From NCBI GenBank assembly GCA_017477505.1, contig JAFUVQ010000015.1, positions 150,192 through 214,191 of the forward strand: a DNA stretch of 64,000 nt, written 5' to 3'. The notes under the pieces were generated by a model. The model was given only the letters and a program-made list of their open reading frames with translations, had not been told where the DNA came from and did no database searches. Source of the stretch: Eubacterium sp. (lineage in GTDB: Bacteria > Bacillota > Clostridia > Lachnospirales > Lachnospiraceae). Below are positions 1 to 64,000 of the stretch, in pieces; positions within the stretch are counted from its first letter, which is position 1, and each line of letters opens with the position of its first letter. The position numbers and the translations under genes are program-made.

Positions 1-2
1 TA

Positions 3-689
3 CCGGCCCTTAAGTATTTTGGAATCAGCAGAGTAGATATGATATTCATTTCCCATTCGGATAAGGATCATATCAGTGGGATAGAAGAGCTTGTCAGCAA
101 CAGAGAATTGACCGGAATCAGTGTATCACAGATTGCAGTGTCAAAGGGTGTTGAGATGGATGAAGCCCTCCGGAATATTAATATCCTGGCATATCCGGTG
201 GATGGAGATAAAAATGCCTTTGCACATCCGGTGGATGGAGAAGAAAAAGGCTTCGTATATCTGGGAGCAGGAGATGAAGTAAGTAAGGGGAGGATAAAAT
301 TTACTTTTGTATACCCCACCGGCGACGAAGCAGAGCATAAGGGAAATGAGTATTCTCTTGTAGGTTTCATGGAGTTTGGTAATCTGGAAGTGATTTTCCC
401 CGGGGACATCGGAGAGGAGGCAGAGGGGAGAATAGTTACATCAGACCTGGCGAAACAAGTGCTTGCCGGGAGTGACTCAGAGATCAGGATTCTTGCCTGC
501 CCGCACCACGGTTCAAAGTATTCCTCATCAGATGATTTTATCAATCTGGCAGACCCGGATATGGTCGTAATATCCTGCGGCGCCCATAATATGTATGGGC
601 ATCCTGCTCCTGAAACTTTGGATCGTTACCTTGCTCATAACTGTACAATTTATCGTACCGATCTGAACGGAGCGGTACTGATTGAGTAG
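3..689 (+). CDS. comEC: ComEC-type DNA uptake protein, C-terminal metallo-beta-lactamase domain (5' truncated by window edge)
   Basis: The open frame runs in from before the window. Residues upstream of the first ATG (position 39) read like the usual ComEC lead-in to the metal site (KYFGISRVDMIF), so the ATG is probably not the real start. The metallo-beta-lactamase signature HSDKDH follows. PHHGSKYSSS and the terminal YGHPAPETLDRY and YRTDLNGAV match the end of ComEC proteins. ComEC is the inner-membrane channel that takes single-stranded DNA into the cytoplasm during natural transformation, and this C-terminal domain is thought to act on DNA. An 11-residue segment is repeated in tandem inside the domain. 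A comEA-like gene lies about 17.6 kb downstream. A stand-alone beta-lactamase-fold protein cannot be excluded without the upstream sequence. Confidence 0.82.
   Translation, partial: PALKYFGISRVDMIFISHSDKDHISGIEELVSNRELTGISVSQIAVSKGVEMDEALRNINILAYPVDGDKNAFAHPVDGEEKGFVYLGAGDEVSKGRIKFTFVYPTGDEAEHKGNEYSLVGFMEFGNLEVIFPGDIGEEAEGRIVTSDLAKQVLAGSDSEIRILACPHHGSKYSSSDDFINLADPDMVVISCGAHNMYGHPAPETLDRYLAHNCTIYRTDLNGAVLIE
189..254 (+). repeat. 33-bp tandem duplication inside comEC
   Basis: Two adjacent 33-bp copies (189-221 and 222-254) share CATCCGGTGGATGGAGA-like sequence. They encode AYPVDGDKNAF and AHPVDGEEKGF, so the frame is kept. The repeat lies in a loop after the metal-binding motif. Confidence 0.75.
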
Positions 690-833
690 ATTTCGCGGGC
701 AACATGTTTTATTCCGGAATGGCAGGATGTTATGTTAACAGATTTTTATGAAATTATGTTGTAAATACAGTGATTTTATGTTTAAATCAGAAATGGAAAA
801 GGTGTTTTTTACAACTAAAAAGGAGGTGTTACT

Positions 834-1562
834 TTGGAGAGCATGAAGAAGTATCTTGCGGAGTTTATCGGGACATTCACCCTGGTATTTGTGGGGTGCG
901 GAACTGCGATGCTGGTAGGATGTGATTCGGAAAATGGCGGTGGCTATATACTTACAGCTTTTGCTTTCGGACTTGCGATAGTTATGATGGCATATGGCGT
1001 GGGTAATATTTCCGGAGGACATGTGAATCCTGCTGTTTCGCTGGGAGTTCTTCTAAGTGGAGGTATGACGGTTGTTGATTTCTGTGGATATGTAATCGCA
1101 CAGATAATCGGTGCATTTGTCGGATCTCTTGCATTATCCGGAATCTTCTCCATGGGAAATGTAACTGATAAGACCGGAGGTCTTGGAACAAATGGCCTGG
1201 CAAATATTAACAACAGTATCGGGGCAGGACTTATCATTGAGATAATCCTTACATTTCTTTTTGTTATCCTTATACTCGGGGTTACATCAAAGAATCAGTC
1301 ACACGGATCATTTGGCGGTCTTATTATAGGACTTACCCTTGTTGGTATTCATATAATCGGTATCGGACTTACCGGAACAAGTGTTAATCCGGCAAGAAGT
1401 CTCGGTCCTGCGATTGTATGTGCTATGCAGGGAAATACAGCTCCGATTTCTGTAGTATGGGTATTCATAGTTGCTCCTATGATCGGTGCGGCACTGGCGG
1501 CTTTCTGCTACAAGTTCCTTGAAGGCGGCAGGCAAAATGATCAGAACAGTCTGGCAAAGTAA
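834..1562 (+). CDS. aqpZ: Aquaporin (MIP family, AqpZ-like water channel)
   Basis: This 242-residue membrane protein belongs to the major intrinsic protein family, which allows passive flow of water or small solutes across the membrane. Both half-channel NPA motifs are intact: SGGHVNPAVSLG near residue 65 and GTSVNPARSLGPA near residue 187. The hydrophobic profile fits six membrane spans, and the length is typical. The second motif (SVNPARSLGPA) is closer to water-selective AqpZ than to glycerol facilitators, which usually have NPARDFGP. The start is TTG at 834, because AGGAGG at 821-826 is 7 bases upstream; the in-frame ATG at 843 is too far away. The gene stands alone and ends at a strong hairpin shared with rpsT on the other strand. 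Confidence 0.92.
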   Translation: MESMKKYLAEFIGTFTLVFVGCGTAMLVGCDSENGGGYILTAFAFGLAIVMMAYGVGNISGGHVNPAVSLGVLLSGGMTVVDFCGYVIAQIIGAFVGSLALSGIFSMGNVTDKTGGLGTNGLANINNSIGAGLIIEIILTFLFVILILGVTSKNQSHGSFGGLIIGLTLVGIHIIGIGLTGTSVNPARSLGPAIVCAMQGNTAPISVVWVFIVAPMIGAALAAFCYKFLEGGRQNDQNSLAK

Positions 1563-1580
1563 AATGAATATATGCTCATA

Positions 1581-1627
1581 AAAAAATGGGATGGATATCT
1601 CTGAAAGAGAAGTCCATCCCATTTTTT
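1581..1627. terminator. Bidirectional intrinsic terminator between aqpZ and rpsT
   Basis: A perfect 15-bp stem (left arm 1581-1595 AAAAAATGGGATGGA, right arm 1613-1627) has A-run and T-run flanks. It can therefore stop transcription from both converging genes. Confidence 0.9.
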
Positions 1628-1629
1628 AC

Positions 1630-1656
1630 GTAACAGGAAACTGCGTTTTCTATTAC
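1630..1656. repeat. Imperfect palindrome after terminator, similar to one at 52152
   Basis: GTAACAGGAAACTGC-type sequence followed by TTTTCTATTAC forms an imperfect hairpin. It resembles the perfect palindrome at 52152-52180. In both places it directly follows an intrinsic terminator, so it may be a small dispersed element. Confidence 0.5.
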
Positions 1657-1676
1657 TCAAAACCCGAATTTACGGA

Positions 1677-1940
1677 TTACGCAATCTTATTTACAAGAAG
1701 AGTAAGTCTTGATACTTTTCTTGCAGCTGTATTCTTGTGGTAAACACCCTTAGAAGCAGCTTTGCTGATCTCGCTGATAGCAACCTTAAGAGCTGCTTCA
1801 GCTTCAGCCTTGTCGCCTGCAGCGGCAGCAGCTTCAACCTTCTTTGTAAGTGTCTTAACCTTTGACTTGATGCTCTTGTTTCTGAATTCCTTCTTCTTTG
1901 ATACAAGGATTCTCTTCTTTGCTGATTTGATATTAGCCAC
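1677..1940 (-). CDS. rpsT: 30S ribosomal protein S20
   Basis: S20 is a primary-binding protein of the 30S subunit that contacts 16S rRNA. The sequence begins (V/M)ANIKSAKKRILVSKKKE and is basic and helical, as expected for the family. The start is taken as GTG at 1940 rather than the longer frame opening at 2018: GGAGGG lies just upstream of the GTG, and the resulting 87 residues are the normal S20 length. The extra N-terminal residues of the longer frame (WQLRNCIKNVLL) do not look like S20. The gene is monocistronic on the minus strand. It has a predicted promoter at 2158-2186 and a leader of roughly 200 nt with several hairpins. Confidence 0.97.
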   Translation of the reverse strand: MANIKSAKKRILVSKKKEFRNKSIKSKVKTLTKKVEAAAAAGDKAEAEAALKVAISEISKAASKGVYHKNTAARKVSRLTLLVNKIA

Positions 1941-2152
1941 AGCTTTTCCCTCCGATTTTTGAAAAATTGTTATTAATAACAATACATTTTTAATGCAGTT
2001 CCTTAATTGCCAAGACACGTTCGGCTCTCGCCGGGCAGAACACGCACTATTGTATTATTTTAGTTTCTGATTACTTCTAAATGAAACAATATATGTGCAG
2101 CCGGTACATATGACGTTTCATATTAGAAAATGCGTTTAATTCCAAAACGCAC
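1941..2152 (-). promoter_or_regulatory. Long structured 5' leader of rpsT
   Basis: On the minus strand the roughly 200-nt leader contains, in order, a TGCGTTT/AAACGCA hairpin, an ATGAAAC/GTTTCAT hairpin with an inner CATATGT/ACATAT pairing, and a compact hairpin at 2016-2044 with GGC-GAGA-GCC at its tip. Such a leader is compatible with S20 autoregulation, but that is inference; no Rfam family is assigned here. Confidence 0.5.
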
Positions 2153-2157
2153 AGAAT

Positions 2158-2186
2158 ATACTAGCAAAGTAATTCATTTAAGTCAA
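2158..2186 (-). promoter_or_regulatory. rpsT promoter
   Basis: On the minus strand TTGACT (2181-2186) and TAGTAT (2158-2163) are separated by exactly 17 bp, giving a sigma-A-type promoter reading toward rpsT. Confidence 0.75.
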
Positions 2187-2196
2187 GAAATATTTG

Positions 2197-3972
2197 TCAA
2201 TACCCCTCACTATCTCCGAAATAGCATTCCTCGCAGTAGTTGAACATGCTTCCTATAGGCAGTTCCTTACCGCAGATGCGACAGTGGAGTATGTATTCTT
2301 CTTTGTTTTCCAGCATCAGTTCACTTATTCTGTCACAGATTGCGCGGCGGCGTTTCATGCTGTCATCAGGAATTCCTATACGGCGCAGCAGCTGATGTCT
2401 TATGTCATATGCCTTATATTCAAGTTCACAGTCCTTAAGGGTTTCAGTGCCAAATGACGGGAGGGGAACCATGCGGTCCTCCATTATCGCCTTGGCGCAT
2501 TTTACGAAATATCCCACGAGTTCGTTTGATTTGGTGTCAACGGGGCAGGTGATAAGGTCATATACAAGATTTCTGTTCTCTTCGAGTCCCTTTATATTTT
2601 TGAGGCTTCGCAGAAGAAATTCCGCTTCCTGTACATTTTCTCTTACGAAACCGTCATTTCTCCTGGCCTTCTGCCATGCTTTAAGCAGCAGCGGGAGAGG
2701 ATAGGAAGTATCAAGAACTTCTCTCGGAAATGCAATGCAGGATGCCTGTATGCTTTTCACGGTTCTGCCGAGTTTTGCATCTATAAGAGGTGCATCCGAC
2801 ATGGAGAGAACTTCGCCGTATTCGTTGAGACCGTATCGTCCGGCACGTCCGCCGATCTGGTTTACTTCAGAAGTGGTCAGAGTTCGGAACTGTCTTCCGT
2901 CATATTTCTCTATTTCGGTAAATATAACTCTTTTGATAGGAAGCGAGATTCCCATTCCTATGGCGTCTGTTGCAACTACCATATTTGTATCACCGTTGAG
3001 AAACTTTCTCACTTCATTTCTTCTTGCTTCGGGTGGCAGGGCACCATATATAACGCTTGCCTTGAAACCGTTCTTTTCAAGAAGTGCGGTAGTGGACAGG
3101 ACGCTTTTCCTTGAGAAGCAGATGAGTGCATCTCCCGGCCTCAGATCCTCGTAGCCCTTGATCTCTCCGCCGAAATAGAGGGGAGAAAGTCTTTCATGGT
3201 TAACCGTGTATGACGGAGAACCGAAGGAGGCTACAAGCTTCTTTATATATGAAAGAGCCTCCGGAGCCATGCAGATATGTACAATATCAGCATCAACGAG
3301 GCAGATGGCCTTAAGCCACGCCGAACCTCTGAAAGGGTCTGCTATAAGCTGGGCTTCGTCGATTACCGCAGTCTTATAATGCTTTCTGAAATCGCAGAGC
3401 TCAATTGTAGAAGATACTACTTCGGCTCCTTCGGTTATCAGGGATTCCTCGCCTGTTACCATGCTGCAGGGTACACCCGAAGCATTCATCTTATCATACA
3501 TTTCCAGGGCAAGAAGCCTGAGGGGACCAAGATAGGTTCCGGGCGTATTTTTCTTCATATCCTCAATGGCATCATAGGTTTTTCCACTGTTGGTAGGACC
3601 TACGTGGAAGATGAATGTACGTTTCAGCTTCTTAGCCTTCTCTATATACATGTCAGGAGAGTATTGTTCATAAAGAAGTGATATCTCATCGATGAGAATG
3701 TTTTCTTCTTCCTCCTGTTTTTTCTTTTCCAGATACTGGGTTATAGCCTGATAATGAAGAGCCTTCTCTATCTTTCGCATTGACCATACCTGGGTACTTC
3801 GCCTGTTTCCGTTTTTGTCCATGTAGTACCTGGTCTGAGGTGCCGGGAAACATCGCCTTATCATGCTGGTCGGAATACCGTATGTATCTGAAATCTCCTT
3901 CAGAGTCATCGTTTCTTCATTTTGAGCTATATTATTGCCGGGTTTTCTTTTTTTTCTGTAATTTCTGCTCAT
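2197..3972 (-). CDS. Suv3-like ATP-dependent RNA helicase with C-terminal zinc ribbon
   Basis: This 591-residue protein is a superfamily 2 helicase closely resembling Suv3, best known from the mitochondrial RNA degradosome. Walker A is HVGPTNSGKTYDAI (residues about 123-136), the wording typical of Suv3. Walker B is DEAQ (205-208), followed by IADPFRGSAW, again Suv3-like. QIGGRAGRYG is motif VI. The N-terminus (about 22-45) looks like a small helix-turn-helix (LKEISDTYGIPTSMIRR), and the C-terminus has four cysteines in CRICG...CEEC, probably a zinc ribbon. ATP-driven RNA unwinding is expected; the substrate is unknown. A promoter candidate lies at 4026-4054, divergent from holA. The Shine-Dalgarno signal before the ATG is weak. 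Confidence 0.85.
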   Translation of the reverse strand: MSRNYRKKRKPGNNIAQNEETMTLKEISDTYGIPTSMIRRCFPAPQTRYYMDKNGNRRSTQVWSMRKIEKALHYQAITQYLEKKKQEEEENILIDEISLLYEQYSPDMYIEKAKKLKRTFIFHVGPTNSGKTYDAIEDMKKNTPGTYLGPLRLLALEMYDKMNASGVPCSMVTGEESLITEGAEVVSSTIELCDFRKHYKTAVIDEAQLIADPFRGSAWLKAICLVDADIVHICMAPEALSYIKKLVASFGSPSYTVNHERLSPLYFGGEIKGYEDLRPGDALICFSRKSVLSTTALLEKNGFKASVIYGALPPEARRNEVRKFLNGDTNMVVATDAIGMGISLPIKRVIFTEIEKYDGRQFRTLTTSEVNQIGGRAGRYGLNEYGEVLSMSDAPLIDAKLGRTVKSIQASCIAFPREVLDTSYPLPLLLKAWQKARRNDGFVRENVQEAEFLLRSLKNIKGLEENRNLVYDLITCPVDTKSNELVGYFVKCAKAIMEDRMVPLPSFGTETLKDCELEYKAYDIRHQLLRRIGIPDDSMKRRRAICDRISELMLENKEEYILHCRICGKELPIGSMFNYCEECYFGDSEGY

Positions 3973-4025
3973 TTACTGTTCTTTCGTTCGATATAAAATG
4001 TACTTATTGAAACACATATTTAATT

Positions 4026-4054
4026 AATGTAACATTACTTCGTTTCAGTTTCAA
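4026..4054 (-). promoter_or_regulatory. Candidate promoter of the Suv3-like helicase
   Basis: On the minus strand TTGAAA (4049-4054), a 17-bp spacer and TACATT (4026-4031) read toward the helicase. Confidence 0.5.
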
Positions 4055-4082
4055 GAAAAAGAATGCAAGCGGACCCGAAATT

Positions 4083-4091
4083 TGATACAAT
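4083..4091 (+). promoter_or_regulatory. Extended -10 promoter candidate for holA
   Basis: TGATACAAT is an extended -10 (TGN-TACAAT) about 64 bp before the holA start. No convincing -35 box is visible. Confidence 0.4.
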
Positions 4092-4154
4092 CATGTAGCA
4101 TGAGGCAGTACCGGACAAGGTATATTCCGGCAAGACTGATATGGAGAGATATAA

Positions 4155-5165
4155 ATGGCAGCAAAAAAAGCAAAAGGACCCGGTCCTATCGAGACGGTAA
4201 ATGAACATATAGAAAAGGGAGAGTACAGCAGGGTATATCTTTTTACAGGACCTGAGGACTATCTGCTTTCTCAGTTCAGAGAGAAAATGATAGCGGCACT
4301 TACTGATGGCGATGACATGAATATGGTACGTCTGGGCAAGAAATCCGTGGATGTTAAGACCATAATAGAAGAAGCAAGCACTCTTCCTTTCTTTGCGGAC
4401 AAGAGAGTGGTGGTTGTTACTGACAGTGATCTCTTCAAGTCAGCACAGGATGAACTGGCGGAGTTTATGGGTAATATTCCGGATTCGGCGGTACTCATTT
4501 TCTCGGAGAAAAATGTAGACAGGAAATTTAAACTCTATAAGGCAGTGGCAAAGTATGGTACGGTTCTTGACTTCGAAACGCCGGACGCGGATTCTCTTGT
4601 CAAATGGATCGCAAAGCTGTTCGGGGATGCCGGACTTAAGACAGATAAGACTGCTGCAGGCAGGATAGTAGAGGCTGCCGGGCAGGATATGACAGCCATA
4701 TCAAATGAGGTCGAGAAACTTATAAGCTATTGCAAAGAGAAAGGGGCTGTAACTCTGGATGATGTCAACAACCTGTGCGTAAATGATGCGGAGGATAAGG
4801 TTTTTGACATGGTTGACGCCATATCCAATCATGACACTGACAAAGTGCTGAGACTTTATTCGGATCTTCTTGCCCTCAAGGAGGCGCCTGTTAAGATACT
4901 GGCACTTATAAATCTGCATTATATGCGTCTGGCAACGATAAAGAGCATGCAGAAGGATGGCGCCGAAAGAGGAGAGATAGCAAAACTTGCCAAGGTTCCG
5001 CCATTCGTACTTGGGAAATATACTTCTCAGACACGGAATTATGAGTACAAGGAACTGCTGGAAATACTCGATCAGTGTCAGGAGACAGGAAGGATTCTGA
5101 GGTCGGTAAATACCAACAAAGACAGGGCACTGGAGCTCTTTATTCTGAGGCTTTGTGAGAGTTAA
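4155..5165 (+). CDS. holA: DNA polymerase III subunit delta
   Basis: HolA is the clamp-loader subunit that opens the beta sliding clamp during chromosome replication. The 336-residue sequence has the family N-terminus (RVYLFTGPEDYLLSQFREK), a degenerate AAA+ core and the C-terminal helical collar with ALINLHYMRL and LILRLCES. Length is normal. The start has GGAGAG a few bases upstream. In many Firmicutes holA sits just after comEC and before rpsT. Here the same set (comEC, rpsT, holA) is kept together, but with an aquaporin and a helicase inserted. Confidence 0.93.
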   Translation: MAAKKAKGPGPIETVNEHIEKGEYSRVYLFTGPEDYLLSQFREKMIAALTDGDDMNMVRLGKKSVDVKTIIEEASTLPFFADKRVVVVTDSDLFKSAQDELAEFMGNIPDSAVLIFSEKNVDRKFKLYKAVAKYGTVLDFETPDADSLVKWIAKLFGDAGLKTDKTAAGRIVEAAGQDMTAISNEVEKLISYCKEKGAVTLDDVNNLCVNDAEDKVFDMVDAISNHDTDKVLRLYSDLLALKEAPVKILALINLHYMRLATIKSMQKDGAERGEIAKLAKVPPFVLGKYTSQTRNYEYKELLEILDQCQETGRILRSVNTNKDRALELFILRLCES

Positions 5166-5195
5166 AGTGTATGAATATCGTGACTTCACACTCTC

Positions 5196-5224
5196 TTGTA
5201 ATAATCTGTAAACCATGATAAAAT
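5196..5224 (+). promoter_or_regulatory. glgB promoter candidate
   Basis: TTGTAA (5196-5201) and TAAAAT (5219-5224) are spaced by 17 bp, about 45 bp before the glgB start. Confidence 0.6.
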
Positions 5225-5268
5225 GAAATCATATATGGGGAAAAAACTGGAATTGGAGGTTTACCTGA

Positions 5269-7521
5269 ATGAATGAAAAGCTACATAACTGGATTAACTG
5301 GATTCTTTACGATGAGCTGATAGACGGAAAGATCAATGCTCCGAAGCATCTTCTCGGTAACCATGATTATGGTGACGGACAGGTTATTACTTGCTATAAG
5401 CCACATTCTGAATCAGTATCCATCAAGACTCCGAAGGGTAAGACGCTTACTCCTATGGAGAAGATCAACGATGCCGGATTCTACGGCATATATTTCCCAA
5501 AGAAGAAGATAAACGGCACTGCATACAGATTCGTTACAAATTATTATGACGGAACTACCGTTGAAAGTGCGGACTGCTATGCATTTGACGGTCAGTTCAC
5601 TGACTATGATGCCTATCTTTTTGCAGAGGGCAAAAATTACGATATTTATGAAAAAATGGGTGCTCATCCGATGACCATAGATGGTGTCAAGGGTACATAC
5701 TTCGCTGTATGGGCTCCTGATGCAAGACGTGTTTCGGTTGTTGGTGACTTTAATATGTGGGACGGCGCTCTTAATCCTATGCAGATTCATCCTGCATCGG
5801 GCGTTTATGAACTCTTCATCCCTGATGTAAATCCGGGTGCGGTTTATAAATATCAGATTCTCACCAGATACGGTGATATTCTTTATAAGGCCGATCCATA
5901 TGGTAACTACAATCAGGTGAGACCTGACAATGCCAATATAGTTGCAGATATTTCCGGTTATGCATGGACTGATAAGACATGGATGGAAAACCGTTCCAAA
6001 ACCAGAAGAGTTGACAGAATGAAACAGCCTATGTCCATCTATGAGTGCCATCTCGGTTCATGGAAGAAGAAGATAGAAGATTCGGATTTTGGCTTCTATA
6101 ACTACAGAGAACTTGCCAAGATGCTTGGCGATTATCTGAAGGAGATGGGTTATACCCATATTGAATTACTCGGAATCGCAGAATATCCTTTCGATGGGTC
6201 CTGGGGATATCAGGTAACGAATTATTTTGCACCTACTTCACGTTACGGCAAGCCGGACGATTTCATGTACTTTGTTGATTATATGCATAAGCAGGGTATA
6301 GGCGTTATACTTGACTGGGTACCGGCACATTTCCCGAGAGATGCACACGGACTCGGACGTTTTGATGGTATGCCGCTTTATGAGCATGCAGATCCGAGAA
6401 AAGGTGAGCATCCTGACTGGGGTACATATATATTTGATTATGGCAGAAATGAAGTAGCCAACTTCCTTACTTCAAATGCGCTTTTCTGGGTAGAGAAGTT
6501 CCATATCGATGCACTCCGTGTAGATGCTGTTGCATCCATGCTTTATCTGGATTACGGTAAGCAGGATGGCCAGTGGGTTGCCAACAAGGACGGCGGCAAG
6601 GAGAATCTTGAAGCTATAGCACTTCTCCAGAATATCAATACCGTTATGGAAGAGAGAAATCCGGGTGCTTATCTTATAGCAGAAGAGTCAACGGCATGGC
6701 CGGGAGTTACAGCACCTGCATCCATGCAGGGACTTGGATTCCTCTTCAAATGGAATATGGGATGGATGAACGACTTCCTTGAATATATGAAGCTTGATCC
6801 TTACTTCAGAAAGTTCAACCATAACCGCCTTACATTCAGTCTTTCATACGCATATGCGGAGAATTATATCCTTGTTATTTCTCATGACGAGGTTGTTCAT
6901 CTTAAATGTGCTATGCTGAACAAGATGCCGGGACTTGAATTTGATAAATATGCTAATTTAAGAACCGCTTACGGTTTCATGCTCGGTCATCCGGGTAAGA
7001 AGCTCCTCTTCATGGGTCAGGAATTCGCACAGCTCAGAGAGTGGAGTGAGGCCAGAAGTCTTGACTGGTGGCTCCTTGATGAGAATCCGCTCAACAAGAA
7101 GATGCAGGATTACGTGAAGGAACTTAATCATCTTTATACAAAGTATGATGCATGCTACTATAACGACGTTGATCCTATGGGATTTGAATGGACCAAGGTT
7201 GATGATGCAGATTCAGGTATCGTAGCATTTGTAAGAAGAGGTAAGACTTCCAAGGATCAGCTTTTCTTCGTACTTAACTTTGTACCGGTTGAGAGAGAAA
7301 ACTATAAGATAGGCGTTCCTTGCAAGACAAAATTTACTGAAATCCTCTCATCTGATGATGAGAAGTTTGGCGGCCTCGGACGTAATCTCAAGGGTAAGAG
7401 TATTATGGCGGAAGAGGGCGAATGCGACAGAATGGATTATAATATCACCATGAATGTGCCTCCTCTTTCAGTTACGGTATTCAAGTATGATTACAAAGAA
7501 TCCAAGGGGACTAAAAAATAA
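5269..7521 (+). CDS. glgB: 1,4-alpha-glucan branching enzyme (GH13)
   Basis: GlgB makes the alpha-1,6 branches of glycogen by cutting an alpha-1,4 chain and reattaching it. The 750-residue protein has an N-terminal N1-type domain, a CBM48-like domain (GTYFAVWAPDARRVSVVGDFN, about 140-160) and the GH13 barrel. The catalytic residues can be placed: D419 in DALRVDAVASM, E472 in LIAEEST, and D540 in ISHDEVVH. The C-terminal beta domain is complete. GGAGG at 5255-5259 supports the ATG at 5269. glgA is 47 kb away, so the glycogen genes are not in one operon here. A hairpin terminator follows at 7560-7591. Confidence 0.96.
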   Translation: MNEKLHNWINWILYDELIDGKINAPKHLLGNHDYGDGQVITCYKPHSESVSIKTPKGKTLTPMEKINDAGFYGIYFPKKKINGTAYRFVTNYYDGTTVESADCYAFDGQFTDYDAYLFAEGKNYDIYEKMGAHPMTIDGVKGTYFAVWAPDARRVSVVGDFNMWDGALNPMQIHPASGVYELFIPDVNPGAVYKYQILTRYGDILYKADPYGNYNQVRPDNANIVADISGYAWTDKTWMENRSKTRRVDRMKQPMSIYECHLGSWKKKIEDSDFGFYNYRELAKMLGDYLKEMGYTHIELLGIAEYPFDGSWGYQVTNYFAPTSRYGKPDDFMYFVDYMHKQGIGVILDWVPAHFPRDAHGLGRFDGMPLYEHADPRKGEHPDWGTYIFDYGRNEVANFLTSNALFWVEKFHIDALRVDAVASMLYLDYGKQDGQWVANKDGGKENLEAIALLQNINTVMEERNPGAYLIAEESTAWPGVTAPASMQGLGFLFKWNMGWMNDFLEYMKLDPYFRKFNHNRLTFSLSYAYAENYILVISHDEVVHLKCAMLNKMPGLEFDKYANLRTAYGFMLGHPGKKLLFMGQEFAQLREWSEARSLDWWLLDENPLNKKMQDYVKELNHLYTKYDACYYNDVDPMGFEWTKVDDADSGIVAFVRRGKTSKDQLFFVLNFVPVERENYKIGVPCKTKFTEILSSDDEKFGGLGRNLKGKSIMAEEGECDRMDYNITMNVPPLSVTVFKYDYKESKGTKK

Positions 7522-7529
7522 AGCATATG

Positions 7530-7558
7530 TTGATTTTTATAGAAAAATAAACTAAAAT
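7530..7558 (+). promoter_or_regulatory. Promoter candidate immediately before the glgB terminator (reads into putP)
   Basis: TTGATT (7530-7535), a 17-bp spacer and TAAAAT (7553-7558). Transcription would begin inside or at the foot of the hairpin at 7560. Confidence 0.5.
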
Positions 7559-7559
7559 T

Positions 7560-7591
7560 AAGGGGTTGTGGGATGTCTCACAACCCCTTTT
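7560..7591 (+). terminator. Intrinsic terminator after glgB
   Basis: An 11-bp perfect stem (AAGGGGTTGTG at 7560-7570, CACAACCCCTT at 7579-7589) with an 8-nt loop, followed by a short T run. Confidence 0.8.
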
Positions 7592-7624
7592 AAGCTGTAC
7601 GGTTATTCTGTAACCCGACAGCTT
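7592..7624 (+). promoter_or_regulatory. Nested hairpin in the putP leader
   Basis: AAGCTGT (7592-7598) pairs with ACAGCTT (7618-7624), and inner GGTTA (7601-7605) pairs with TAACC (7611-7615). There is no T run, so it is a structured leader element rather than a terminator. Function unknown. Confidence 0.45.
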
Positions 7625-7663
7625 AGGGAAAATGAACCAAATAGTAGTAGGAGGAACTAAAAA

Positions 7664-9235
7664 ATGACTGTAGCACAGATAGGTATCATCGTTTCCATAG
7701 TCGTTTATCTTGCAGGCATGCTCTGTGTAGGATTTGCCGCTTCAAGAAAGACTAAGGACGTAGGTGATTTTTACCTTGGAGGAAGAAAACTGGGGCCGTT
7801 TGTAACGGCCATGAGTGCGGAAGCATCAGATATGAGTTCATATCTTCTTATGGGTGTTCCCGGCCTTGCTTATTTCTCGGGAATAGCGGACGCGGGCTGG
7901 ACCGCCTTTGGACTGGCTGTCGGAACATATCTAAACTGGCTTTTTGTTGCCAAAAGACTTCGTAATTATACGGCCGGCATAGATGCTATAACACTTCCTG
8001 AGTATTTCAAGAAGAGATTCAAGGATAATCACAATATTACACTTCTTATCGGCGCTATAACAATTATAGTATTCTTTGTTCCATATACGGCATCAGGATT
8101 TGCTGCCTGCGGTAAGCTCTTCGGACAGCTCTTCGGAGTTAATTACCAGCTTGCCATGATAGTGTCAGCTATCATAATAGTCGGATATACGACAACAGGT
8201 GGATTCCTTGCTGCTTCACAGACAGACTTCATTCAGTCAATCGTAATGACATTTGCACTTGTAGTAGTTCTTATTTACGGCGTTGTTAATGCCGGAGGTA
8301 TGGGAGCGGTTGTTGAAAATGCACAGAATCTTCAGGGCTTCTTTGAGATCAGTGCAACTCACAACAACGTTACCGGCGGAGCTGATGCTTACGGCATTTT
8401 CAATAAGATCACCATGTTCTGCTGGGGACTCGGTTACTTTGGTATGCCTCATATCCTTCTCAGATTCATGGCTATCGAGGATCCTAACAAGCTCAAGCTT
8501 TCAAGAAGAGTTGCTTCAGTCTGGGTAGTTATATCACTCGGTATCGCTACATTCCTCGGTGTCGTAGGACGTGCCATGACAGAGGTCGGTGTGCTTGATT
8601 CACTTATTGAGGATCCTACATCTTCATCAAAGGCTGAGACTCTTATAGTAGTTCTTGCAGATCATATTTCAAAGAATGGTTTCGGCTATGCGCTTATCGC
8701 TGGTCTTATTATCGCAGGTATTCTTGCTTCAACGATGTCAACTGCCGACTCACAGCTTATAGCTGCTTCATCCGCAGTTTCGGAGAATATCGTTCAGGAT
8801 GTATTCGGAATCAAACTCAGTGAAGTAACGGCTATGCTTACGGCACGTATCACTCTTGTAGTAGTTGCTGTTCTCGGCGTAGTGATCGCCTGGGATTCAT
8901 CGAGCTCAGTATTCAATATCGTTTCATTTGCATGGGCAGGTTTCGGTGCCGTATTCGGACCGGCTATGCTTGTATCACTTTTCTGGAAGAGAGCCAACAA
9001 GTGGGGTACTGCAGCCGGAATGATAGCAGGTATGGCTATGGTATTCATCTGGAAGTACTGTGTTCGTCCGATGGGCGGTGTCTGGGATCTTTATGAACTC
9101 GCACCTGCATTTCTTGTAGCCCTTATCGTTATAGTTGTAGTCAGCCTTATCACTCCTGCACCTGAGAAGGAGATCACAGAAGAGTTTGATAAGGTTATGA
9201 ATGTAACCAAGCAGAATGCACTTAAGGAACAGTAG
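7664..9235 (+). CDS. putP: Sodium/solute symporter, PutP-type (sodium/proline)
   Basis: This 523-residue integral membrane protein of the sodium:solute symporter family probably couples sodium entry to proline uptake. The N-terminus (FYLGGRKLGPFVTAMSAEASDMSSYLLMG, read here in two overlapping parts FYLGGRKLGPFV and AMSAEASDMSSYL) is diagnostic of PutP. The rest has about 12-13 hydrophobic spans, including ILASTMSTADSQLIAASSA, typical of the core helices. Length is slightly above E. coli PutP. AGGAGG stands 10 bases before ATG 7664. Proline is inferred from family similarity; other amino acids are possible. ung follows after only 9 bases and may be cotranscribed. Confidence 0.88.
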   Translation: MTVAQIGIIVSIVVYLAGMLCVGFAASRKTKDVGDFYLGGRKLGPFVTAMSAEASDMSSYLLMGVPGLAYFSGIADAGWTAFGLAVGTYLNWLFVAKRLRNYTAGIDAITLPEYFKKRFKDNHNITLLIGAITIIVFFVPYTASGFAACGKLFGQLFGVNYQLAMIVSAIIIVGYTTTGGFLAASQTDFIQSIVMTFALVVVLIYGVVNAGGMGAVVENAQNLQGFFEISATHNNVTGGADAYGIFNKITMFCWGLGYFGMPHILLRFMAIEDPNKLKLSRRVASVWVVISLGIATFLGVVGRAMTEVGVLDSLIEDPTSSSKAETLIVVLADHISKNGFGYALIAGLIIAGILASTMSTADSQLIAASSAVSENIVQDVFGIKLSEVTAMLTARITLVVVAVLGVVIAWDSSSSVFNIVSFAWAGFGAVFGPAMLVSLFWKRANKWGTAAGMIAGMAMVFIWKYCVRPMGGVWDLYELAPAFLVALIVIVVVSLITPAPEKEITEEFDKVMNVTKQNALKEQ

Positions 9236-9244
9236 GTAGACAGA

Positions 9245-9925
9245 ATGCCACCGATCACAAATGACTGGGCCGAAAAACTTTCGCCCGAATATAAAAAAGA
9301 TTATTACAGAAAGCTTTTTGATTTCATCGGAGCGGAATATGGTTCAAGGACCATATTCCCGCCGGGTGATGATATTTTTAATGCATTTCACCTTACACCG
9401 CTAAGCAATGTAAAGGTGGTTATAATCGGACAGGATCCGTATCATGAACCGGGGCAGGCTCACGGCCTTTCATTTTCTGTAAAGCCGGGTGTAGATATAC
9501 CGCCTTCACTTCAGAATATTTACAAAGAACTGCAAGACGAACTGGGCTGTTATATCCCGGATAACGGGTATCTTAAGAAATGGGCCGAAGAGGGGGTTCT
9601 TCTCCTCAATGCTGTTCTTACTGTGCGTGCTCATGCTGCAGCATCCCACAGAGGTAAGGGATGGGAAGAATTTACGGATGCTGCTATAAGAGCCGTAAAT
9701 GAGATAGACAGGCCGGTTGTTTATCTGCTCTGGGGAAGCTTTGCCAGAAGCAAGAAGGCTATGCTCACAAATCCTAAGCATCTTGTGCTTGAGGCTCCGC
9801 ATCCTTCGCCGCTTTCAGCCTACAGAGGTTTCTTCGGCTGTGGACATTTTAAAAAGGCAAATGAATTTCTAGTTGCAAACGGGGTGGAACCGATAGACTG
9901 GCAGATTGAGAATTTAAAGAAATAA
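9245..9925 (+). CDS. ung: Uracil-DNA glycosylase, family 1
   Basis: Ung removes uracil from DNA as the first step of base excision repair. The water-activating motif GQDPYHEPGQAHGLSFSV has its aspartate at residue 64. LLLNAVLTVRAHAAASH is the central motif, and HPSPLSAYRGFFGCGHF carries the DNA-intercalating loop with H186. The length of 226 is normal for family 1. The gene starts 9 bases after putP. Its ribosome binding signal (AGTAGGT) is modest, suggesting coupled expression. Confidence 0.97.
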   Translation: MPPITNDWAEKLSPEYKKDYYRKLFDFIGAEYGSRTIFPPGDDIFNAFHLTPLSNVKVVIIGQDPYHEPGQAHGLSFSVKPGVDIPPSLQNIYKELQDELGCYIPDNGYLKKWAEEGVLLLNAVLTVRAHAAASHRGKGWEEFTDAAIRAVNEIDRPVVYLLWGSFARSKKAMLTNPKHLVLEAPHPSPLSAYRGFFGCGHFKKANEFLVANGVEPIDWQIENLKK

Positions 9926-9940
9926 AAGAAAAAAGGTGGC

Positions 9941-9963
9941 GTGCCTGGTAGTGTGACAGGCAC
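9941..9963. repeat. Short palindrome between ung and degV
   Basis: GTGCCTG (9941-9947) and CAGGCAC (9957-9963) form a 7-bp stem without a T run. It resembles the GTGCC/GGCAC cores of small palindromic extragenic elements. Confidence 0.4.
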
Positions 9964-10002
9964 CCGAACAAGGGCAAAAGACTATTTACATGGGGGTGTC
10001 GC

Positions 10003-10863
10003 ATGAAAATTTTCACGGATATGGCATTAGATGCAGATGTTTCATTTATAATGAAACACGAAATCAGTGTGATTCCGGCAACTATAGTATCTGCCGGGGA
10101 AGAAAAAAAGTATTCTTTGGAAGATATTGATAAGGAGAGTCTTAAGGAATTCTTTGTATCAATGAAGAAAGGATCGCTTCCTCAGACGAGAGCTTTGGAT
10201 AAGGAGGCTTTCGCATCTAACTTCGAACCGGTTCTTTCAAAAGGAGAGGATGTTCTCTATATATCTGTTGCATCGGCGCTTACTTCATCCTCCGATGCCT
10301 TTGATGAGGCTGTGAAGGAGCTTAAAGTTAAGTTCCCGGATAGAAAAGTGGAGAGATTCGACAGCTGCAGTGCATCCGTTGGAATGTCAGCCCTGATTCA
10401 CGGACTGCTGGAGGAAGATTCGGAATCTGCAGGAATTACTATAGACGATGCTCTGGCAAAACTTTCAGAACTTAGAAAGAATCTCAGTGGATACTTTATC
10501 ATTGAGGATATGTTCCATATGAGAAGAGGCGGAAAATATAAAGGTGCCGATATCGTTACAGCAAATGCCATGAAGATACGACCTATCATGAGTATCAATG
10601 ATGAGGGCATTATAGAAAATGTATCGAAGCAGAGAGGCACCGGCATGGCCATGGCCTATATGGCTGATAAGGTTGCCGGGGAGCTTTCCGGTAAGAGTGG
10701 TATTACAGTATTTATCAGTCATGTTAATTCAGAGGAGAAAGCTGAAAAACTTAAAGACCTTCTCACTGAGAGGGGAGTAAATGCAGAGTTTATTATTTCC
10801 ATAATGGGGCCGGTAACCGGAACCCATGTCGGCCCCGGAGGAATAGCTATTGCATATCTTTAA
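10003..10863 (+). CDS. degV: DegV family fatty-acid-binding protein
   Basis: DegV (FakB-like) proteins bind a fatty acid and, in species with FakA, present it for phosphorylation so that exogenous fatty acids can enter phospholipids. The 286-residue sequence fits the two-domain family. It starts KIFTDMALDAD, the family's strand with a conserved aspartate, and has ISVASALTSS near residue 85, the middle RFDSCSASVGMS, and the C-terminal GPVTGTHVGPGGIAIAYL. No fakA-like kinase is adjacent, so which lipid it carries and whether it works with FakA is unknown. The start ATG at 10003 is preceded by GGGGGTG. Confidence 0.9.
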   Translation: MKIFTDMALDADVSFIMKHEISVIPATIVSAGEEKKYSLEDIDKESLKEFFVSMKKGSLPQTRALDKEAFASNFEPVLSKGEDVLYISVASALTSSSDAFDEAVKELKVKFPDRKVERFDSCSASVGMSALIHGLLEEDSESAGITIDDALAKLSELRKNLSGYFIIEDMFHMRRGGKYKGADIVTANAMKIRPIMSINDEGIIENVSKQRGTGMAMAYMADKVAGELSGKSGITVFISHVNSEEKAEKLKDLLTERGVNAEFIISIMGPVTGTHVGPGGIAIAYL

Positions 10864-11004
10864 TTAAATTGTATAAATTGATATAATAATTTTGTAACAA
10901 ATGCACATTGTCATATTCTATAAAAAACACCTGAAAAACCTAGTATTTCCGTGCTTTTTGCTTAATTGTATCCCATAAAGTACAATCGGTTTATTTTCAA
11001 AAAG

Positions 11005-11033
11005 TTGACAAAAGTGTTACGAAGTGATAGTAT
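11005..11033 (+). promoter_or_regulatory. Consensus promoter of the SH3/SleB hydrolase gene
   Basis: TTGACA (11005-11010), exactly 17 bp, then TAGTAT (11028-11033). The predicted leader is about 60 nt. The 10864-11100 gap is otherwise AT-rich and holds three GTAACAA copies. Confidence 0.8.
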
Positions 11034-11044
11034 ACCTTCGTAAC
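11016..11044. promoter_or_regulatory. Perfect inverted repeat covering the -10 box (candidate operator)
   Basis: GTTACGAAG (11016-11024) and CTTCGTAAC (11036-11044) are a perfect 9-bp inverted repeat with an 11-bp spacer that contains the whole -10 box. The centre-to-centre distance of 20 bp (two helical turns) suits a dimeric repressor. Further GTAACAA copies lie nearby. Confidence 0.65.
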
Positions 11045-11100
11045 AAATCTGTAACAATTGTCTATTTTTCGAAACATAATTAACTTTTAGGTGATATTTT

Positions 11101-12510
11101 ATGAGTAATAGGACGAAGTACAAATTAAAGCGGGCTAAGCTTTCATTTAAGAAGAATGTGCTCGCGGAAGGATTTTCAGTAAGAAATACACTTGCTGTTC
11201 TTACACTGGTTTCAGTATTTGCAATATGTCTCTTCTCTGTAAATGTTGCAAAAGAGAATATTCAGAATGACCTTAAGAACAAGGCTCCGAAGAAAGTAGA
11301 GACTGCGAAGGCTGAAGTTACAACCGAAGAGGTTACCGAAGAGAAGACTTATTCGATCACGTTGACGGAAAGCTCAATGCTCGATGCGGGTATCATAGCA
11401 GAGGCGTCAGATACAAAGGATGCAGACCCGGATTTGGAAAAGAAGGATGTTGATACACTTTCAGCAGCCCTCGGTGAGAATGAGTTCATAGTAAAGGCTG
11501 ATTCACTTAATATCAGAGCATCAGCCGGAACAGATTCAGAAGTAGTAGGACATATCTATAAAGGTATGACCGGTAAGATAACAGAGTCAGGTGATGAATG
11601 GGTTAAGATCGAGTCAGGTGATGTAACCGGATATGTTAAAGAGGAGTACATCTCAACAGAAGCGGATGACAGCATCATCACAACACTCGGTAAGGTTTCA
11701 GCTGATAATGTAAGAGTAAGAACAGACTCAAATTCAAACAGTGAGATAATATGCATGGCTGCGGCCGGCGAAGTATATCCTGTTATCGACGGCGAGGAGA
11801 GCGAATGGACGAAGATTATGCTCCCTGACGGAAAATCAGCATTTATCAGCAGCTCATATGTTGACTGTGAGCCGGGTAAGGCAAATGCGGTATCAAACAA
11901 GGTGCTTGCTGATTTCACCACAAAGGTGACCGGATACGCTGCAGCAAACAAGACTGAAGATGCAGATAAGGATAAGAAAGAAACTGCCGACAATACAACA
12001 AACAATAAAAAGGCAGGCAATAATACTGAGGCAACTACAGCAGCCAATAACAATAACCAGACAACTACAGCGGCTCAGCCTGCAACACAGGCACCTGCAA
12101 CTGAGGCGACTACTGTTGCTGCAACAGAAGCAACAACACAGGCACCTACAAATGCTTCGCCATCTGATTTTGATCTCATGTGTGCAGTAGTATTTTCAGA
12201 AAGCGGATATGAGCCATATGAAGGTCAGGTAGCTGTTGCAAATGTAATTCTTACCAGACTTCGTTCAGGTAAGTGGGGCAATACAATCCATGATGTGCTT
12301 TATGCACCTAACCAGTTTGCATGTGTATATGGCGCAAGATTCAACAATGCACTTGGAGGTAATGTTCCTGCAACAACATCACAGGCTGTTCAGGCTGCTC
12401 TTAACGGATATAATAACGTTGGTAACTATATGTCATTCAGACCTACATGGTATCTTGATCCGAATTCACTGAGTGACTGCAAGGTTATAGGAAACCACGT
12501 ATTCTTCTAG
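11101..12510 (+). CDS. Membrane-anchored SH3-domain cell wall hydrolase (SleB-like)
   Basis: This 469-residue protein has a basic N-terminus and one hydrophobic span near residues 28-50 (TLAVLTLVSVFAICLFSVNV), so most of it should lie outside the membrane. Two bacterial SH3 domains follow: LNIRASAGTDSEVVGHIYKG (about 137-190) and VRVRTDSNSNSEIICMAAAG (about 200-255). A low-complexity Thr/Ala/Gln linker (about 300-350) comes next. The C-terminal domain (about 355-469) matches SleB-type hydrolases: VVFSESGYEPYEGQVAVANV with the conserved glutamate, then NQFACVYG. It probably cuts peptidoglycan during growth or spore germination; the exact bond is not established. Its promoter overlaps a strong inverted repeat, so expression is likely regulated. 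Confidence 0.85.
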   Translation: MSNRTKYKLKRAKLSFKKNVLAEGFSVRNTLAVLTLVSVFAICLFSVNVAKENIQNDLKNKAPKKVETAKAEVTTEEVTEEKTYSITLTESSMLDAGIIAEASDTKDADPDLEKKDVDTLSAALGENEFIVKADSLNIRASAGTDSEVVGHIYKGMTGKITESGDEWVKIESGDVTGYVKEEYISTEADDSIITTLGKVSADNVRVRTDSNSNSEIICMAAAGEVYPVIDGEESEWTKIMLPDGKSAFISSSYVDCEPGKANAVSNKVLADFTTKVTGYAAANKTEDADKDKKETADNTTNNKKAGNNTEATTAANNNNQTTTAAQPATQAPATEATTVAATEATTQAPTNASPSDFDLMCAVVFSESGYEPYEGQVAVANVILTRLRSGKWGNTIHDVLYAPNQFACVYGARFNNALGGNVPATTSQAVQAALNGYNNVGNYMSFRPTWYLDPNSLSDCKVIGNHVFF

Positions 12511-12533
12511 CTAATATTTAAAATGAAATCACA

Positions 12534-12574
12534 TGAACCTATCCGGATATGACAGCGGATAGGTTCATTTTTTT
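12534..12574 (+). terminator. Intrinsic terminator after the SleB-like gene
   Basis: TGAACCTATCCG and CGGATAGGTTCA form a 12-bp perfect stem, followed by seven T residues. Confidence 0.92.
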
Positions 12575-12647
12575 ATTGATAAAAACCCTTTTTAGAGTTA
12601 TCCTATTAGTTGAGGTTTTAAAAGTAATCTACACGTGCGGGGGCGTT

Positions 12648-14471
12648 ATGAGAATAGCTTTTTTTATTGGAAATCTTTATCAGACATATGAGTCCGCAGT
12701 TCTTTCAACTATGAATGATCTGGCAGTGAGGAAAGGAATCAGACTGGATGTTTTCGGAAACTGCAGTGTGCCTTCGGGTAATTATCTGCATATTCAGGGC
12801 ATTAAGAGTATATTGACGCTTCCGAATCTTTCGCAGTATGACGGAATTATCGTAGCCGATGATACCATTCATCGTTTTAACATGAATGAAGAACTGAGAG
12901 AACGTATCAGGAAAGAAGCAACATGTCCTGTTGTCAGCATACGTGCAAGAATTGAAGACTGTCATTCGGTTGTTACCGATAATTTTGCGGAGATGTATGA
13001 CATGACCATGCATGTCATCAGACATCACGGAATCAGGAATATAGGCTTCGTTACAGGCGATTATACCATGGATGATGCCCACGAAAGGTTTGAGGGCTTC
13101 AGAAAGGCTATGGAGGAAGAGGGAATTGCTGTAGACAGTGAGGACGTTTTCTACGGTAATTACTGGATCGACCAGGGACCTGCTATGGCAGAATTCTTTA
13201 CATCCAGAAGCAAGGGGCTTCCGAGAGCTATTCTGTGTTCAAATGATTATATGGCTATTTCACTTGCTGATGAGCTGGCTAAATGCGGAATCATGGTTCC
13301 GTCGGATGTTATCATAACAGGCTGTGATAATATCATGGAGGGAGACAGCCATATCCCGGCTATTACCAGTATCGACATTTCTGTTGAAGAGCTCTGCAAG
13401 ACAACCCTGAATAATCTCCTTGATCTTATTGCAGGCAAAGAAGTTCCGATGGTTTCAACCGTAAAAGGAACTCCCGTTTATAAGTCCAGCTGCGGATGTG
13501 TCAGCATAGAGGACGATGTAAGAAGAAGTTTTAACAGGATAAGGAATGAGCTTGTTTTCGAGAAGGAGAAATCCAGAAGCTGTATCTATATGGAGACGGA
13601 TTTCGCAGGTGCCCTTAATGATGAAGATTGCATCAAGTGGGCACATCAGTATATTTCAAAGCAGGGGCTTTTTGATAAGGCAGTCTTTGTGCTCGACAAT
13701 GAGGTCAGGGCATATATGAATGAGGATAAGAAGCTTCATATTGTACAGCAGGGAGTGTCCCAGAATGACCTGGTTTCGGATGCTACAAGGAAATACCTGA
13801 GAGGCAGAACAAATCTTTTCCTGCCTATTCAGTGCCGGAATGATGTTTACGGCTATATAGTTCTCCAGCTCAGAAAAAATGAAAAGAATTTCATAGACGA
13901 AAGATTGGAATATCTCCTCATTTCCCTGGGTAATACCATGGAAAGACTCAGAATGTACACCAGGCTTTTTGCTGTAAATGACATTATGGATCTGTATCTC
14001 ACCGATCCGTTGACTGGACTTTACAACAGAAGAGGCTTCGAAAGAATGCTGGAGGATACCTTCAAAAAGCATGATTACCTGTCACCGGGGCTTGCAGTGG
14101 CAAGTATAGATATAGACGGCCTTAAGGAGATAAATGATACCTATGGCCATCAGGAAGGCGACAGAGCCATAAAGACTCTGGCTGAGTGCATTAAGAATTC
14201 CATCATGGATGAGGAATTTGCGGCCAGAATGGGCGGAGATGAGTTTGAGGTAGTTATAGGCGGCAAGAGCCTTGCCCGCATGGATGAGTTCACCAGGGTG
14301 CTGCTGGAAAGAGTAAACCTGGAGAACAGAGCTTACAACGGTGAATATGATATCAGTATTAGTATAGGAATTGCACCTATTACGGATTATCATTCGATTA
14401 TGGATAACATGAAGATGGCTGATGAAAGAATGTATGTGGAAAAGAGGATACATCATCAGCTGAGCAAGTGA
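12648..14471 (+). CDS. Cytosolic LacI-type sugar-binding sensor fused to a GGDEF diguanylate cyclase
   Basis: The 607-residue protein starts directly with a periplasmic-binding/LacI ligand fold (RIAFFIGNLYQTYE, residues 1-280). There is neither a helix-turn-helix nor a membrane span, so it is a soluble cytoplasmic sensor. A KSSCGC cysteine pair closes this domain. A middle GAF-like or linker region follows (about 300-440), then a GGDEF domain with LTGLYNRRGF and RMGGDEFEV (GGDEF at 529-533). The active-site motif is intact, so c-di-GMP synthesis is expected. No RxxD inhibitory site is seen just before it. The start is ATG 12648 after a GGGGG tract; an upstream in-frame ATG at 12549 lies in the previous gene's terminator and is rejected. 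A paralogue is at 33185-35116. The ligand is unknown. Confidence 0.88.
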   Translation: MRIAFFIGNLYQTYESAVLSTMNDLAVRKGIRLDVFGNCSVPSGNYLHIQGIKSILTLPNLSQYDGIIVADDTIHRFNMNEELRERIRKEATCPVVSIRARIEDCHSVVTDNFAEMYDMTMHVIRHHGIRNIGFVTGDYTMDDAHERFEGFRKAMEEEGIAVDSEDVFYGNYWIDQGPAMAEFFTSRSKGLPRAILCSNDYMAISLADELAKCGIMVPSDVIITGCDNIMEGDSHIPAITSIDISVEELCKTTLNNLLDLIAGKEVPMVSTVKGTPVYKSSCGCVSIEDDVRRSFNRIRNELVFEKEKSRSCIYMETDFAGALNDEDCIKWAHQYISKQGLFDKAVFVLDNEVRAYMNEDKKLHIVQQGVSQNDLVSDATRKYLRGRTNLFLPIQCRNDVYGYIVLQLRKNEKNFIDERLEYLLISLGNTMERLRMYTRLFAVNDIMDLYLTDPLTGLYNRRGFERMLEDTFKKHDYLSPGLAVASIDIDGLKEINDTYGHQEGDRAIKTLAECIKNSIMDEEFAARMGGDEFEVVIGGKSLARMDEFTRVLLERVNLENRAYNGEYDISISIGIAPITDYHSIMDNMKMADERMYVEKRIHHQLSK

Positions 14472-14493
14472 TATAAACCGATTGACATTATAG

Positions 14494-14532
14494 ATAAGGC
14501 AGGATGTACCGACATCCTGTCTTATTGTTTTG
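14494..14532 (+). terminator. Intrinsic terminator after the diguanylate cyclase gene
   Basis: ATAAG-G-CAGGATGT and ACATCCTG-T-CTTAT form a 13-bp stem with one mismatch and an ACCG loop, followed by a T-rich stretch. Confidence 0.75.
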
Positions 14533-14556
14533 AGATAACAATCTGATACAGGGGTA

Positions 14557-14627
14557 AATATTCATAAAAAAATGAATATAATGCATAAAATATGAATATA
14601 ATGCATAATAATGAATATTTTGCAAAT
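14557..14627 (+). promoter_or_regulatory. ArgR-like operator cluster (ARG boxes) upstream of argC
   Basis: ATGAATATAATGCATAA occurs twice (about 14572-14588 and 14592-14608). A third, weaker copy ATGAATATTTTGCA begins at 14611, and a TATTCAT half-site stands at 14559. TGAATA half-sites sit at 14573, 14593 and 14612, about 20 bp apart. This fits the TGAAT/ATTCA half-sites bound by ArgR/AhrC hexamers when arginine is present. Confidence 0.65.
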
Positions 14628-14632
14628 TTAAC

Positions 14633-14660
14633 TTGCATAATATACATTTAAGGGTATAAT
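14633..14660 (+). promoter_or_regulatory. argCJB promoter
   Basis: TTGCAT (14633-14638), a 16-bp spacer and TATAAT (14655-14660), directly downstream of the ARG-box cluster. Confidence 0.7.
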
Positions 14661-14706
14661 AGTGGAGCGAGACTTGAAAAAATCCGAATAAGGGAGATAA
14701 AAAGAA

Positions 14707-15840
14707 ATGATAAAAGCAGGAATTATAGGATCGACGGGATATGCGGGCCAGGAGCTTGTAAGAATACTTCTTATGCATAAAGATGTGGAAATCGTATGGT
14801 ATGGTTCACACAGCTATATCGATAAGAGCTATAGCAGTGTTTATGGAAATATGTTCAATATCGTCGATGCAAAATGTCTTGATGATAATCTTGATGAACT
14901 CTGCAAGCAGGCAGATGTAATATTTACCGCAACACCTCAGGGCTATCTCGCGGGAGTATTAAATGAGAATATACTTGAAAATACAAAGGTTATAGATCTT
15001 TCGGCTGATTTCAGACTTAAGAATGTGGAAACATATGAGAAATGGTACAAGATTGAGCATAAGGCACCTCAGTTTATCGAAGAGGCTGTTTACGGACTCT
15101 GCGAACTTAACCGTGAAAGCATCAGGAATGCACGTCTCATAGCAAATCCGGGCTGCTATACCACAACTTCAATACTTTCGCTTTATCCCCTTGTAAGAGA
15201 ACATATGATAGACGTGGACAGTGTAATCATAGATGCAAAATCAGGAACCTCGGGAGCAGGAAGAGGAGCCAAGGTGGCAAATCTTTACTGCGAAGTAAAT
15301 GAAAGTATCAAACCTTATGGTGTATTAACCCACAGACATACTCCTGAAATCGCGGAGCAGCTGGGATATGCTTATAAGGCAGGCTTTTACGATAATCTTG
15401 ACGTCCCGGAGAAGAACGAAGAACTGTTCGAGATCGGACAGGAACAGCTGAAGCAGGGTGCGCCGGATAACAGTGCGCTTGACCTTATATTCACTCCGCA
15501 TCTCGTTCCTATGAACAGAGGAATACTTGCAACCTGCTATGCACGACTTACCGACAGCTTCACCTATGATGATGTGAGAGATGCATATGATAAGTACTAT
15601 AAAGATGAATTCTTTGTAAGAGTGCTGAATAAGGGTGTGATGCCTGAAACCAGATGGGTTGAGGGAAGCAACTACTTTGATGTAAACTTTGCACTTGATG
15701 AAGCATCCGAGAAGATAGTAGTCTGCGGAGCACTTGATAACGTAGTAAAGGGTGCTGCCGGACAGGCAGTTCAGAATATGAACCTTCTCTTTGGATTCGA
15801 GGAAAATGAAGGGCTTAAGATGCCGCCGCTTTTCCCGTAA
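14707..15840 (+). CDS. argC: N-acetyl-gamma-glutamyl-phosphate reductase
   Basis: ArgC reduces N-acetylglutamyl phosphate with NADPH, the third step of arginine synthesis. The N-terminal Rossmann motif is GSTGYAGQELVR. The catalytic cysteine is in ANPGCYTTTS (about residue 150), with AKSGTSGAGRG and THRHTPEIAEQLG as further family motifs. The protein is 377 residues, some 30 longer than common ArgC. The extra length is largely an insert around residues 220-255 (VPEKNEELFEIGQEQLKQGA) that looks surface-exposed and charged. It is first in argC-argJ-argB. argD and argF are not in the window. Confidence 0.96.
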   Translation: MIKAGIIGSTGYAGQELVRILLMHKDVEIVWYGSHSYIDKSYSSVYGNMFNIVDAKCLDDNLDELCKQADVIFTATPQGYLAGVLNENILENTKVIDLSADFRLKNVETYEKWYKIEHKAPQFIEEAVYGLCELNRESIRNARLIANPGCYTTTSILSLYPLVREHMIDVDSVIIDAKSGTSGAGRGAKVANLYCEVNESIKPYGVLTHRHTPEIAEQLGYAYKAGFYDNLDVPEKNEELFEIGQEQLKQGAPDNSALDLIFTPHLVPMNRGILATCYARLTDSFTYDDVRDAYDKYYKDEFFVRVLNKGVMPETRWVEGSNYFDVNFALDEASEKIVVCGALDNVVKGAAGQAVQNMNLLFGFEENEGLKMPPLFP

Positions 15841-15902
15841 AAGCCGGATCACGCATGAAAATGAGATATAAAAAACTCAGTGAAAATGAAGGAAGGATAA
15901 AA

Positions 15903-17129
15903 ATGGAGATTAAAACAAATGGAGGAATAGCTTCTCCTAAAGGATTTATGGCGGCAGGAATCGAAGCTGCAGTTAAATATCAGAACAGGAAGGATATGGC
16001 TATAATCTATTCGGAAAAGCCATGTGTGGCTGCCGGAACATTTACAAGTAATGTGGTGAAGGCAGCTCCTGTAAAATGGGATATGAAGGTGGTTGAGGAA
16101 TCACCATTTGCACAGGCAGTAATCGTTAATACAGGAATAGCGAACGCAGGAACAGGCAGGGAAGGCATGGACTGCTGTGAGAAAACTGCAGAGAAGGCGG
16201 GAGAGCTTCTCGGAATTCCGAAGGAGTCGGTACTTATCGGCTCAACAGGCGTAATCGGGGCTCAGCTTCCTATGGACAGAATACTTGCCGGCGTTGAGAA
16301 ACTGGTAGCAGCCAGGGAACATAGCGACACAGCCGGAACAGATGCTTCAAAGGCTATCATGACCACCGATACGGTAAATAAAGAGCTTGCGGTTACCTTG
16401 GATATAGGCGGAGTAACAGTTATGATCGGAGCTATGAGCAAGGGCTCAGGCATGATACATCCGAATATGTGCACAATGCTCGGTTATGTAACCACTGATG
16501 CTGTTATCGGAAAAGAAGCACTTACTTCCATCATCAAGGAAGATGTGGTAGATACCTACAATATGATCTCTGTTGATGGCGATACATCCACAAACGACAC
16601 GCTTCTTATATTGGCAAACGGAATGGCAGGCAATCCTGAAATTCTTCCGGGAACTCCGGAATATGAAGCTTTCAAAGAAGCGGTACATTTTATAAATGAA
16701 ACACAGGCCAAGAGGCTTGCGGGAGACGGCGAAGGTGCAAAGGCACTTGTAGAATGTCACGTAATAAACGCAGCTTCAAAGGAAGATGCCCGTACACTTG
16801 CAAAATCAGTAATATGCTCAAGCCTTACCAAGGCGGCAGTATTCGGCCATGATGCAAACTGGGGCAGAATACTCTGTGCACTCGGTTACAGCGGAGCAGA
16901 ATTTGATCCGGAAGATATGGCGATTTATTATGCTGCTTTCGGTAAAAAGATTCTTATATATGAAAATGGAATGGATGCCGGATACAGCGAAGAGGAAGCA
17001 ACGGAAATCCTTTCACAACCGGAAGTACAGATCATAGCAGATATGCACATGGGTACTTATGACGCTACCGCATGGGGCTGTGACCTTACTTACGACTACG
17101 TAAAAATCAATGCAGATTATCGTTCATGA
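15903..17129 (+). CDS. argJ: Bifunctional glutamate N-acetyltransferase / amino-acid acetyltransferase
   Basis: ArgJ moves the acetyl group from N-acetylornithine back to glutamate, recycling it in the arginine pathway, and in many species also uses acetyl-CoA. The precursor cleaves itself into two chains before a nucleophilic threonine. The site is visible as KGSGMIHPNMC-TMLGYVTTDA, with Cys instead of the usual Ala just before Thr. The C-terminal chain has GHDANWGRILCALGYSG. The start at 15903 (MEIKTNGGIASPKGF) has GGAAGG 6-7 bases upstream, and gives the typical 408 residues. The earlier in-frame ATG at 15855 lacks a good binding site. Whether this copy is mono- or bifunctional cannot be told from sequence. 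Confidence 0.95.
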   Translation: MEIKTNGGIASPKGFMAAGIEAAVKYQNRKDMAIIYSEKPCVAAGTFTSNVVKAAPVKWDMKVVEESPFAQAVIVNTGIANAGTGREGMDCCEKTAEKAGELLGIPKESVLIGSTGVIGAQLPMDRILAGVEKLVAAREHSDTAGTDASKAIMTTDTVNKELAVTLDIGGVTVMIGAMSKGSGMIHPNMCTMLGYVTTDAVIGKEALTSIIKEDVVDTYNMISVDGDTSTNDTLLILANGMAGNPEILPGTPEYEAFKEAVHFINETQAKRLAGDGEGAKALVECHVINAASKEDARTLAKSVICSSLTKAAVFGHDANWGRILCALGYSGAEFDPEDMAIYYAAFGKKILIYENGMDAGYSEEEATEILSQPEVQIIADMHMGTYDATAWGCDLTYDYVKINADYRS

Positions 17130-17230
17130 TCATCAATTATCATTGTTCAGATAAGTATTATCAGTATAACTTACTATAGAAAATATAAAGATGCTATATT
17201 ATAATAAAAAGTCAAGCGAAAGGTAATGAC

Positions 17231-18142
17231 ATGAAAGTAGAGGAATACGTTATGACCAACAACGACCAGATGGAAGTAGTACTCGCAAAAGCACAGACAC
17301 TGAGTGAAGCCCTTCCTTATATTCAGAAGTTTAACGGGGCTAAAATAGTTGTCAAGTACGGCGGAAGCGCTATGCTGGACGATAATCTCAAATTTAACGT
17401 AATAAGGGACGTTGCCCTTTTGAAGCTTATCGGAATGAAGCCGATAGTAGTTCATGGCGGTGGAAAGGAGATAAGTACAGTTCTTAAGAAGTTCGGTAAG
17501 GAATCAGAGTTCATAAACGGACTCCGAGTTACAGATGAGGAAACTCTGGATGTTGCAGAAATGGTTCTCTCCAAGGTTAACAAAAGCCTTGTAGCAATGA
17601 TGACCAGCCTCGGTCTTAAGGCAGTAGGTATCAGTGGAAAGGATGCCGGACTTCTTAAAGTTAAGCAGAAACTGGCAGACGGCAAGGACATAGGATACGT
17701 CGGAGAAGTAACAGAGTCAAACAGTGAGCTTCTCGATACATTGATAGAGAATGATTTCATACCAGTTATCGCACCTATAGGTATAGGAGAGGAAGATAAT
17801 CACGGTTACAATATAAACGCTGATGACTGTGCATGTGCCATAGCAACAGCCGTAAGTGCGGAAAAACTCGTATTCCTTACAGATATCGAAGGAGTTTTCG
17901 TAGATCCTACAGATAAGAAGACCCTTATATCCGAAATGGATATACATGAGGCTCAGGAATTTATAGATAAGGGCGTTGTAGGCGGCGGCATGATGCCAAA
18001 GCTGCAGAACTGTATTGAAGCCATGAAGAACGGTGTATCAAGAGTCCATATTCTTGACGGAAGAGTTGAGCATTGTCTTCTTCTGGAGTTCTTTACCGAG
18101 AAGGGTATCGGTACTGCAATTCTTAAGGAAGCTCTTTTCTAG
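17231..18142 (+). CDS. argB: Acetylglutamate kinase
   Basis: ArgB phosphorylates N-acetylglutamate, the step before ArgC. The 303-residue protein belongs to the amino-acid kinase family: [11 protein letters not shown] at the nucleotide site, [10 protein letters not shown], the central SGKDAGLLK, and [12 protein letters not shown] near the end. Either ATG 17231 (AAAGGT upstream) or ATG 17252 (AGAGGA upstream) could be the start; the longer is given. The gap of about 100 bases from argJ is larger than typical within an operon and is AT-rich, so some independent expression is possible. Confidence 0.95.
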
Positions 18143-18181
18143 ATTTACTTTGTATTTTACTGAATTTTAATCAATCTGATA

Positions 18182-18210
18182 TTGAATTAATAGTCCATAT
18201 CCTATAAAAT
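18182..18210 (+). promoter_or_regulatory. Promoter candidate for the comEA-like operon
   Basis: TTGAAT (18182-18187), a 17-bp spacer and TAAAAT (18205-18210), about 48 bp before the comEA-like start. Confidence 0.45.
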
Positions 18211-18257
18211 AAAATGTGGTATTTTCTTCTGTGTGTAAACTCCGAGAGGGTTTATGT

Positions 18258-18869
18258 ATGGAGATAAGAATGATCATATGTATGCTGTTCTTCGCTTTAT
18301 GTTTTATGGGATGCGGAGGAGCTCCTTCCGTACGAACATACGGAAGTACTGAAGAAGTTACGGAAGTAAACTCTGCCATGGATCCGGGAACTGAAGCTGA
18401 GACAGTAGAAGTAAGAAGTGTAGATGAAATCCGTGTATATGTCTGTGGTGCCGTAAAGAATCCGGACGTTTACCGGCTTCCTGAAGGAAGTATAGTAAAG
18501 GATGCCCTTGAAGCGGCAGGCGGAACCAGAGAGGGTGCTGCGGATGGATTTGTAAATCTTGCCGAAAAGCTTACGGATGGTGAGAAAATCTATTTTCCCT
18601 ATGCGACCGAGTTGGATGCCATTTATGATTCTGATCCGGAGATGACAGGAGCTGAGGCCGGAAACGGTGCAGATGATGGTCTGATAGATATTAATAAAGC
18701 CACAAAGGATGAGCTCATGACACTTCCGGGTATAGGTAGTGGAAAGGCTGAAGCAATAATCAGTTACCGTGAAGAACATGGAGCTTTCGGAAGCATTGAA
18801 GAGATTAAAAAAGTAAATGGTATTGGTGAAAAGCTTTTTGACAGGATACGGAGTCTTATAACGTTTTAG
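18258..18869 (+). CDS. comEA: ComEA-like DNA-binding lipoprotein
   Basis: This protein probably binds double-stranded DNA outside the membrane and feeds it to the ComEC channel. It starts at ATG 18258, 7 bases after GAGAGGG; the earlier in-frame ATG at 18216 lacks a binding site. The resulting 203-residue product has a lipoprotein signal (MLFFALCFMGC), so it is likely lipid-anchored, whereas Bacillus ComEA has a plain membrane anchor. An SLBB domain follows (IRVYVCGAVKNPDVYRLPEG, about 64-120). The C-terminal helix-hairpin-helix pair (about 142-203) has INKATKDELMTLPGIGSGKA and KVNGIGEKLFDRI. The response regulator gene starts 28 bases later. Confidence 0.9.
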   Translation: MEIRMIICMLFFALCFMGCGGAPSVRTYGSTEEVTEVNSAMDPGTEAETVEVRSVDEIRVYVCGAVKNPDVYRLPEGSIVKDALEAAGGTREGAADGFVNLAEKLTDGEKIYFPYATELDAIYDSDPEMTGAEAGNGADDGLIDINKATKDELMTLPGIGSGKAEAIISYREEHGAFGSIEEIKKVNGIGEKLFDRIRSLITF

Positions 18870-18897
18870 ATAAACATTTGAAAGGGACTGAACGTAA

Positions 18898-19587
18898 ATG
18901 AAGAAGGTTCTTGTAGTAGATGATGAAAAGAGTATAGTAAAGGGAATCAAATTCAGCCTTGAACAGGATGATATGAGTGTTGATACCGCATATGATGGAG
19001 AGACTGCTATAGAAAAGATCAGACATGAATCATATGATGTGGTTCTTCTCGATGTAATGCTTCCTAAGTATACGGGACTTGAGGTATGTCAGATGGTCAG
19101 AGAGTTTTCTGATGTGCCTATCATTATGCTTACTGCAAAAGGTGAGGATATGGACAAGATACTCGGTCTCGAGTATGGAGCGGATGATTATATCACCAAA
19201 CCTTTTAATATACTTGAAGTTAAGGCCAGGATAAAGGCCATTATGAGAAGAAGCTTCAAGGCGGATGCTGACAAGGAGAAGGAAGGAAGCATAATTGAAA
19301 AGAATGGACTTCGTTGTGAATGTGACAGCAGGCGCGTTTTCATTAACGGAGATGAAGTTAGTCTTACGGCTAAGGAATTTGACCTTCTTCTTTTACTTAT
19401 ATCAAATCCTAATAAAGTATACAGCAGAGACGATCTTCTTGAGACTATCTGGGGTTCCTCATATCCCGGAGATGCCAGAACAGTTGATGTTCATGTAAGA
19501 AGACTTCGTGAAAAGATTGAAAGTCAGCCTGCAAATCCGAGATATATACATACCAAATGGGGCATAGGTTATTATTTCAGAGGATGA
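18898..19587 (+). CDS. OmpR-family response regulator (no adjacent histidine kinase)
   Basis: The 229-residue protein has a receiver domain (1-120) with the acidic pair VVDDE, the phospho-acceptor aspartate in VVLLDVMLP (about 51), IIMLTAK and KPF. A winged-helix DNA-binding domain follows (about 130-228: LTAKEFDLLLLLISNPNKVY, TVDVHVRRLREKI, WGIGYYF). It should be a transcription factor switched by phosphorylation. The usual partner histidine kinase is absent; the next gene, one base later, is a pseudo-hydrolase/methyltransferase fusion. Its signal and targets are unknown. Confidence 0.93.
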   Translation: MKKVLVVDDEKSIVKGIKFSLEQDDMSVDTAYDGETAIEKIRHESYDVVLLDVMLPKYTGLEVCQMVREFSDVPIIMLTAKGEDMDKILGLEYGADDYITKPFNILEVKARIKAIMRRSFKADADKEKEGSIIEKNGLRCECDSRRVFINGDEVSLTAKEFDLLLLLISNPNKVYSRDDLLETIWGSSYPGDARTVDVHVRRLREKIESQPANPRYIHTKWGIGYYFRG

Positions 19588-19588
19588 T

Positions 19589-21142
19589 ATGGAGAGTACA
19601 AATAAAAAAGGTAAGACGGGAAACAAAGCAGATATGCCGAGATGGGTATCTGCTATGTTTTTCATTGATGCATTTAAGATAGATAAAAATGAATGCTTCT
19701 ATATCAGACCTAAAGAGAATTTCAGTGAAGAGTACTTTTTTTATATTTATGACAACAGAAACGGTCATAGGCCAAGTAACAGGGAACTGAAATTTGTACT
19801 TGATATCTGCAAGCGGACAGGTAAGGGGGCATTCATACCCCTTTATCCCCTTGTGCCTGAACATACAGAGGATGAGGTTCAGGAATTTATGAGAGAAGCC
19901 TATAAGAGCTTCTGCCTTTCCTTTGGAGAAGGAAAGCTTATCATGATCTCTTCCGGTTCAGGTGTAAAAGTGGCGCTTAAACTCATGCAGGGTGCATGGA
20001 AGGAAGGGCTCAGGTTTTCCGACAAGATAATCATGATAGCACCTGTTATTGATGATGAAATGCTTCTGAACGAGGATTATGATGACTTCGTTGATTTCTG
20101 CAGAGATATAACTATCTGTCATGGTTCGGAAGATGAGGAAAGAGAACTCGTAAGGTATTTCATCAATACACTTACGGAAGAAGGGCTTGAGATAAAATAT
20201 TTTGAATATAAAGATGCTCCCTGTGATTTTTATCTTTCACCGGGACGTCGTGATACCAAGCATATGAAACGAATCCTCATGGATATCATTCTTGATGTTA
20301 CGAAGAATGCTATCAGTGAGCATATGTATGAGATCAAGAGAAGGGGAGATATAACCAAAAGATATCCGGAGATATTTACTGATGAAAGAGCAGTAATGTT
20401 TATCTCCAAGAATAAGATTTTTACTAAGAGAAAGAGACATTTCGGCAGATATCAGGATCTGCTTCTTGCTGCGAGCTATAAAAAGTTCGATGATGCCGCG
20501 CGGCTTTTCCTGAAGGAATATCCCAACGGTACCGTGGTCTATCTGGGCTGTAATCTGGATACTATGTATGACAGGGTGGATAATGGAAGGGTAACGTGGT
20601 ATAATCTCGACAGAGCCGGCAGAATGGCTATAAGGAAGATGTATACTGTTGCCGGAGAACGTGAGATTAACATCGAGAAGACAGTTGACGATCTGTCGTG
20701 GTTTGATGATATAAAAACTGACACAGGCTTTGGCCTGCTTATTCTTTGTCGTAACATTTTCGTGTATTACAGTGCTAAAGAAGTAAAGGAGTACATCAAT
20801 AAAATATACGAGAAGTTTCCGGGAGCACAGGTTGTGTTTGATGCAAGTAATCAGATAACCATGTTCAACAAGGATTTCTATGAACCTGATAAAGAGCTCA
20901 AGGTAAGGACGAGGAAGTATTTCATAAACAGTCCTGAAAGAGCTGTATCTGCCTGGAACCCGGCGTTTACCATAGTATGGTCGAAGTCGATGCTGGAAGG
21001 AATAAAGGCTCCGGAAGACAGCAGGCTTTCACTAAGGCTAAGACTGTGGTTGGAGAATATATCGAAAAGATATATGATAATCAAGATAAAACTCGGTGTA
21101 GAAAAATACAAGCAATATCATAATATATATAAGGAGAGATAA
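19589..21142 (+). CDS. Fusion of a degenerate alpha/beta-hydrolase-like domain with a leucine-carboxyl-methyltransferase-like domain
   Basis: I see two parts. Residues 1-240 follow the fold-3 alpha/beta hydrolase pattern: LYPLVPEHTEDEV is like the YPLAPEH segment of that family, and LIMISSGSGVKVAL stands where the GDSAG nucleophile elbow should be. Aligned this way the serine position is Gly123, and the usual HGGG oxyanion motif is also missing, so this half may be catalytically dead. Residues 290-517 resemble SAM-dependent methyltransferases of the leucine carboxyl methyltransferase type: VVYLGCNLDTMYDR (316-329) and WYNLDRAG correspond to their LGaGLDTR and WYDLD motifs. The reaction and substrate are unknown. 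It begins one base after the response regulator and ends three bases before an acyl-ligase gene, so the three are almost certainly cotranscribed. Confidence 0.6.
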   Translation: MESTNKKGKTGNKADMPRWVSAMFFIDAFKIDKNECFYIRPKENFSEEYFFYIYDNRNGHRPSNRELKFVLDICKRTGKGAFIPLYPLVPEHTEDEVQEFMREAYKSFCLSFGEGKLIMISSGSGVKVALKLMQGAWKEGLRFSDKIIMIAPVIDDEMLLNEDYDDFVDFCRDITICHGSEDEERELVRYFINTLTEEGLEIKYFEYKDAPCDFYLSPGRRDTKHMKRILMDIILDVTKNAISEHMYEIKRRGDITKRYPEIFTDERAVMFISKNKIFTKRKRHFGRYQDLLLAASYKKFDDAARLFLKEYPNGTVVYLGCNLDTMYDRVDNGRVTWYNLDRAGRMAIRKMYTVAGEREINIEKTVDDLSWFDDIKTDTGFGLLILCRNIFVYYSAKEVKEYINKIYEKFPGAQVVFDASNQITMFNKDFYEPDKELKVRTRKYFINSPERAVSAWNPAFTIVWSKSMLEGIKAPEDSRLSLRLRLWLENISKRYMIIKIKLGVEKYKQYHNIYKER

Positions 21143-21145
21143 GAA

Positions 21146-22780
21146 ATGCCTGTTACAGAACTACTCACCAGAAATGCAAAGGAGTTTGGCGACGATATAG
21201 CTCTGGTTGAGATAAATCCTGCCATTACCGAAAAGAAGAGAATCACATGGAAGGAATATGACCTTATTCAGTCAACAGAAGAAGAACCATACAGAAGAGA
21301 AATCACATGGAAGGTATTTGACGAGAAGGCTAATCGTTTTGCAAATCTTCTGATTTCAAGGGGAATTAAGAAGAATGACAAAGTCGGTATCCTTCTTATG
21401 AACTGTCTGGAATGGCTTCCGATATATTTCGGAGTACTTAAAACAGGAGCTCTTGCAGTTCCGCTCAATTTCAGATACGACACAGAAGAGATAGAATACT
21501 GTGTAAAGCTGGCTGAATGTGATGTTCTCGTATTCGGGCCTGAATTCATAGGACGTATAGAGCCTATAGCTGATAAGCTTTCAAAGAAGAGACTGCTTTA
21601 CTACGTAGGAAGCGCATGCCCTTCATTTGCAGATGATTATAATGAGGATACTTCAAACTGCAGCAGTATCGCACCGGATATTACTATTACTGATGATGAT
21701 TACGGTGCAATTTATTTTTCATCCGGAACAACAGGATTCCCTAAGGCTATCCTTCATAAGCACAGATCATTGATGCATGCTGCAAAGACAGAACAGGCAC
21801 ATCATGGTCAGACTAAGGATGATGTGTTCCTCTGTATTCCGCCTCTTTATCATACAGGCGCAAAGATGCACTGGATGGGAAGTCTTCTGGTAGGCGGAAA
21901 GGCTGTAATCCTTAAGGGTACTAAGCCGGAATACATACTTGATGCTGCAAGCCGTGAGCATTGCACGATAGTATGGCTTCTTGTTCCATGGGCACAGGAT
22001 ATACTTATCGCTCTTGAGAGCGGAAAGCTTAAACTTGAAGATTATCAGCTTTCACAGTGGAGACTTATGCATATAGGGGCGCAGCCTGTTCCTGCAAGCC
22101 TTATCCAGAGATGGAAGCAGATATTCCCGAATCATCAGTATGATACGAACTACGGACTCTCAGAATCCATAGGACCCGGCTGTGTGCACCTTGGAGTTGA
22201 GAACATTCATAAGGTCGGAGCAATCGGTGTGGCAGGTTACGGCTGGACTGTAAAGGTTGCTGATGAAAATGGAAATGAAGTACCGCAGGGTGAAGTAGGA
22301 GAGCTTCTTATAAAGGGACCCGGCGTCATGGAATGCTATTATCATAATAAGAAGGCTACAGAAGAATGTCTTAAGGACGGATGGCTTTATTCAGGCGATA
22401 TGGCCAAGGTTGATGAAGACGGATTTATCTGGCTCGTTGACAGGAAGAAGGATGTCATCATAAGTGGTGGTGAGAATATCTATCCTGTACAGATTGAGTC
22501 TTTCCTTATGAAGAATCCTAAGATTCAGGATGTTGCCGTTATAGGTATCGGTGATACAAGACTCGGTGAGATATCAGCAGCCATCATACAGCTTAAAGAG
22601 GGTATGATCGCAGATGAAGAAGAGATAAATGAATTCTGTCTTGAACTTCCAAGATATAAGAGACCAAGAAAGATTATATTTGCCGACGTTCCGAGAAATG
22701 CTACAGGCAAGATAGAAAAGCCGAAGCTTAGGGAAATATATGGCGCAGATAACCTCGTTGCCAAAGAAAATAATTCATAA
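21146..22780 (+). CDS. AMP-dependent acyl-CoA synthetase / ligase
   Basis: This 544-residue enzyme belongs to the class I adenylate-forming family. It activates a carboxylic acid with ATP as acyl-AMP, then usually transfers it to CoA. The phosphate loop is YFSSGTTGFPKAI (about 192-204), the A5 motif is YGLSES, the A7-A8 region is YSGDMAKVDEDGFIWLVDRK, and the A10 lysine is in NATGKIEKPKLR. The overall pattern is that of fatty-acid or aryl-acid CoA ligases; the acid is not predictable here. A 20-residue N-terminal stretch is duplicated (ITWKEYD...ITWKVFD). SD AAGGAGAG precedes ATG 21146. It is the last gene after the regulator and the fusion gene. Confidence 0.88.
   Translation: MPVTELLTRNAKEFGDDIALVEINPAITEKKRITWKEYDLIQSTEEEPYRREITWKVFDEKANRFANLLISRGIKKNDKVGILLMNCLEWLPIYFGVLKTGALAVPLNFRYDTEEIEYCVKLAECDVLVFGPEFIGRIEPIADKLSKKRLLYYVGSACPSFADDYNEDTSNCSSIAPDITITDDDYGAIYFSSGTTGFPKAILHKHRSLMHAAKTEQAHHGQTKDDVFLCIPPLYHTGAKMHWMGSLLVGGKAVILKGTKPEYILDAASREHCTIVWLLVPWAQDILIALESGKLKLEDYQLSQWRLMHIGAQPVPASLIQRWKQIFPNHQYDTNYGLSESIGPGCVHLGVENIHKVGAIGVAGYGWTVKVADENGNEVPQGEVGELLIKGPGVMECYYHNKKATEECLKDGWLYSGDMAKVDEDGFIWLVDRKKDVIISGGENIYPVQIESFLMKNPKIQDVAVIGIGDTRLGEISAAIIQLKEGMIADEEEINEFCLELPRYKRPRKIIFADVPRNATGKIEKPKLREIYGADNLVAKENNS
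21241..21320 (+). repeat. 60-bp duplication near the N-terminus of the ligase
   Basis: AATCACATGGAAGG occurs at 21241 and again at 21301, with similar flanks (RITWKEYD and EITWKVFD). Normal family members have the ITW-D segment once, so a 20-residue insertion by partial duplication is likely. Confidence 0.6.
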
Positions 22781-22790
22781 TATGCATTAG

Positions 22791-22812
22791 ATTGTAAAAA
22801 GTTACAATTTTG
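22791..22812 (+). terminator. Weak hairpin terminator after the ligase gene
   Basis: ATTGTAA (22791-22797), an AAAG loop and TTACAAT (22802-22808), followed by a T run. Confidence 0.45.
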
Positions 22813-22814
22813 AC

Positions 22815-22842
22815 TTGATTTTTTGTGAATTTATGGTAATAT
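22815..22842 (+). promoter_or_regulatory. Promoter candidate for the GH25 lysozyme gene
   Basis: TTGATT (22815-22820), a 16-bp spacer and TAATAT (22837-22842). It implies a leader of about 350 nt before the lysozyme start, containing a long hairpin and a repeat array. Confidence 0.5.
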
Positions 22843-22884
22843 TTACATAAGCGTAAGGGGTACGTTTTGTTAAAGTGGGGTTAG

Positions 22885-22966
22885 TTACATATATAAGTAA
22901 CGGGCAAAGGCAATCATTCTTTTTCACGAGATGAATCAGGGTGATTGCCTTTACCTTTATATGTAA
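22885..22966 (+). promoter_or_regulatory. Long hairpin in the lysozyme leader
   Basis: An outer stem (TTACATATATAAG with CTTTATATGTAA) encloses an inner perfect 11-bp stem (AAAGGCAATCA at 22906-22916, TGATTGCCTTT at 22942-22952) and a 25-nt loop. There is no T run, so it is not an ordinary terminator. It matches no riboswitch that I can recognise. Confidence 0.55.
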
Positions 22967-22982
22967 ATCGGGCCGGTGTATT

Positions 22983-23146
22983 ATATATAGTTGTGAAATG
23001 ATGCCAATGTATATATAATTGTGAGATTAGACAGGCATATATAATTGTGAAATGAGGCCTGTATATATAATTGTGAGATGAGGCAGGCATAAATATAATT
23101 GTGAGATTAGACCGGAATATATATAATTGTGAAATGAAGCCGGCAT
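22983..23146 (+). repeat. Array of six tandem 26-28-bp repeats upstream of the lysozyme gene
   Basis: Units follow ATATATAATTGTGARAT-N3-GVCNGNAT. TTGTGA cores start at 22991, 23019, 23045, 23071, 23099 and 23127, with spacings 28, 26, 26, 28 and 28. There are no unique spacers. Copies vary mainly in alternating AGACAGG / AGGCCTG / AAGCCGG positions. A degenerate seventh copy (ATACAGATGTGA) follows. Confidence 0.85.
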
Positions 23147-23197
23147 ATACAGATGTGATTTTGAAGCAATGCAATAAGAGCAAATTAGGAGGAAACT

Positions 23198-24334
23198 GTG
23201 GATTACAGGAATCAGAACCGTCGGAGAAACTACGATGAGTATGAAGAATACGATGAGTATGAAGACGACGAATATGAAGATGATGAATATGAGGATGATG
23301 AGTACGAAGACGATGAGTACGATTCTGATGAATATGAAGACGATGAAGGCATAAGATACAGCGGACCCAGACAGATGTCCGCAAGGGATGTAAAGAAACA
23401 GAGAACCAGGAAGATTGTAAAACTCTGGATCGCATTTATCATATTTCTGGTAGTCGCAGCGGTTGCATTCATGGTTATAAGCGACAGGTTATACAGAGGC
23501 GAACCGCTTAAACCAGGTCTTACAGGCAGCATAATTCATTTTGATGCAGATTACAGCATAGTCGATGTTATCAATGATAATCACGAACGCTATATGAAAA
23601 AGGCATATGTCTATGCTGAGGGCGAATATCTCAAGATAAGTGCCAAAGTGGCAAGGAATAATATTGATTTTGAGAATGATTTCGCTGCAGGTAATGGCGG
23701 ATATACTTATTTTATGAAGGATGGAGCGGTTTCTTCATCGGTTGCAATAGATGTTTCAAGCTATAATCCCGGAGTAGACTGGGAGAGCGTTAAGGCCTCA
23801 GGAGTTTCAAGTGTCATGATCAGATCTGGATACAGAGGCTATGGTGAAGAAGCTACACTTGTAGCAGATAAGAATTTCAGTTCAAACTTTTCAGGAGCAA
23901 CTGCTGCAGGACTTAAGGTCGGAGTATATTTCTTCACCCAGGCAACAACCTATGACGAGGGCGTTGAAGAGGCTGAGTTTGTGATAAGCCAGCTGGACGG
24001 TAAGAGTCTTGAGATGCCGATTGCAATAGATACCGAAAATGTGGATTCCGATGAAAGCGCCAGAGCAAACGGGATAGACAAACAGGCAAGGACGGATGCT
24101 GTTAAGGGATTCTGTGAAACTATAAAGGCTGCCGGATATACGCCTATGATTTATGCCAACAGAAACTGGTTCCTCACCCGTCTTGATATAGAGCAGATAG
24201 GAGAGTATCAGTTCTGGCTTGCAAATTATTCCATGCTGGATTTCCCTTACCATATAGAGGGAATGCAGTACACGCCGGAGGGAAATGTTTCGGGAGTTCC
24301 CGGAAATTGCGATATAAATGTATGGTTTAATTAA
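23198..24334 (+). CDS. Membrane-anchored GH25 lysozyme (N-acetylmuramidase)
   Basis: The 378-residue protein has a cytoplasmic N-terminus dominated by an acidic repeat (YEDDE units, about residues 15-50), then a basic stretch, one membrane span (about 71-91, LWIAFIIFLVVAAVAFMVI), a short outer linker and a GH25 domain (about 180-378). GH25 landmarks are VAIDVSSYNPGVDWESVK, VMIRSGYRGYG, YFFTQA and the catalytic-type IAIDTENVD. It should cut the glycan backbone of peptidoglycan outside the membrane. The start is GTG 23198, five bases after AGGAGG. The long leader with hairpin and repeats suggests regulated expression. The role of the acidic cytoplasmic tail is unknown. Confidence 0.9.
   Translation: MDYRNQNRRRNYDEYEEYDEYEDDEYEDDEYEDDEYEDDEYDSDEYEDDEGIRYSGPRQMSARDVKKQRTRKIVKLWIAFIIFLVVAAVAFMVISDRLYRGEPLKPGLTGSIIHFDADYSIVDVINDNHERYMKKAYVYAEGEYLKISAKVARNNIDFENDFAAGNGGYTYFMKDGAVSSSVAIDVSSYNPGVDWESVKASGVSSVMIRSGYRGYGEEATLVADKNFSSNFSGATAAGLKVGVYFFTQATTYDEGVEEAEFVISQLDGKSLEMPIAIDTENVDSDESARANGIDKQARTDAVKGFCETIKAAGYTPMIYANRNWFLTRLDIEQIGEYQFWLANYSMLDFPYHIEGMQYTPEGNVSGVPGNCDINVWFN
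23247..23350 (+). repeat. 15-bp acidic coding repeats in the lysozyme gene
   Basis: Units encoding EYEDD are repeated about six times with synonymous drift, giving a highly acidic cytoplasmic tail. Confidence 0.8.
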
Positions 24335-24353
24335 AAAATGATTGTAAACGAGA

Positions 24354-24391
24354 CAGGGGTCATTCAAAAGTAATATGACCCCTGCCTTTTT
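24354..24391 (+). terminator. Intrinsic terminator after the lysozyme gene
   Basis: CAGGGGTCAT (24354-24363) and ATGACCCCTG (24375-24384) form a perfect 10-bp stem followed by CC and five T residues. Confidence 0.9.
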
Positions 24392-24501
24392 GTAATGGAT
24401 TGTTGATAATATGTTGGTCGTGTGTTGACGGGTTGTTGATAACCCTGAAAAACGAGGCAACAAACACTAGCAAAGTACATGTTTTTCTCACAATTTTTCA
24501 T

Positions 24502-24530
24502 TTGAATAAAAGCTTTTTTATAGCTATCAT
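24502..24530 (+). promoter_or_regulatory. Promoter candidate for the VaFE surface protein gene
   Basis: TTGAAT (24502-24507), a 17-bp spacer and TATCAT (24525-24530); the leader would be about 165 nt. Nothing else recognisable is seen in 24392-24501. Confidence 0.5.
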
Positions 24531-24560
24531 ATTAGTAAGAAATCTTAATCGAATCATCCC

Positions 24561-24592
24561 CATATACCTGTAACCCAAACTGCAGGTATATG
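24561..24592 (+). promoter_or_regulatory. Perfect 10-bp hairpin in the leader of the surface protein gene
   Basis: CATATACCTG (24561-24570) pairs with CAGGTATATG (24583-24592) around a 12-nt loop; a pyrimidine-rich stretch follows. It could be an attenuator-like or stability element. Confidence 0.5.
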
Positions 24593-24702
24593 TCTTGTAT
24601 TTCTCTTTGTTTGAGCAGCCGCTTCTGAGGTGGGATAATTGGGAACCCGCTTCAGATGCAAAATTCATGCTTTATATTGGGATAGGAAAAGGAGAAAGAG
24701 AA

Positions 24703-27291
24703 ATGAAGAAGATTACGATTAGATTGATCGGTTTTATGATGGCACTGTTCATCGTGGCAGGGATAATCTGCCCTGTTAATGTATTTGCAGAAAGTGGCAT
24801 GACAGTTGGTGACACGACAGTTGGTGGCATGACAGTTGGTGATACGACAGATGGTGGCATGACAGTTGGTGATACGACAGATGGTGACATGACAGTTGGT
24901 GATACGACAGATGGTGACATGACAGACGGCACCGGGATTCAAAAGCAGGTGCAGGAAACACTTGATCATGCTGAGGATGAGACAAAGGCTGTGACTGATA
25001 GTGATGTGTCGGATGATAATATGGCGGATGATAATGTGGCAGATGAAGAACTCTCCATCGAGGCAGATGATGAGGGAAAAGATATCTTCGGAGCGGGTGA
25101 TGCCGGAATCATAACCTGGAAGAGGGGCAGCCGCCAGGATGGTATCAGTTATCTTTACACAAGTTCATTTACAGGAAATACAGCTATCTGCATGGATCAT
25201 TTTCTTGCCGGGGCAAACCCCTCATCCGGAAGAGAAGAGATTCCTGTAAATGCATCCTACATCACTGACGGAGGATTGAAGAGACTCTTTTATTATACTA
25301 TGGTCATGCATCCGGACAGATATATCTTCCCGGAAGGCATAAGGGGAGAGATGAATCTTCATATAGCTGTCTGCATTCTCGGTGATGAGGCAAAAGTCAA
25401 GGCAGATGAACTCTATACGGGACTCAGCCCGGCAAACAAAAAGGATGTAGATAATCTGGTAAGTATAGCCAGAACAGGAAAGGATCCCGAAACAGGGAAA
25501 GAGATAAGCAGGAATATAACCCTTGTACTTCTTTCGCCGGCTATAGAAGGGGAGAGCAAGTGGCAGAGCTATATAAGTTACAGGCTGAATCCTGAAGGAA
25601 ACTATAGTTTTTCCATAAAAAAGAAATCAGCAGAGCCACTCTTCACAGATGACAGATCGGCATACAGCCTTAAAGGAACCCGTTACGGACTCTATATGAC
25701 GGAGGATGCCGCCAAGGAAACTAAGGACGCCAAAGGTTATTTTGATGTGGCCGAGGATGGGAGCTCGGCAGCTGTCGATGTTACTGCATTAATGAAAAGA
25801 GACAGTAATGATGTGCTCCAGGATACATTATTCTATGTAAGGGAACTTACAGCCGGCAAGGGTTATACACTGGATACATCCGTGCATAAGGCTGTTGTTC
25901 ATGTAAATGACAGGAACACTGTTGTGCTGGATGTTACGGATGTACCCGTAAAAGGCGGCATTTCATTTATCAAAAAAGAAATCGGAACTGACAGAGAACT
26001 GGGCGGTATAGGCTTTAAGATAAGTTCAAAAGAGACAAATGAAATCTGGGATGTTGTGACAGATGATACAGGAAAGGCATCAACGGGAGAGGTTCTTCCT
26101 CTTGGAAATTATACGCTTTCAGAACTTCCGGGAGATGCAAATGAAGAGCTTCAGCTTATTCAGGATATTGATTTTGCAGTGGATAAACAGGGGACCGTAA
26201 GCCTCGGGATTAAGGATGGAGAGGATGGTGTCATCTATGACGCGCCTAAGCCATTTATAAAGACACTGGCCGAAGTGGAAGGAACCGGCTCCAAATTTGC
26301 TCCGCAGTCGGGAATTGTTACCATAGCCGATAAAGTCAGCTATAGTTTCCTTAAAGCCGGGACCGGGTTTACACTCAAAGGTTATCTTATGGTAAAGTCT
26401 GAGGATGGTCAATCAGTGGAAAATGTAATGCAGGATGGAAAGACAGTTACTGCCGTAACCACGTTTAAAACATCTGATAAATATGAGAAATCCGTGTATG
26501 AAGTATGCGGAACCGAGACGGTTAAGTTTGAAAATCTTGATCTTTCCGCTTATGCAGGAAAGGAACTGGTTGTTTTTGAAGAACTGTATATAGGGACAGA
26601 GGACGATATTGAGAATCCTGTAACACATTATCCTGATTCCGACAGCGGAGCTCTTTTCCCGATAGAACATAAGGATATCTCGGATACGGATCAGACCATA
26701 TATGTACCTTTGCTTTCAACAACGGCAGGACCGAAGGATAAAGATAAGGGAATTACAAAAGATAACATTTCATTTATTGATACAGTTGTTTATACAAATC
26801 TGAAGCCTGATACGGATTTCACTATAGTCGGTACTGTATATGACAGGGAAACCGGCGAAAAGCTCATGCTGGGCGGGGCAGAAGTTACATCAAAACGGGA
26901 ACTGCATACCGGTTCAGATGAAAACGGGCTGAAGTCGGCAGGTGAGATAGTGGTAGAATTTGATATAGACAGCAAATACTATGACGAGATTGCCGGAAAG
27001 ACTCTGGTATGCTTTGAAAGATGCTATGACTCGGATGGAAATCTTATGGCACTGCACGAGGATATTGATTACGTAGGGCAGTCTGTTAATATACCTGAAA
27101 AGGAGAAACCGCCGGTTAAGCCGACTCCTCCTAAGAGTGAGACACCTAAGCCGAAACCATCTCCGAAGACAGGAGACGGAACACCGGTAGCTGCAGCGGC
27201 AGCGGTAATGTGCCTTGCAGTTGCAGGAGCAATGATGGTTCTTATGTTCAAGTCTCGCGGGCGAGACCTGGCGCAGGATCAGGGTAATTAA
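24703..27291 (+). CDS. Sortase-anchored VaFE-repeat surface protein with thioester-like domain
   Basis: The 862-residue product starts at ATG 24703 (GGAGAAAG upstream); the frame is open from 24595 but lacks a start signal. A signal peptide (ITIRLIGFMMALFIVAGIIC) is followed by four 10-residue repeats (MTVGDTTDGG type). Residues about 130-310 resemble the TQXA thioester domain: the cysteine-side AICMDHF has C163. The expected Thr-Gln-x-Ala motif appears instead as LHIA at 219-222, so a Cys-Gln thioester may not form. Cna-B-type and VaFE domains follow, with VFEELY and VCFERCY as VaFE marks. The C-terminus has SPKTGD, a hydrophobic span and a short tail (KSRGR), a sortase-anchoring signal of the SPKTG type. 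It is probably an adhesin or pilin-like wall protein. No sortase gene is adjacent. Confidence 0.85.
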   Translation: MKKITIRLIGFMMALFIVAGIICPVNVFAESGMTVGDTTVGGMTVGDTTDGGMTVGDTTDGDMTVGDTTDGDMTDGTGIQKQVQETLDHAEDETKAVTDSDVSDDNMADDNVADEELSIEADDEGKDIFGAGDAGIITWKRGSRQDGISYLYTSSFTGNTAICMDHFLAGANPSSGREEIPVNASYITDGGLKRLFYYTMVMHPDRYIFPEGIRGEMNLHIAVCILGDEAKVKADELYTGLSPANKKDVDNLVSIARTGKDPETGKEISRNITLVLLSPAIEGESKWQSYISYRLNPEGNYSFSIKKKSAEPLFTDDRSAYSLKGTRYGLYMTEDAAKETKDAKGYFDVAEDGSSAAVDVTALMKRDSNDVLQDTLFYVRELTAGKGYTLDTSVHKAVVHVNDRNTVVLDVTDVPVKGGISFIKKEIGTDRELGGIGFKISSKETNEIWDVVTDDTGKASTGEVLPLGNYTLSELPGDANEELQLIQDIDFAVDKQGTVSLGIKDGEDGVIYDAPKPFIKTLAEVEGTGSKFAPQSGIVTIADKVSYSFLKAGTGFTLKGYLMVKSEDGQSVENVMQDGKTVTAVTTFKTSDKYEKSVYEVCGTETVKFENLDLSAYAGKELVVFEELYIGTEDDIENPVTHYPDSDSGALFPIEHKDISDTDQTIYVPLLSTTAGPKDKDKGITKDNISFIDTVVYTNLKPDTDFTIVGTVYDRETGEKLMLGGAEVTSKRELHTGSDENGLKSAGEIVVEFDIDSKYYDEIAGKTLVCFERCYDSDGNLMALHEDIDYVGQSVNIPEKEKPPVKPTPPKSETPKPKPSPKTGDGTPVAAAAAVMCLAVAGAMMVLMFKSRGRDLAQDQGN
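24801..24920 (+). repeat. Four 30-bp tandem repeats in the surface protein gene
   Basis: Units run GACAGTTGGTGATACGACAG plus 10 bases (24801, 24831, 24861, 24891). The last two are identical and the others differ by a few bases. Each encodes MTVGDTTDGG-like decapeptides, so copy-number change keeps the frame. Confidence 0.9.
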
Positions 27292-27326
27292 AACACCTGA
27301 AACAGAGGGGCTTCAATCAGTAGGAT

Positions 27327-27355
27327 TTGTTAAATCATATATTATGTGGTAGAAT
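27327..27355 (+). promoter_or_regulatory. Promoter candidate upstream of the cytidylyltransferase operon
   Basis: TTGTTA (27327-27332), a 17-bp spacer and TAGAAT (27350-27355). Transcripts would pass through the terminator at 27396 before reaching the gene. Confidence 0.5.
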
Positions 27356-27395
27356 AGACATCGATTTACGTTTTACTTAAGATTTGAAAGTGAGG

Positions 27396-27433
27396 AATCA
27401 GATGTCAGGATTGACACCTGACATCTGATTTTT
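27396..27433 (+). terminator. Strong intrinsic terminator, possibly an attenuator, before the cytidylyltransferase gene
   Basis: AATCAGATGTCAGG (27396-27409) and CCTGACATCTGATT (27417-27430) are a perfect 14-bp stem with a T run. It may end the surface-protein transcript or attenuate the next operon. Confidence 0.88.
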
Positions 27434-27443
27434 GTTTGCGAAT

Positions 27444-27504
27444 CATGAACGCCGCTGACCGGTTATGAAGAGGTGTTTATGCATCGTGAGCGCCACTGAC
27501 TTAT
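27444..27504 (+). repeat. Imperfect direct repeat holding two very short ORFs
   Basis: CATGAACGCCGCTGAC and CGTGAGCGCCACTGAC are imperfect copies about 42 bp apart. The first contains ATG-ORF MNAADRL, and the second follows AGAGGTG and contains MHRERH. Whether these are translated is unknown. Confidence 0.3.
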
Positions 27505-27521
27505 GATAATGGAGGTTGGAT

Positions 27522-28244
27522 ATGAATATAGCAGTTATAATCGCAGGCGGGACAGGAGCACGTATGGCTCAGGATATTCCGAAGCAGTTTATAAATGTAC
27601 ATGATAAGCCTGTACTTATATATACTCTTGAGGGCTTTCAGAGACATCCTATGATTGACGCCATAGAGCTGGTTTGTATAGACGGTTGGGAAGAGATAGC
27701 CAGAGCATATGCGAAGCAGTTCAATATCGATAAGCTGAAATGGATAATTAAGGGCGGCGGCTCTGCTCAGGAATCCATCAGAAACGGGGTATATAATCTT
27801 GAAGGCAAGGCCGGTAAGGATGACATAATCGTTATACATGACGGTATCAGGCCTATGATCGATTCGGATGTTCTTACGGACGTCATAAAGGTTGCCGGTG
27901 AGTACGGAAATGCGGTTACATCAATGCCTTACAATGAGCAGATTTTTAAGGTTGATCCGGATGATCCGACTACAACTGTTGAGTATATCCCGAGAGAAAC
28001 TCTTAGAAGAGTATCAACACCTCAGGCATATAAATTCGACCTTCTGGATGGGGCATATCACAAGGCATTTGAAGAAGAGATAGGAATCTACGGCTCATCA
28101 TATACAAATACCATGATGGTTGAACTGGGAATAAGGCTTCATTTCGCTGCGGGATCGGACAAGAATATCAAGCTTACTACCAAAGATGACCTGGAGACCT
28201 TTAAGGCATATCTTGATTCGGGACTTGATTCCTGGATTAAGTAG
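27522..28244 (+). CDS. IspD/TarI-family CTP:polyol-phosphate cytidylyltransferase
   Basis: The 240-residue enzyme transfers CMP to a sugar-alcohol phosphate. AVIIAGGTGARMAQDIPKQF is the CTP-binding start, VIHDGIRPMID carries the conserved aspartate and arginine, and STPQAYKFDLL and TTKDDLETFKAYL are late family motifs. IspD (isoprenoid pathway) and TarI (CDP-ribitol for teichoic acid) are hard to separate by sequence. The two following genes, an SDR and a TagF-like polymerase, favour a TarI-like role in a wall polymer, although the IspD function may be needed too. ATG 27522 has GGAGG 6 bases upstream; the TTG six bases before it is not favoured. Confidence 0.85.
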   Translation: MNIAVIIAGGTGARMAQDIPKQFINVHDKPVLIYTLEGFQRHPMIDAIELVCIDGWEEIARAYAKQFNIDKLKWIIKGGGSAQESIRNGVYNLEGKAGKDDIIVIHDGIRPMIDSDVLTDVIKVAGEYGNAVTSMPYNEQIFKVDPDDPTTTVEYIPRETLRRVSTPQAYKFDLLDGAYHKAFEEEIGIYGSSYTNTMMVELGIRLHFAAGSDKNIKLTTKDDLETFKAYLDSGLDSWIK

Positions 28245-28300
28245 ACAGGTTATCTCGAGGATAAACCAATTGACAACATATGACGAGGGAAGATATTGAT

Positions 28301-29359
28301 ATGGGTACATTATACGACAGCAGTTTATACATGGAGGATGTGGCATACGTCGCAGGAAAGGACTATCCCTTCGAGAAACTCAGCGGAAGTTCATTTGTGA
28401 TATCAGGAGCTACCGGAATGGTCGGGAGCTTCCTCATAGATGTTATTATGAAGAAAAATGCCGGGGAAGGGCTCGGCTGTCATATCTATGCTTTAGGAAG
28501 AAATGAAGAGCGTTTTCTTGAACGCTTCAATCCGTACAGAGACAGTGAATTTCTTCATTTCATAAAGGCGGATCTGAGCAGGGATTCAGAGATAGATGTT
28601 CCTGCAGCTGATTATGTACTTCATGCTGCCAGCAATACACATCCCCTTCAGTATTCGGGAGATCCCGTGGGAACCATTATGACAAATATCATGGGAACGG
28701 ATACACTTCTCAGACTGGCTGCGGCAAAGAAGGCAAAAAGGTTTATCTTTGCATCATCAGTAGAGATATATGGTGAAAATACCGGTGATACAGACAGCTT
28801 CGACGAGTCTTATCTTGGATATATCGATTGTAATACCATGAGAGCGGGTTATCCTGAAAGTAAGAGATGCGGAGAGACTCTCTGTCAGGCATATAAGGCG
28901 GCTGAGGGACTTGATATAGTCATACCGCGTCTTTCGAGACTTTACGGACCTACAATGCTGAAGAGTGACAGCAAGGCTATCTCACAGTTCATTAAGAAAG
29001 GCGTTAACAGAGAGGATATTATCCTCAAATCCGAGGGAACTCAGCTTTATTCTTACACATATATTGCAGATGCCGTTGCGGCACTGCTTTTCATACTTTT
29101 CAACGGAGAAAACGGTGAGGCTTATAACATTGTCGGCAAAGATTCCGATCTGATGCTTAAGGAGCTTGCCGGAATTATAGCTTCTTACGCCGGTACAAGC
29201 GTTACATTTGAATTACCGTCGGAAAAAGAGAGGGCAGGTTACAGCACTGCTACCAGAGCAACGCTGAACGGGCATAAACTTAAGGACCTGGGCTTCAGTC
29301 CTGAATATGATATGAAGTCAGGGCTTACAAGAACCATAGAGATTATCAGAGGCTTATAG
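28301..29359 (+). CDS. NAD-dependent epimerase/dehydratase (extended SDR)
   Basis: The N-terminal Rossmann motif is GATGMVGSFL. The active site reads SSVEIYG with YPESKRCGE (YxxxK), and RLYGPTML and IADAVAAL follow, all standard for nucleotide-sugar epimerases and dehydratases. The reaction is probably on a nucleotide-activated sugar or polyol, in line with its place between a cytidylyltransferase and a polymerase; the substrate is not known. ATG 28301 has GAGGGA 10 bases upstream and is preferred over the in-frame ATG at 28280, giving 352 residues. The TagF-like gene begins one base after the stop codon. Confidence 0.85.
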   Translation: MGTLYDSSLYMEDVAYVAGKDYPFEKLSGSSFVISGATGMVGSFLIDVIMKKNAGEGLGCHIYALGRNEERFLERFNPYRDSEFLHFIKADLSRDSEIDVPAADYVLHAASNTHPLQYSGDPVGTIMTNIMGTDTLLRLAAAKKAKRFIFASSVEIYGENTGDTDSFDESYLGYIDCNTMRAGYPESKRCGETLCQAYKAAEGLDIVIPRLSRLYGPTMLKSDSKAISQFIKKGVNREDIILKSEGTQLYSYTYIADAVAALLFILFNGENGEAYNIVGKDSDLMLKELAGIIASYAGTSVTFELPSEKERAGYSTATRATLNGHKLKDLGFSPEYDMKSGLTRTIEIIRGL

Positions 29360-29360
29360 A

Positions 29361-31850
29361 ATGAGTTTAAGACAGAGCTATCAAAGGAAAGAAGAAAGGC
29401 ACTCGCCGTTACATCAGGAATTCCTTAAAAATTTCTTTTATTTCAAAAGAGATATCAAGAAGTTTTGTTTCTTTAAGATTTTAGTCCCCCTTAAATATAA
29501 AAAGGCAGGGCTCCGTCCTGTGCAGGATAATAAGGTCGTATTTATGGAGCTTACGGCTCCGGAATTATCCGATAATTACAAGCTTATCTATAACAGGCTT
29601 GTTTCGGAGTACGACCTTGATATTCATGTTCATTTTCTGATGCAGGGACGTGTAAAAAAGGACGAACTCTACAGAAGACAGATTGCATATATTAAAGATG
29701 CTGCTACGGCGAAGTATATCATCCTGAATGACAGCTATAATGTATCAGGTACAATCAGGAAGAGGAAGGGCATGCACATTATGAATACCTGGCATGCCGC
29801 AGGAGCTTTCAAGAAATTCGGATTCAGTATAGCTGACAAGAAGTTCGGAATGGATCGCCATGAGATGAAGCAGTTTCCGCTCCATCCAAAGTATGATCTT
29901 GTGACTGTCAGCAGTCCCGAGGTTGAATGGGCCTATGTAGAAGCCATGGGTAAGGAAAAGGAGAGAGATTGCGTAAAGGGCATAGGCATAAGCAGGTCTG
30001 ATATTTTCTATGACGAGGACTTCAGGAAAAATGCAAGAGAGCATTTTAAACAGCTGTTTCCGGGTGCAGAAGGAAAGAAGGTAATACTCTATGCACCTAC
30101 CTTCAGAGGACATGTTAAGGATGCCGAGTCGCCGGATATGCTGGATATTCCTATGCTGAAAAATGAACTGTCAAAGGATTATGTCCTTGTGACAAAGCAC
30201 CATCCTTTTGTCAGGAAACGTCCTGTTATTGATGATGCCGACAGGGATTTTGCCATGGATATGAGTGACCTCATGTCCATTGAAGAGCTTCTTTCGGTAG
30301 CTGATATCTGTATATCGGATTATTCGTCACTGATATTTGAGTTCTCACTTTTTGAGAAACCGATGATATTCTATGTATATGACCTTGCAAACTATTTTGA
30401 CTGGAGAGGCTTTTACTATGAGTTTAAAGACCTGGCTCCGGGACCGATATGCTATACAAACAAGGAGCTTCTTGAGAATATCAGGAAGACCGAGACGGGA
30501 TGGGATTCCGGCAGGGTAAAGGCATTCCGTCAGAAGTTCATGTCTTCATGCGACGGTCATGCCACAGATAAGATATTCAAAGAATTCTTCGGCACAGAAC
30601 TGGAAAAGTATAAGAGAAAGACACCTATTGAGGGTGATTTCAGTACTCTTCCGAGAGAGTTCCCGTTTTATGAATATACAGAAAGACAGGCCCGTCTTCT
30701 TAGAATAAAGGGTATAGTTGCGAAAAAATATGACAGCCTGAAACAGCAGCCGGTTGACCTTAGAACGGCAGCACTTCTGATCGATGAGAATACGGATGCT
30801 GATTCCTATACAGGGCTTATAGCTGCGGCTGAGAAGGCAGGAATAAAGATCATCAATGATATGGAGATAAATGAGAAGAATGCCGCGGAGTATGCAGCCA
30901 TGCTTGCGCAGGCATCGACATTCTTTGTAGCGGGAGAACCGTATATACTCCGTATGATAGATATCAGACCTGAAACCAGAGTAGTTGAACTCTGCCCGGA
31001 GGGCATTACATTTTATAAAAAATGGAATGAATCGAATGAAGTTATTGCCGGAGTATACAGGGATGACAAAATATCATTTCCTGTTCATACCGAATATGAC
31101 GGAATCATAGCAGTGGGACAGGATACATCGGAAATCCGGGGAATCTGTATGAAGAATTACAGATGCAGCGATGCAGTTAAGGTTTATGATACAGGAAATC
31201 CGAGAAATGATATCTTCCTGGATAAAGAGTTCCGCAGGGAAGCTAAAGAATTTCTCAGAAAGATAGTTCCGGAGACAGAGACTAAAAAAGTAATACTTAT
31301 GATGCCAAAGGAAAGAGTAGGACTCGATAACCTGCTCAGCGATTTTCTCAGGTACTCACATGAATACCTTGCAGATGAATATGTAGTTATAGTTGATACG
31401 AAGGATGAGAAACTGATTCCGGAATATCTGGATGGCTACGCAGTCAGCCCTTATGTAAGGCTGATGAATAAAGCAGCAGAGGGAATTGATATATTGGCTG
31501 AATATGGTGACAGAGAGCTTACAGTAAATATGCTTATAGCGGCTGCTGATGCTGTGATTTCAGATTACAGAGAAGAGGCGGTATTTGCAGTGTCAGGGGA
31601 TAAGCCTTTATATATTTATACACCTGATATATCAACCTTCAGGAAGAAGAGCGGCCTTTCGGATGATTTTGAAAAGGTATATGATGGACTGCTCTTTAGT
31701 GACAGGAAAGCTCTTACAACGGCTGTTAAGAAAGATGACAGGAAGAGTATGGAAGAAGCGATGCGCCGGATAAAGGATACATATCTTATGGGTTGTGACG
31801 GGCGTGCTTCTGAAAGGCTTATTGAGAATATTATAAGAGGAGGAAAATAA
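29361..31850 (+). CDS. TagF/TarL-like CDP-glycerol(ribitol) glycerophosphotransferase with a degenerate second copy
   Basis: This 829-residue protein should add polyol-phosphate units to a growing wall polymer on the cytoplasmic face. The first half (about 60-430) is a complete TagF-type domain: TWHAAGAFKKFG with H145, the pair TKHHPF at H280/H281, and SDYSSLIFEFSLFEKPMIFY. The second half (about 460-829) repeats the fold: NPRNDIFLDKEFRREAKEF parallels SRSDIFYDEDFRKNAREHF, and VILMMPKER parallels VILYAPTFR. Its HH site has become VDTKDEKL, and SDYSSL has become SDYREE, so it is probably non-catalytic. Gene spacing (1 bp on each side) indicates one operon. Whether the polymer is glycerol- or ribitol-based is unknown. 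Confidence 0.85.
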   Translation: MSLRQSYQRKEERHSPLHQEFLKNFFYFKRDIKKFCFFKILVPLKYKKAGLRPVQDNKVVFMELTAPELSDNYKLIYNRLVSEYDLDIHVHFLMQGRVKKDELYRRQIAYIKDAATAKYIILNDSYNVSGTIRKRKGMHIMNTWHAAGAFKKFGFSIADKKFGMDRHEMKQFPLHPKYDLVTVSSPEVEWAYVEAMGKEKERDCVKGIGISRSDIFYDEDFRKNAREHFKQLFPGAEGKKVILYAPTFRGHVKDAESPDMLDIPMLKNELSKDYVLVTKHHPFVRKRPVIDDADRDFAMDMSDLMSIEELLSVADICISDYSSLIFEFSLFEKPMIFYVYDLANYFDWRGFYYEFKDLAPGPICYTNKELLENIRKTETGWDSGRVKAFRQKFMSSCDGHATDKIFKEFFGTELEKYKRKTPIEGDFSTLPREFPFYEYTERQARLLRIKGIVAKKYDSLKQQPVDLRTAALLIDENTDADSYTGLIAAAEKAGIKIINDMEINEKNAAEYAAMLAQASTFFVAGEPYILRMIDIRPETRVVELCPEGITFYKKWNESNEVIAGVYRDDKISFPVHTEYDGIIAVGQDTSEIRGICMKNYRCSDAVKVYDTGNPRNDIFLDKEFRREAKEFLRKIVPETETKKVILMMPKERVGLDNLLSDFLRYSHEYLADEYVVIVDTKDEKLIPEYLDGYAVSPYVRLMNKAAEGIDILAEYGDRELTVNMLIAAADAVISDYREEAVFAVSGDKPLYIYTPDISTFRKKSGLSDDFEKVYDGLLFSDRKALTTAVKKDDRKSMEEAMRRIKDTYLMGCDGRASERLIENIIRGGK

Positions 31851-31851
31851 A

Positions 31852-33162
31852 ATGTGGTACGAAGACAGTGTGTTTTATCAGATTTATCCGCTTGGATTCT
31901 GCGGAGCTCCATATGAGAATGACGGTGTTCAGGAATCAAGGATACTTAAGGTTATTGACTGGATTCCTCATATGAAGAAACTGGGAATAAATGCTATATA
32001 TTTCTCACCGGTATTTGAGTCTGATACCCATGGATATAATACAAGGGATTATGGACTCATTGATAAGAGACTCGGTACAAATGATGACTTTAAGAAGGTC
32101 TGTGACGAGCTTCACAAGGAAGGTATAAGGGTTGTACTGGATGGAGTATTCAACCATGTAGGAAGAGGATTTTTTGCATTTAAGGATGTGCAGGAGAAAA
32201 AATGGGATTCACCTTATAAGGACTGGTTCCATATCTCATTTGACGGGAATTCCAATTATAATGACGGCTTCTGGTATGAAGGCTGGGAAGGACATTTCGA
32301 CCTGGTAAAGCTTAACCTCAGAAATCCTGCAGTTAAGGATCATATATTTGACAAGATAAGATACTGGGTATCTGAATTCGGAATCGATGGACTGCGTCTT
32401 GACGTGGCATACTGCCTTGACAGAGATTTCCTGAAGGATCTCAGAAGAGTAGCAGAAAGCATCAGCCCTGATTTCCTTCTTCTGGGTGAACTTCTCCACG
32501 GAGATTATAATCAGTTTGTAAATGGGGAGATGCTTCACAGTGCAACTAATTATGCATGCTATAAGGGACTTTTCTCAAGCTTCAACTGCATGAATATGTT
32601 TGAGATAGTCAATACTCTGATTCAGCAGTTCGGACCTGAGAACTGGAGCTGGTACAGGGGTAAGCACTTCCTTTCATTTGTAGATAATCATGATGTGACC
32701 AGGATTGCAAGTAATCTTCAGAATCCGGCTCACCTTCCGCTCATTTATACACTCATGTTCGGAATGCCGGGTATACCGTGCGTTTATTATGGAAGTGAAT
32801 GGGGAACCGAGGCCAGAAAGGAAGAAGGGGATCCTGCCCTCAGAGTATCTTTTGAGAAACCTCAGTGGAACAGCCTTACGGATCATATAGCAAAACTTGC
32901 GGAGATAGAGAAGAATAGTGAAGCTCTCTGTCATGGAAGCTTCAGATCGGTAGTTCTCACAAATCATCAGTGCATATTTGAGAGAAAATCAGAACATGAG
33001 AGAATACTTGTGGCTATAAATGCAAGTGACCAGGAATATACAGCTCACTTCGATGCAGGCTGTGGTATGGCAGATGAACTGCTGACCGGAACGAAGCATG
33101 ACTTCGGAGGCGGTTCAGTCCTTCCGCCATACAGCTCACAGATATGGAAAATGGAAAGATAG
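31852..33162 (+). CDS. GH13 alpha-amylase family glycosidase (maltodextrin/cyclomaltodextrin type)
   Basis: The 436-residue protein has the GH13 barrel and no signal peptide, so it acts inside the cell. The predicted catalytic residues are D184 in GLRLDVAY, E213 in LLGELLHG and D281 in FVDNHDVTR; region I is DGVFNHVG. The short length and FHISFDGNSNYNDGFWYEGWEG fit intracellular maltogenic or dextrin-hydrolysing enzymes. It begins one base after the TagF-like stop, behind GAGGAGG, so it is cotranscribed with wall-polymer genes. That is odd unless the polymer carries glucose or the operon has a read-through role. It converges with the minus-strand gene 22 bases away, and no terminator is visible between them. 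Confidence 0.9.
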   Translation: MWYEDSVFYQIYPLGFCGAPYENDGVQESRILKVIDWIPHMKKLGINAIYFSPVFESDTHGYNTRDYGLIDKRLGTNDDFKKVCDELHKEGIRVVLDGVFNHVGRGFFAFKDVQEKKWDSPYKDWFHISFDGNSNYNDGFWYEGWEGHFDLVKLNLRNPAVKDHIFDKIRYWVSEFGIDGLRLDVAYCLDRDFLKDLRRVAESISPDFLLLGELLHGDYNQFVNGEMLHSATNYACYKGLFSSFNCMNMFEIVNTLIQQFGPENWSWYRGKHFLSFVDNHDVTRIASNLQNPAHLPLIYTLMFGMPGIPCVYYGSEWGTEARKEEGDPALRVSFEKPQWNSLTDHIAKLAEIEKNSEALCHGSFRSVVLTNHQCIFERKSEHERILVAINASDQEYTAHFDAGCGMADELLTGTKHDFGGGSVLPPYSSQIWKMER

Positions 33163-33184
33163 GTTTTGGTAATGCCATGTAATG

Positions 33185-35116
33185 CTATGAGATAATTCCG
33201 GTCCGCTTGCGGTTCTTAGCAATATACATATTGTCGTCTGCAAGCTTTAGTGCTTTTTTGAATTCAAAATCAGGACCAAGTATTCCTGTGAACGCTCCGC
33301 TGCTGCTGGTTGTGGCATATGGAAGAGTTGTTCCCTGATTATACAAATTCAGATACGCTTCAATTTTGCGGATTATCTCATCAGGATTACATTTGCCGAA
33401 AACAACAGCAAAGAGCTCGTCACCACCGTATCGTGCACAGAGTGCCTCTGGGGGACAGGCGCGTTTCAGTGCATCGGCAACAGCAACTATGGACTTATCC
33501 CCAAAGGCATGTCCAAAAGAATCATTGATCAGTTTGAGTCCATCCAGGTCTGACATGATAACGGTAACAGGTTTTCCCTGATTCTCCGGGAGTTCCTTCA
33601 TGGTATCATATGCATTCTGGAAGCCTACACGGTTAAAGAGTCCCGTGAGTGAATCGTGTTTATACATATCATCCATTTTTTTAATGAGATTCTTCTGGCA
33701 CTGGAGATTTACGAAACCGCCTATCCCGTTGCTGATTCCATTTGTCACGATAGTAGACTTGGAATAATTTGTTATGACAAACTCTCTGTAATAATAGCAG
33801 TTAAAGCCGAAAGGCTTATTCATATAATCAAGCGAATTAAAGAGGAGCGGATAGCCGCTTTCCATAAGGCTCAGTATGCGTTCACGGAAGTTGCCTGAGA
33901 GAACACTTACTTCAGTATTGACGGTAGTGTCGTGGAATACTTCTTTTGGAACGGAAAGAAGTTCCGAACTGTGTTTGTCAGCGTAATCAGCGTCATATAT
34001 TATATGAAAATCAGGGGTTCTTTCATGATTAATGTCTGTCATGAAATAATTCTTATCAAAGTCAAAGATATAATTATCTACAACTGTAAGTGAATTATTG
34101 GTCTTAATATTATGTATGCAGGAGGCCATAGCAGGGATATCCTCGCTGGTCTCCATGTTAGATGAAACATTATATAAAATTCTTGTATCATCCTGATGAC
34201 GGTAGAAATTGTTATTGAAGTTGGCAAGATAGCCGGACAGGGATGACATTGCGGACTTACAGCCGCAGGATTCATTCGGAATCAGCTTTGGGGTTATATG
34301 TATATCACCTGCAGGTTCTCCGGAAGCAAGCTTTAAGGCAAGCCTGCCTGATTCTTCTGCAAGAAGCGTGGTATCACAGCTTGAGGTCGCAATCTTCGGA
34401 GATACATAGAAGACTTCTTCAAAACCGTCGAAACCTGAGACCATAACATCCTCAGGAACTCTGTAACCATTATCCTGCAGTACGGCACTGACGTTTATGG
34501 CCATGATATCATTTGCGCAGATAATGGCATCAGGGAGTACATCCCTCTTAAGAATCTCTTTAGTGGCTTCTCTTGTGGGATCGGCCCAGAATTCTCCATA
34601 GCTTATCATGCTTTCGTCAAACGGAATATTATTATCGGCAAGAATCTTCTTAAAGACTTCTTCACGTTGGATAGAAAATGGATTGCCCTTAAATCCGGCC
34701 ATCATATGTGGCCGCCTGGCGTGATGATCCTCGATTACATGGCGGGCAATGGCTTCAAATCCTGCCTCAAAATCAAAACCGATCTTGACGGTTCCTTCAT
34801 AATCTCCGTCAACCACTATAACCGGGACATTTTCAGACTTTGCTCTTTTGATTATTCTATCTGAAACAGTGTGACTCTTGATCTTTTCATCCATAATAAG
34901 GATGCAGTCAAGCTCATTATATGGCATGATGTCATATACATAAGTTTCTGCGCATACAGCACTTTCATCCCAATAGATATCGGAATTTATAGCAAATATA
35001 AGAAGGTGAGCATTTTCTTTCTGAAGGGTTTCATTCAGTTTTTTGATGAAACCGTAAACCAGAACATCGTAGACTCTTGATGTACACAGTGCTATGATTT
35101 TCTTGCCGTTTATCAT
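33185..35116 (-). CDS. Second cytosolic LacI-like sensor fused to a GGDEF domain
   Basis: This 643-residue protein is a paralogue of the one at 12648. Residues 1-285 form a LacI/periplasmic-binding fold without helix-turn-helix or membrane segment (MINGKKIIALCTSRVYDVLV; ICANDIMAINVSAVL). ESCGCKSAM, again with a C-x-C pair, ends it. A middle region (about 300-470) precedes a GGDEF domain: DSLTGLFNRVGF and RYGGDELFA, with GGDEL at 564-568 instead of GGDEF. A Leu in the last position is a modest change and activity is still plausible. No RxxD inhibitory site is seen. The start has GGAAGGAAGG 8 bases upstream. The inverted repeat at 35151-35171 may regulate it. The ligand is unknown. Confidence 0.87.
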   Translation of the reverse strand: MINGKKIIALCTSRVYDVLVYGFIKKLNETLQKENAHLLIFAINSDIYWDESAVCAETYVYDIMPYNELDCILIMDEKIKSHTVSDRIIKRAKSENVPVIVVDGDYEGTVKIGFDFEAGFEAIARHVIEDHHARRPHMMAGFKGNPFSIQREEVFKKILADNNIPFDESMISYGEFWADPTREATKEILKRDVLPDAIICANDIMAINVSAVLQDNGYRVPEDVMVSGFDGFEEVFYVSPKIATSSCDTTLLAEESGRLALKLASGEPAGDIHITPKLIPNESCGCKSAMSSLSGYLANFNNNFYRHQDDTRILYNVSSNMETSEDIPAMASCIHNIKTNNSLTVVDNYIFDFDKNYFMTDINHERTPDFHIIYDADYADKHSSELLSVPKEVFHDTTVNTEVSVLSGNFRERILSLMESGYPLLFNSLDYMNKPFGFNCYYYREFVITNYSKSTIVTNGISNGIGGFVNLQCQKNLIKKMDDMYKHDSLTGLFNRVGFQNAYDTMKELPENQGKPVTVIMSDLDGLKLINDSFGHAFGDKSIVAVADALKRACPPEALCARYGGDELFAVVFGKCNPDEIIRKIEAYLNLYNQGTTLPYATTSSSGAFTGILGPDFEFKKALKLADDNMYIAKNRKRTGIIS

Positions 35117-35150
35117 ACAGTAAACCTTCCTTCCGTATAATATATCTGCT

Positions 35151-35171
35151 GTGTTAGAAAAGATTTAACAC
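35151..35171. promoter_or_regulatory. Inverted repeat upstream of the minus-strand GGDEF gene
   Basis: GTGTTA (35151-35156) and TAACAC (35166-35171) form a 6-bp inverted repeat, with TATATTAT-like promoter sequence close by on the minus strand. Confidence 0.35.
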
Positions 35172-35259
35172 TTCTTCAAATATAGAATTATAGCATCCGG
35201 TTAATCATTCATCAACAGAATATGGGGCTGAAAATACAAAAATTATTTCGTAAAAACAT

Positions 35260-35288
35260 TTGACAAATGTAATCGGTTGTGTTATTCT
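35260..35288 (+). promoter_or_regulatory. rplJ promoter
   Basis: TTGACA (35260-35265), a 17-bp spacer and TATTCT (35283-35288). Confidence 0.75.
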
Positions 35289-35292
35289 ATCT

Positions 35293-35424
35293 CGCGATGA
35301 ACTGCCGTAGACAGCAGGTGTCCTTCGGGACCTAACTGATTTATCAGCCCGCCGAGGAAAAGATTCGTTTGATAAGAATTCTTTATGTCCTTTAGCTACG
35401 TATGCGTTCCTAAAGGATTTTTTT
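35293..35424 (+). ncRNA. L10 leader (ribosomal protein autoregulatory RNA)
   Basis: The segment GCCGTAGACAGCAGGTG, a CCTTCGGG-type hairpin and the later GCCGAGGAAAA are the recognised landmarks of L10 leaders. An intrinsic terminator closes it. In this class the L10-L7/L12 complex binds the leader and promotes termination, limiting its own synthesis. Confidence 0.85.
35388..35424 (+). terminator. Attenuator terminator in the rplJ leader
   Basis: TCCTTTAG (35388-35395) and CTAAAGGA (35410-35417) with seven T residues after. It lies before the ribosomal genes and so works as an attenuator. Confidence 0.85.
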
Positions 35425-35461
35425 ATGCGCAGTCATTAATATTATAAGGAGGTGCATAAAG

Positions 35462-35953
35462 TTGGCAAAGGTAGATATTAAGCAGCCTATAGTTGATGAG
35501 ATCAAGGAAAAGATCGATGGCGCTGCCAGTGTAGTACTTGTTGACTACCGTGGTCTTACAGTTGCTCAGGATACTGAGCTTCGTAGACAGGCAAGAAACA
35601 ACGGTGTTATTTATAAGGTATATAAGAACACCATGGTTAAGCGTGCTATCGAAGGTACAGAGTTTGAATCTCTTACAGACAGCCTTGAAGGACCTACTGC
35701 TGTAGTTATCTCTAAGGATGACGCAACAGCTCCTGCAAGAGTTATCGCAGAAGTAGCTAAGAAGGCTAGTAAGCTTGAATTTAAGACCGGTGTTGTAGAA
35801 GGTACTCTTTATGATGCAAAGGGTCTTGAGACAATCTCAAAGATTCCTTCAAGAGATGTACTTCTTTCCAAGTTCCTTGGAAGCATCCAGTCACCTGTTT
35901 CAAACTTCGCTCGTGTTATTAAGCAGGTAGCAGAGCAGAAGGCAGAGGCATAA
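35462..35953 (+). CDS. rplJ: 50S ribosomal protein L10
   Basis: L10 anchors L7/L12 dimers to 23S rRNA at the ribosomal stalk. The N-terminus (KVDIKQPIVDEIKEKIDGAA), VVLVDYRGLTVAQDTELR and KNTMVKRAI are typical, and the C-terminal helix that holds L7/L12 is present (SPVSNFARVIKQVAEQK). Length is 163 residues, slightly short of E. coli L10. The start is TTG 35462, 7 bases after AGGAGGTG. rplL follows after about 50 bases. Confidence 0.97.
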   Translation: MAKVDIKQPIVDEIKEKIDGAASVVLVDYRGLTVAQDTELRRQARNNGVIYKVYKNTMVKRAIEGTEFESLTDSLEGPTAVVISKDDATAPARVIAEVAKKASKLEFKTGVVEGTLYDAKGLETISKIPSRDVLLSKFLGSIQSPVSNFARVIKQVAEQKAEA

Positions 35954-36004
35954 GCGGATAACCGCACAGATTGAATTATTAATAATTAATGGAGGAAATT
36001 AAAA

Positions 36005-36373
36005 ATGACTATTGAAGAATTAGTAGCAGAAATTGATAAGCTCTCAGTTCTTGAGCTTAATGATCTTGTAAAGGCAGTAGAAGAGAAGTATGGTGTTTCA
36101 GCAGCAGCAGGTGTTGTAGTTGCAGCAGGTCCTGCAGACGGCGGCGCAGCAGCTGAGGAGAAGGATAGCTTTGATGTAGAGCTTACAGACTTCGGTGCTA
36201 AGAAGCTTGATGTTATCAAGGTTGTTCGTGCACTTACAGGTCTCGGACTTAAGGAAGCTAAGGAAGCTGTTGAAGGCGCTCCAAAGGTACTTAAGGAAGG
36301 CTGTACAAAGGAAGAGGCTGAGGATTACAAGGCTAAGCTTGAAGAGGTAGGTGCTAAGGTTACTCTTAAGTAA
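36005..36373 (+). CDS. rplL: 50S ribosomal protein L7/L12
   Basis: L7/L12 forms the flexible ribosomal stalk that recruits translation factors. The acidic, alanine-rich hinge ([20 protein letters not shown]) joins the N-terminal dimerisation part to the C-terminal domain ([36 protein letters not shown]). All 122 residues look normal. GGAGG lies just upstream of ATG 36005. rpoB and rplA/rplK are not in the window: rplJL here is not followed by rpoBC, unlike in many bacteria. Confidence 0.98.
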
Positions 36374-36427
36374 TCATGTTCTGAACTTTCAAAACCCGCA
36401 AATGCTTGAAAATTCTTATCTTTCAAA

Positions 36428-36465
36428 AGAGTGGTGGTTCGTACTTGAACCATCGCTCTTTTTTT
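36428..36465 (+). terminator. Terminator of the rplJL operon
   Basis: AGAGTGGTGGTTC (36428-36440) and GAACCATCGCTCT (36447-36459) pair with two G-U pairs, followed by seven T residues. Confidence 0.9.
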
Positions 36466-36527
36466 GATACATTTATCGGGGGTTATCTATAGCCTGCTGA
36501 ATGAAGTACTTTTGTGGGGGTTAAGCA

Positions 36528-38552
36528 ATGTTTAAAAAAGGTAATTACAAAAACAAATGGAGCATATTCAAAGAGAACAATCCTACTTCTCATATATGCT
36601 TCCTGATCGTTGTTGTCAATCTGGTTTTTATAGCAGTTTCGGCACTGCTCATTTCCATTCTTCCTGAAAATGAAGGGCACAGTTTAGGAGAACTGATACG
36701 TCTTGCATTTACTCTTATGGTCAATCCGAGTGGTAAATACATATACAGCGAGACACCTATATCGCTGATAATTACGACTATAGTCGTTCTTCTCGGTATG
36801 ATATCACTTACCGGTGGTACTGTCGGTTTTATCACCAGCATTATCAACGGCTTCCTTGAGAAGACAGCACAGAACCAGAGACATCTTGATCTTGAAGATC
36901 ATATAGTTATCCTTAATTACAACAACAAGGTTCCGTCCATAATACTCGATTATGGATTTGATGACGTGAAGAATACTTATATTGTTATTCTTGCCCGTGA
37001 GAACAAGCAGCATATTCAGGATGAGATCGACAGCCTTTATGACAGAGAAGGAAGCAGGAAAAGGTTTAAGAATATCATCGTAAGAGACGGTAATCCTATG
37101 TCCAAGCTCGATCTGGATAAGATAAATCTCAGTAAGGCAAGGACGGTACTTCTTATGACTCCGGGTTTTGAGAATGACCGGGTTATGACCAGGGATGCCG
37201 CAGGAGATGAGATGAATTTTGAAGTATCAAAGCTTTTCATGTTCATCGTATGGTATTTCTCGGCACTGGATACTGAGTCCGGGACCAATATCGTGGTTGA
37301 GACCAGCAGCAAGAATATGGAGAAGATGATAAGCGACTATCATAAGGAAAGCGCTAATCAGATGTCTGTTTCCGTAAACTTCAATGAGATTACAGGAAAA
37401 ATGATAGCTGTTACTTCTATAATGCCATCCGTGAATCCGGTTATGAAGCAGCTCTTCAGCTTCAAGGGCGTTGAAGTATATATCGAGGATATTCCGGAAG
37501 GAAAGTCCATAGATGACGAGCTTCTGGAAAACCGTTCTGTCATTCCTATGTGTGACATGGGTGATAAGAGAGTTTATATTGCTGAAAATGAAGAGGAACT
37601 GGGCAGGAGAAAAGGCAGATTCAAGCTTGAGAAGAAACTTCCGGACAGTACAATCGTTCCAAGGATCAATTTTGAGAAATCCAGTATTATCATAGTCGGA
37701 ATCAGCAGAAAACTTCCTTATATCCTCGAAAGTCTTGTCTGCTTCAAAAGAGAATATGAAAATGATCAGCTGGTAGTTCTTCTTGCGGGAACCCGCGATG
37801 AAGAGGAGAGTCTCAAAGAATTCTATTCCAACCCTGTATATGAAAGCATACTCCTTCCGGATAAGTACAATTACGTCATAGTAAATGATATTTATAATCC
37901 TATGGAAGAACTCGGAAGTCTTACATCCAACAAAGCGGACTCTATCATTTTCCTTTCAAATGATATGGTTTCCGAAGTGCATATCGATGAAAAACCGCTT
38001 ATGTACTGGTCGAACCTGAAGAAGTCCATAAGACAGAATGAAAATGTAGATGTTATCGTGGAGATACTTGATTCTCAGAATCAGAGTATCATAGAACGTA
38101 AGAATAAGGATCAGATCATAGTCAGTGACGAATTCCTCGGACATGTATATGCCCAGCTCGGTAAGAACCCTAAGAGGATTGATGTTATTAAAGACATGAT
38201 CACATCTGACGGGGATTCTTCTTCTTTAAATGTCGATATGGAGGAGCAGAATGACAGTGATCTTGTCTGCGTTGCAGTAAGAGATTTCTTTGGCGGAAAA
38301 GAATACGACCTTTCATTTAAATCCAAGAGAGAACTTATCATATGGATATATGAAGCGACAGGCCACAGAGCCCTGCCTATAGGTCTGGTCAGAGATTCCG
38401 TAGAGTACATTTTCTCCAGAACCGACAGATCTAATGATGACCTTGACAGCTGCGTGCTCCTGGGTGTTGAGGAAGGACAGGTTTATCCGGGAAACAGTGA
38501 TAAGCTTGTGCTTGAAGATGACGATGAACTCGTTGTGCTGATGCTTAACTGA
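36528..38552 (+). CDS. CASTOR/POLLUX-like ion channel protein with RCK-type domains
   Basis: The 674-residue protein has two hydrophobic spans (about 22-46 and 79-108) with a short pore-loop-like segment between them (LAFTLMVNPSGKYIY). It lacks the usual potassium TVGYG filter. A large cytoplasmic part follows, with NAD-binding-like repeats of the RCK/TrkA type (HIVILNYNNKVPSIILDYG; IIIVGISRKLPYILESLV). The layout and LTGGTVGFITSI resemble plant CASTOR/POLLUX channels and their bacterial relatives. It is likely an ion channel or transporter gated by a cytoplasmic ligand, but ion selectivity is not predictable. ATG 36528 is 8 bases after GGGGG. It lies alone between terminators. Confidence 0.75.
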   Translation: MFKKGNYKNKWSIFKENNPTSHICFLIVVVNLVFIAVSALLISILPENEGHSLGELIRLAFTLMVNPSGKYIYSETPISLIITTIVVLLGMISLTGGTVGFITSIINGFLEKTAQNQRHLDLEDHIVILNYNNKVPSIILDYGFDDVKNTYIVILARENKQHIQDEIDSLYDREGSRKRFKNIIVRDGNPMSKLDLDKINLSKARTVLLMTPGFENDRVMTRDAAGDEMNFEVSKLFMFIVWYFSALDTESGTNIVVETSSKNMEKMISDYHKESANQMSVSVNFNEITGKMIAVTSIMPSVNPVMKQLFSFKGVEVYIEDIPEGKSIDDELLENRSVIPMCDMGDKRVYIAENEEELGRRKGRFKLEKKLPDSTIVPRINFEKSSIIIVGISRKLPYILESLVCFKREYENDQLVVLLAGTRDEEESLKEFYSNPVYESILLPDKYNYVIVNDIYNPMEELGSLTSNKADSIIFLSNDMVSEVHIDEKPLMYWSNLKKSIRQNENVDVIVEILDSQNQSIIERKNKDQIIVSDEFLGHVYAQLGKNPKRIDVIKDMITSDGDSSSLNVDMEEQNDSDLVCVAVRDFFGGKEYDLSFKSKRELIIWIYEATGHRALPIGLVRDSVEYIFSRTDRSNDDLDSCVLLGVEEGQVYPGNSDKLVLEDDDELVVLMLN

Positions 38553-38575
38553 TAGATAACAATTTCATAGACACC

Positions 38576-38607
38576 AACCCGGCGCTGTGTATCAGGCCGG
38601 GTTTTTT
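38576..38607 (+). terminator. Terminator after the CASTOR-like gene
   Basis: AACCCGGC (38576-38583) and GCCGGGTT (38596-38603) form an 8-bp GC-rich stem followed by a T run. Confidence 0.88.
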
Positions 38608-38636
38608 GTCGCCGGTAAGTAAGATTAAAAATATAT

Positions 38637-38665
38637 TTGACATTTTAACTCCTGTGAGTTATAAC
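38637..38665 (+). promoter_or_regulatory. clpB promoter
   Basis: TTGACA (38637-38642), a 17-bp spacer and TATAAC (38660-38665). The spacer holds a short inverted repeat (TAACTC-CTGT-GAGTTA, 38646-38661). Confidence 0.7.
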
Positions 38666-38676
38666 ATAATCAAGGA

Positions 38677-38703
38677 TTAGCACTCACCTAGTGAGAGTGC
38701 TAA
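38677..38703. promoter_or_regulatory. CIRCE element (HrcA operator)
   Basis: TTAGCACTC-N9-GAGTGCTAA, a perfect match to the CIRCE consensus, placed right after the clpB -10 box. HrcA binding there represses transcription until heat or protein stress. Confidence 0.97.
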
Positions 38704-38765
38704 CAACAGTAATCTGATTCTGTTTCAGGGATGAACTGATAGAATATATGAAAGGAGTTGATTCC

Positions 38766-41351
38766 ATGAACGCTGAAAAATTTACAAAGAAATCACTGGA
38801 AGCTATTGAGAATTGTCAGAAGATAGCTATGGACTATGGGGCTCAGGAGATAACAGCCCTGCATCTTTTGTACAGCCTTCTTACTATGGATGCGAGCCTT
38901 ATAGCAAAGCTTATTCCCCGTATGAATGTGGACCTTTCTGATTTTACCGACGAGGTAAAGAAGCTTATCGCTTCCAAGCCGTCAGTCGGCGGAAGCAGCC
39001 AGGATATTTATATGGGTCAGGAGATGGGCAGAGTATTCATCAAGGCAGAGAATTCTGCGGGAACCATGGGGGATGCTTATATCTCCGTCGAGCATCTGTT
39101 TATAGGTATACTTGATACGGCAGGCGCCGAACTGAAGAAGCTTTTCAAGAAATACGGCATAGATATGAATAAGTTCCTCAAGGTTCTTTCTGAAGTAAGA
39201 GGAAATCAGAAAGTTGAATCTGATAATCCCGAGGATACTTATGAGGCTCTGGATAAGTTCGGATATAATCTCGTAGAGAGAGCAAGGCAGCAGAAGCTGG
39301 ATCCTGTAATCGGAAGAGATACAGAGATACGACATATCATCAGAATTCTATCCAGAAAGACCAAGAATAATCCTGTTCTTATTGGTGAACCGGGTGTAGG
39401 TAAGACTGCGGCTATAGAAGGACTTGCCGAAAGAATTGTCAAGGGAGACGTTCCTGACGGACTTAAGGATAAAGAGATATTTGCTCTTGATATGGGAGCG
39501 CTTATAGCAGGCGCAAAGTACAGAGGCGAATTCGAAGAAAGGCTTAAGGCTGTCCTTGAGGAAGTGAAGAAATCCGAAGGAAGGATCATACTCTTCATCG
39601 ATGAGCTTCATACCATAGTAGGTGCCGGAAAGACCGAAGGCTCCATGGATGCGGGCAATATGCTGAAGCCTATGCTGGCGCGTGGTGAGCTTCATTGTAT
39701 AGGTGCCACTACTATAGATGAATACAGAAAATATATTGAGAAGGATGCAGCATTAGAGAGAAGATTCCAGCCGGTAATGGTGGACGAGCCTACCGTTGAG
39801 GATACTATCTCCATACTTCGTGGTATCAAGAACAGATACGAGGTTTACCACGGTGTAAAGATTTCCGACAATGCACTTGTTGCGGCAGCAACATTGTCCA
39901 ACAGATATATCTCAGACAGATTCCTGCCTGATAAGGCCATAGACCTTGTTGATGAGGCCTGCGCCATGATAAAAACGGAACTGAATTCCCTGCCTCAGCC
40001 GCTCGATGAGATCAGAAGAAAGACTATGCAGCTTGAGATAGAGAGAGAAGCGCTTAAAAATGAGGATGATAACCTCAGCCGGGAAAGACTGGCAAATATT
40101 GAGAAGGAACTGTCGGAACTTCATGAGGAATCAGCATCCATGATGGCTGTCTGGGAAGAAGAGAAGGCTCAGGTTGAGAGACTTCACAGCATAAGAGAAG
40201 AGATTGAGCAGGTTAAGCAGGATATAGAAATGTCACAGCGTAACTATGACCTCAATAAGGCTGCTGAACTTCAGTACGGAAAGCTCCCTGCTCTGGAGAA
40301 AGAACTGGCACAGCTTGAGGAAAGCGCGGCTGTTGATAACAGGACTATGATACATGAGACTGTTACCGATGAAGAGATTGCGAAGATCATCTCGAAATGG
40401 ACTGGAATCCCTGTTTCAAAGCTGAATGAATCCGAACGTAATAAGACACTTCATCTTGCAGATGAACTCCATAAGAGAGTTATAGGTCAGGACGAAGCTG
40501 TAAGTCTTGTCAGTGACGCTATAATCAGATCAAAGGCCGGTATCAAGGATCCGACCAAGCCGATCGGTTCACTTCTTTTCCTTGGACCTACCGGCGTAGG
40601 TAAGACCGAACTTGCCAAGACACTTGCCGAAGCACTTTTTGACAATGAGGCCAATATCGTACGTATTGATATGTCCGAATATATGGAGAAGCATAGCGTA
40701 TCAAGACTTATAGGAGCGCCTCCGGGATATGTGGGATATGACGAAGGCGGACAGCTTACCGAAGCAGTAAGGCGTAAACCATATTCCGTTGTTCTTTTTG
40801 ATGAGATAGAGAAGGCCCATCCTGATGTATTCAATGTAATGCTTCAGATACTTGATGACGGACGTGTTACGGATTCCAAGGGTAAAACAGTTGATTTCAA
40901 GAATACAATACTTATCATGACCTCTAATCTCGGTTCAGAGTTCCTTCTCGGCGGAATGGATGAAGAAGGGCATATCAGTGAAAAGGCCGAAGAACAGGTT
41001 ATGACACTTTTGAAAGGAAGCTTCAGACCTGAATTCCTTAACAGGCTTGATGAGATCATAATGTTTAAGCCGCTCACCAAGGAGAATATCACCGGAATAG
41101 TTGATCTTCTGCTTAAGGAGTTAAATGAAAGGCTTCTGACTAAACAGCTGTCAGTAACACTTACCGATAAGGCAAGGGATTATGTGATAGAATGTGGTTA
41201 TGATCCGGTCTACGGGGCAAGACCTCTGAGACGTTTCCTTCAGAAGAATGTTGAGACACTGGCTGCGAGAGAGATACTCGGCGGAAGACTCAAGGCGGGA
41301 GACACGATAACCATAGATACCGCGGAAAACGGACTTGTAGTAGTAAAGTAA
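38766..41351 (+). CDS. clpB: ATP-dependent chaperone ClpB
   Basis: ClpB is a hexameric AAA+ disaggregase that works with DnaK to rescue aggregated proteins. The 861-residue protein has an N-terminal Clp_N repeat domain, the first AAA module ([15 protein letters not shown], Walker [11 protein letters not shown]), the long coiled middle domain (about 400-530) that marks ClpB rather than ClpC, and the second AAA module ([33 protein letters not shown]). There is no IGF loop for ClpP. ATG 38766 is chosen: AAGGAG lies 8 bases upstream. The earlier ATG at 38748 overlaps that ribosome binding site. A CIRCE element directly controls it. Confidence 0.97.
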
Positions 41352-41366
41352 ATAAAATCCACTTAT

Positions 41367-41404
41367 GGGAAGGTACCGGAGCATCAGGTACCTTCCCTGT
41401 TTTA
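41367..41404 (+). terminator. Terminator after clpB
   Basis: GGGAAGGTACC (41367-41377) and GGTACCTTCCC (41387-41397) form a perfect 11-bp stem followed by TGTTTTA. Confidence 0.85.
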
Positions 41405-41535
41405 TGTGGCAGGAAACAATATTGGAAACTGATTAAATAAAACATTTTCCCTAAATGAATATTGTGGTATATTATATGTTGTATTTTTGTGTCCATGTGT
41501 TGAAGTGGAAGAATAGTTTTTTAGGGAGAAAAAAT

Positions 41536-43893
41536 ATGGCAGACTGGATAGTTGTAGTTGATGATGATGCTACCAATCTGAAGATGGCAGGACATATATT
41601 AAGCAAGCATAATAAGCGTGTTACTGCACTAAAATCAGGAAGATCACTTCTGGAGTATATTAAGGGAAATAATATCCCCGATATCATACTCCTTGATATT
41701 ATGATGCCTGATATGGATGGTTTTGAAACCCTCAGCCGGCTGAGAAGTCTTGAAAAAGAGATGGGAATTGAAGAGATTCCTGTTATCTTCCTTACGGCAG
41801 ACGGGACATCTGAGAACCGTGGCTTTGATGTGGGAGTATCGGATTATATCAAAAAGCCATTTGATCCAGAGATACTTGTGAAGAGGGTGGATAATGTCTT
41901 AGAGAAGCAGGAAAAGATTCTTCATTTTCGGGAAGAGGCTATAAAGGATAAGCTTACCGGACTTTTCAATAAGACCGGAGCCATCGGAAAATTTAAGTAT
42001 GTAATAGCTCATACCGCAGGGTATTTTTTAATGATAGATCTTGACAGCTTCAAGCTTGTAAATGATATCTATGGTCATGATATGGGTGACAGAGTCCTTA
42101 TCGCATTTGCGGATATGATAAAGGAGGTCCTTCCACAAGACAGTATAATCGGAAGAATGGGTGGAGATGAGTTCTCGGCTTTTTCCAAAGATATTCATTC
42201 CGAAGAGGATCTTGAGCGTATAACATATGAGCTCAATTCGGGTTTTCTTGCCAGGGCAAAGGCTCTAATGGGTGAAGAGATGGATATACCTCTCGGAGCC
42301 TCCATAGGTGCTATGAATGTCAGCGGCGACAACTCGGATTATGATGAGATTTTTACTTCCGCAGACAAGGCATTATACAGGGTTAAGCAGAACGGAAAGC
42401 ATGGCTTTGCCGTGTATAATCAGAATGAGGATGAAGATAAAGATGACAATACTCAGATAATGAGTCTGAATGCCATCAGTACAGTACTTGCGGAAAGAAG
42501 CATTCCGAACACGGCACTGGTGATGGACAGAGATTCATTTATCCATGTATATAGATTTGTGATGCGTTATATCACCAGGTATCACAGAAATGCCTGTAAG
42601 CTCTTACTGACAATATCTCCGGCTGAAGGAGTTTCTGAAGAAGATTATAACGAGAATTGTGAGCTTTTTGCAGAACATGTCAAGAATACTCTCAGAAAGA
42701 GTGATCTTGTCATGCGTTACAGAAAAAATCAGATATTTATCTTTCTTACCGATGTTAAGGAAGAAGCCATAGCACAGGTTGTCGGAGGTATAATCCGAAA
42801 CTGGAATTATGATCAGCCGGACACGCTTTCTGTCAGTTATGAAGCGGAATTTCTGAATTCCGATGATTTGAATCACCCTGCTGAAGATCAGCCCTGGGTA
42901 GTAGTGGTTGATGATGATGTTACCAATCTTAAGATGGCAGGCCATGTCCTTTCCAGGAATAAAATGCGTGTGACAGCACTGAAGTCCGGCAGGGCGCTTC
43001 TTGATTTCCTTAAGGAGAACCGTCCGAATCTGATTCTTCTTGATCTAAGGATGCCCGGCATGGACGGCTTTGAAACCATGAAAGAGATCATGACTATGGA
43101 GGAAGAGGTTGCAGAGATACCTGTTATCTTCCTTACTGCAAATGATGATGCCGAATCCGAGAAAAAAGGTCTGGCTCTCGGAGCTACGGATTTCATAAGA
43201 AAACCATTTGTACCTGAAGTACTTGTTATGAGAGTAAGACATATCATAGATATGGTAAGACTGCAGAAGAACCTGGCTCAGGAAGTTGAAAAGAAGACAA
43301 AGGAAAATGAGAATCTGTTCCTTCATGTCGTTAAATCACTGGCGGATGCCATCGATGCAAAGGATTCATATACAAACGGTCATTCGGGCCGGGTTGCCGA
43401 ATACTCAAGAGAGATAGCAAGGCGTTTCGGATATAATACCAGGGAACAGTCTGATATTTATATGATGGGGCTCCTTCATGATGTCGGCAAGATCGGAGTT
43501 CCGGATGCTGTCATCAATAAACCGGGACGGCTTACTGATGAGGAATTTGAACAGATCAAGAAGCATCCTGTAATGGAATCGCAGATTCTTGAGAATATCA
43601 AGGAAATGCCAGGCCTTGCCACAGGCGCCAGGTGGCATCATGAAAGATATTCCGGTGGTGGATACCCTGACGGGCTTGTGGGTGAGGAGATTCCGGAGGC
43701 TGCACGTATTATAGCAGTAGCGGATGCATATGACGCCATGACCAGTCACAGAAGCTACAGAGATGTTCTGCCACAGAGCAGAGTCAGAGAAGAGTTTATA
43801 AAATGCAGCGGCACTCAGTTTGATCCTCGTTTTGCTGAGATCATGGTAAAGATGATTGATGAAGACACAGAATACGTGATGAGAGAAAGGTAG
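41536..43893 (+). CDS. REC-GGDEF-(degenerate GGDEF)-REC-HD-GYP c-di-GMP turnover protein
   Basis: The 785-residue cytosolic protein begins at ATG 41536 (AGGGAG upstream), dropping 27 unlikely residues from the longer frame. The order is: REC1 (1-125, phospho-acceptor D54); GGDEF (about 135-295, GGDEF at 209-213); a GGDEF-like domain whose signature is lost (about 310-440, with VMRYRKNQIFIF where RMGGDEF would be); REC2 (about 453-575, D503); and a coiled linker with HD-GYP (about 590-785; LLHDVGKIG with HD at 648-649; GYP at 709-711). REC1 and REC2 are clearly a duplicate (VVVDDDATNLKMAGH / VVVDDDVTNLKMAGH). It can probably both make and break c-di-GMP, depending on phosphorylation. The hybrid kinase gene begins 12 bases later and is a likely partner. 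Confidence 0.9.
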   Translation: MADWIVVVDDDATNLKMAGHILSKHNKRVTALKSGRSLLEYIKGNNIPDIILLDIMMPDMDGFETLSRLRSLEKEMGIEEIPVIFLTADGTSENRGFDVGVSDYIKKPFDPEILVKRVDNVLEKQEKILHFREEAIKDKLTGLFNKTGAIGKFKYVIAHTAGYFLMIDLDSFKLVNDIYGHDMGDRVLIAFADMIKEVLPQDSIIGRMGGDEFSAFSKDIHSEEDLERITYELNSGFLARAKALMGEEMDIPLGASIGAMNVSGDNSDYDEIFTSADKALYRVKQNGKHGFAVYNQNEDEDKDDNTQIMSLNAISTVLAERSIPNTALVMDRDSFIHVYRFVMRYITRYHRNACKLLLTISPAEGVSEEDYNENCELFAEHVKNTLRKSDLVMRYRKNQIFIFLTDVKEEAIAQVVGGIIRNWNYDQPDTLSVSYEAEFLNSDDLNHPAEDQPWVVVVDDDVTNLKMAGHVLSRNKMRVTALKSGRALLDFLKENRPNLILLDLRMPGMDGFETMKEIMTMEEEVAEIPVIFLTANDDAESEKKGLALGATDFIRKPFVPEVLVMRVRHIIDMVRLQKNLAQEVEKKTKENENLFLHVVKSLADAIDAKDSYTNGHSGRVAEYSREIARRFGYNTREQSDIYMMGLLHDVGKIGVPDAVINKPGRLTDEEFEQIKKHPVMESQILENIKEMPGLATGARWHHERYSGGGYPDGLVGEEIPEAARIIAVADAYDAMTSHRSYRDVLPQSRVREEFIKCSGTQFDPRFAEIMVKMIDEDTEYVMRER

Positions 43894-43905
43894 TCGGACC
43901 GGGCG

Positions 43906-46900
43906 ATGAAAAAGGGTTTCAAAAGGTTCTATTTTCTGATCATGGCGGTAACAGTTCTGGTATTTGTTGTAATAATAGCGACAAATGCCAATGTTATAAC
44001 TCATTCCATGAAGGGACAGATAGAACAGGCAGGACAGTCTCAGATAAACATTATAAAAACAGATTTCGAAAACTATATAGCAAATGCTGAGAATTCGCTT
44101 ATAAGAGTATCCGGCGGCGCCGAACCTCTTCTCATGGAAAAGGACAGAGCGAAGCTTGAAGAATATATCATTGAACAGAAGAAGGATCAGTTATTATCCT
44201 CAAAAGGCGTTAATTTCAATGTATACATAGCAGGTCAGGGATGGGAGATCATCCCTGATTTTGATGCGCCCGACGATTACCATGCTACGGAAAGAAGCTG
44301 GTATGTGGGAGCTGTGGATAATAAGGGAGAGATATATATTACCGATCCTTACATAGACAGTATGACAGGGGAGATGTGTTTCACCATGTCCTGTCTTCTT
44401 TCTGACGGGGAAACGGTAGTTGCAATGGATTACACTCTATCCGAGATCCAGCAGTCCATAGAAAAGATGACTCTCGGAGATGGCAGTTCGGCAATGATAG
44501 CCACTGAAGACGGGCTTATCGTCGGATATTCGGATATGACATTTGTCGGGGAGAAACTGGAAACAGTCCTTCCTGAATATGCCCGGGTATTCAATGACAT
44601 TCTTGACAATGTAGGTGAAAAATCCTTTAAGGCTGAACTGAATGGTACCACGAATACCATTTTCTATTCAATAACCAAAAATAAATGGTATATGGTCCTT
44701 GTGGTGGATAATGACGAACTCTATAGTGCAATGAATACGCAGATCATAACGATCATTCTTATAAATGTGATCATGCTTGCGCTTATAGTTTTACTTCTTG
44801 CCATGAGTATCAGAAACCGTATCAGGTCGGAAGAAGTGGTTGAGAGCAGGGAGAAATTTGTAAACAATCTCCTTGAAAATCTGCGTGAACCGTTGAAAAA
44901 CATACTCAGGGACAGTGAAGAACCTGCCGGAAACGGTGCAGTGGATGAAAAGCTTGTCAATATCAGGAAATCCGGCGTAAAGATGAATGAGATTATGAAA
45001 AATCTCAAATCTTATTCATCTATAGTTTCCAACAAAGAAGAAGAGTTAAAGAGAGAACAGGATGCGGTAATCTCCAAATCCATAAGATATATCAGGAATA
45101 TCATCATAGTTCTCCTCAGTATCATAATGATTTCCACAACGATAATCCTTTATTCATCGAATATGGATTATGCAGACAGCAGGATGACTATAGGCCAGTT
45201 CTATTATGCCAATAAGTTCAATTCCTGGGAATCGGAACAGAAGACCATACTGAATATGTTTGCCGACTCCGTTGCAGCTCAGCCTGATATGATGAACGAT
45301 TATGATAAGGCTGTTGCATGGATGAACAGCATAGCCCAAAACTATCCGGGTATATCTGTGTGCTATCTTGCAAATCCGTACAGTGAGCATACTGTTATCA
45401 TGAATAACGTCTGGCAGCCTGATTCTGACTGGAAGGTGGAGGAGAGAGACTGGTATCGTGCTACGGAAAAGTCAAAGGAAGGTTACAGCATATCAGATCC
45501 TTATCTTGATGAGCAGACCGGAAATTACTGTATAACCATGTCACGAATGGTTTATGGTAAAAATGGAGAGTTTATAGGAATCTTCGGTATAGATTTCTAC
45601 ATGGATAAGATTATAGAGATTTTCGGACAGAGCTATACATCTGAGGAATATGTATTCCTGGTGGATTCAAATGGTGTTATTCTCAATCATCCTTATGACG
45701 GATATCAGATGTCTGAGACCACAAAGGTAAATGTCAAGGATACGCCTTATATCGATTCTTATAACGACAACGATGATGAAATGAGGATATTCCGTGATTA
45801 TGACGGAAGAACTGTCTGCTGCAAGACAAGCAGAGATGAAGATACAGGCTTTTCCATGGTTCTTATCTGGGATTACAAGAGCGTGTACCTGTTCCAGCTT
45901 ATATATATACTGGTTTACGGATCATTTGTGCTTGGTATTATCATAGCTATCATCATTCTCATGAACAAGGTTATCCGTTCTCAGGCAAATATGAACAGGC
46001 AGCTTACAGCCGCTGTTGAGGAAGCAACGGTTGCCGGAAAGGCAAAATCAGATTTCCTTGCCCAGATGAGTCATGAGATAAGAACCCCTATCAATGCCGT
46101 CATCGGTATGGATGAGATGATCCTTCGTGAGACTGCGGATGAAAATGTAAAAGAATACGCCAGAGATATCAAGAGTGCCAGCAACACACTTCTTACACTT
46201 ATTAACGGAATCCTGGATTTCTCCAAGATTGAAAGCGGCAAGATGGAGATTGTTCCCGTCAACTACAATACGGCTGATATAGTAGATGATATGGTGAATA
46301 TGATCAAGGACAGAGCCATAAAGAAAAACCTTTCATTTGTCCTTGATATTGATAAGAATCTTCCGAGAACACTTTTCGGAGATGATGTACGCCTTAAGCA
46401 GGTAATAACAAATCTTCTTACAAATGCCGTGAAGTATACCAGAAAGGGAAGCGTTTTCCTTATCATAAGAGGAGAAAGAATCACCAAGGAAAGCTGTACT
46501 CTTTACGTTGAGGTAAAGGACTCCGGAATGGGTATTAAGAAGGAGGATATGGATAAGCTGTTCCAGTCCTTCCAGAGACTTGATGAGAAGAAGAACAGGA
46601 CTATAGAGGGAACCGGTCTCGGTATGTCCATAGTTGACGGTATACTTAGGCTGATGGGCAGCAGCATCAAGGTGGAGAGTGAGTACGGAAAGGGCTCAAG
46701 TTTCTATTTCCGTGTAGATCAGAAGGTTATAGACCCAACGCCTCTCGGGGAATACCAGAGGCATATGGCTGCCGAAGAAAATGCCGAAGAAGAAAAACAG
46801 ACTCTTAAGATACGTAACGCCGACATCCTTGTGGTGGATGATAATGAGATGAATCTGAAGGTTGTAAAGGGACTGATGAAGAAACTCTCAGTTGTACCTG

Positions 46901-47670
46901 ACCTTGCGGACAGCGGCAGAAAAGCCATAGAAATGGTAGCGGATAATTATTATGATATCATTCTTATGGATCACATGATGCCGGAGATGGATGGTATAGA
47001 GACTCTGAAGGAGTTGCGTGAGAGAAATCTTATAGGAGACGGTACGGCGGTTATAGCCCTTACGGCCAATGCCATTGCCGGGGCAAGAGAAATGTATATA
47101 GAAGCCGGCTTCAAGGATTATCTTTCAAAACCTATAGACCCTCATGAACTTGAAAGTATGCTGGTCAAGTATCTTCCTGAAGGAAGATATACCTATGGGG
47201 ATGCGGATGATTTCGGAGAAAAAACAGGCGATAATATTTCCGAGGGAACTATTACAGAGGTTCTTCGCGGAAATGACTTTAATGTTGAAAGTGCAGTAAA
47301 ATACTGCATGGATGACAAGGATTTCTATAATGAGCTTCTGCAGACCTTTGTAGGCAGTGCACCGGAGAAGGTTGAATCCATGAACAGATTCTATAAAGAA
47401 GAATCCTGGAGAGAATACCAGATTGAAGTGCATGCCCTGAAGAGCGCATCAAAGACCATAGGCGCTGACAAGCTTTCGGAAATGGCATTAAGACAGGAGG
47501 AAGCAGCGAGAGCAGGAGATGAGGCTGCAATCCATGACGGCTTTGAACCTATGATGAAGGAATACTCCCGTGTAACTGAGATTATAAGAGGCATAGTAGA
47601 AGTCAGTCCTGAGGTTGAGGAAGATGATGATATGGAAATTATGGAATTCAGCCCTGAAGGAGAAGATTGA
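43906..47670 (+). CDS. Hybrid sensor histidine kinase with two extracytoplasmic Cache-like receptors and a degenerate first DHp
   Basis: The 1254-residue protein has, in order: a membrane span (8-28); a dCache-like receptor (about 30-280; ERSWYVGAVDNKGEIYITDPY); a span (about 285-307); a segment shaped like a histidine-kinase dimerisation domain but with Glu324 in place of histidine (FVNNLLENLREPLKN); a third span (about 398-420); a second dCache-like receptor (about 421-660; ERDWYRATEKSKEGYSISDPY); a fourth span; a true HisKA with H723 (AQMSHEIRTPINAVIG); an HATPase (GDDVRLKQVITNLLTNAVKY, EGTGLGMSI); a REC domain (ILMDHMMPEMDG, D1022); and an HPt domain (VHALKSASKTIGA, H1176). It should run a multistep phosphorelay from an external ligand. 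It ends at TGATG, overlapping nnr. Confidence 0.9.
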   Translation: MKKGFKRFYFLIMAVTVLVFVVIIATNANVITHSMKGQIEQAGQSQINIIKTDFENYIANAENSLIRVSGGAEPLLMEKDRAKLEEYIIEQKKDQLLSSKGVNFNVYIAGQGWEIIPDFDAPDDYHATERSWYVGAVDNKGEIYITDPYIDSMTGEMCFTMSCLLSDGETVVAMDYTLSEIQQSIEKMTLGDGSSAMIATEDGLIVGYSDMTFVGEKLETVLPEYARVFNDILDNVGEKSFKAELNGTTNTIFYSITKNKWYMVLVVDNDELYSAMNTQIITIILINVIMLALIVLLLAMSIRNRIRSEEVVESREKFVNNLLENLREPLKNILRDSEEPAGNGAVDEKLVNIRKSGVKMNEIMKNLKSYSSIVSNKEEELKREQDAVISKSIRYIRNIIIVLLSIIMISTTIILYSSNMDYADSRMTIGQFYYANKFNSWESEQKTILNMFADSVAAQPDMMNDYDKAVAWMNSIAQNYPGISVCYLANPYSEHTVIMNNVWQPDSDWKVEERDWYRATEKSKEGYSISDPYLDEQTGNYCITMSRMVYGKNGEFIGIFGIDFYMDKIIEIFGQSYTSEEYVFLVDSNGVILNHPYDGYQMSETTKVNVKDTPYIDSYNDNDDEMRIFRDYDGRTVCCKTSRDEDTGFSMVLIWDYKSVYLFQLIYILVYGSFVLGIIIAIIILMNKVIRSQANMNRQLTAAVEEATVAGKAKSDFLAQMSHEIRTPINAVIGMDEMILRETADENVKEYARDIKSASNTLLTLINGILDFSKIESGKMEIVPVNYNTADIVDDMVNMIKDRAIKKNLSFVLDIDKNLPRTLFGDDVRLKQVITNLLTNAVKYTRKGSVFLIIRGERITKESCTLYVEVKDSGMGIKKEDMDKLFQSFQRLDEKKNRTIEGTGLGMSIVDGILRLMGSSIKVESEYGKGSSFYFRVDQKVIDPTPLGEYQRHMAAEENAEEEKQTLKIRNADILVVDDNEMNLKVVKGLMKKLSVVPDLADSGRKAIEMVADNYYDIILMDHMMPEMDGIETLKELRERNLIGDGTAVIALTANAIAGAREMYIEAGFKDYLSKPIDPHELESMLVKYLPEGRYTYGDADDFGEKTGDNISEGTITEVLRGNDFNVESAVKYCMDDKDFYNELLQTFVGSAPEKVESMNRFYKEESWREYQIEVHALKSASKTIGADKLSEMALRQEEAARAGDEAAIHDGFEPMMKEYSRVTEIIRGIVEVSPEVEEDDDMEIMEFSPEGED

Positions 47671-49181
47671 TGTTATATTTTCCCACCGGTGAGGAAGCCG
47701 GTATTATAGATAAATTTACTATTGAAGATATAGGGATACCGCAGGCGGTTCTTATGGAAAGAGCAGCTCTGGGACTCTTCGATGTTGTGACCGGCATAAT
47801 CGGAGATGATAAGAAAAAAAGGACCCTTGTAGTCGTTGAAAGCGGTAATAACGGCGGAGACGGAGTGGCCCTGGCAAGGCTTCTTACTGTGGCAGGTTAT
47901 CAGGCGGATATAATGTGTCTGAACGGTCTTAAGAAAAGGTCGGATGCATTTATGACTCAGCTTAAGATTGCTGATAACTGCGGGGTTAAGATTCATGCGG
48001 GAAAGCTGGATATAGACAGCTATGATATTATAGTTGACGGCATCTTCGGAGTTGGACTTTCCAGACCGGTCGAAGGAACCCACAGAGAGGCTATCGAAGT
48101 GTTGAACAAAGCAGAGGCTCTGAAGATTGCTATAGATATTCCATCGGGAATAAGCAGTGTTGACGGGTCGGTGATGGGTGCTGCTTTTAAAGCAGATATA
48201 ACGGTCACCTTCGGATTTACAAAGCTTGGAATGCTCTTTGAACCCGGAAGGGAGTATTCAGGGAAGATCATAGTTAAGGACATAGGATTCCCGGATGTTA
48301 CGGCAATGGGAAATGCGCCGAAGGCGTATTCATTTGAAAAAAATGATATTAAAAGACTGCTTCCGAAGAGGGCGCCTTCGTCTCATAAAGGGACCTACGG
48401 AAAATGTCTTATAATTGCAGGTTCCAGGGATATAAGCGGTGCGGCATATCTTTCCGCGGCAGCAGCATATGGAATGGGAGCGGGGCTGGTAAGGATTCTG
48501 ACAGAGATATCCAACAGGAGAATTCTTGCGGAACTTCTGCCTGAGGCTCTTCTTGGCTGTTATGATGAGGATGAACCTGAGAAGACAAATGTGAGAGAAG
48601 CCATTAAGTGGGCCGATTCCATAGTTATAGGACCTGGTCTCGGACAGGGGCAGGCCGCAAAACTACTTCTTGAAAACGTACTGTTATATGCTGAATGTCC
48701 TGTTATTATAGATGCGGATGCCATCAATATGATGGCGGCGGATAGAGAGCATTTTGATATGCTGCTTTCCGGTGGACAGGAGGGACGGAGCATAATCATA
48801 ACACCCCATGTGCTTGAGATGGCAAGGTTTACCGGAGTGGCAGTACCTGATATAAAGAAAACTGCGCTTTCTCTTGCAAAGGAGACAGCACGCCGCCATG
48901 GTATAACAGTAGTACTGAAGGATGCAAGGACTGTGGTTGCATCACCTGATGAGGAATCTGTATATGTTAATGTGACAGGAAACTCATCCATGTCCAAGGG
49001 TGGTTCAGGAGATGTTCTCACGGGAATTATCGCGGCTCTTATAGCAGCGGGAGCAACTCCTATGGATGCAGCCAGAGTAGGAGTATATCTCCATGGAGCA
49101 GCCGGGGATAAGGCAAGGGAAGAACTTGGAGAGTATTCTGTGATGGCGCGGGATATCATTTCATTTATAGACAATTTTTAA
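47670..49181 (+). CDS. nnr: Bifunctional NAD(P)H-hydrate epimerase / ADP-dependent dehydratase
   Basis: Nnr repairs damaged NADH and NADPH hydrates. The N-terminal YjeF epimerase half has VVESGNNGGDGVALARLL (about 55-72). The C-terminal ribokinase-like dehydratase half has KGTYGKCLIIAGSRDISGAA and the family end GNSSMSKGGSGDVLTGIIAAL (about 432-452). The start is ATG 47670, overlapping the previous stop by one base (TGATG), with AAGGAG about 7 bases before it. The preceding TTG is less likely. Length is 503, as in other fused forms. The overlap suggests translational coupling with the hybrid kinase gene, which is functionally odd but common in compact genomes. Confidence 0.95.
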   Translation: MLYFPTGEEAGIIDKFTIEDIGIPQAVLMERAALGLFDVVTGIIGDDKKKRTLVVVESGNNGGDGVALARLLTVAGYQADIMCLNGLKKRSDAFMTQLKIADNCGVKIHAGKLDIDSYDIIVDGIFGVGLSRPVEGTHREAIEVLNKAEALKIAIDIPSGISSVDGSVMGAAFKADITVTFGFTKLGMLFEPGREYSGKIIVKDIGFPDVTAMGNAPKAYSFEKNDIKRLLPKRAPSSHKGTYGKCLIIAGSRDISGAAYLSAAAAYGMGAGLVRILTEISNRRILAELLPEALLGCYDEDEPEKTNVREAIKWADSIVIGPGLGQGQAAKLLLENVLLYAECPVIIDADAINMMAADREHFDMLLSGGQEGRSIIITPHVLEMARFTGVAVPDIKKTALSLAKETARRHGITVVLKDARTVVASPDEESVYVNVTGNSSMSKGGSGDVLTGIIAALIAAGATPMDAARVGVYLHGAAGDKAREELGEYSVMARDIISFIDNF

Positions 49182-49199
49182 TTCAAAGGACATAAACTT

Positions 49200-50363
49200 A
49201 TGAACAGATACAGAAGAGTAGAGGCGGATATCGATCTTTCAGCAATCAGGAAGAATATTGAAGCAGTGCAGGCTGTGAATGACAGCAGCAAGAGGACGCT
49301 GCTCGTTATTAAGGCAGATGCATATGGACATGGAAGCGTGATGCTGGCACGTGAATTTGATGATCTGGCGGATTACTACGGCGTGGCGTGCATCGATGAG
49401 GCTATGGAACTCAGAAATGCCGGTATCGTAAAGCCGATTTTGATCCTTGGTTATACGGATGAGTATTATTTCAAAGAAGCTATTGAAAATGATGTAACCC
49501 TTGCGGTATATGATGTGGAGAAATGCAGGATTCTTTCTGATACTGCAGTTTCCATGGGCAGGAAGGCACGTGTTCATATAAAGGCAGATTCCGGTATGTC
49601 CAGGATAGGTTTTCAATGTGATGCGGAAGGAGTAGCCGCTGCAACTGAGGTTCTTGGTATGGAAGGCCTTAATATCGAAGGAGTTTTTACTCATTTTGCA
49701 AAGGCAGATGAGTTTGATAAGACTGCTGCTTTGGATCAGTATGAGAAGTTTGTATTCTTTACAAATGCTCTCGAAGAAGCAGGGGCTCATTTTGAATATA
49801 AGCATATTGACAACAGCGCCGGGGCTATGGAACTCCACTCAAAAGGGTTTGACATGATGCGCCTCGGAATAGTAATATATGGGCTGTATCCGTCGGAGGA
49901 AGTATCAAAGGATATAGTACTCACACCGGCTATGTCATTAAAGTCAAGGGTGGTTCATGTCAAGGAACTCGAAGCCGGACGCGGCATAAGCTACGGATGG
50001 ACTTATGTAACCGATAAAACTACGAAGGTTGCAACAGTATCTGCAGGATATGCTGACGGCTACCCCAGGGCTCTTTCCAATATCGGAAGGGTTATAGTGG
50101 ATGGGCATTTTGCTCCGATTCTCGGAAGAGTATGTATGGATCAGTTTATGATAGATGTGACTGATATTCCGGATATAAAAGTCGGTGATGAGGTCATTCT
50201 CTTCGGAACCGATGGTGATAAGACAATTTCAGTTGAAGAGATAGCAGAGCCTGCCGCAAGCTTTAATTATGAGGCTGTATGTAATGTGGCAAGACGTGTT
50301 CCGAGAGTATATTTCAGGAACGGCGGGGCAGTCGATGCAGTGAACTACTTACGACAGAAGTAA
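49200..50363 (+). CDS. alr: Alanine racemase
   Basis: Alr converts L-alanine to D-alanine for peptidoglycan and wall polymers. The pyridoxal-phosphate lysine is K38 in VIKADAYGHG, the catalytic tyrosine is in GISYGWTY (about residue 266), and the arginine-containing RVCMDQFMIDVTD is also present. The full 387 residues match the family. It follows nnr after 18 bases, a neighbourhood common in Firmicutes (nnr-alr). Confidence 0.97.
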   Translation: MNRYRRVEADIDLSAIRKNIEAVQAVNDSSKRTLLVIKADAYGHGSVMLAREFDDLADYYGVACIDEAMELRNAGIVKPILILGYTDEYYFKEAIENDVTLAVYDVEKCRILSDTAVSMGRKARVHIKADSGMSRIGFQCDAEGVAAATEVLGMEGLNIEGVFTHFAKADEFDKTAALDQYEKFVFFTNALEEAGAHFEYKHIDNSAGAMELHSKGFDMMRLGIVIYGLYPSEEVSKDIVLTPAMSLKSRVVHVKELEAGRGISYGWTYVTDKTTKVATVSAGYADGYPRALSNIGRVIVDGHFAPILGRVCMDQFMIDVTDIPDIKVGDEVILFGTDGDKTISVEEIAEPAASFNYEAVCNVARRVPRVYFRNGGAVDAVNYLRQK

Positions 50364-50410
50364 TAGATATATTTGATTGTAATCGTTATATATTCGAGTG
50401 AATAAGGAAT

Positions 50411-51208
50411 ATGTTCAAGAAAAAAGACGAAGAAAAAGTTGAAGAGGAAATTCTCTCCATAGTTGAGGAAGGTCAGGAACAGGGTATCTTTGAAGATGAA
50501 GAAGCCCGTATGATAGAGAGCATTCTTGAATTCGATGAGAAGTATGCCCGTGACGTCATGACCAGCCGTAATAAGATATATGCACTTGACAAGGAGAGTA
50601 TAATAAGGGATGCGCTGCAGGGATGTATCGACAGCAGTTATTCCAGATTTCCTGTATATGAGGAGGAAATCGATAATATCGTCGGTGTTATTCATTTCAA
50701 AGATCTTGTCAGGGCTTATCTTACTGATCCCGATAAAAAGATCGAGGACATCACTGAGAAACCCATTTTCGTACATCCTACATTTGTCATTTCAAAGCTG
50801 CTCCGTAAAATGCAGCAGGAGAAATCTCATATGGCAATTGTCATCGATGAATATGGACAGACGGACGGTATCGTTACTCTGGAGGATATCATCGAAGAAA
50901 TCGTCGGAAATATCCAGGATGAGCATGATGATGAGGAGTCGCAGTTCAGAAAGCTTTCCGAAACTGAAGTCATAGTCGATGGTATGATGACGCTGAATGA
51001 CCTTACAGAACTGCTGCCGGATATAGAATTTCCCGAAAATGATATTGAGACACTCAGCGGTTTCATATTATTTATGCATGGCGGTTTTCCCGAGAAGAAG
51101 GAAGTCATTAAGTTTGACTATGGAGGATATATCTTCCAGCCTATAAATATTCAGGGGAACATTATAAAGCTGGTGAAGATCACGAAGCTGCCAGGTGATA
51201 AGACATGA
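50411..51208 (+). CDS. Soluble CorC/HlyC-like CBS-domain protein
   Basis: The 265-residue protein carries a CBS domain pair (about 50-170: ARDVMTSRNKIYALDK; GVIHFKDLVR; MAIVIDEYGQTDGIVTLEDI) and a C-terminal CorC/HlyC transporter-associated domain (about 185-260; VDGMMTLNDLTELL). It lacks the DUF21 membrane part found in larger relatives, so it is cytosolic. A role in magnesium or cobalt handling is suggested by the family only. The predicted ribosome binding site (AAGGA) is close to the ATG, so translation may be weak. Confidence 0.85.
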   Translation: MFKKKDEEKVEEEILSIVEEGQEQGIFEDEEARMIESILEFDEKYARDVMTSRNKIYALDKESIIRDALQGCIDSSYSRFPVYEEEIDNIVGVIHFKDLVRAYLTDPDKKIEDITEKPIFVHPTFVISKLLRKMQQEKSHMAIVIDEYGQTDGIVTLEDIIEEIVGNIQDEHDDEESQFRKLSETEVIVDGMMTLNDLTELLPDIEFPENDIETLSGFILFMHGGFPEKKEVIKFDYGGYIFQPINIQGNIIKLVKITKLPGDKT

Positions 51209-51231
51209 TTAGACAATAGTCAAAATCCCGG

Positions 51232-51261
51232 TTGAAAAGCTTTAAATATGATACTTATAGT
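51232..51261 (+). promoter_or_regulatory. yebC promoter candidate
   Basis: TTGAAA (51232-51237), an 18-bp spacer and TATAGT (51256-51261). Confidence 0.4.
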
Positions 51262-51269
51262 TTAATAGA

Positions 51270-51293
51270 CACTTATATTAGAACAGATAAGTG
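51270..51293 (+). promoter_or_regulatory. Hairpin in the yebC leader
   Basis: CACTTAT (51270-51276) pairs with ATAAGTG (51287-51293) around a 10-nt loop; it lies just after the promoter candidate. Confidence 0.35.
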
Positions 51294-51373
51294 GCAGGTA
51301 TGTCACATGAAAACAATAGAGTATAAAGCAGTTTACAGACTGCTGAAAATATAAGATAGAAAGAGGAAGAAAA

Positions 51374-52105
51374 ATGTCAGGACATTCAAAATTTGCAAAC
51401 ATTAAACATAAGAAAGAGAAGAATGATGCGGCTAAGGGTAAGATATTTACCATTATCGGCCGTGAGATCGCGGTAGCAGTTAAAGAAGGCGGCTCCGATC
51501 CGAACAATAACAGCAAGCTCCGTGATGTTATCGCAAAAGCCAAAGCAAACAACATGCCTAACGATACAATCGAAAGAGGTATCAAAAAGGCTGCAGGTGA
51601 TGCAAACTCCGTAAACTATGTATCAAATACATATGAAGGATACGGCCCTGCAGGAACAGCCATCATTGTTAAGACACTTACAGATAACAAGAACAGAACA
51701 GCAGGAAATGTAAGAAGCTATTTCACAAAGGGTGGCGGAAGTATCGGAACCACGGGCTGTGTATCATATATGTTCGATGAGAAGGGACAGATCATCATCG
51801 CTAAGGAAGATACAGAGATGTCAGCAGATGACCTTATGATGCTGGCTCTTGATCTTGGAGCAGAGGACTTCTCGGAAGAAGAGGAATCTTATGAAATCAT
51901 CACAGATCCTGAAAGCTTCTCGGCTGTAAGAGAGGGACTTGAGAAGGAAGGCATCAAGATGGTGGATGCTGAAGTTACAATGATTCCTCAGAATTACGTA
52001 ACACTTGATAATGATGACGACAAGAAGAAGATTCAGAGAATACTTGATCTTCTTGATGAAGATGATGATGTTCAGGATGTATATACCAACTACGATGAGG
52101 ATTAA
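51374..52105 (+). CDS. yebC: YebC/PmpR family regulator / translation factor
   Basis: YebC proteins were long annotated as transcriptional regulators; some are now linked to relief of ribosome stalling. The start [25 protein letters not shown] and the three-domain length of 243 are diagnostic, as are [20 protein letters not shown] and the closing [20 protein letters not shown]. It stands alone, with GAGGAAG before ATG 51374 and a terminator at 52120. Confidence 0.95.
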
Positions 52106-52119
52106 TAATTCATGATGAG

Positions 52120-52147
52120 AACCCGTGCATGGAAAGCATGGGTTTTT
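52120..52147 (+). terminator. Terminator after yebC
   Basis: AACCCGTGC (52120-52128) pairs with GCATGGGTT (52136-52144) with one G-U pair and a T run. Confidence 0.8.
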
Positions 52148-52151
52148 ATTA

Positions 52152-52180
52152 TATAACAGGGGACTGCATTTCCTGTTATA
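52152..52180. repeat. Perfect 9-bp palindrome after the yebC terminator
   Basis: TATAACAGG (52152-52160) and CCTGTTATA (52172-52180) flank GGACTGCATTT. About 21 of 29 positions match the element at 1630-1656, which also follows a terminator. Confidence 0.55.
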
Positions 52181-52216
52181 CAAAGCCGATCCGGTGAAAA
52201 GTGACATGCTTTAACG

Positions 52217-52245
52217 TTTACAGAAATCGTCATTTATGATAAAAT
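52217..52245 (+). promoter_or_regulatory. Promoter candidate for the kinase-like/glgA pair
   Basis: TTTACA (52217-52222), a 17-bp spacer and TAAAAT (52240-52245). Confidence 0.45.
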
Positions 52246-52315
52246 TACTGTATCTGTATTGACTGAAGAATGATGCCTTTTTTGGGCACGCTATGGGTAA
52301 AGGTAGGGGCTTTTT

Positions 52316-52960
52316 ATGGATGAAAAACTCGTTATAACCATTAACAGACAGTATGGCAGCGGCGGTCTCAAAATCGGAAAGAGACTGGCAGAGGAACTTG
52401 GTATAACCTGTTATGACAGTGAGATGTTCAGAGTTGTATCAAATAATACAAATATGCATAAGGACAGTATCGCAGGGGATTCTATAATATCAGGTACCAT
52501 GCTTTTTGATGTTGCAAAGAATATTTATGATGAACATCCGGACGAGGAGCTTCCCGATCTTAACGGGAACTTCCTGAATATGGAGAATCTTTTTCAGTAT
52601 CAGACTGATATCATAAGGGAACTTGCCAGAAAAGAATCCTGTGTCATTGTTGGAAGATGTTCAAATTATATCCTCAATGACAGGCCGAATACGGTGAGTG
52701 TATTTATTCATGCTTCACTGGAATACAGACTAAAGAGAGCTTCTTCGGTTCATAACATGGACAGGGAAGAACTGACGAGGCTTCTCTTCAGCAAGGACAA
52801 TCATAAAGAAGAATATTACAAGCATTATACCGGGGTTGAATGGAAAGACGCATCATATTACAACCTTTCCATAGACAGCGGAAAGCTTGGTATCTCCGGA
52901 AGCGTAAAGGAGATAGAGGATTATATACGCATGAAGTTCGGAAAACTGCCAAGGCAGTAA
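52316..52960 (+). CDS. Cytidylate kinase-like family protein
   Basis: This 214-residue P-loop protein matches the cytidylate kinase-like family: ITINRQYGSGGLKIGKRLAEEL is the nucleotide loop, and VIVGRCSNYIL, VFIHASLEYRLKRA and YYNLSIDSGKLG follow. It differs from true Cmk (no GPSG loop), and its substrate is not known. A GGTAGGGG site precedes ATG 52316. glgA begins 34 bases after its stop, so it is probably cotranscribed with glgA. Confidence 0.85.
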   Translation: MDEKLVITINRQYGSGGLKIGKRLAEELGITCYDSEMFRVVSNNTNMHKDSIAGDSIISGTMLFDVAKNIYDEHPDEELPDLNGNFLNMENLFQYQTDIIRELARKESCVIVGRCSNYILNDRPNTVSVFIHASLEYRLKRASSVHNMDREELTRLLFSKDNHKEEYYKHYTGVEWKDASYYNLSIDSGKLGISGSVKEIEDYIRMKFGKLPRQ

Positions 52961-52994
52961 GTATCGGACGGGGTGTCTATTAAAGGAGGGTTAT

Positions 52995-54431
52995 ATGAAG
53001 AAAATTGCGTATGTGGCATCGGAGTGTGTTCCATTTATCAAGACGGGAGGACTGGCAGATGTAGTCGGAACACTGCCTAAAAAGTTTAACAAGAATGAAT
53101 ATGATGTTCGTATCATCATTCCTAACTATATGTGTCTTCCTGCAAAGTACAAGAATAAGATGAAATATCTTACTCATTTCTACATGGATATTGGCTGGAA
53201 GCAGCAGTATGTAGGAGTTATGTACCTTGAGTATGAAGGCGTTCCGGTTTATTTCATAGATAATGAGTATTATTTCAACGGATTCAATATTTATGGTGAT
53301 CCTAAGTGGGATCTTGAGAAGTTCTGTTACTTCAGCAAGGCAGCACTCTCTATCCTTCCTTCCATTGGATTCCAGCCGGATATAGTTCATTGCCATGACT
53401 GGCAGGCAGGTCTCATCCCTGTTTATCTTAAGACTCTTTTCGCGGGAGATCCTTTCTATAGCGGAATGAAGAGTATAATGACAATTCATAACCTTCAGTT
53501 CCAGGGCAAGTGGGATATCGATACAGTTAAAGAATATTCAGGTCTTCCTGATTATGTATTTACGCCGGACAAGCTCGAGCTGAATAAGGATGCCAGCATG
53601 CTTAAGGGCGGACTTGTATATGCAGACAAGATAACAACTGTTTCCAATACATACGCTCACGAAATCCAGACTCCGTACTATGGAGAAGGCCTTGAGGGGC
53701 TTCTTTCTGCAAGATGGCAGTCTCTCTGGGGCATCGTAAACGGAATCGATTATGATATCTATAATCCTGCAACGGATAAGAAGATAGCTCAGAATTATAC
53801 AAAGAAAACCGTTAACAAGAATAAAGTGAACAATAAGCTCGCACTTCAGAGAGAACTTGGACTTCCTGAAGATCCTAATGCTTACATGATAGGTCTTATA
53901 TCAAGACTTACCGATCAGAAGGGACTTGACCTTATCGACAGAATACTGAACGATGTTATGACGGACGGTACCCAGCTTGTAGTACTCGGAACCGGTGACA
54001 GACGTTATGAAGATATGTTCAGATATTATCAGGGCATTCATCCTGCAAAGCTTTCAGCTAATATCTATTTCAGTGATGAACTTTCTCACAGGATTTATGC
54101 AGCCTGTGATTCCATGCTCGTTCCGTCAAGATTCGAGCCGTGCGGACTTACACAGCTTATGGCCCTCCGTTACGGTGCTATGCCTATCGTAAGAGAGACC
54201 GGCGGACTTAAGGATACGGTTGAGCCATATAATGAGTTTGAAGGAACAGGAACAGGCTTTTCATTTGCAAATTATGATTCAAGAGAGCTTCTTAACACTA
54301 TCAATTATTCAAAGAGAGTATTCTTCGATTATCCTGAAGAGTGGAAGAAGATGAGAATAAGAGCAATGGAACAGGATTACAGCTGGGATACATCTGCCAA
54401 AATCTACGAGGACCTTTATAACCAGATATAA
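52995..54431 (+). CDS. glgA: Glycogen synthase (ADP-glucose-dependent, GT5)
   Basis: GlgA extends glycogen from ADP-glucose. The N-terminus has the substrate-binding KTGGLADVVGTLPK (residues 15-28). Later motifs are DIVHCHDWQAGLIPVYLKT, MTIHNLQFQGKW, GLISRLTDQKGLDL and the C-terminal SRFEPCGLTQLMALRYG with the catalytic glutamate. All 478 residues look normal. AGGAGG lies before ATG 52995. No glgC or glgP is in the window. A strong terminator follows. Confidence 0.97.
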   Translation: MKKIAYVASECVPFIKTGGLADVVGTLPKKFNKNEYDVRIIIPNYMCLPAKYKNKMKYLTHFYMDIGWKQQYVGVMYLEYEGVPVYFIDNEYYFNGFNIYGDPKWDLEKFCYFSKAALSILPSIGFQPDIVHCHDWQAGLIPVYLKTLFAGDPFYSGMKSIMTIHNLQFQGKWDIDTVKEYSGLPDYVFTPDKLELNKDASMLKGGLVYADKITTVSNTYAHEIQTPYYGEGLEGLLSARWQSLWGIVNGIDYDIYNPATDKKIAQNYTKKTVNKNKVNNKLALQRELGLPEDPNAYMIGLISRLTDQKGLDLIDRILNDVMTDGTQLVVLGTGDRRYEDMFRYYQGIHPAKLSANIYFSDELSHRIYAACDSMLVPSRFEPCGLTQLMALRYGAMPIVRETGGLKDTVEPYNEFEGTGTGFSFANYDSRELLNTINYSKRVFFDYPEEWKKMRIRAMEQDYSWDTSAKIYEDLYNQI

Positions 54432-54452
54432 TTGATTATGCATTTTCAGAAG

Positions 54453-54482
54453 AAAGCATGTTGCTTGCAACATGCTTTTTCT
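54453..54482 (+). terminator. Terminator after glgA
   Basis: AAAGCATGTTG (54453-54463) and CAACATGCTTT (54468-54478) form a perfect 11-bp stem with a CTTG loop and T run. Confidence 0.92.
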
Positions 54483-54498
54483 ATAACGAGGTGAAACT

Positions 54499-57417
54499 AT
54501 GCCTAAAGAGAAAATGATGATAAATACTCTGGATCAACTGATAGAGAAATTTGAAACTCATATTTCGGGTAACAAAGAGGATTTCAACGAAGAGACTAAG
54601 TATGGACTTCTTCATGGAAAAAACGGGCTGGATGAGGTTAAATCTTATATCAGTAATTTAAAAGAAAAGATGGAACCTATGTTCAGTACGGATAAACCTG
54701 TTCAGGAACCTGAGCTTGACGTATTAAAGAAAGATTATGATGATTTCATCAAAAAGTTCAATGCGTTCAAGAATATGTATGCTGAGAAGAGTGATTCCAA
54801 AGAGTTAATGTCCTGGTTTGAGGTTTTTGATACAAGAATCAAGGATGACAGGAATGTCCTTAAACAGGTTAATCTTGAGGAAGACAGGCATCTCGGACTG
54901 AATGCCATCCATGATAAGTATACTCAGTACCCGAACGGTTATGGCTATAATGACCGTATCAATAAAATTATGAGAGTGGAAAAAAGAGCGGGGCAGTATG
55001 GTGCGCTCGGTAATTCTCTCGGGGAGAAGTCTGCCCTTAAGAGGCTTTCTGATAAGATAAATGAAATGAAAGAAAGCAATACTCTTCTTGATAAAGAAGA
55101 GACAAAGAATCTCATAAATATTTATGCCGATGCGGCAGTAGAGATTAAGAAGTCTGCTGATGCAGCTAAGGATGATGTGAATAAGGTTGAATTCTACAGG
55201 AGGATGATGAAGAAATTCTCCAAGGATTACACTGCGCTTCATACATATAAGAACAGCCTTGATAAACAGGCTGAACCAAAACTTAAGACTATCACCCAGT
55301 TCTATGATGATTCAAGAACCAGGACTGTAAGCCTTCCCGAAACCGAGATGACAGAAATTCCAAAGAGTGGTGCCGGTCAGAGTATAAGATACAAGGTTGA
55401 TGTCAAATGTTTTGATGAACCTGTCGATGGCGTCAGGAAGGGTGATATATTTACAGGGTATTTTACAGCGGATGTTAGAAACAAATCTACAAAAAAACAT
55501 AAATTTATTGAGGATGAGAATGAAGCAAAATGTCTTATCTCAGAAGATGCCCATAAAGGAATCATAGATTACCTTTCCCGGAAATATCCGGGTGCCAGAG
55601 ATTTTATTCAAAATGATCTGGCAAATAATGCTGATGTTCATGCGTATAAGTCTATCAGTAATATAGCTTCTTATCTAAGAACCCAGAGTAACGATTTCAT
55701 AGCAAATCACACCATTGAGACAGGTGTGGCTTCACTTTTGAGTTATTATAATAATTGTGACTATGCTTCTGATTCGGGAGTAGAAACACTTAAGTCCATT
55801 GATACCCATGAGAAATATTGTGCATACGTTGAATATGCGAGTCTTTATCAGAAACAGCATCTGTCCGAAGGCATTAACAGAAATATTAAGATTGACAGTG
55901 CGAGTGCGCAAGGACAGAGAAATGCACTTACAAGTTCTCTGGCTGATATCTTAGGATGCGGGGACATAGTTGCATTTGCAGAAAAGATGAAGGTTGAAGC
56001 TCTTGAAAATGGTAAGAAGGTGACGAAGACTGGCGTTCTTATGATGCCTGCCAAGGGCTTTGATAATAATACAGCTGACTGCAAAAGTCCTTTTGTCGAA
56101 ATGAATCAGTTCGCAACTGAAGGTCAGACAGGCCTTATGAAGAGTGTAGGAACACTTCAGCTCCTCGACTATATCATAGGAAATGTTGACAGGCACGCCG
56201 GAAATTTTTTCTATCAGTTTGATGAAAATGGAAAGATGATAGGCGTTCAGGGTATTGATAATGATACGATATGTGGCGCAAATCCTAATCTGGACAGACA
56301 GAGTTCGTCGGTTGCTTTTGAGAACTTAAGGATGATACCGAAGTCCGTGGCAGATTCTGTTAAGAATCTTAAACCTGAAGTTTTTGAGGTGCTTATGCAG
56401 GGTTACGATCTTAATCCGAAGGAGATAGAGACTGCTGTAAACAGATTTAAGGATCTTAAGGTGAAGATTAAGGAATCTGAAAAGGCATATGAAGGTACGG
56501 AACCCGGATTCCTGGATCCGAAGATACCGCGAATTGTTCCGGATAATGAAATGGACAAATATTCATTTAACGAACAGCTTGCATATATGGAGAAACCAAG
56601 GAACAATCATGGTAATCTTTTCGGGAAAATTGCCAATAAGACACTTGACTGCACAAAAAGAATAAATTCAATGATCAGTAACGATTTTAAAGAATGCAGT
56701 AATCTTGCTGCGGATATTGCGATAGCAAGGACTGAGGCAGGGCCGGGCAGTCTCATTAACGAGCTTAAGAAATTTAATACTATAGCCAAAAAAGATAAGA
56801 ACTTTAAAAAGAACAAAAAGAATGGTTCGGCAAGGGCGCTGATTAATAATACTATCAGTCTTTTTGATAACAGATACAGAGATGTGGAACTTGTTTTTGC
56901 CAGGAAAGATAAAAACAACATTCGGATTCATGAAAAGGGACAGGGCTATGATTTTTTCAAAGGAATGCTTGAAAAGTCTCTTGATTCTGCAAATGCATAT
57001 CTTTTAAATAATTCCGACAAAGTTCTGGATTATCAGACACTTAAGGCAGAGGTGGATTATTATAAGGCAGAGGGCAATAAGGAAGAACTGATAAAGGCTG
57101 AAAGGGAGCTGAAGAAGCTCGAAAAGACCGATGATGTTAAGCTTTACAAGTCGGCGGTCAGAATCAGAGATAAGGTTACGGAACAACTTTCCAAAATGCA
57201 GAAGATTGAAAAGACTGTAAAAGATATGGAAGAAGGCTCGCGTATCTATGATTCATATAAAAATCAGAAAGAGGCGAAAAATTCGGAATATCTGAACAGT
57301 CAGTATCGTGCTGATACTCTTAAACGTATCAGTGAGATTAACGGCAGGAACAGGATTAACAGTGTTGACAGACAGAAGAATGTGGAAGTTAACAAAACTG
57401 ATGCCAGGACGATGTAG
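54499..57417 (+). CDS. Large protein with an atypical kinase-like signature and flanking coiled coils (function unknown)
   Basis: I do not recognise this 972-residue protein as a named family. Residues 1-260 and 770-960 are charged, lysine/glutamate-rich and helical, with coiled-coil character. The centre has LLDYIIGNVDRHAGNFFYQF, with D564-R565-H566 and N569, followed by GVQGIDNDTICG with D587-N588-D589. This D-R-H-x-x-N plus aspartate pattern is that of the catalytic and metal-binding loops of HipA, PI3/PI4-kinase and FAM20-like kinases. NALTSSLADILGCGDIVAFA about 70-100 residues earlier fits the small helix-rich part those proteins have before the loop. No signal peptide or membrane span is seen. 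It follows the glgA terminator by 16 bases. A phosphotransferase function is an inference. Confidence 0.55.
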   Translation: MPKEKMMINTLDQLIEKFETHISGNKEDFNEETKYGLLHGKNGLDEVKSYISNLKEKMEPMFSTDKPVQEPELDVLKKDYDDFIKKFNAFKNMYAEKSDSKELMSWFEVFDTRIKDDRNVLKQVNLEEDRHLGLNAIHDKYTQYPNGYGYNDRINKIMRVEKRAGQYGALGNSLGEKSALKRLSDKINEMKESNTLLDKEETKNLINIYADAAVEIKKSADAAKDDVNKVEFYRRMMKKFSKDYTALHTYKNSLDKQAEPKLKTITQFYDDSRTRTVSLPETEMTEIPKSGAGQSIRYKVDVKCFDEPVDGVRKGDIFTGYFTADVRNKSTKKHKFIEDENEAKCLISEDAHKGIIDYLSRKYPGARDFIQNDLANNADVHAYKSISNIASYLRTQSNDFIANHTIETGVASLLSYYNNCDYASDSGVETLKSIDTHEKYCAYVEYASLYQKQHLSEGINRNIKIDSASAQGQRNALTSSLADILGCGDIVAFAEKMKVEALENGKKVTKTGVLMMPAKGFDNNTADCKSPFVEMNQFATEGQTGLMKSVGTLQLLDYIIGNVDRHAGNFFYQFDENGKMIGVQGIDNDTICGANPNLDRQSSSVAFENLRMIPKSVADSVKNLKPEVFEVLMQGYDLNPKEIETAVNRFKDLKVKIKESEKAYEGTEPGFLDPKIPRIVPDNEMDKYSFNEQLAYMEKPRNNHGNLFGKIANKTLDCTKRINSMISNDFKECSNLAADIAIARTEAGPGSLINELKKFNTIAKKDKNFKKNKKNGSARALINNTISLFDNRYRDVELVFARKDKNNIRIHEKGQGYDFFKGMLEKSLDSANAYLLNNSDKVLDYQTLKAEVDYYKAEGNKEELIKAERELKKLEKTDDVKLYKSAVRIRDKVTEQLSKMQKIEKTVKDMEEGSRIYDSYKNQKEAKNSEYLNSQYRADTLKRISEINGRNRINSVDRQKNVEVNKTDARTM

Positions 57418-57418
57418 T

Positions 57419-57490
57419 ATGTCAGCCTGTGAACTTAGCAGACTTCAGCAGGACCTGAAGCAGCCGGATAAAAATATAGAAACAAGGTAG
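57419..57490 (+). CDS. Possible 23-residue small ORF
   Basis: An ATG one base after the previous stop opens 23 codons (MSACELSRLQQDLKQ...) and ends 4 bases before rqcH. AGGA lies about 9 bases upstream. There is no similarity that I can name, and it may be chance. Confidence 0.2.
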   Translation: MSACELSRLQQDLKQPDKNIETR

Positions 57491-57494
57491 AATT

Positions 57495-59261
57495 ATGGCA
57501 TACGATGGATTTACATTAGCTTGTATTGAAAATGAGATTAATAAACGGGTAGTAGGGGGCAGAATCAGTAAGATTCAGCAGCCTGAAAAAGATGAAATTG
57601 TTATAATTACGAAGAAGGAAGGAGAGACGTCCCGTCTCTCTTTCTCTGCTGACGCGAGCCTTCCGCTGGTGATGTTTACGGATGAGGTAAAAACTTCCCC
57701 GCTTACAGCACCTACTTTTCTTATGCTTCTCAGAAAGCATATAGGAAGCGGTAAGGTTATCTCAGTAACCAGGCCCGGAAATGAAAGAATCCTGGAACTT
57801 ACCATAGAACACTATGACGAGATGGGTGACCTGAAGCAGAAGAAACTCATAGTAGAAGTGATGGGACGTCACAGCAATATCATCTTCGTTAACAGTGACG
57901 GAATGATCCTGGACAGCATAAAGCATATTTCAAATGCGGTGAGCAGTGTAAGAGAAGTGCTTCCGGGACGTGAATACGAAATACCTCCGTCAGGCGGGAA
58001 GAAGGATCCTTTTACGGTAACGGAAGATGAGTTCCGGGATGAGATTCTCAGCAAACCTGTAGGAGTAGCAAAAGCAATATGCAATTCATTTCAGGGCTTT
58101 TCATATGTTATGGCAGCAGAGCTTTGCTTCAGAGCTGGGATTGATGCGGACATTAGTACTGATTATCTGAGAACCGGGTCAGGACAGGGAACTGATAAAC
58201 TCGTCAGTCTTTATAAGGAGTTTGACACACTTATTAGGACTGTGAAAGAAGGTGCATTTTCACCGGCAATCTATCATGAAGGCGGGGTGCCGAAAGAATT
58301 CTCCGTTTATCCTATGACCATGTACAGAAATATGGAGAAAGAGGAATTCGATTCCGTATCGGAGCTTATAAATGCATTTTACAGTAAGAAATCAGCTGCG
58401 GAAAGGATCAGGCAGAAATCCGCAGATCTCCGACAGATCATTAATACACATGTAGAGAGGGCCGCCAAAAAATATGATCTTCAGAATCTTCAGATGAAGG
58501 ATACTGAGGATATGGATAAATACCGTATCTACGGTGAACTTATCAATACCTATGGTTATTCGGTGAAGGATGGTGACGAAGTACTTAAATGTACAAATTA
58601 CTACGATAATACTGAAGTGACTATAAGGCTTGATAAAGATAAAACAGTTGCCCAGAATGCACAGAAATACTTTGAGAAGTATAATAAAAAGAAGAGAACG
58701 AAGGAAGCTCTCTCAACCCTTCTTAAGACAACAGGAGAGGAACTGGATTATCTGCTTTCGGTCAGGCATTCTCTGGATATAGCGGAACATGAGGAGGATG
58801 TAAATGCCATAAAGACAGAGCTTATGGAGAGCGGGATCATAAAAAAGACCGGAGGCTCGAAGAAGGATAAGATGGCAAAGAAATCAAAGCCGCTTCATTT
58901 CATTACAAAAGACGGCTATGATATCTATGTCGGAAGAAATAATCTTCAGAATGACCAGCTTACATTTAAATTTGCAAATGGAAATGATATGTGGTTCCAT
59001 TCCAAGAAGATGCCGGGAAGCCATGTGATCGTCAAACGTCATGGAGCAGAAGAACTGCCGGATCATATATATGAGATAGCGGCAGGAGTTGCGGCTTATT
59101 TTTCATCAGGTAAGGAAAGCCCGAGAGTAGAGATAGATTATACCGAAAGAAAGAATCTGAAGAAGCCGCCGGCTGCGAATCCCGGATATGTAATATATCA
59201 CACCAATTATTCCATGATGGCGGAACCGTCGCTCAGCGGCACAGAGCGAGTGGAAGATTGA
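57495..59261 (+). CDS. rqcH: Rqc2 homologue RqcH (NFACT / FbpA family)
   Basis: RqcH binds stalled 50S subunits and adds alanine tails to stuck peptides for degradation; older annotations call it fibronectin-binding protein. The N-terminal NFACT-N domain (DGFTLACIENEINKRVVGGR) is followed by helical coiled parts (about 290-440) and the C-terminal NFACT-R domain (about 460-588; NDMWFHSKKMPGSHVIVKR; YTERKNLKKPPAANPG). All 588 residues are typical. AAGGT is the ribosome site before ATG 57495. Confidence 0.95.
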   Translation: MAYDGFTLACIENEINKRVVGGRISKIQQPEKDEIVIITKKEGETSRLSFSADASLPLVMFTDEVKTSPLTAPTFLMLLRKHIGSGKVISVTRPGNERILELTIEHYDEMGDLKQKKLIVEVMGRHSNIIFVNSDGMILDSIKHISNAVSSVREVLPGREYEIPPSGGKKDPFTVTEDEFRDEILSKPVGVAKAICNSFQGFSYVMAAELCFRAGIDADISTDYLRTGSGQGTDKLVSLYKEFDTLIRTVKEGAFSPAIYHEGGVPKEFSVYPMTMYRNMEKEEFDSVSELINAFYSKKSAAERIRQKSADLRQIINTHVERAAKKYDLQNLQMKDTEDMDKYRIYGELINTYGYSVKDGDEVLKCTNYYDNTEVTIRLDKDKTVAQNAQKYFEKYNKKKRTKEALSTLLKTTGEELDYLLSVRHSLDIAEHEEDVNAIKTELMESGIIKKTGGSKKDKMAKKSKPLHFITKDGYDIYVGRNNLQNDQLTFKFANGNDMWFHSKKMPGSHVIVKRHGAEELPDHIYEIAAGVAAYFSSGKESPRVEIDYTERKNLKKPPAANPGYVIYHTNYSMMAEPSLSGTERVED

Positions 59262-59265
59262 AAAC

Positions 59266-59294
59266 GGGACACCGGGGACAGTCTCCAGTGTCCC
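59266..59294. repeat. GGGACAC-type palindrome after rqcH
   Basis: GGGACAC (59266-59272) and GTGTCCC (59288-59294) with a nested GG-GA/TC-CC core give a strong hairpin without a T run. The GGGACA/TGTCCC type is common among small palindromic extragenic repeats. It may also stop rqcH transcripts. Confidence 0.55.
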
Positions 59295-59296
59295 AT

Positions 59297-59324
59297 TTAC
59301 ATTCAGAAAAATCTGTGCTATAAT
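59297..59324 (+). promoter_or_regulatory. Promoter candidate for yicC-gmk-rpoZ
   Basis: TTACAT (59297-59302), a 16-bp spacer and TATAAT (59319-59324). The leader of about 110 nt includes TACGC/GCGTA and CCGGC/GCCGG pairings. Confidence 0.6.
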
Positions 59325-59437
59325 ATATCGACCTAGGTACGCGTCCGGTTTTATGGTGCGTATATTTATGTATTTACTTTGAATAATCCGGCCGTTTTTT
59401 TGCCGGAGACCCGACGTATAGAAGTTTGGAGTTTTGT

Positions 59438-60316
59438 ATGATTAGAAGTATGACCGGCTTCGGAAGAAGCGAGTTAGTCGATGATGAGAAGAAGATCATT
59501 ATAGAGATGAAATCTGTGAATCACAGATATTCTGATTTTAATATCAAGATGCCCAGACGTTTCAACCGTTATGAATCAGAACTGAGAAATGTTCTGAAAA
59601 GCGGTATTGAACGTGGCAAGGTTGATGTATTCATTACATTTGAAAGCTTTACAAAATCTAATTATTCAGTAAGGTATAACAGAGATATCGCTACGGAGTA
59701 TATGAACTATCTCAGTGATATGAGACAGGATTTCAAGCTTTCCGAAGATTTCAAGCCTACTGTTCTGGCAAGATTTCCTGAGGTGCTGACTCTTGAGGAG
59801 GATTTTGATGCGGATGACGAACTGTATCCTTTCCTCGAGAAGGTGCTGAGAGACGCTCTCGCTAATTTTACAAAGGCAAGAGAGGTTGAGGGTGAAAATC
59901 TTAAACAGGATATGCTCGATAAGCTGAACCGTATGACCGAGCTCGTACAGATAATCGATGATATGTCACCGAGAATTGTCGAGGAATATAAGCAGAAGCT
60001 TATGGACAGGATAGCGGAACTGATGGAGGGCAGAGAGGTTGACGAGGCAAGGGTTATGACCGAGGTTACGATCTATGCTGACAAGATTGCCGTTGATGAA
60101 GAGATAACAAGGCTCAGAAGTCACGTTTCATCCTCCATCGATATACTTGAAAAAGGCGGAGCTGTCGGAAGAAAGATGGACTTCATAATTCAGGAAATGA
60201 ATCGTGAAGCCAATACCATACTTTCAAAGTCTGATTCTCTGAAAATTACTGATATAGGAATCGAACTGAAGACTATTATTGAGAAGATAAGAGAGCAGGT
60301 GCAGAATATTGAATAA
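59438..60316 (+). CDS. yicC: YicC family endoribonuclease
   Basis: YicC-type proteins are endoribonucleases involved in RNA turnover. The start MIRSMTGFGRSELVDDEKK and the end (GRKMDFIIQEMNREANTILSKSD) are diagnostic. ATG 59438 has GGAG six bases before it, giving 292 residues; the TTG at 59426 is less likely. It overlaps gmk by 8 bases. Confidence 0.95.
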   Translation: MIRSMTGFGRSELVDDEKKIIIEMKSVNHRYSDFNIKMPRRFNRYESELRNVLKSGIERGKVDVFITFESFTKSNYSVRYNRDIATEYMNYLSDMRQDFKLSEDFKPTVLARFPEVLTLEEDFDADDELYPFLEKVLRDALANFTKAREVEGENLKQDMLDKLNRMTELVQIIDDMSPRIVEEYKQKLMDRIAELMEGREVDEARVMTEVTIYADKIAVDEEITRLRSHVSSSIDILEKGGAVGRKMDFIIQEMNREANTILSKSDSLKITDIGIELKTIIEKIREQVQNIE

Positions 60317-60926
60317 GGGAAGACTAATAGTTATATCGGGATTCTCAGGCGCAGGTAAGGGAACGGTAGTTAAAGGGCTGGTAAGTAAGTATGGCTACAG
60401 CCTTTCTGTTTCTGCGACTACCCGTGAGCCGAGAGAAGGCGAAGTAGACGGTAGAGAGTATTACTTCAAAACAGTCAGTGAATTCAAGAGTCTTATTGAT
60501 TATAACGGATTCATTGAATGGGCTCAGTATGTTGATAATTTCTACGGCACTCCACGAAAGTTTGTTGAGGACGAGATTGCCGCAGGCAGAGATGTCATTC
60601 TCGAAATAGAAGTTCAGGGAGCTATGAATATCAAGAAACAGTATCCTGATGCTGTGCTTATCTTCATTTGCACAAAAGATGCTGCTACACTTTCTGAGAG
60701 ACTTCATGGCAGAGGCACAGAATCTGAAGAGAATATCAGGAAGAGGATTGCACGTGCCGCTGAAGAAGCTGAATTCATTAAAGAATACGAGTATGTCGCT
60801 GTCAATGATGACCTCGATACCTGTATAGATACGGTTAATTCAATCATTATTTCAAAACACTGCCGACTTGAGGAGCAGAAAGCTTTTGCTGAGGAAATGG
60901 TTAAGGGACTGAGGGATTTCTGTTAG
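60309..60926 (+). CDS. gmk: Guanylate kinase
   Basis: Gmk phosphorylates GMP to GDP and so also feeds (p)ppGpp and c-di-GMP pools. The P-loop is GFSGAGKGTV with Phe in place of the more common Pro; SATTREPREGEVDGREYYF is the GMP-binding region, and ILEIEVQGAMNIKK follows. The start is TTG 60309, overlapping yicC by 8 bases, with AGGTG upstream, which suggests coupled translation. The remA gene often found between yicC and gmk in Firmicutes is absent here. Confidence 0.96.
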   Translation: MNKGRLIVISGFSGAGKGTVVKGLVSKYGYSLSVSATTREPREGEVDGREYYFKTVSEFKSLIDYNGFIEWAQYVDNFYGTPRKFVEDEIAAGRDVILEIEVQGAMNIKKQYPDAVLIFICTKDAATLSERLHGRGTESEENIRKRIARAAEEAEFIKEYEYVAVNDDLDTCIDTVNSIIISKHCRLEEQKAFAEEMVKGLRDFC

Positions 60927-61007
60927 TCCGGTGAAGTAATAGAGTAGTGACAGCTTGTTTCACATTTGATTTCAAGAGAATAAAGATGTAATGAAAGGAG
61001 AAAAGAA

Positions 61008-61241
61008 ATGTTACATCCATCATATACAGACCTTATGGAGGTCGTTAACAGTGAAGTAGAACCGGGCGAGCAGCCGGTAGTTCAGAGCAGATATTCCATA
61101 GTGCTTGCTACAGCAAAAAGAGCAAGACAGATAGTAAACGGTTCAGAACCTCTTGTAAAGAATTCGAAGAACATGAAGCCTCTTTCTATTGCAGTTGAAG
61201 AACTGTACCAGGGAAAGGTAAAGATAGTAGGTGACGAATAA
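61008..61241 (+). CDS. rpoZ: RNA polymerase omega subunit
   Basis: Omega helps assemble RNA polymerase. The 77-residue sequence has LHPSYTDLMEVV and SRYSIVLATAKRARQI, the conserved contact region with beta-prime. AAAGGAG lies before ATG 61008. It lies between gmk and priA as in many Firmicutes. Confidence 0.95.
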   Translation: MLHPSYTDLMEVVNSEVEPGEQPVVQSRYSIVLATAKRARQIVNGSEPLVKNSKNMKPLSIAVEELYQGKVKIVGDE

Positions 61242-61250
61242 TTGTTTACG

Positions 61251-61286
61251 GGAGTCAGTGGAGCATGCTTCTTGACTCCTTTTTTT
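61251..61286 (+). terminator. Terminator after rpoZ
   Basis: GGAGTCA (61251-61257) and TGACTCC (61273-61279) with seven T residues; an inner GAGCATGCTTC can add pairs. Confidence 0.8.
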
Positions 61287-61396
61287 ATATAATAGAAAAA
61301 CTTCCGGGAGATGTACATGTCGCGAGCATCATGCTTTATTCATGATAATAACTTCTGGAAATGGCGAAAGTTGATTTGAACGTGGAGACCTAGATA

Positions 61397-63397
61397 GTGG
61401 CAGACAGATTTGCGGATGTGATCATAGATATATCCCACAAGGATATTGACAGAACATTTGAATACAGAGTTCCGGAGGATATGCCTCTCGAGGTGGGGGA
61501 TGTGGTCAAAATTCCATTTGGAAATGGAAACAGAACCAGAAACGGTTATGTCATCAGAATAAAGGATGAGCCGGGCTTCGATGTGACGAGGCTTAAATCC
61601 ATCATCGGGAAGAAAGAAGGCGGAATACCTATAGAAAGCAAGCTTATATGTCTTGCTTCTTTCATGCATGAGAATTATGGCGGAACCATGATAAATGCAC
61701 TTAAGACAGTCATGCCCGTAAGAAAGGTTGTGACGAAAAAGGGCAATGTCAAACAGGTTTCCTATGGATTGTCAGGCCAGAAAACAGTTGAAGAACTGAA
61801 CCCGGTACAGACAGAGATACTGGATGATTTTATTCAGGATTATGATTTTGGTATAAGAAATACATATCTTCTTCATGGTATAACAGGAAGCGGAAAGACC
61901 GAAGTATATATAAGACTTGCTGAGCACGTTATTCAGGGCGGAAAGCAGGTCATAGTGCTGGTTCCCGAGATAGCTCTTACATTCCAGATGGTTCAGAGAT
62001 TCAGAAATGTCTTCGGGGAAAGGATTTCAATAATTAATTCCAAACTTTCGGCCGGTGAAAAGTACAGGGAGCTTGAGAAGGCGAGAGACGGTTCGACTGA
62101 TATAGTTATCGGGCCGAGGTCGGCTCTCTTCACTCCATTTCCTGATACGGGCCTCATCATTGTGGATGAAGAGCATGATGGTGCTTATAAGAGTGAGAAT
62201 ACACCGAGATATCATGCAAGAGAGATAGCTGTTGAGAGAGCAAGACTGGAAGGGGCATCAGTAGTCCTGGGTTCGGCAACACCATCACTCACAAGCTATT
62301 TTAAGGCAAAGGAAGGGCAGTATAAGCTCTGGGAGATGGACAGACGCGCCACAGGGCAGGAGCTTGCTGAAGTAAAGACTGTAGACCTCAGAGAGGAACT
62401 GAAGGCCGGCAATAAGAGCATAATATCGGGAATTCTTTTTGAGAAAATGACCGAAGCTTTTGAGAGACATGAGAAAGTCATGCTATTCCTCAATAAAAGA
62501 GGTTATAACAGTTTCATATCCTGCAGAAGCTGCGGCGAGGTGGTTAAATGTCCTAATTGCTCAGTTTCGCTTTCCTATCATAAGGGCGATATTATGATGT
62601 GCCATTTCTGCGGTCATACAGAAAAGGCACCTAAGTTATGCCCTAAGTGTGGTTCTCCTTTTATCGCAGGTTTCGGGACGGGAACCGAAAAGGTTGTGAC
62701 TGAGGTGAAGAAACTTTTCCCGGAGATAAATGTACTTCGTATGGATAAGGATACTACCGGAAGAAAGGGCTCACATGGAGAGATTCTCGAAGCATTCAGA
62801 AATGGTTCGGCTGATTGTCTTGTGGGAACCCAGATGATAGTTAAGGGGCATGATTTTCCGTTAGTTACGGTAGTAGGAGTGCTTCTTGCAGATATGGGAC
62901 TTTTCAGTGATGATTACGAGGCTCCGGAAAGGACTTTTGATATACTTACTCAGGCGGCAGGCAGAGCGGGACGGAGCGACAGAAAAGGTTCTGTCATAAT
63001 CCAGACCTACAATCCTGACCACTATGCCATTAAGGCGGCTGAAAGCCAGGATTATAAAGCATTTTATGATATGGAGATTGAGTATAGAAGACTGCTAAGG
63101 CTTCCTCCCGTAATGAGAATGATGGAAATAATGATAAGCTGTTCCGAACCGGAGGATGCGGATGAGGTGGCGAAAGGACTGAGCGAAGAACTTATCCGTC
63201 AGGTTAAGGACGATGAAACGGCAGTGCTCGGGCCGGGAGTTGCCAGAGTGGAAAGACTGAACAATCGCTCCAGACGTATTATATATATCAAATCATTACA
63301 TTTATCTAAGCTGAGGAAGGCAGAGTTTTTGGTGACAAAGCTTATTGATGAGGTATATAATAGTAAGGATGCGGAAGTGCAGTTTGATTATGAATAA
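61397..63397 (+). CDS. priA: Primosomal replication protein N' (helicase PriA)
   Basis: PriA restarts stalled replication forks. It has the DNA-binding N-terminus (DISHKDIDRTFEYRVPEDM), Walker A HGITGSGKTEVY, Walker B VDEEHDGAY, a cysteine cluster for two zincs (CRSCG, CPNC, CHFCG, CPKCG, about 376-422), and AAGRAGRSDRKG. At 666 residues it is shorter than E. coli PriA but normal for the phylum. The start GTG 61397 has GGAG about 9 bases before it. Confidence 0.96.
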   Translation: MADRFADVIIDISHKDIDRTFEYRVPEDMPLEVGDVVKIPFGNGNRTRNGYVIRIKDEPGFDVTRLKSIIGKKEGGIPIESKLICLASFMHENYGGTMINALKTVMPVRKVVTKKGNVKQVSYGLSGQKTVEELNPVQTEILDDFIQDYDFGIRNTYLLHGITGSGKTEVYIRLAEHVIQGGKQVIVLVPEIALTFQMVQRFRNVFGERISIINSKLSAGEKYRELEKARDGSTDIVIGPRSALFTPFPDTGLIIVDEEHDGAYKSENTPRYHAREIAVERARLEGASVVLGSATPSLTSYFKAKEGQYKLWEMDRRATGQELAEVKTVDLREELKAGNKSIISGILFEKMTEAFERHEKVMLFLNKRGYNSFISCRSCGEVVKCPNCSVSLSYHKGDIMMCHFCGHTEKAPKLCPKCGSPFIAGFGTGTEKVVTEVKKLFPEINVLRMDKDTTGRKGSHGEILEAFRNGSADCLVGTQMIVKGHDFPLVTVVGVLLADMGLFSDDYEAPERTFDILTQAAGRAGRSDRKGSVIIQTYNPDHYAIKAAESQDYKAFYDMEIEYRRLLRLPPVMRMMEIMISCSEPEDADEVAKGLSEELIRQVKDDETAVLGPGVARVERLNNRSRRIIYIKSLHLSKLRKAEFLVTKLIDEVYNSKDAEVQFDYE

Positions 63398-63427
63398 GGC
63401 ATTAATATAATTTAGGAGGATTGGAAA

Positions 63428-63922
63428 ATGGCAATAAGAAATATTCGTGTTGATGGCGATGACATACTCCGTAAGGTATCAAAGCCTGTAAAGGAAATGA
63501 CAGACAGAATATCGGAATTGATCGATGATATGTTTGATACCATGTATGAATCAAACGGAGTCGGCCTTGCTGCGCCTCAGGTTGGTATTCTTAAGAGGAT
63601 AGTTGTAATAGATGTTATGGATGATGATCCTCTCTGCCTGATCAATCCGGAGATTATTGAAGAGGATGGGGAGCAGACCGGTGAAGAAGGCTGTCTGTCA
63701 CTTCCCGGACTTGTAGGTGATGTTACAAGACCGATGCATGTAGTATGTAAGGCATTTGACAGAGATATGAATGAGATAATTGTAGAAGGTGAAGGCCTTA
63801 AGGCAAGATGCATCTGCCATGAGCTGGATCACCTTGACGGGGTTCTCTATAAGGATCTTGCTCTGGACGGGCTTCATCCTGTAAAGAGACCGGAAGAGAT
63901 GGAAGAGTACGAAGACGATTGA
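63428..63922 (+). CDS. def: Peptide deformylase
   Basis: Def removes the formyl group from new proteins. The three metal-site motifs are [18 protein letters not shown] and [12 protein letters not shown] (HExxH-type). It has 164 residues and AGGAGG before ATG 63428. It follows priA after 30 bases, usually ahead of fmt. Confidence 0.97.
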
Positions 63923-63991
63923 CGGAACTGGAACTTTCAATCCGGTTAAGTTAATCTGAATGGTTTTGTTAAGTATTGGAAGGGAATAAAA

Positions 63992-64000
63992 TTGGACGAG
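63992..64000 (+). CDS. Possible start of the next gene (first three codons only)
   Basis: GGAAGGG is followed 7 bases later by TTG-GAC-GAG at the window edge. fmt would be expected after def, but three codons cannot identify it. Confidence 0.3.

Follow-up and report, generated by a model that had tools for sequence, protein, structure and literature searches.

In the 64,000-nucleotide stretch of Eubacterium sp. DNA analyzed here (the window), an open reading frame read from an ATG and preceded by a GAGG stretch encodes P0001, a kinase-like protein of 972 residues (54499..57417; + strand, as for all features below), which confirms the position and length given in a preliminary description of this DNA. 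The upstream neighbor is a glycogen synthase gene, glgA (52995..54431; Glyco_transf_5, E 1.8e-84), and the downstream neighbor encodes an NFACT/RqcH-type protein (57495..59261; NFACT_N, E 3.8e-144), so no HipB-type gene adjoins P0001, as originally noted. The sequence linking glgA to the kinase gene contains a hairpin with a T run behind it (54453..54478), probably the glgA terminator; this hairpin is absent from the automatic hairpin scan, which requires a loop of at least 3. The G+C content of the kinase gene is slightly low (38–40% vs roughly 40–43% on either side). The absence of a membrane span was also borne out (19-residue Kyte–Doolittle maximum 1.42), and no signal peptide is apparent in P0001 from its sequence, nor was an export signal found.

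Comparison of rqcH loci showed that the P0001 gene was inserted between housekeeping genes. rqcH was found in 59 genomes, and 30 rqcH loci were examined, that of the window included. Of the 29 other loci, 28 have glgA on the upstream side of rqcH; the distance is at most 260 bases in 27 of them and 1.1 kb in L112. The examined flank of the remaining locus (L120) shows no glgA. None of these 29 loci shows the kinase at this place, and the nearest relatives by rqcH, G003 and G059, have a plain glgA–rqcH junction.

Of 61 genomes of the genus, its own included, 28 gave P0001 matches; none was found in the other 33, some of which are incomplete. The matches comprise 84 rows, up to six per genome, with some proteins split over more than one row; the genome of the window holds three family members on three contigs. 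From these rows, 40 stretches were chosen, and three of the 43 matching ORFs were dropped (L041, 96% identical to L040, and L005 and L006, which equal L043 and L045), leaving 40 further family proteins. Because four proteins carry two C-lobe domains, the 41 proteins hold 45.

P0001 begins with an N-terminal extension (residues 1–155; 54499..54963) that is confined to its subfamily: in a search of the 61 genomes, the window genome, G057, G005 and G015 alone matched strongly, with one marginal match in G027 (E 0.004). A helical segment follows (residues 156–261; 54964..55281), at which many relatives start (MP..R..KR), and then a predicted kinase N-lobe (residues 262–334; 55282..55500; SRTR...GAGxSxR...GYFT). 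This conserved module, which ends in G[YF]FT, precedes the C-lobe in members that have the N-terminal half on the ORF, and N-lobe and C-lobe are repeated as a unit in all four two-kinase proteins, with one of the eight N-lobe copies being weak (E 0.03). The inter-lobe stretch (residues 335–465; 55501..55893) is variable and mostly helical, the helices being predicted in low-confidence models. It leads into an α-C-like helix and two strands (residues 470–520; 55906..56058; RNALTSSLADILGC...GVLMMPAKG), defined by conservation and by hhalign to a pair of phage proteins. Beyond the C-lobe lies a C-terminal helical region (residues 700–972; 56596..57414) with a basic tail, which is a family trend: the mean net charge of the last 40 residues is +4.4 in the 41 family proteins vs +0.1 (s.d. 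3.8) in 311 other ORFs of 250 aa or more, which were called mechanically and include spurious ones. The preliminary description had assigned everything outside the catalytic region and a helical region before it to coiled-coil arms, which is incomplete, as it overlooked both the conserved N-lobe-like module and the inter-lobe stretch.

The two motifs on which that description was based, D564-R565-H566-A-G-N569 in the catalytic loop (56188..56205) and G585-I586-D587-N588-D589, with the metal-binding D587-N-D589 at 56257..56265, occur at the residue numbers it gave. Across the 45 homologous domains of the 41 proteins, D564, N569, D587 and D589 are each present in 44, R565 and N588 in all 45, and H566 in 40; D557, G512 and M515 (45/45 each), N475 (44/45) and R474 (43/45) are similarly conserved. 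Because it is conserved across 45 homologous domains, the catalytic motif is more than a chance resemblance. The order of catalytic Asp, Asn and metal-binding Asp that is typical of PKL kinases is found (44/45 at each position), and far from being lost in homologues, the catalytic Asp, the Asn and the metal-binding Asp residues are kept down to approximately 25–30% identity. Five domains deviate from the DRH..N/DND pattern: H566N is found in four, in one case together with D589E, and the fifth is degenerate (RRD..K/END). This degenerate domain is the first domain of the two-kinase protein L075:7225-10683; it also seems to lack the N-lobe Arg and, judged by these residues, is likely an internal pseudokinase. 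In the close pair L040/L041 (G015/G005), dN is 0.019 and dS 0.161, giving an overall dN/dS of 0.12 that is lowest in the C-lobe (~0.05) and highest in the C-terminal region, which shows that this pair is under purifying selection, strongest in the C-lobe.

NCBIfam contains no family for P0001, and our literature search found no paper on this kinase family. Against Pfam PI3_PI4_kinase (PF00454), P0001 scores 24.2 bits, under the cut-off of 27.1 that the relatives L055 (27.9) and L053 (31.6) pass; against Fam20C (PF06702, cut-off 26.8), P0001 gives no match, L057 passes with 31.7 and L053 scores 26.8. A phmmer search of P0001 against the PDB returned three chance-level matches only (E 0.24 or worse). 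Two AlphaFold models of P0001 are both poor (mean pLDDT 47 and 51). Foldseek with the first model found no PDB match at E≤0.001, with the kinase Ron13 as top row (E 0.16, not counted as evidence), and the low-confidence model of mean pLDDT 51 aligns best with structures of PI4K-II, FAM20, CtkA, HipA and PI3K rather than with a fold unrelated to kinases. The conservation of the catalytic residues and the alignment of this model support the original reading of an atypical kinase. Within the likeness proposed to HipA, PI3/PI4-kinases and FAM20, PI4K-II/FAM20 and the phage PI3/4K-like proteins stand closer to the family than HipA does. A HipA/HipB toxin–antitoxin assignment was rejected, as P0001 has neither a HipA_C match nor the HipB partner that would be expected of a HipA/CtkA-type system, and hhalign to the HipA of its own genome gives a probability of 0.8%. 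That HipA has DDHxxN where the P0001 family has DRHxxN, and a PF07804 (HipA_C) search of the genome finds four other places, with the P0001 gene and its two paralogues not among them.

Differences from the nearest families are also evident. FAM20 kinases are extracellular and use a β-3 Lys; relative to FAM20C and FAM20A, P0001 has no apparent signal peptide and has IDND in place of LDN. Unlike PI4K type II and PF00454 proteins, the P0001 family has no conserved Lys in its N-lobe-like module, and it has a helical inter-lobe stretch and long N- and C-terminal arms. Taken as a whole, P0001 is best explained as a PKL-fold phosphotransferase of the PI4K-II/FAM20 branch, an assignment that we favor with some reserve, and its predicted catalytic centre argues strongly for an active phosphotransferase. 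ATP would be bound between the N-lobe (262–334) and the C-lobe (~470–660), which the helical stretch separates; D564 would act as the catalytic base, and N569 would hold the metal together with D587/D589.

The canonical pair of an N-lobe Lys and an α-C Glu is not visible in the P0001 family sequences. Over 42 N-lobe-to-C-lobe units, no Lys or Glu reaches 80% conservation within residues 262–557, counting the columns in which P0001 has a residue; the conserved positions are R297 and F322 (42/42 each), T323 (40/42) and R474 (41/42). These units exclude the weak N-lobe of the degenerate L075 domain (E 0.03), L059, which is split over two ORFs, and L062, which is cut by the stretch, the N-lobes of the latter two lying on neighboring pieces. 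The two L059 ORFs (L059:6753-8708 and 8677-10641) represent one family gene in two overlapping frames, which could be a decayed copy or a sequencing error, and were kept as separate pieces. By hhalign, the RN at the start of α-C is opposite the RE of the phage pair, which places N475 at the position of the phage Glu, and by eye only, FFT (T323) stands at the position of the Lys in the phage IYK. The matching of N-lobe strands to known kinases was likewise made by eye and was not reproduced by automatic alignments; in the MAFFT and global hhalign output, the glycine-rich parts of the family did not line up with those of the phage kinases.

As no lysine is conserved, Arg297 (55387..55389), which is invariant in the glycine-rich module, is a candidate ATP-gripping residue that could act in place of the lysine. 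In WNK kinases, the lysine has moved to another strand. Arg for Lys also has a precedent: PMC9758233 reports a Legionella family, Lani_1194, with Arg at the position of the catalytic Lys and without a Glu that could be identified, so proteins lacking the pair may still belong to the PKL superfamily. Since no Lys/Glu pair is visible, a different chemistry or a pseudokinase function is also possible, such that P0001 would be catalytically dead or a PKL enzyme that performs AMPylation or glutamylation. The lack of any widely conserved Lys or Glu between residues 262 and 557 fits this alternative, as does the presence of N475 and, by eye, T323 at the corresponding phage positions, but the catalytic Asp, the Asn and both metal-binding Asp residues are almost invariant, the motif is lost in only one of the 45 domains, and the invariant Arg297 is available as a candidate substitute. 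We consider an inactive or altered enzyme unlikely. If P0001 is instead an active phosphotransferase, the family would add to the kinase fold a branch that functions in the absence of the Lys–Glu pair taken as a kinase hallmark, and the candidate role of Arg297 could be tested with one mutation.

A comparable layout has been reported for PI-kinase-like effectors of Legionella. According to PMC9758233, Lmor_1975 is near the PI kinases and has an α-helical insertion of ~150 residues between N- and C-lobe, as well as helical C-terminal domains; it is reported to keep the Lys/Glu pair, and Lani_1194 carries a methyltransferase fusion and its neighbors are conserved. In P0001, residues 335–465 lie between the conserved lobes, with helices predicted there at low model confidence, and may correspond to an insertion of the Lmor_1975 type. 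LepB, AnkK/OpiA and MavQ are, with Lmor_1975 and Lani_1194, the Legionella kinases closest to this layout, compared here through their published description.

Similarity to phage proteins is also seen. A 156-kb viral contig encodes two kinase-like proteins side by side (L078:4876-6339 and 6925-8418; 487 and 497 aa). Both, of which the second has DGH for DRH, align with the family from α-C to the end of the C-lobe (hhalign P 7e-15); unlike the P0001 family, this pair keeps the Lys (IYKQD, by eye) and the α-C Glu (REEAA). These proteins and those of L077 are shorter than P0001 (381–497 aa). Foldseek with the second model found no match at E≤0.001 among viral structures; the first row is named as a Nudix hydrolase (E 0.0056, probability 0.98), and two BFVD phage proteins named PI3K/PI4K appear at E 0.011 (probability 0.51) and E 0.024 (probability 1.00). 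phrog_3162 matches 26 of 34 family domains (best E 1e-7). Such resemblances could be taken to mean that the kinase is a cargo gene carried by a prophage or plasmid, but neither 50,697 phage records nor 72,556 plasmid records contain a P0001 match at E≤1e-3, the viral contigs yield only two distant matches (L077 and L078) and the window neighbors are housekeeping genes, which makes a cargo origin highly improbable.

With a profile of 34 domains (E≤1e-8), matches were found in 21 of 397 genomes from the bacterial family (20 of 334 genera) and, among 398 genomes drawn from the phylum, in two, namely that of P0001 and another of the same bacterial family. Two named relatives come from uncultured Lachnospiraceae. 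Within this sampling of genomes from the phylum, the family has so far been seen in Lachnospiraceae; it is multiplied, patchily distributed and apparently undescribed. No conserved partner gene was found, as the largest cluster of non-family neighbors touches 5 of 40 genes at mixed positions. The surroundings of L052 and L064, which are orthologous, are shared, and one common pair of large genes is found near both L070 and L076.

Patchy, multi-copy, lone genes of this kind would suit an intracellular defense or growth-arrest kinase, the helical arms of which sense phage or stress and which modifies a target in its own cell, like orphan HipA-type abortive infection. Marginal PADLOC PDC-M03A matches point in the same direction (two of 23 members reach E≤0.1, the best being 4e-4; L068 matches over residues 310–430 with E 0.0078), but they are near noise and P0001 has none, and neither a recurrent partner nor a toxin–antitoxin mate is present; we regard this explanation as somewhat unlikely. 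Purifying selection, the FAM20 resemblance and a SpoIIE-type phosphatase at the edge of one gene island would fit a cytosolic signaling kinase of the cell's own physiology, CotH/FAM20-like with a structural protein as substrate and unrelated to conflict, but the variable location of the genes and their apparent absence from 33 of 61 genomes of the genus, some incomplete, make such a role quite improbable.

Lone insertion, expansion, patchiness, the sharing of modules and the company of modification enzymes give the family, by analogy, the look of effector arsenals. The nearest relatives include both lipid and protein kinases, and P0001 may be an effector-type kinase belonging to an arsenal of very large soluble proteins; its substrate would be a protein or a phosphoinositide-like lipid, most likely that of another cell. 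With neither an export signal nor a consistent T7SSb or eCIS link found, we put this role forward tentatively, at less than even confidence. A T7SSb substrate was considered and rejected: EssC exceeds the cut-off in 14 of 61 genomes, of which 9 bear the kinase, its own included (Fisher p 0.14), and was not found over the cut-off in 19 of the 28 kinase-bearing genomes. A contractile injection system was likewise rejected, as the eCIS marker Pvc16_N occurs in 7 of 61 genomes and in 2 of the 28 that bear the kinase.

The preliminary description called the protein unlinked to any known system, which holds for the window copy, as it is not in an island, but not for some relatives, which sit among other giant proteins. 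Such relatives occur in G029 and G022, in the midst of very large ORFs. One such island, G029:C43 (about 3–129 kb; L171, L172, L136, L061, L062, L137, L138 and L173), has 33 ORFs of at least 600 aa, and up to 2881 aa, within ~126 kb, two of which are family kinases. Nine of its proteins were scanned, revealing the SpoIIE-type phosphatase at the edge (E 3.3e-45), an ADP-ribosylglycohydrolase inside (2.8e-37) and seven without a convincing family; ten more giants from the G029 and G022 regions comprised one calpain-like protein (2.4e-9), one HD-domain sensor and eight without a convincing family. In G022:C24 (L073:4813-7668, L073:10171-13224 and L135), a calpain-like protein (E 2.4e-9) and a giant lie beside a family kinase; the giant has a marginal C39-like match (0.047) and a region in common with the 2497-aa kinase L055. 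Modules of three kinds are shared between kinase and non-kinase giants (L049–L061, L055–L073 and L056/L057–L066).

A calpain-like gene occurs in 10 of the 61 genomes (8 over the Pfam cut-off and 2 below), 9 of which bear the kinase (p 0.0037); the association has p 0.085 in genomes at least 90% complete, and both are single-test values from related genomes. We propose, as a doubtful but possible reading, that these Lachnospiraceae have a hitherto undescribed arsenal of soluble effectors of ~650–2900 aa, made up of Arg-for-Lys kinases, calpain-like proteases and many proteins without a Pfam family. Its members would exchange modules, often have an MKE- start, often have a basic tail, and perhaps be exported through a novel route. 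The family would also draw attention to a set of Lachnospiraceae giants with modifying activities for which general family libraries have no entry, and if the giants act on host, protozoan or competitor cells, a new question arises as to how these bacteria deal with their surroundings.

Many proteins of the G029:C43 island start with MKE- and end in basic tails. The motif was chosen after the islands had been seen, and P0001 does not have it; an MKE start, or MKE[VNIQ] in the first 40 residues, is found in 14 of 29 island ORFs of at least 600 aa vs 7 of 88 elsewhere. MKEV[DE] starts number 79 vs 39 for a reversed control in the 28 kinase-bearing genomes, and 43 vs 51 in the other 33; 12 of the 79 are in G029, and many of the 30 loci listed are not gene starts. 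The window genome also has a calpain-like gene (L133:8019-10919 in G000:C10; 966 aa; Peptidase_C2, 25.3 bits, over the cut-off), in which MKEVDE- lies six residues into the called ORF.
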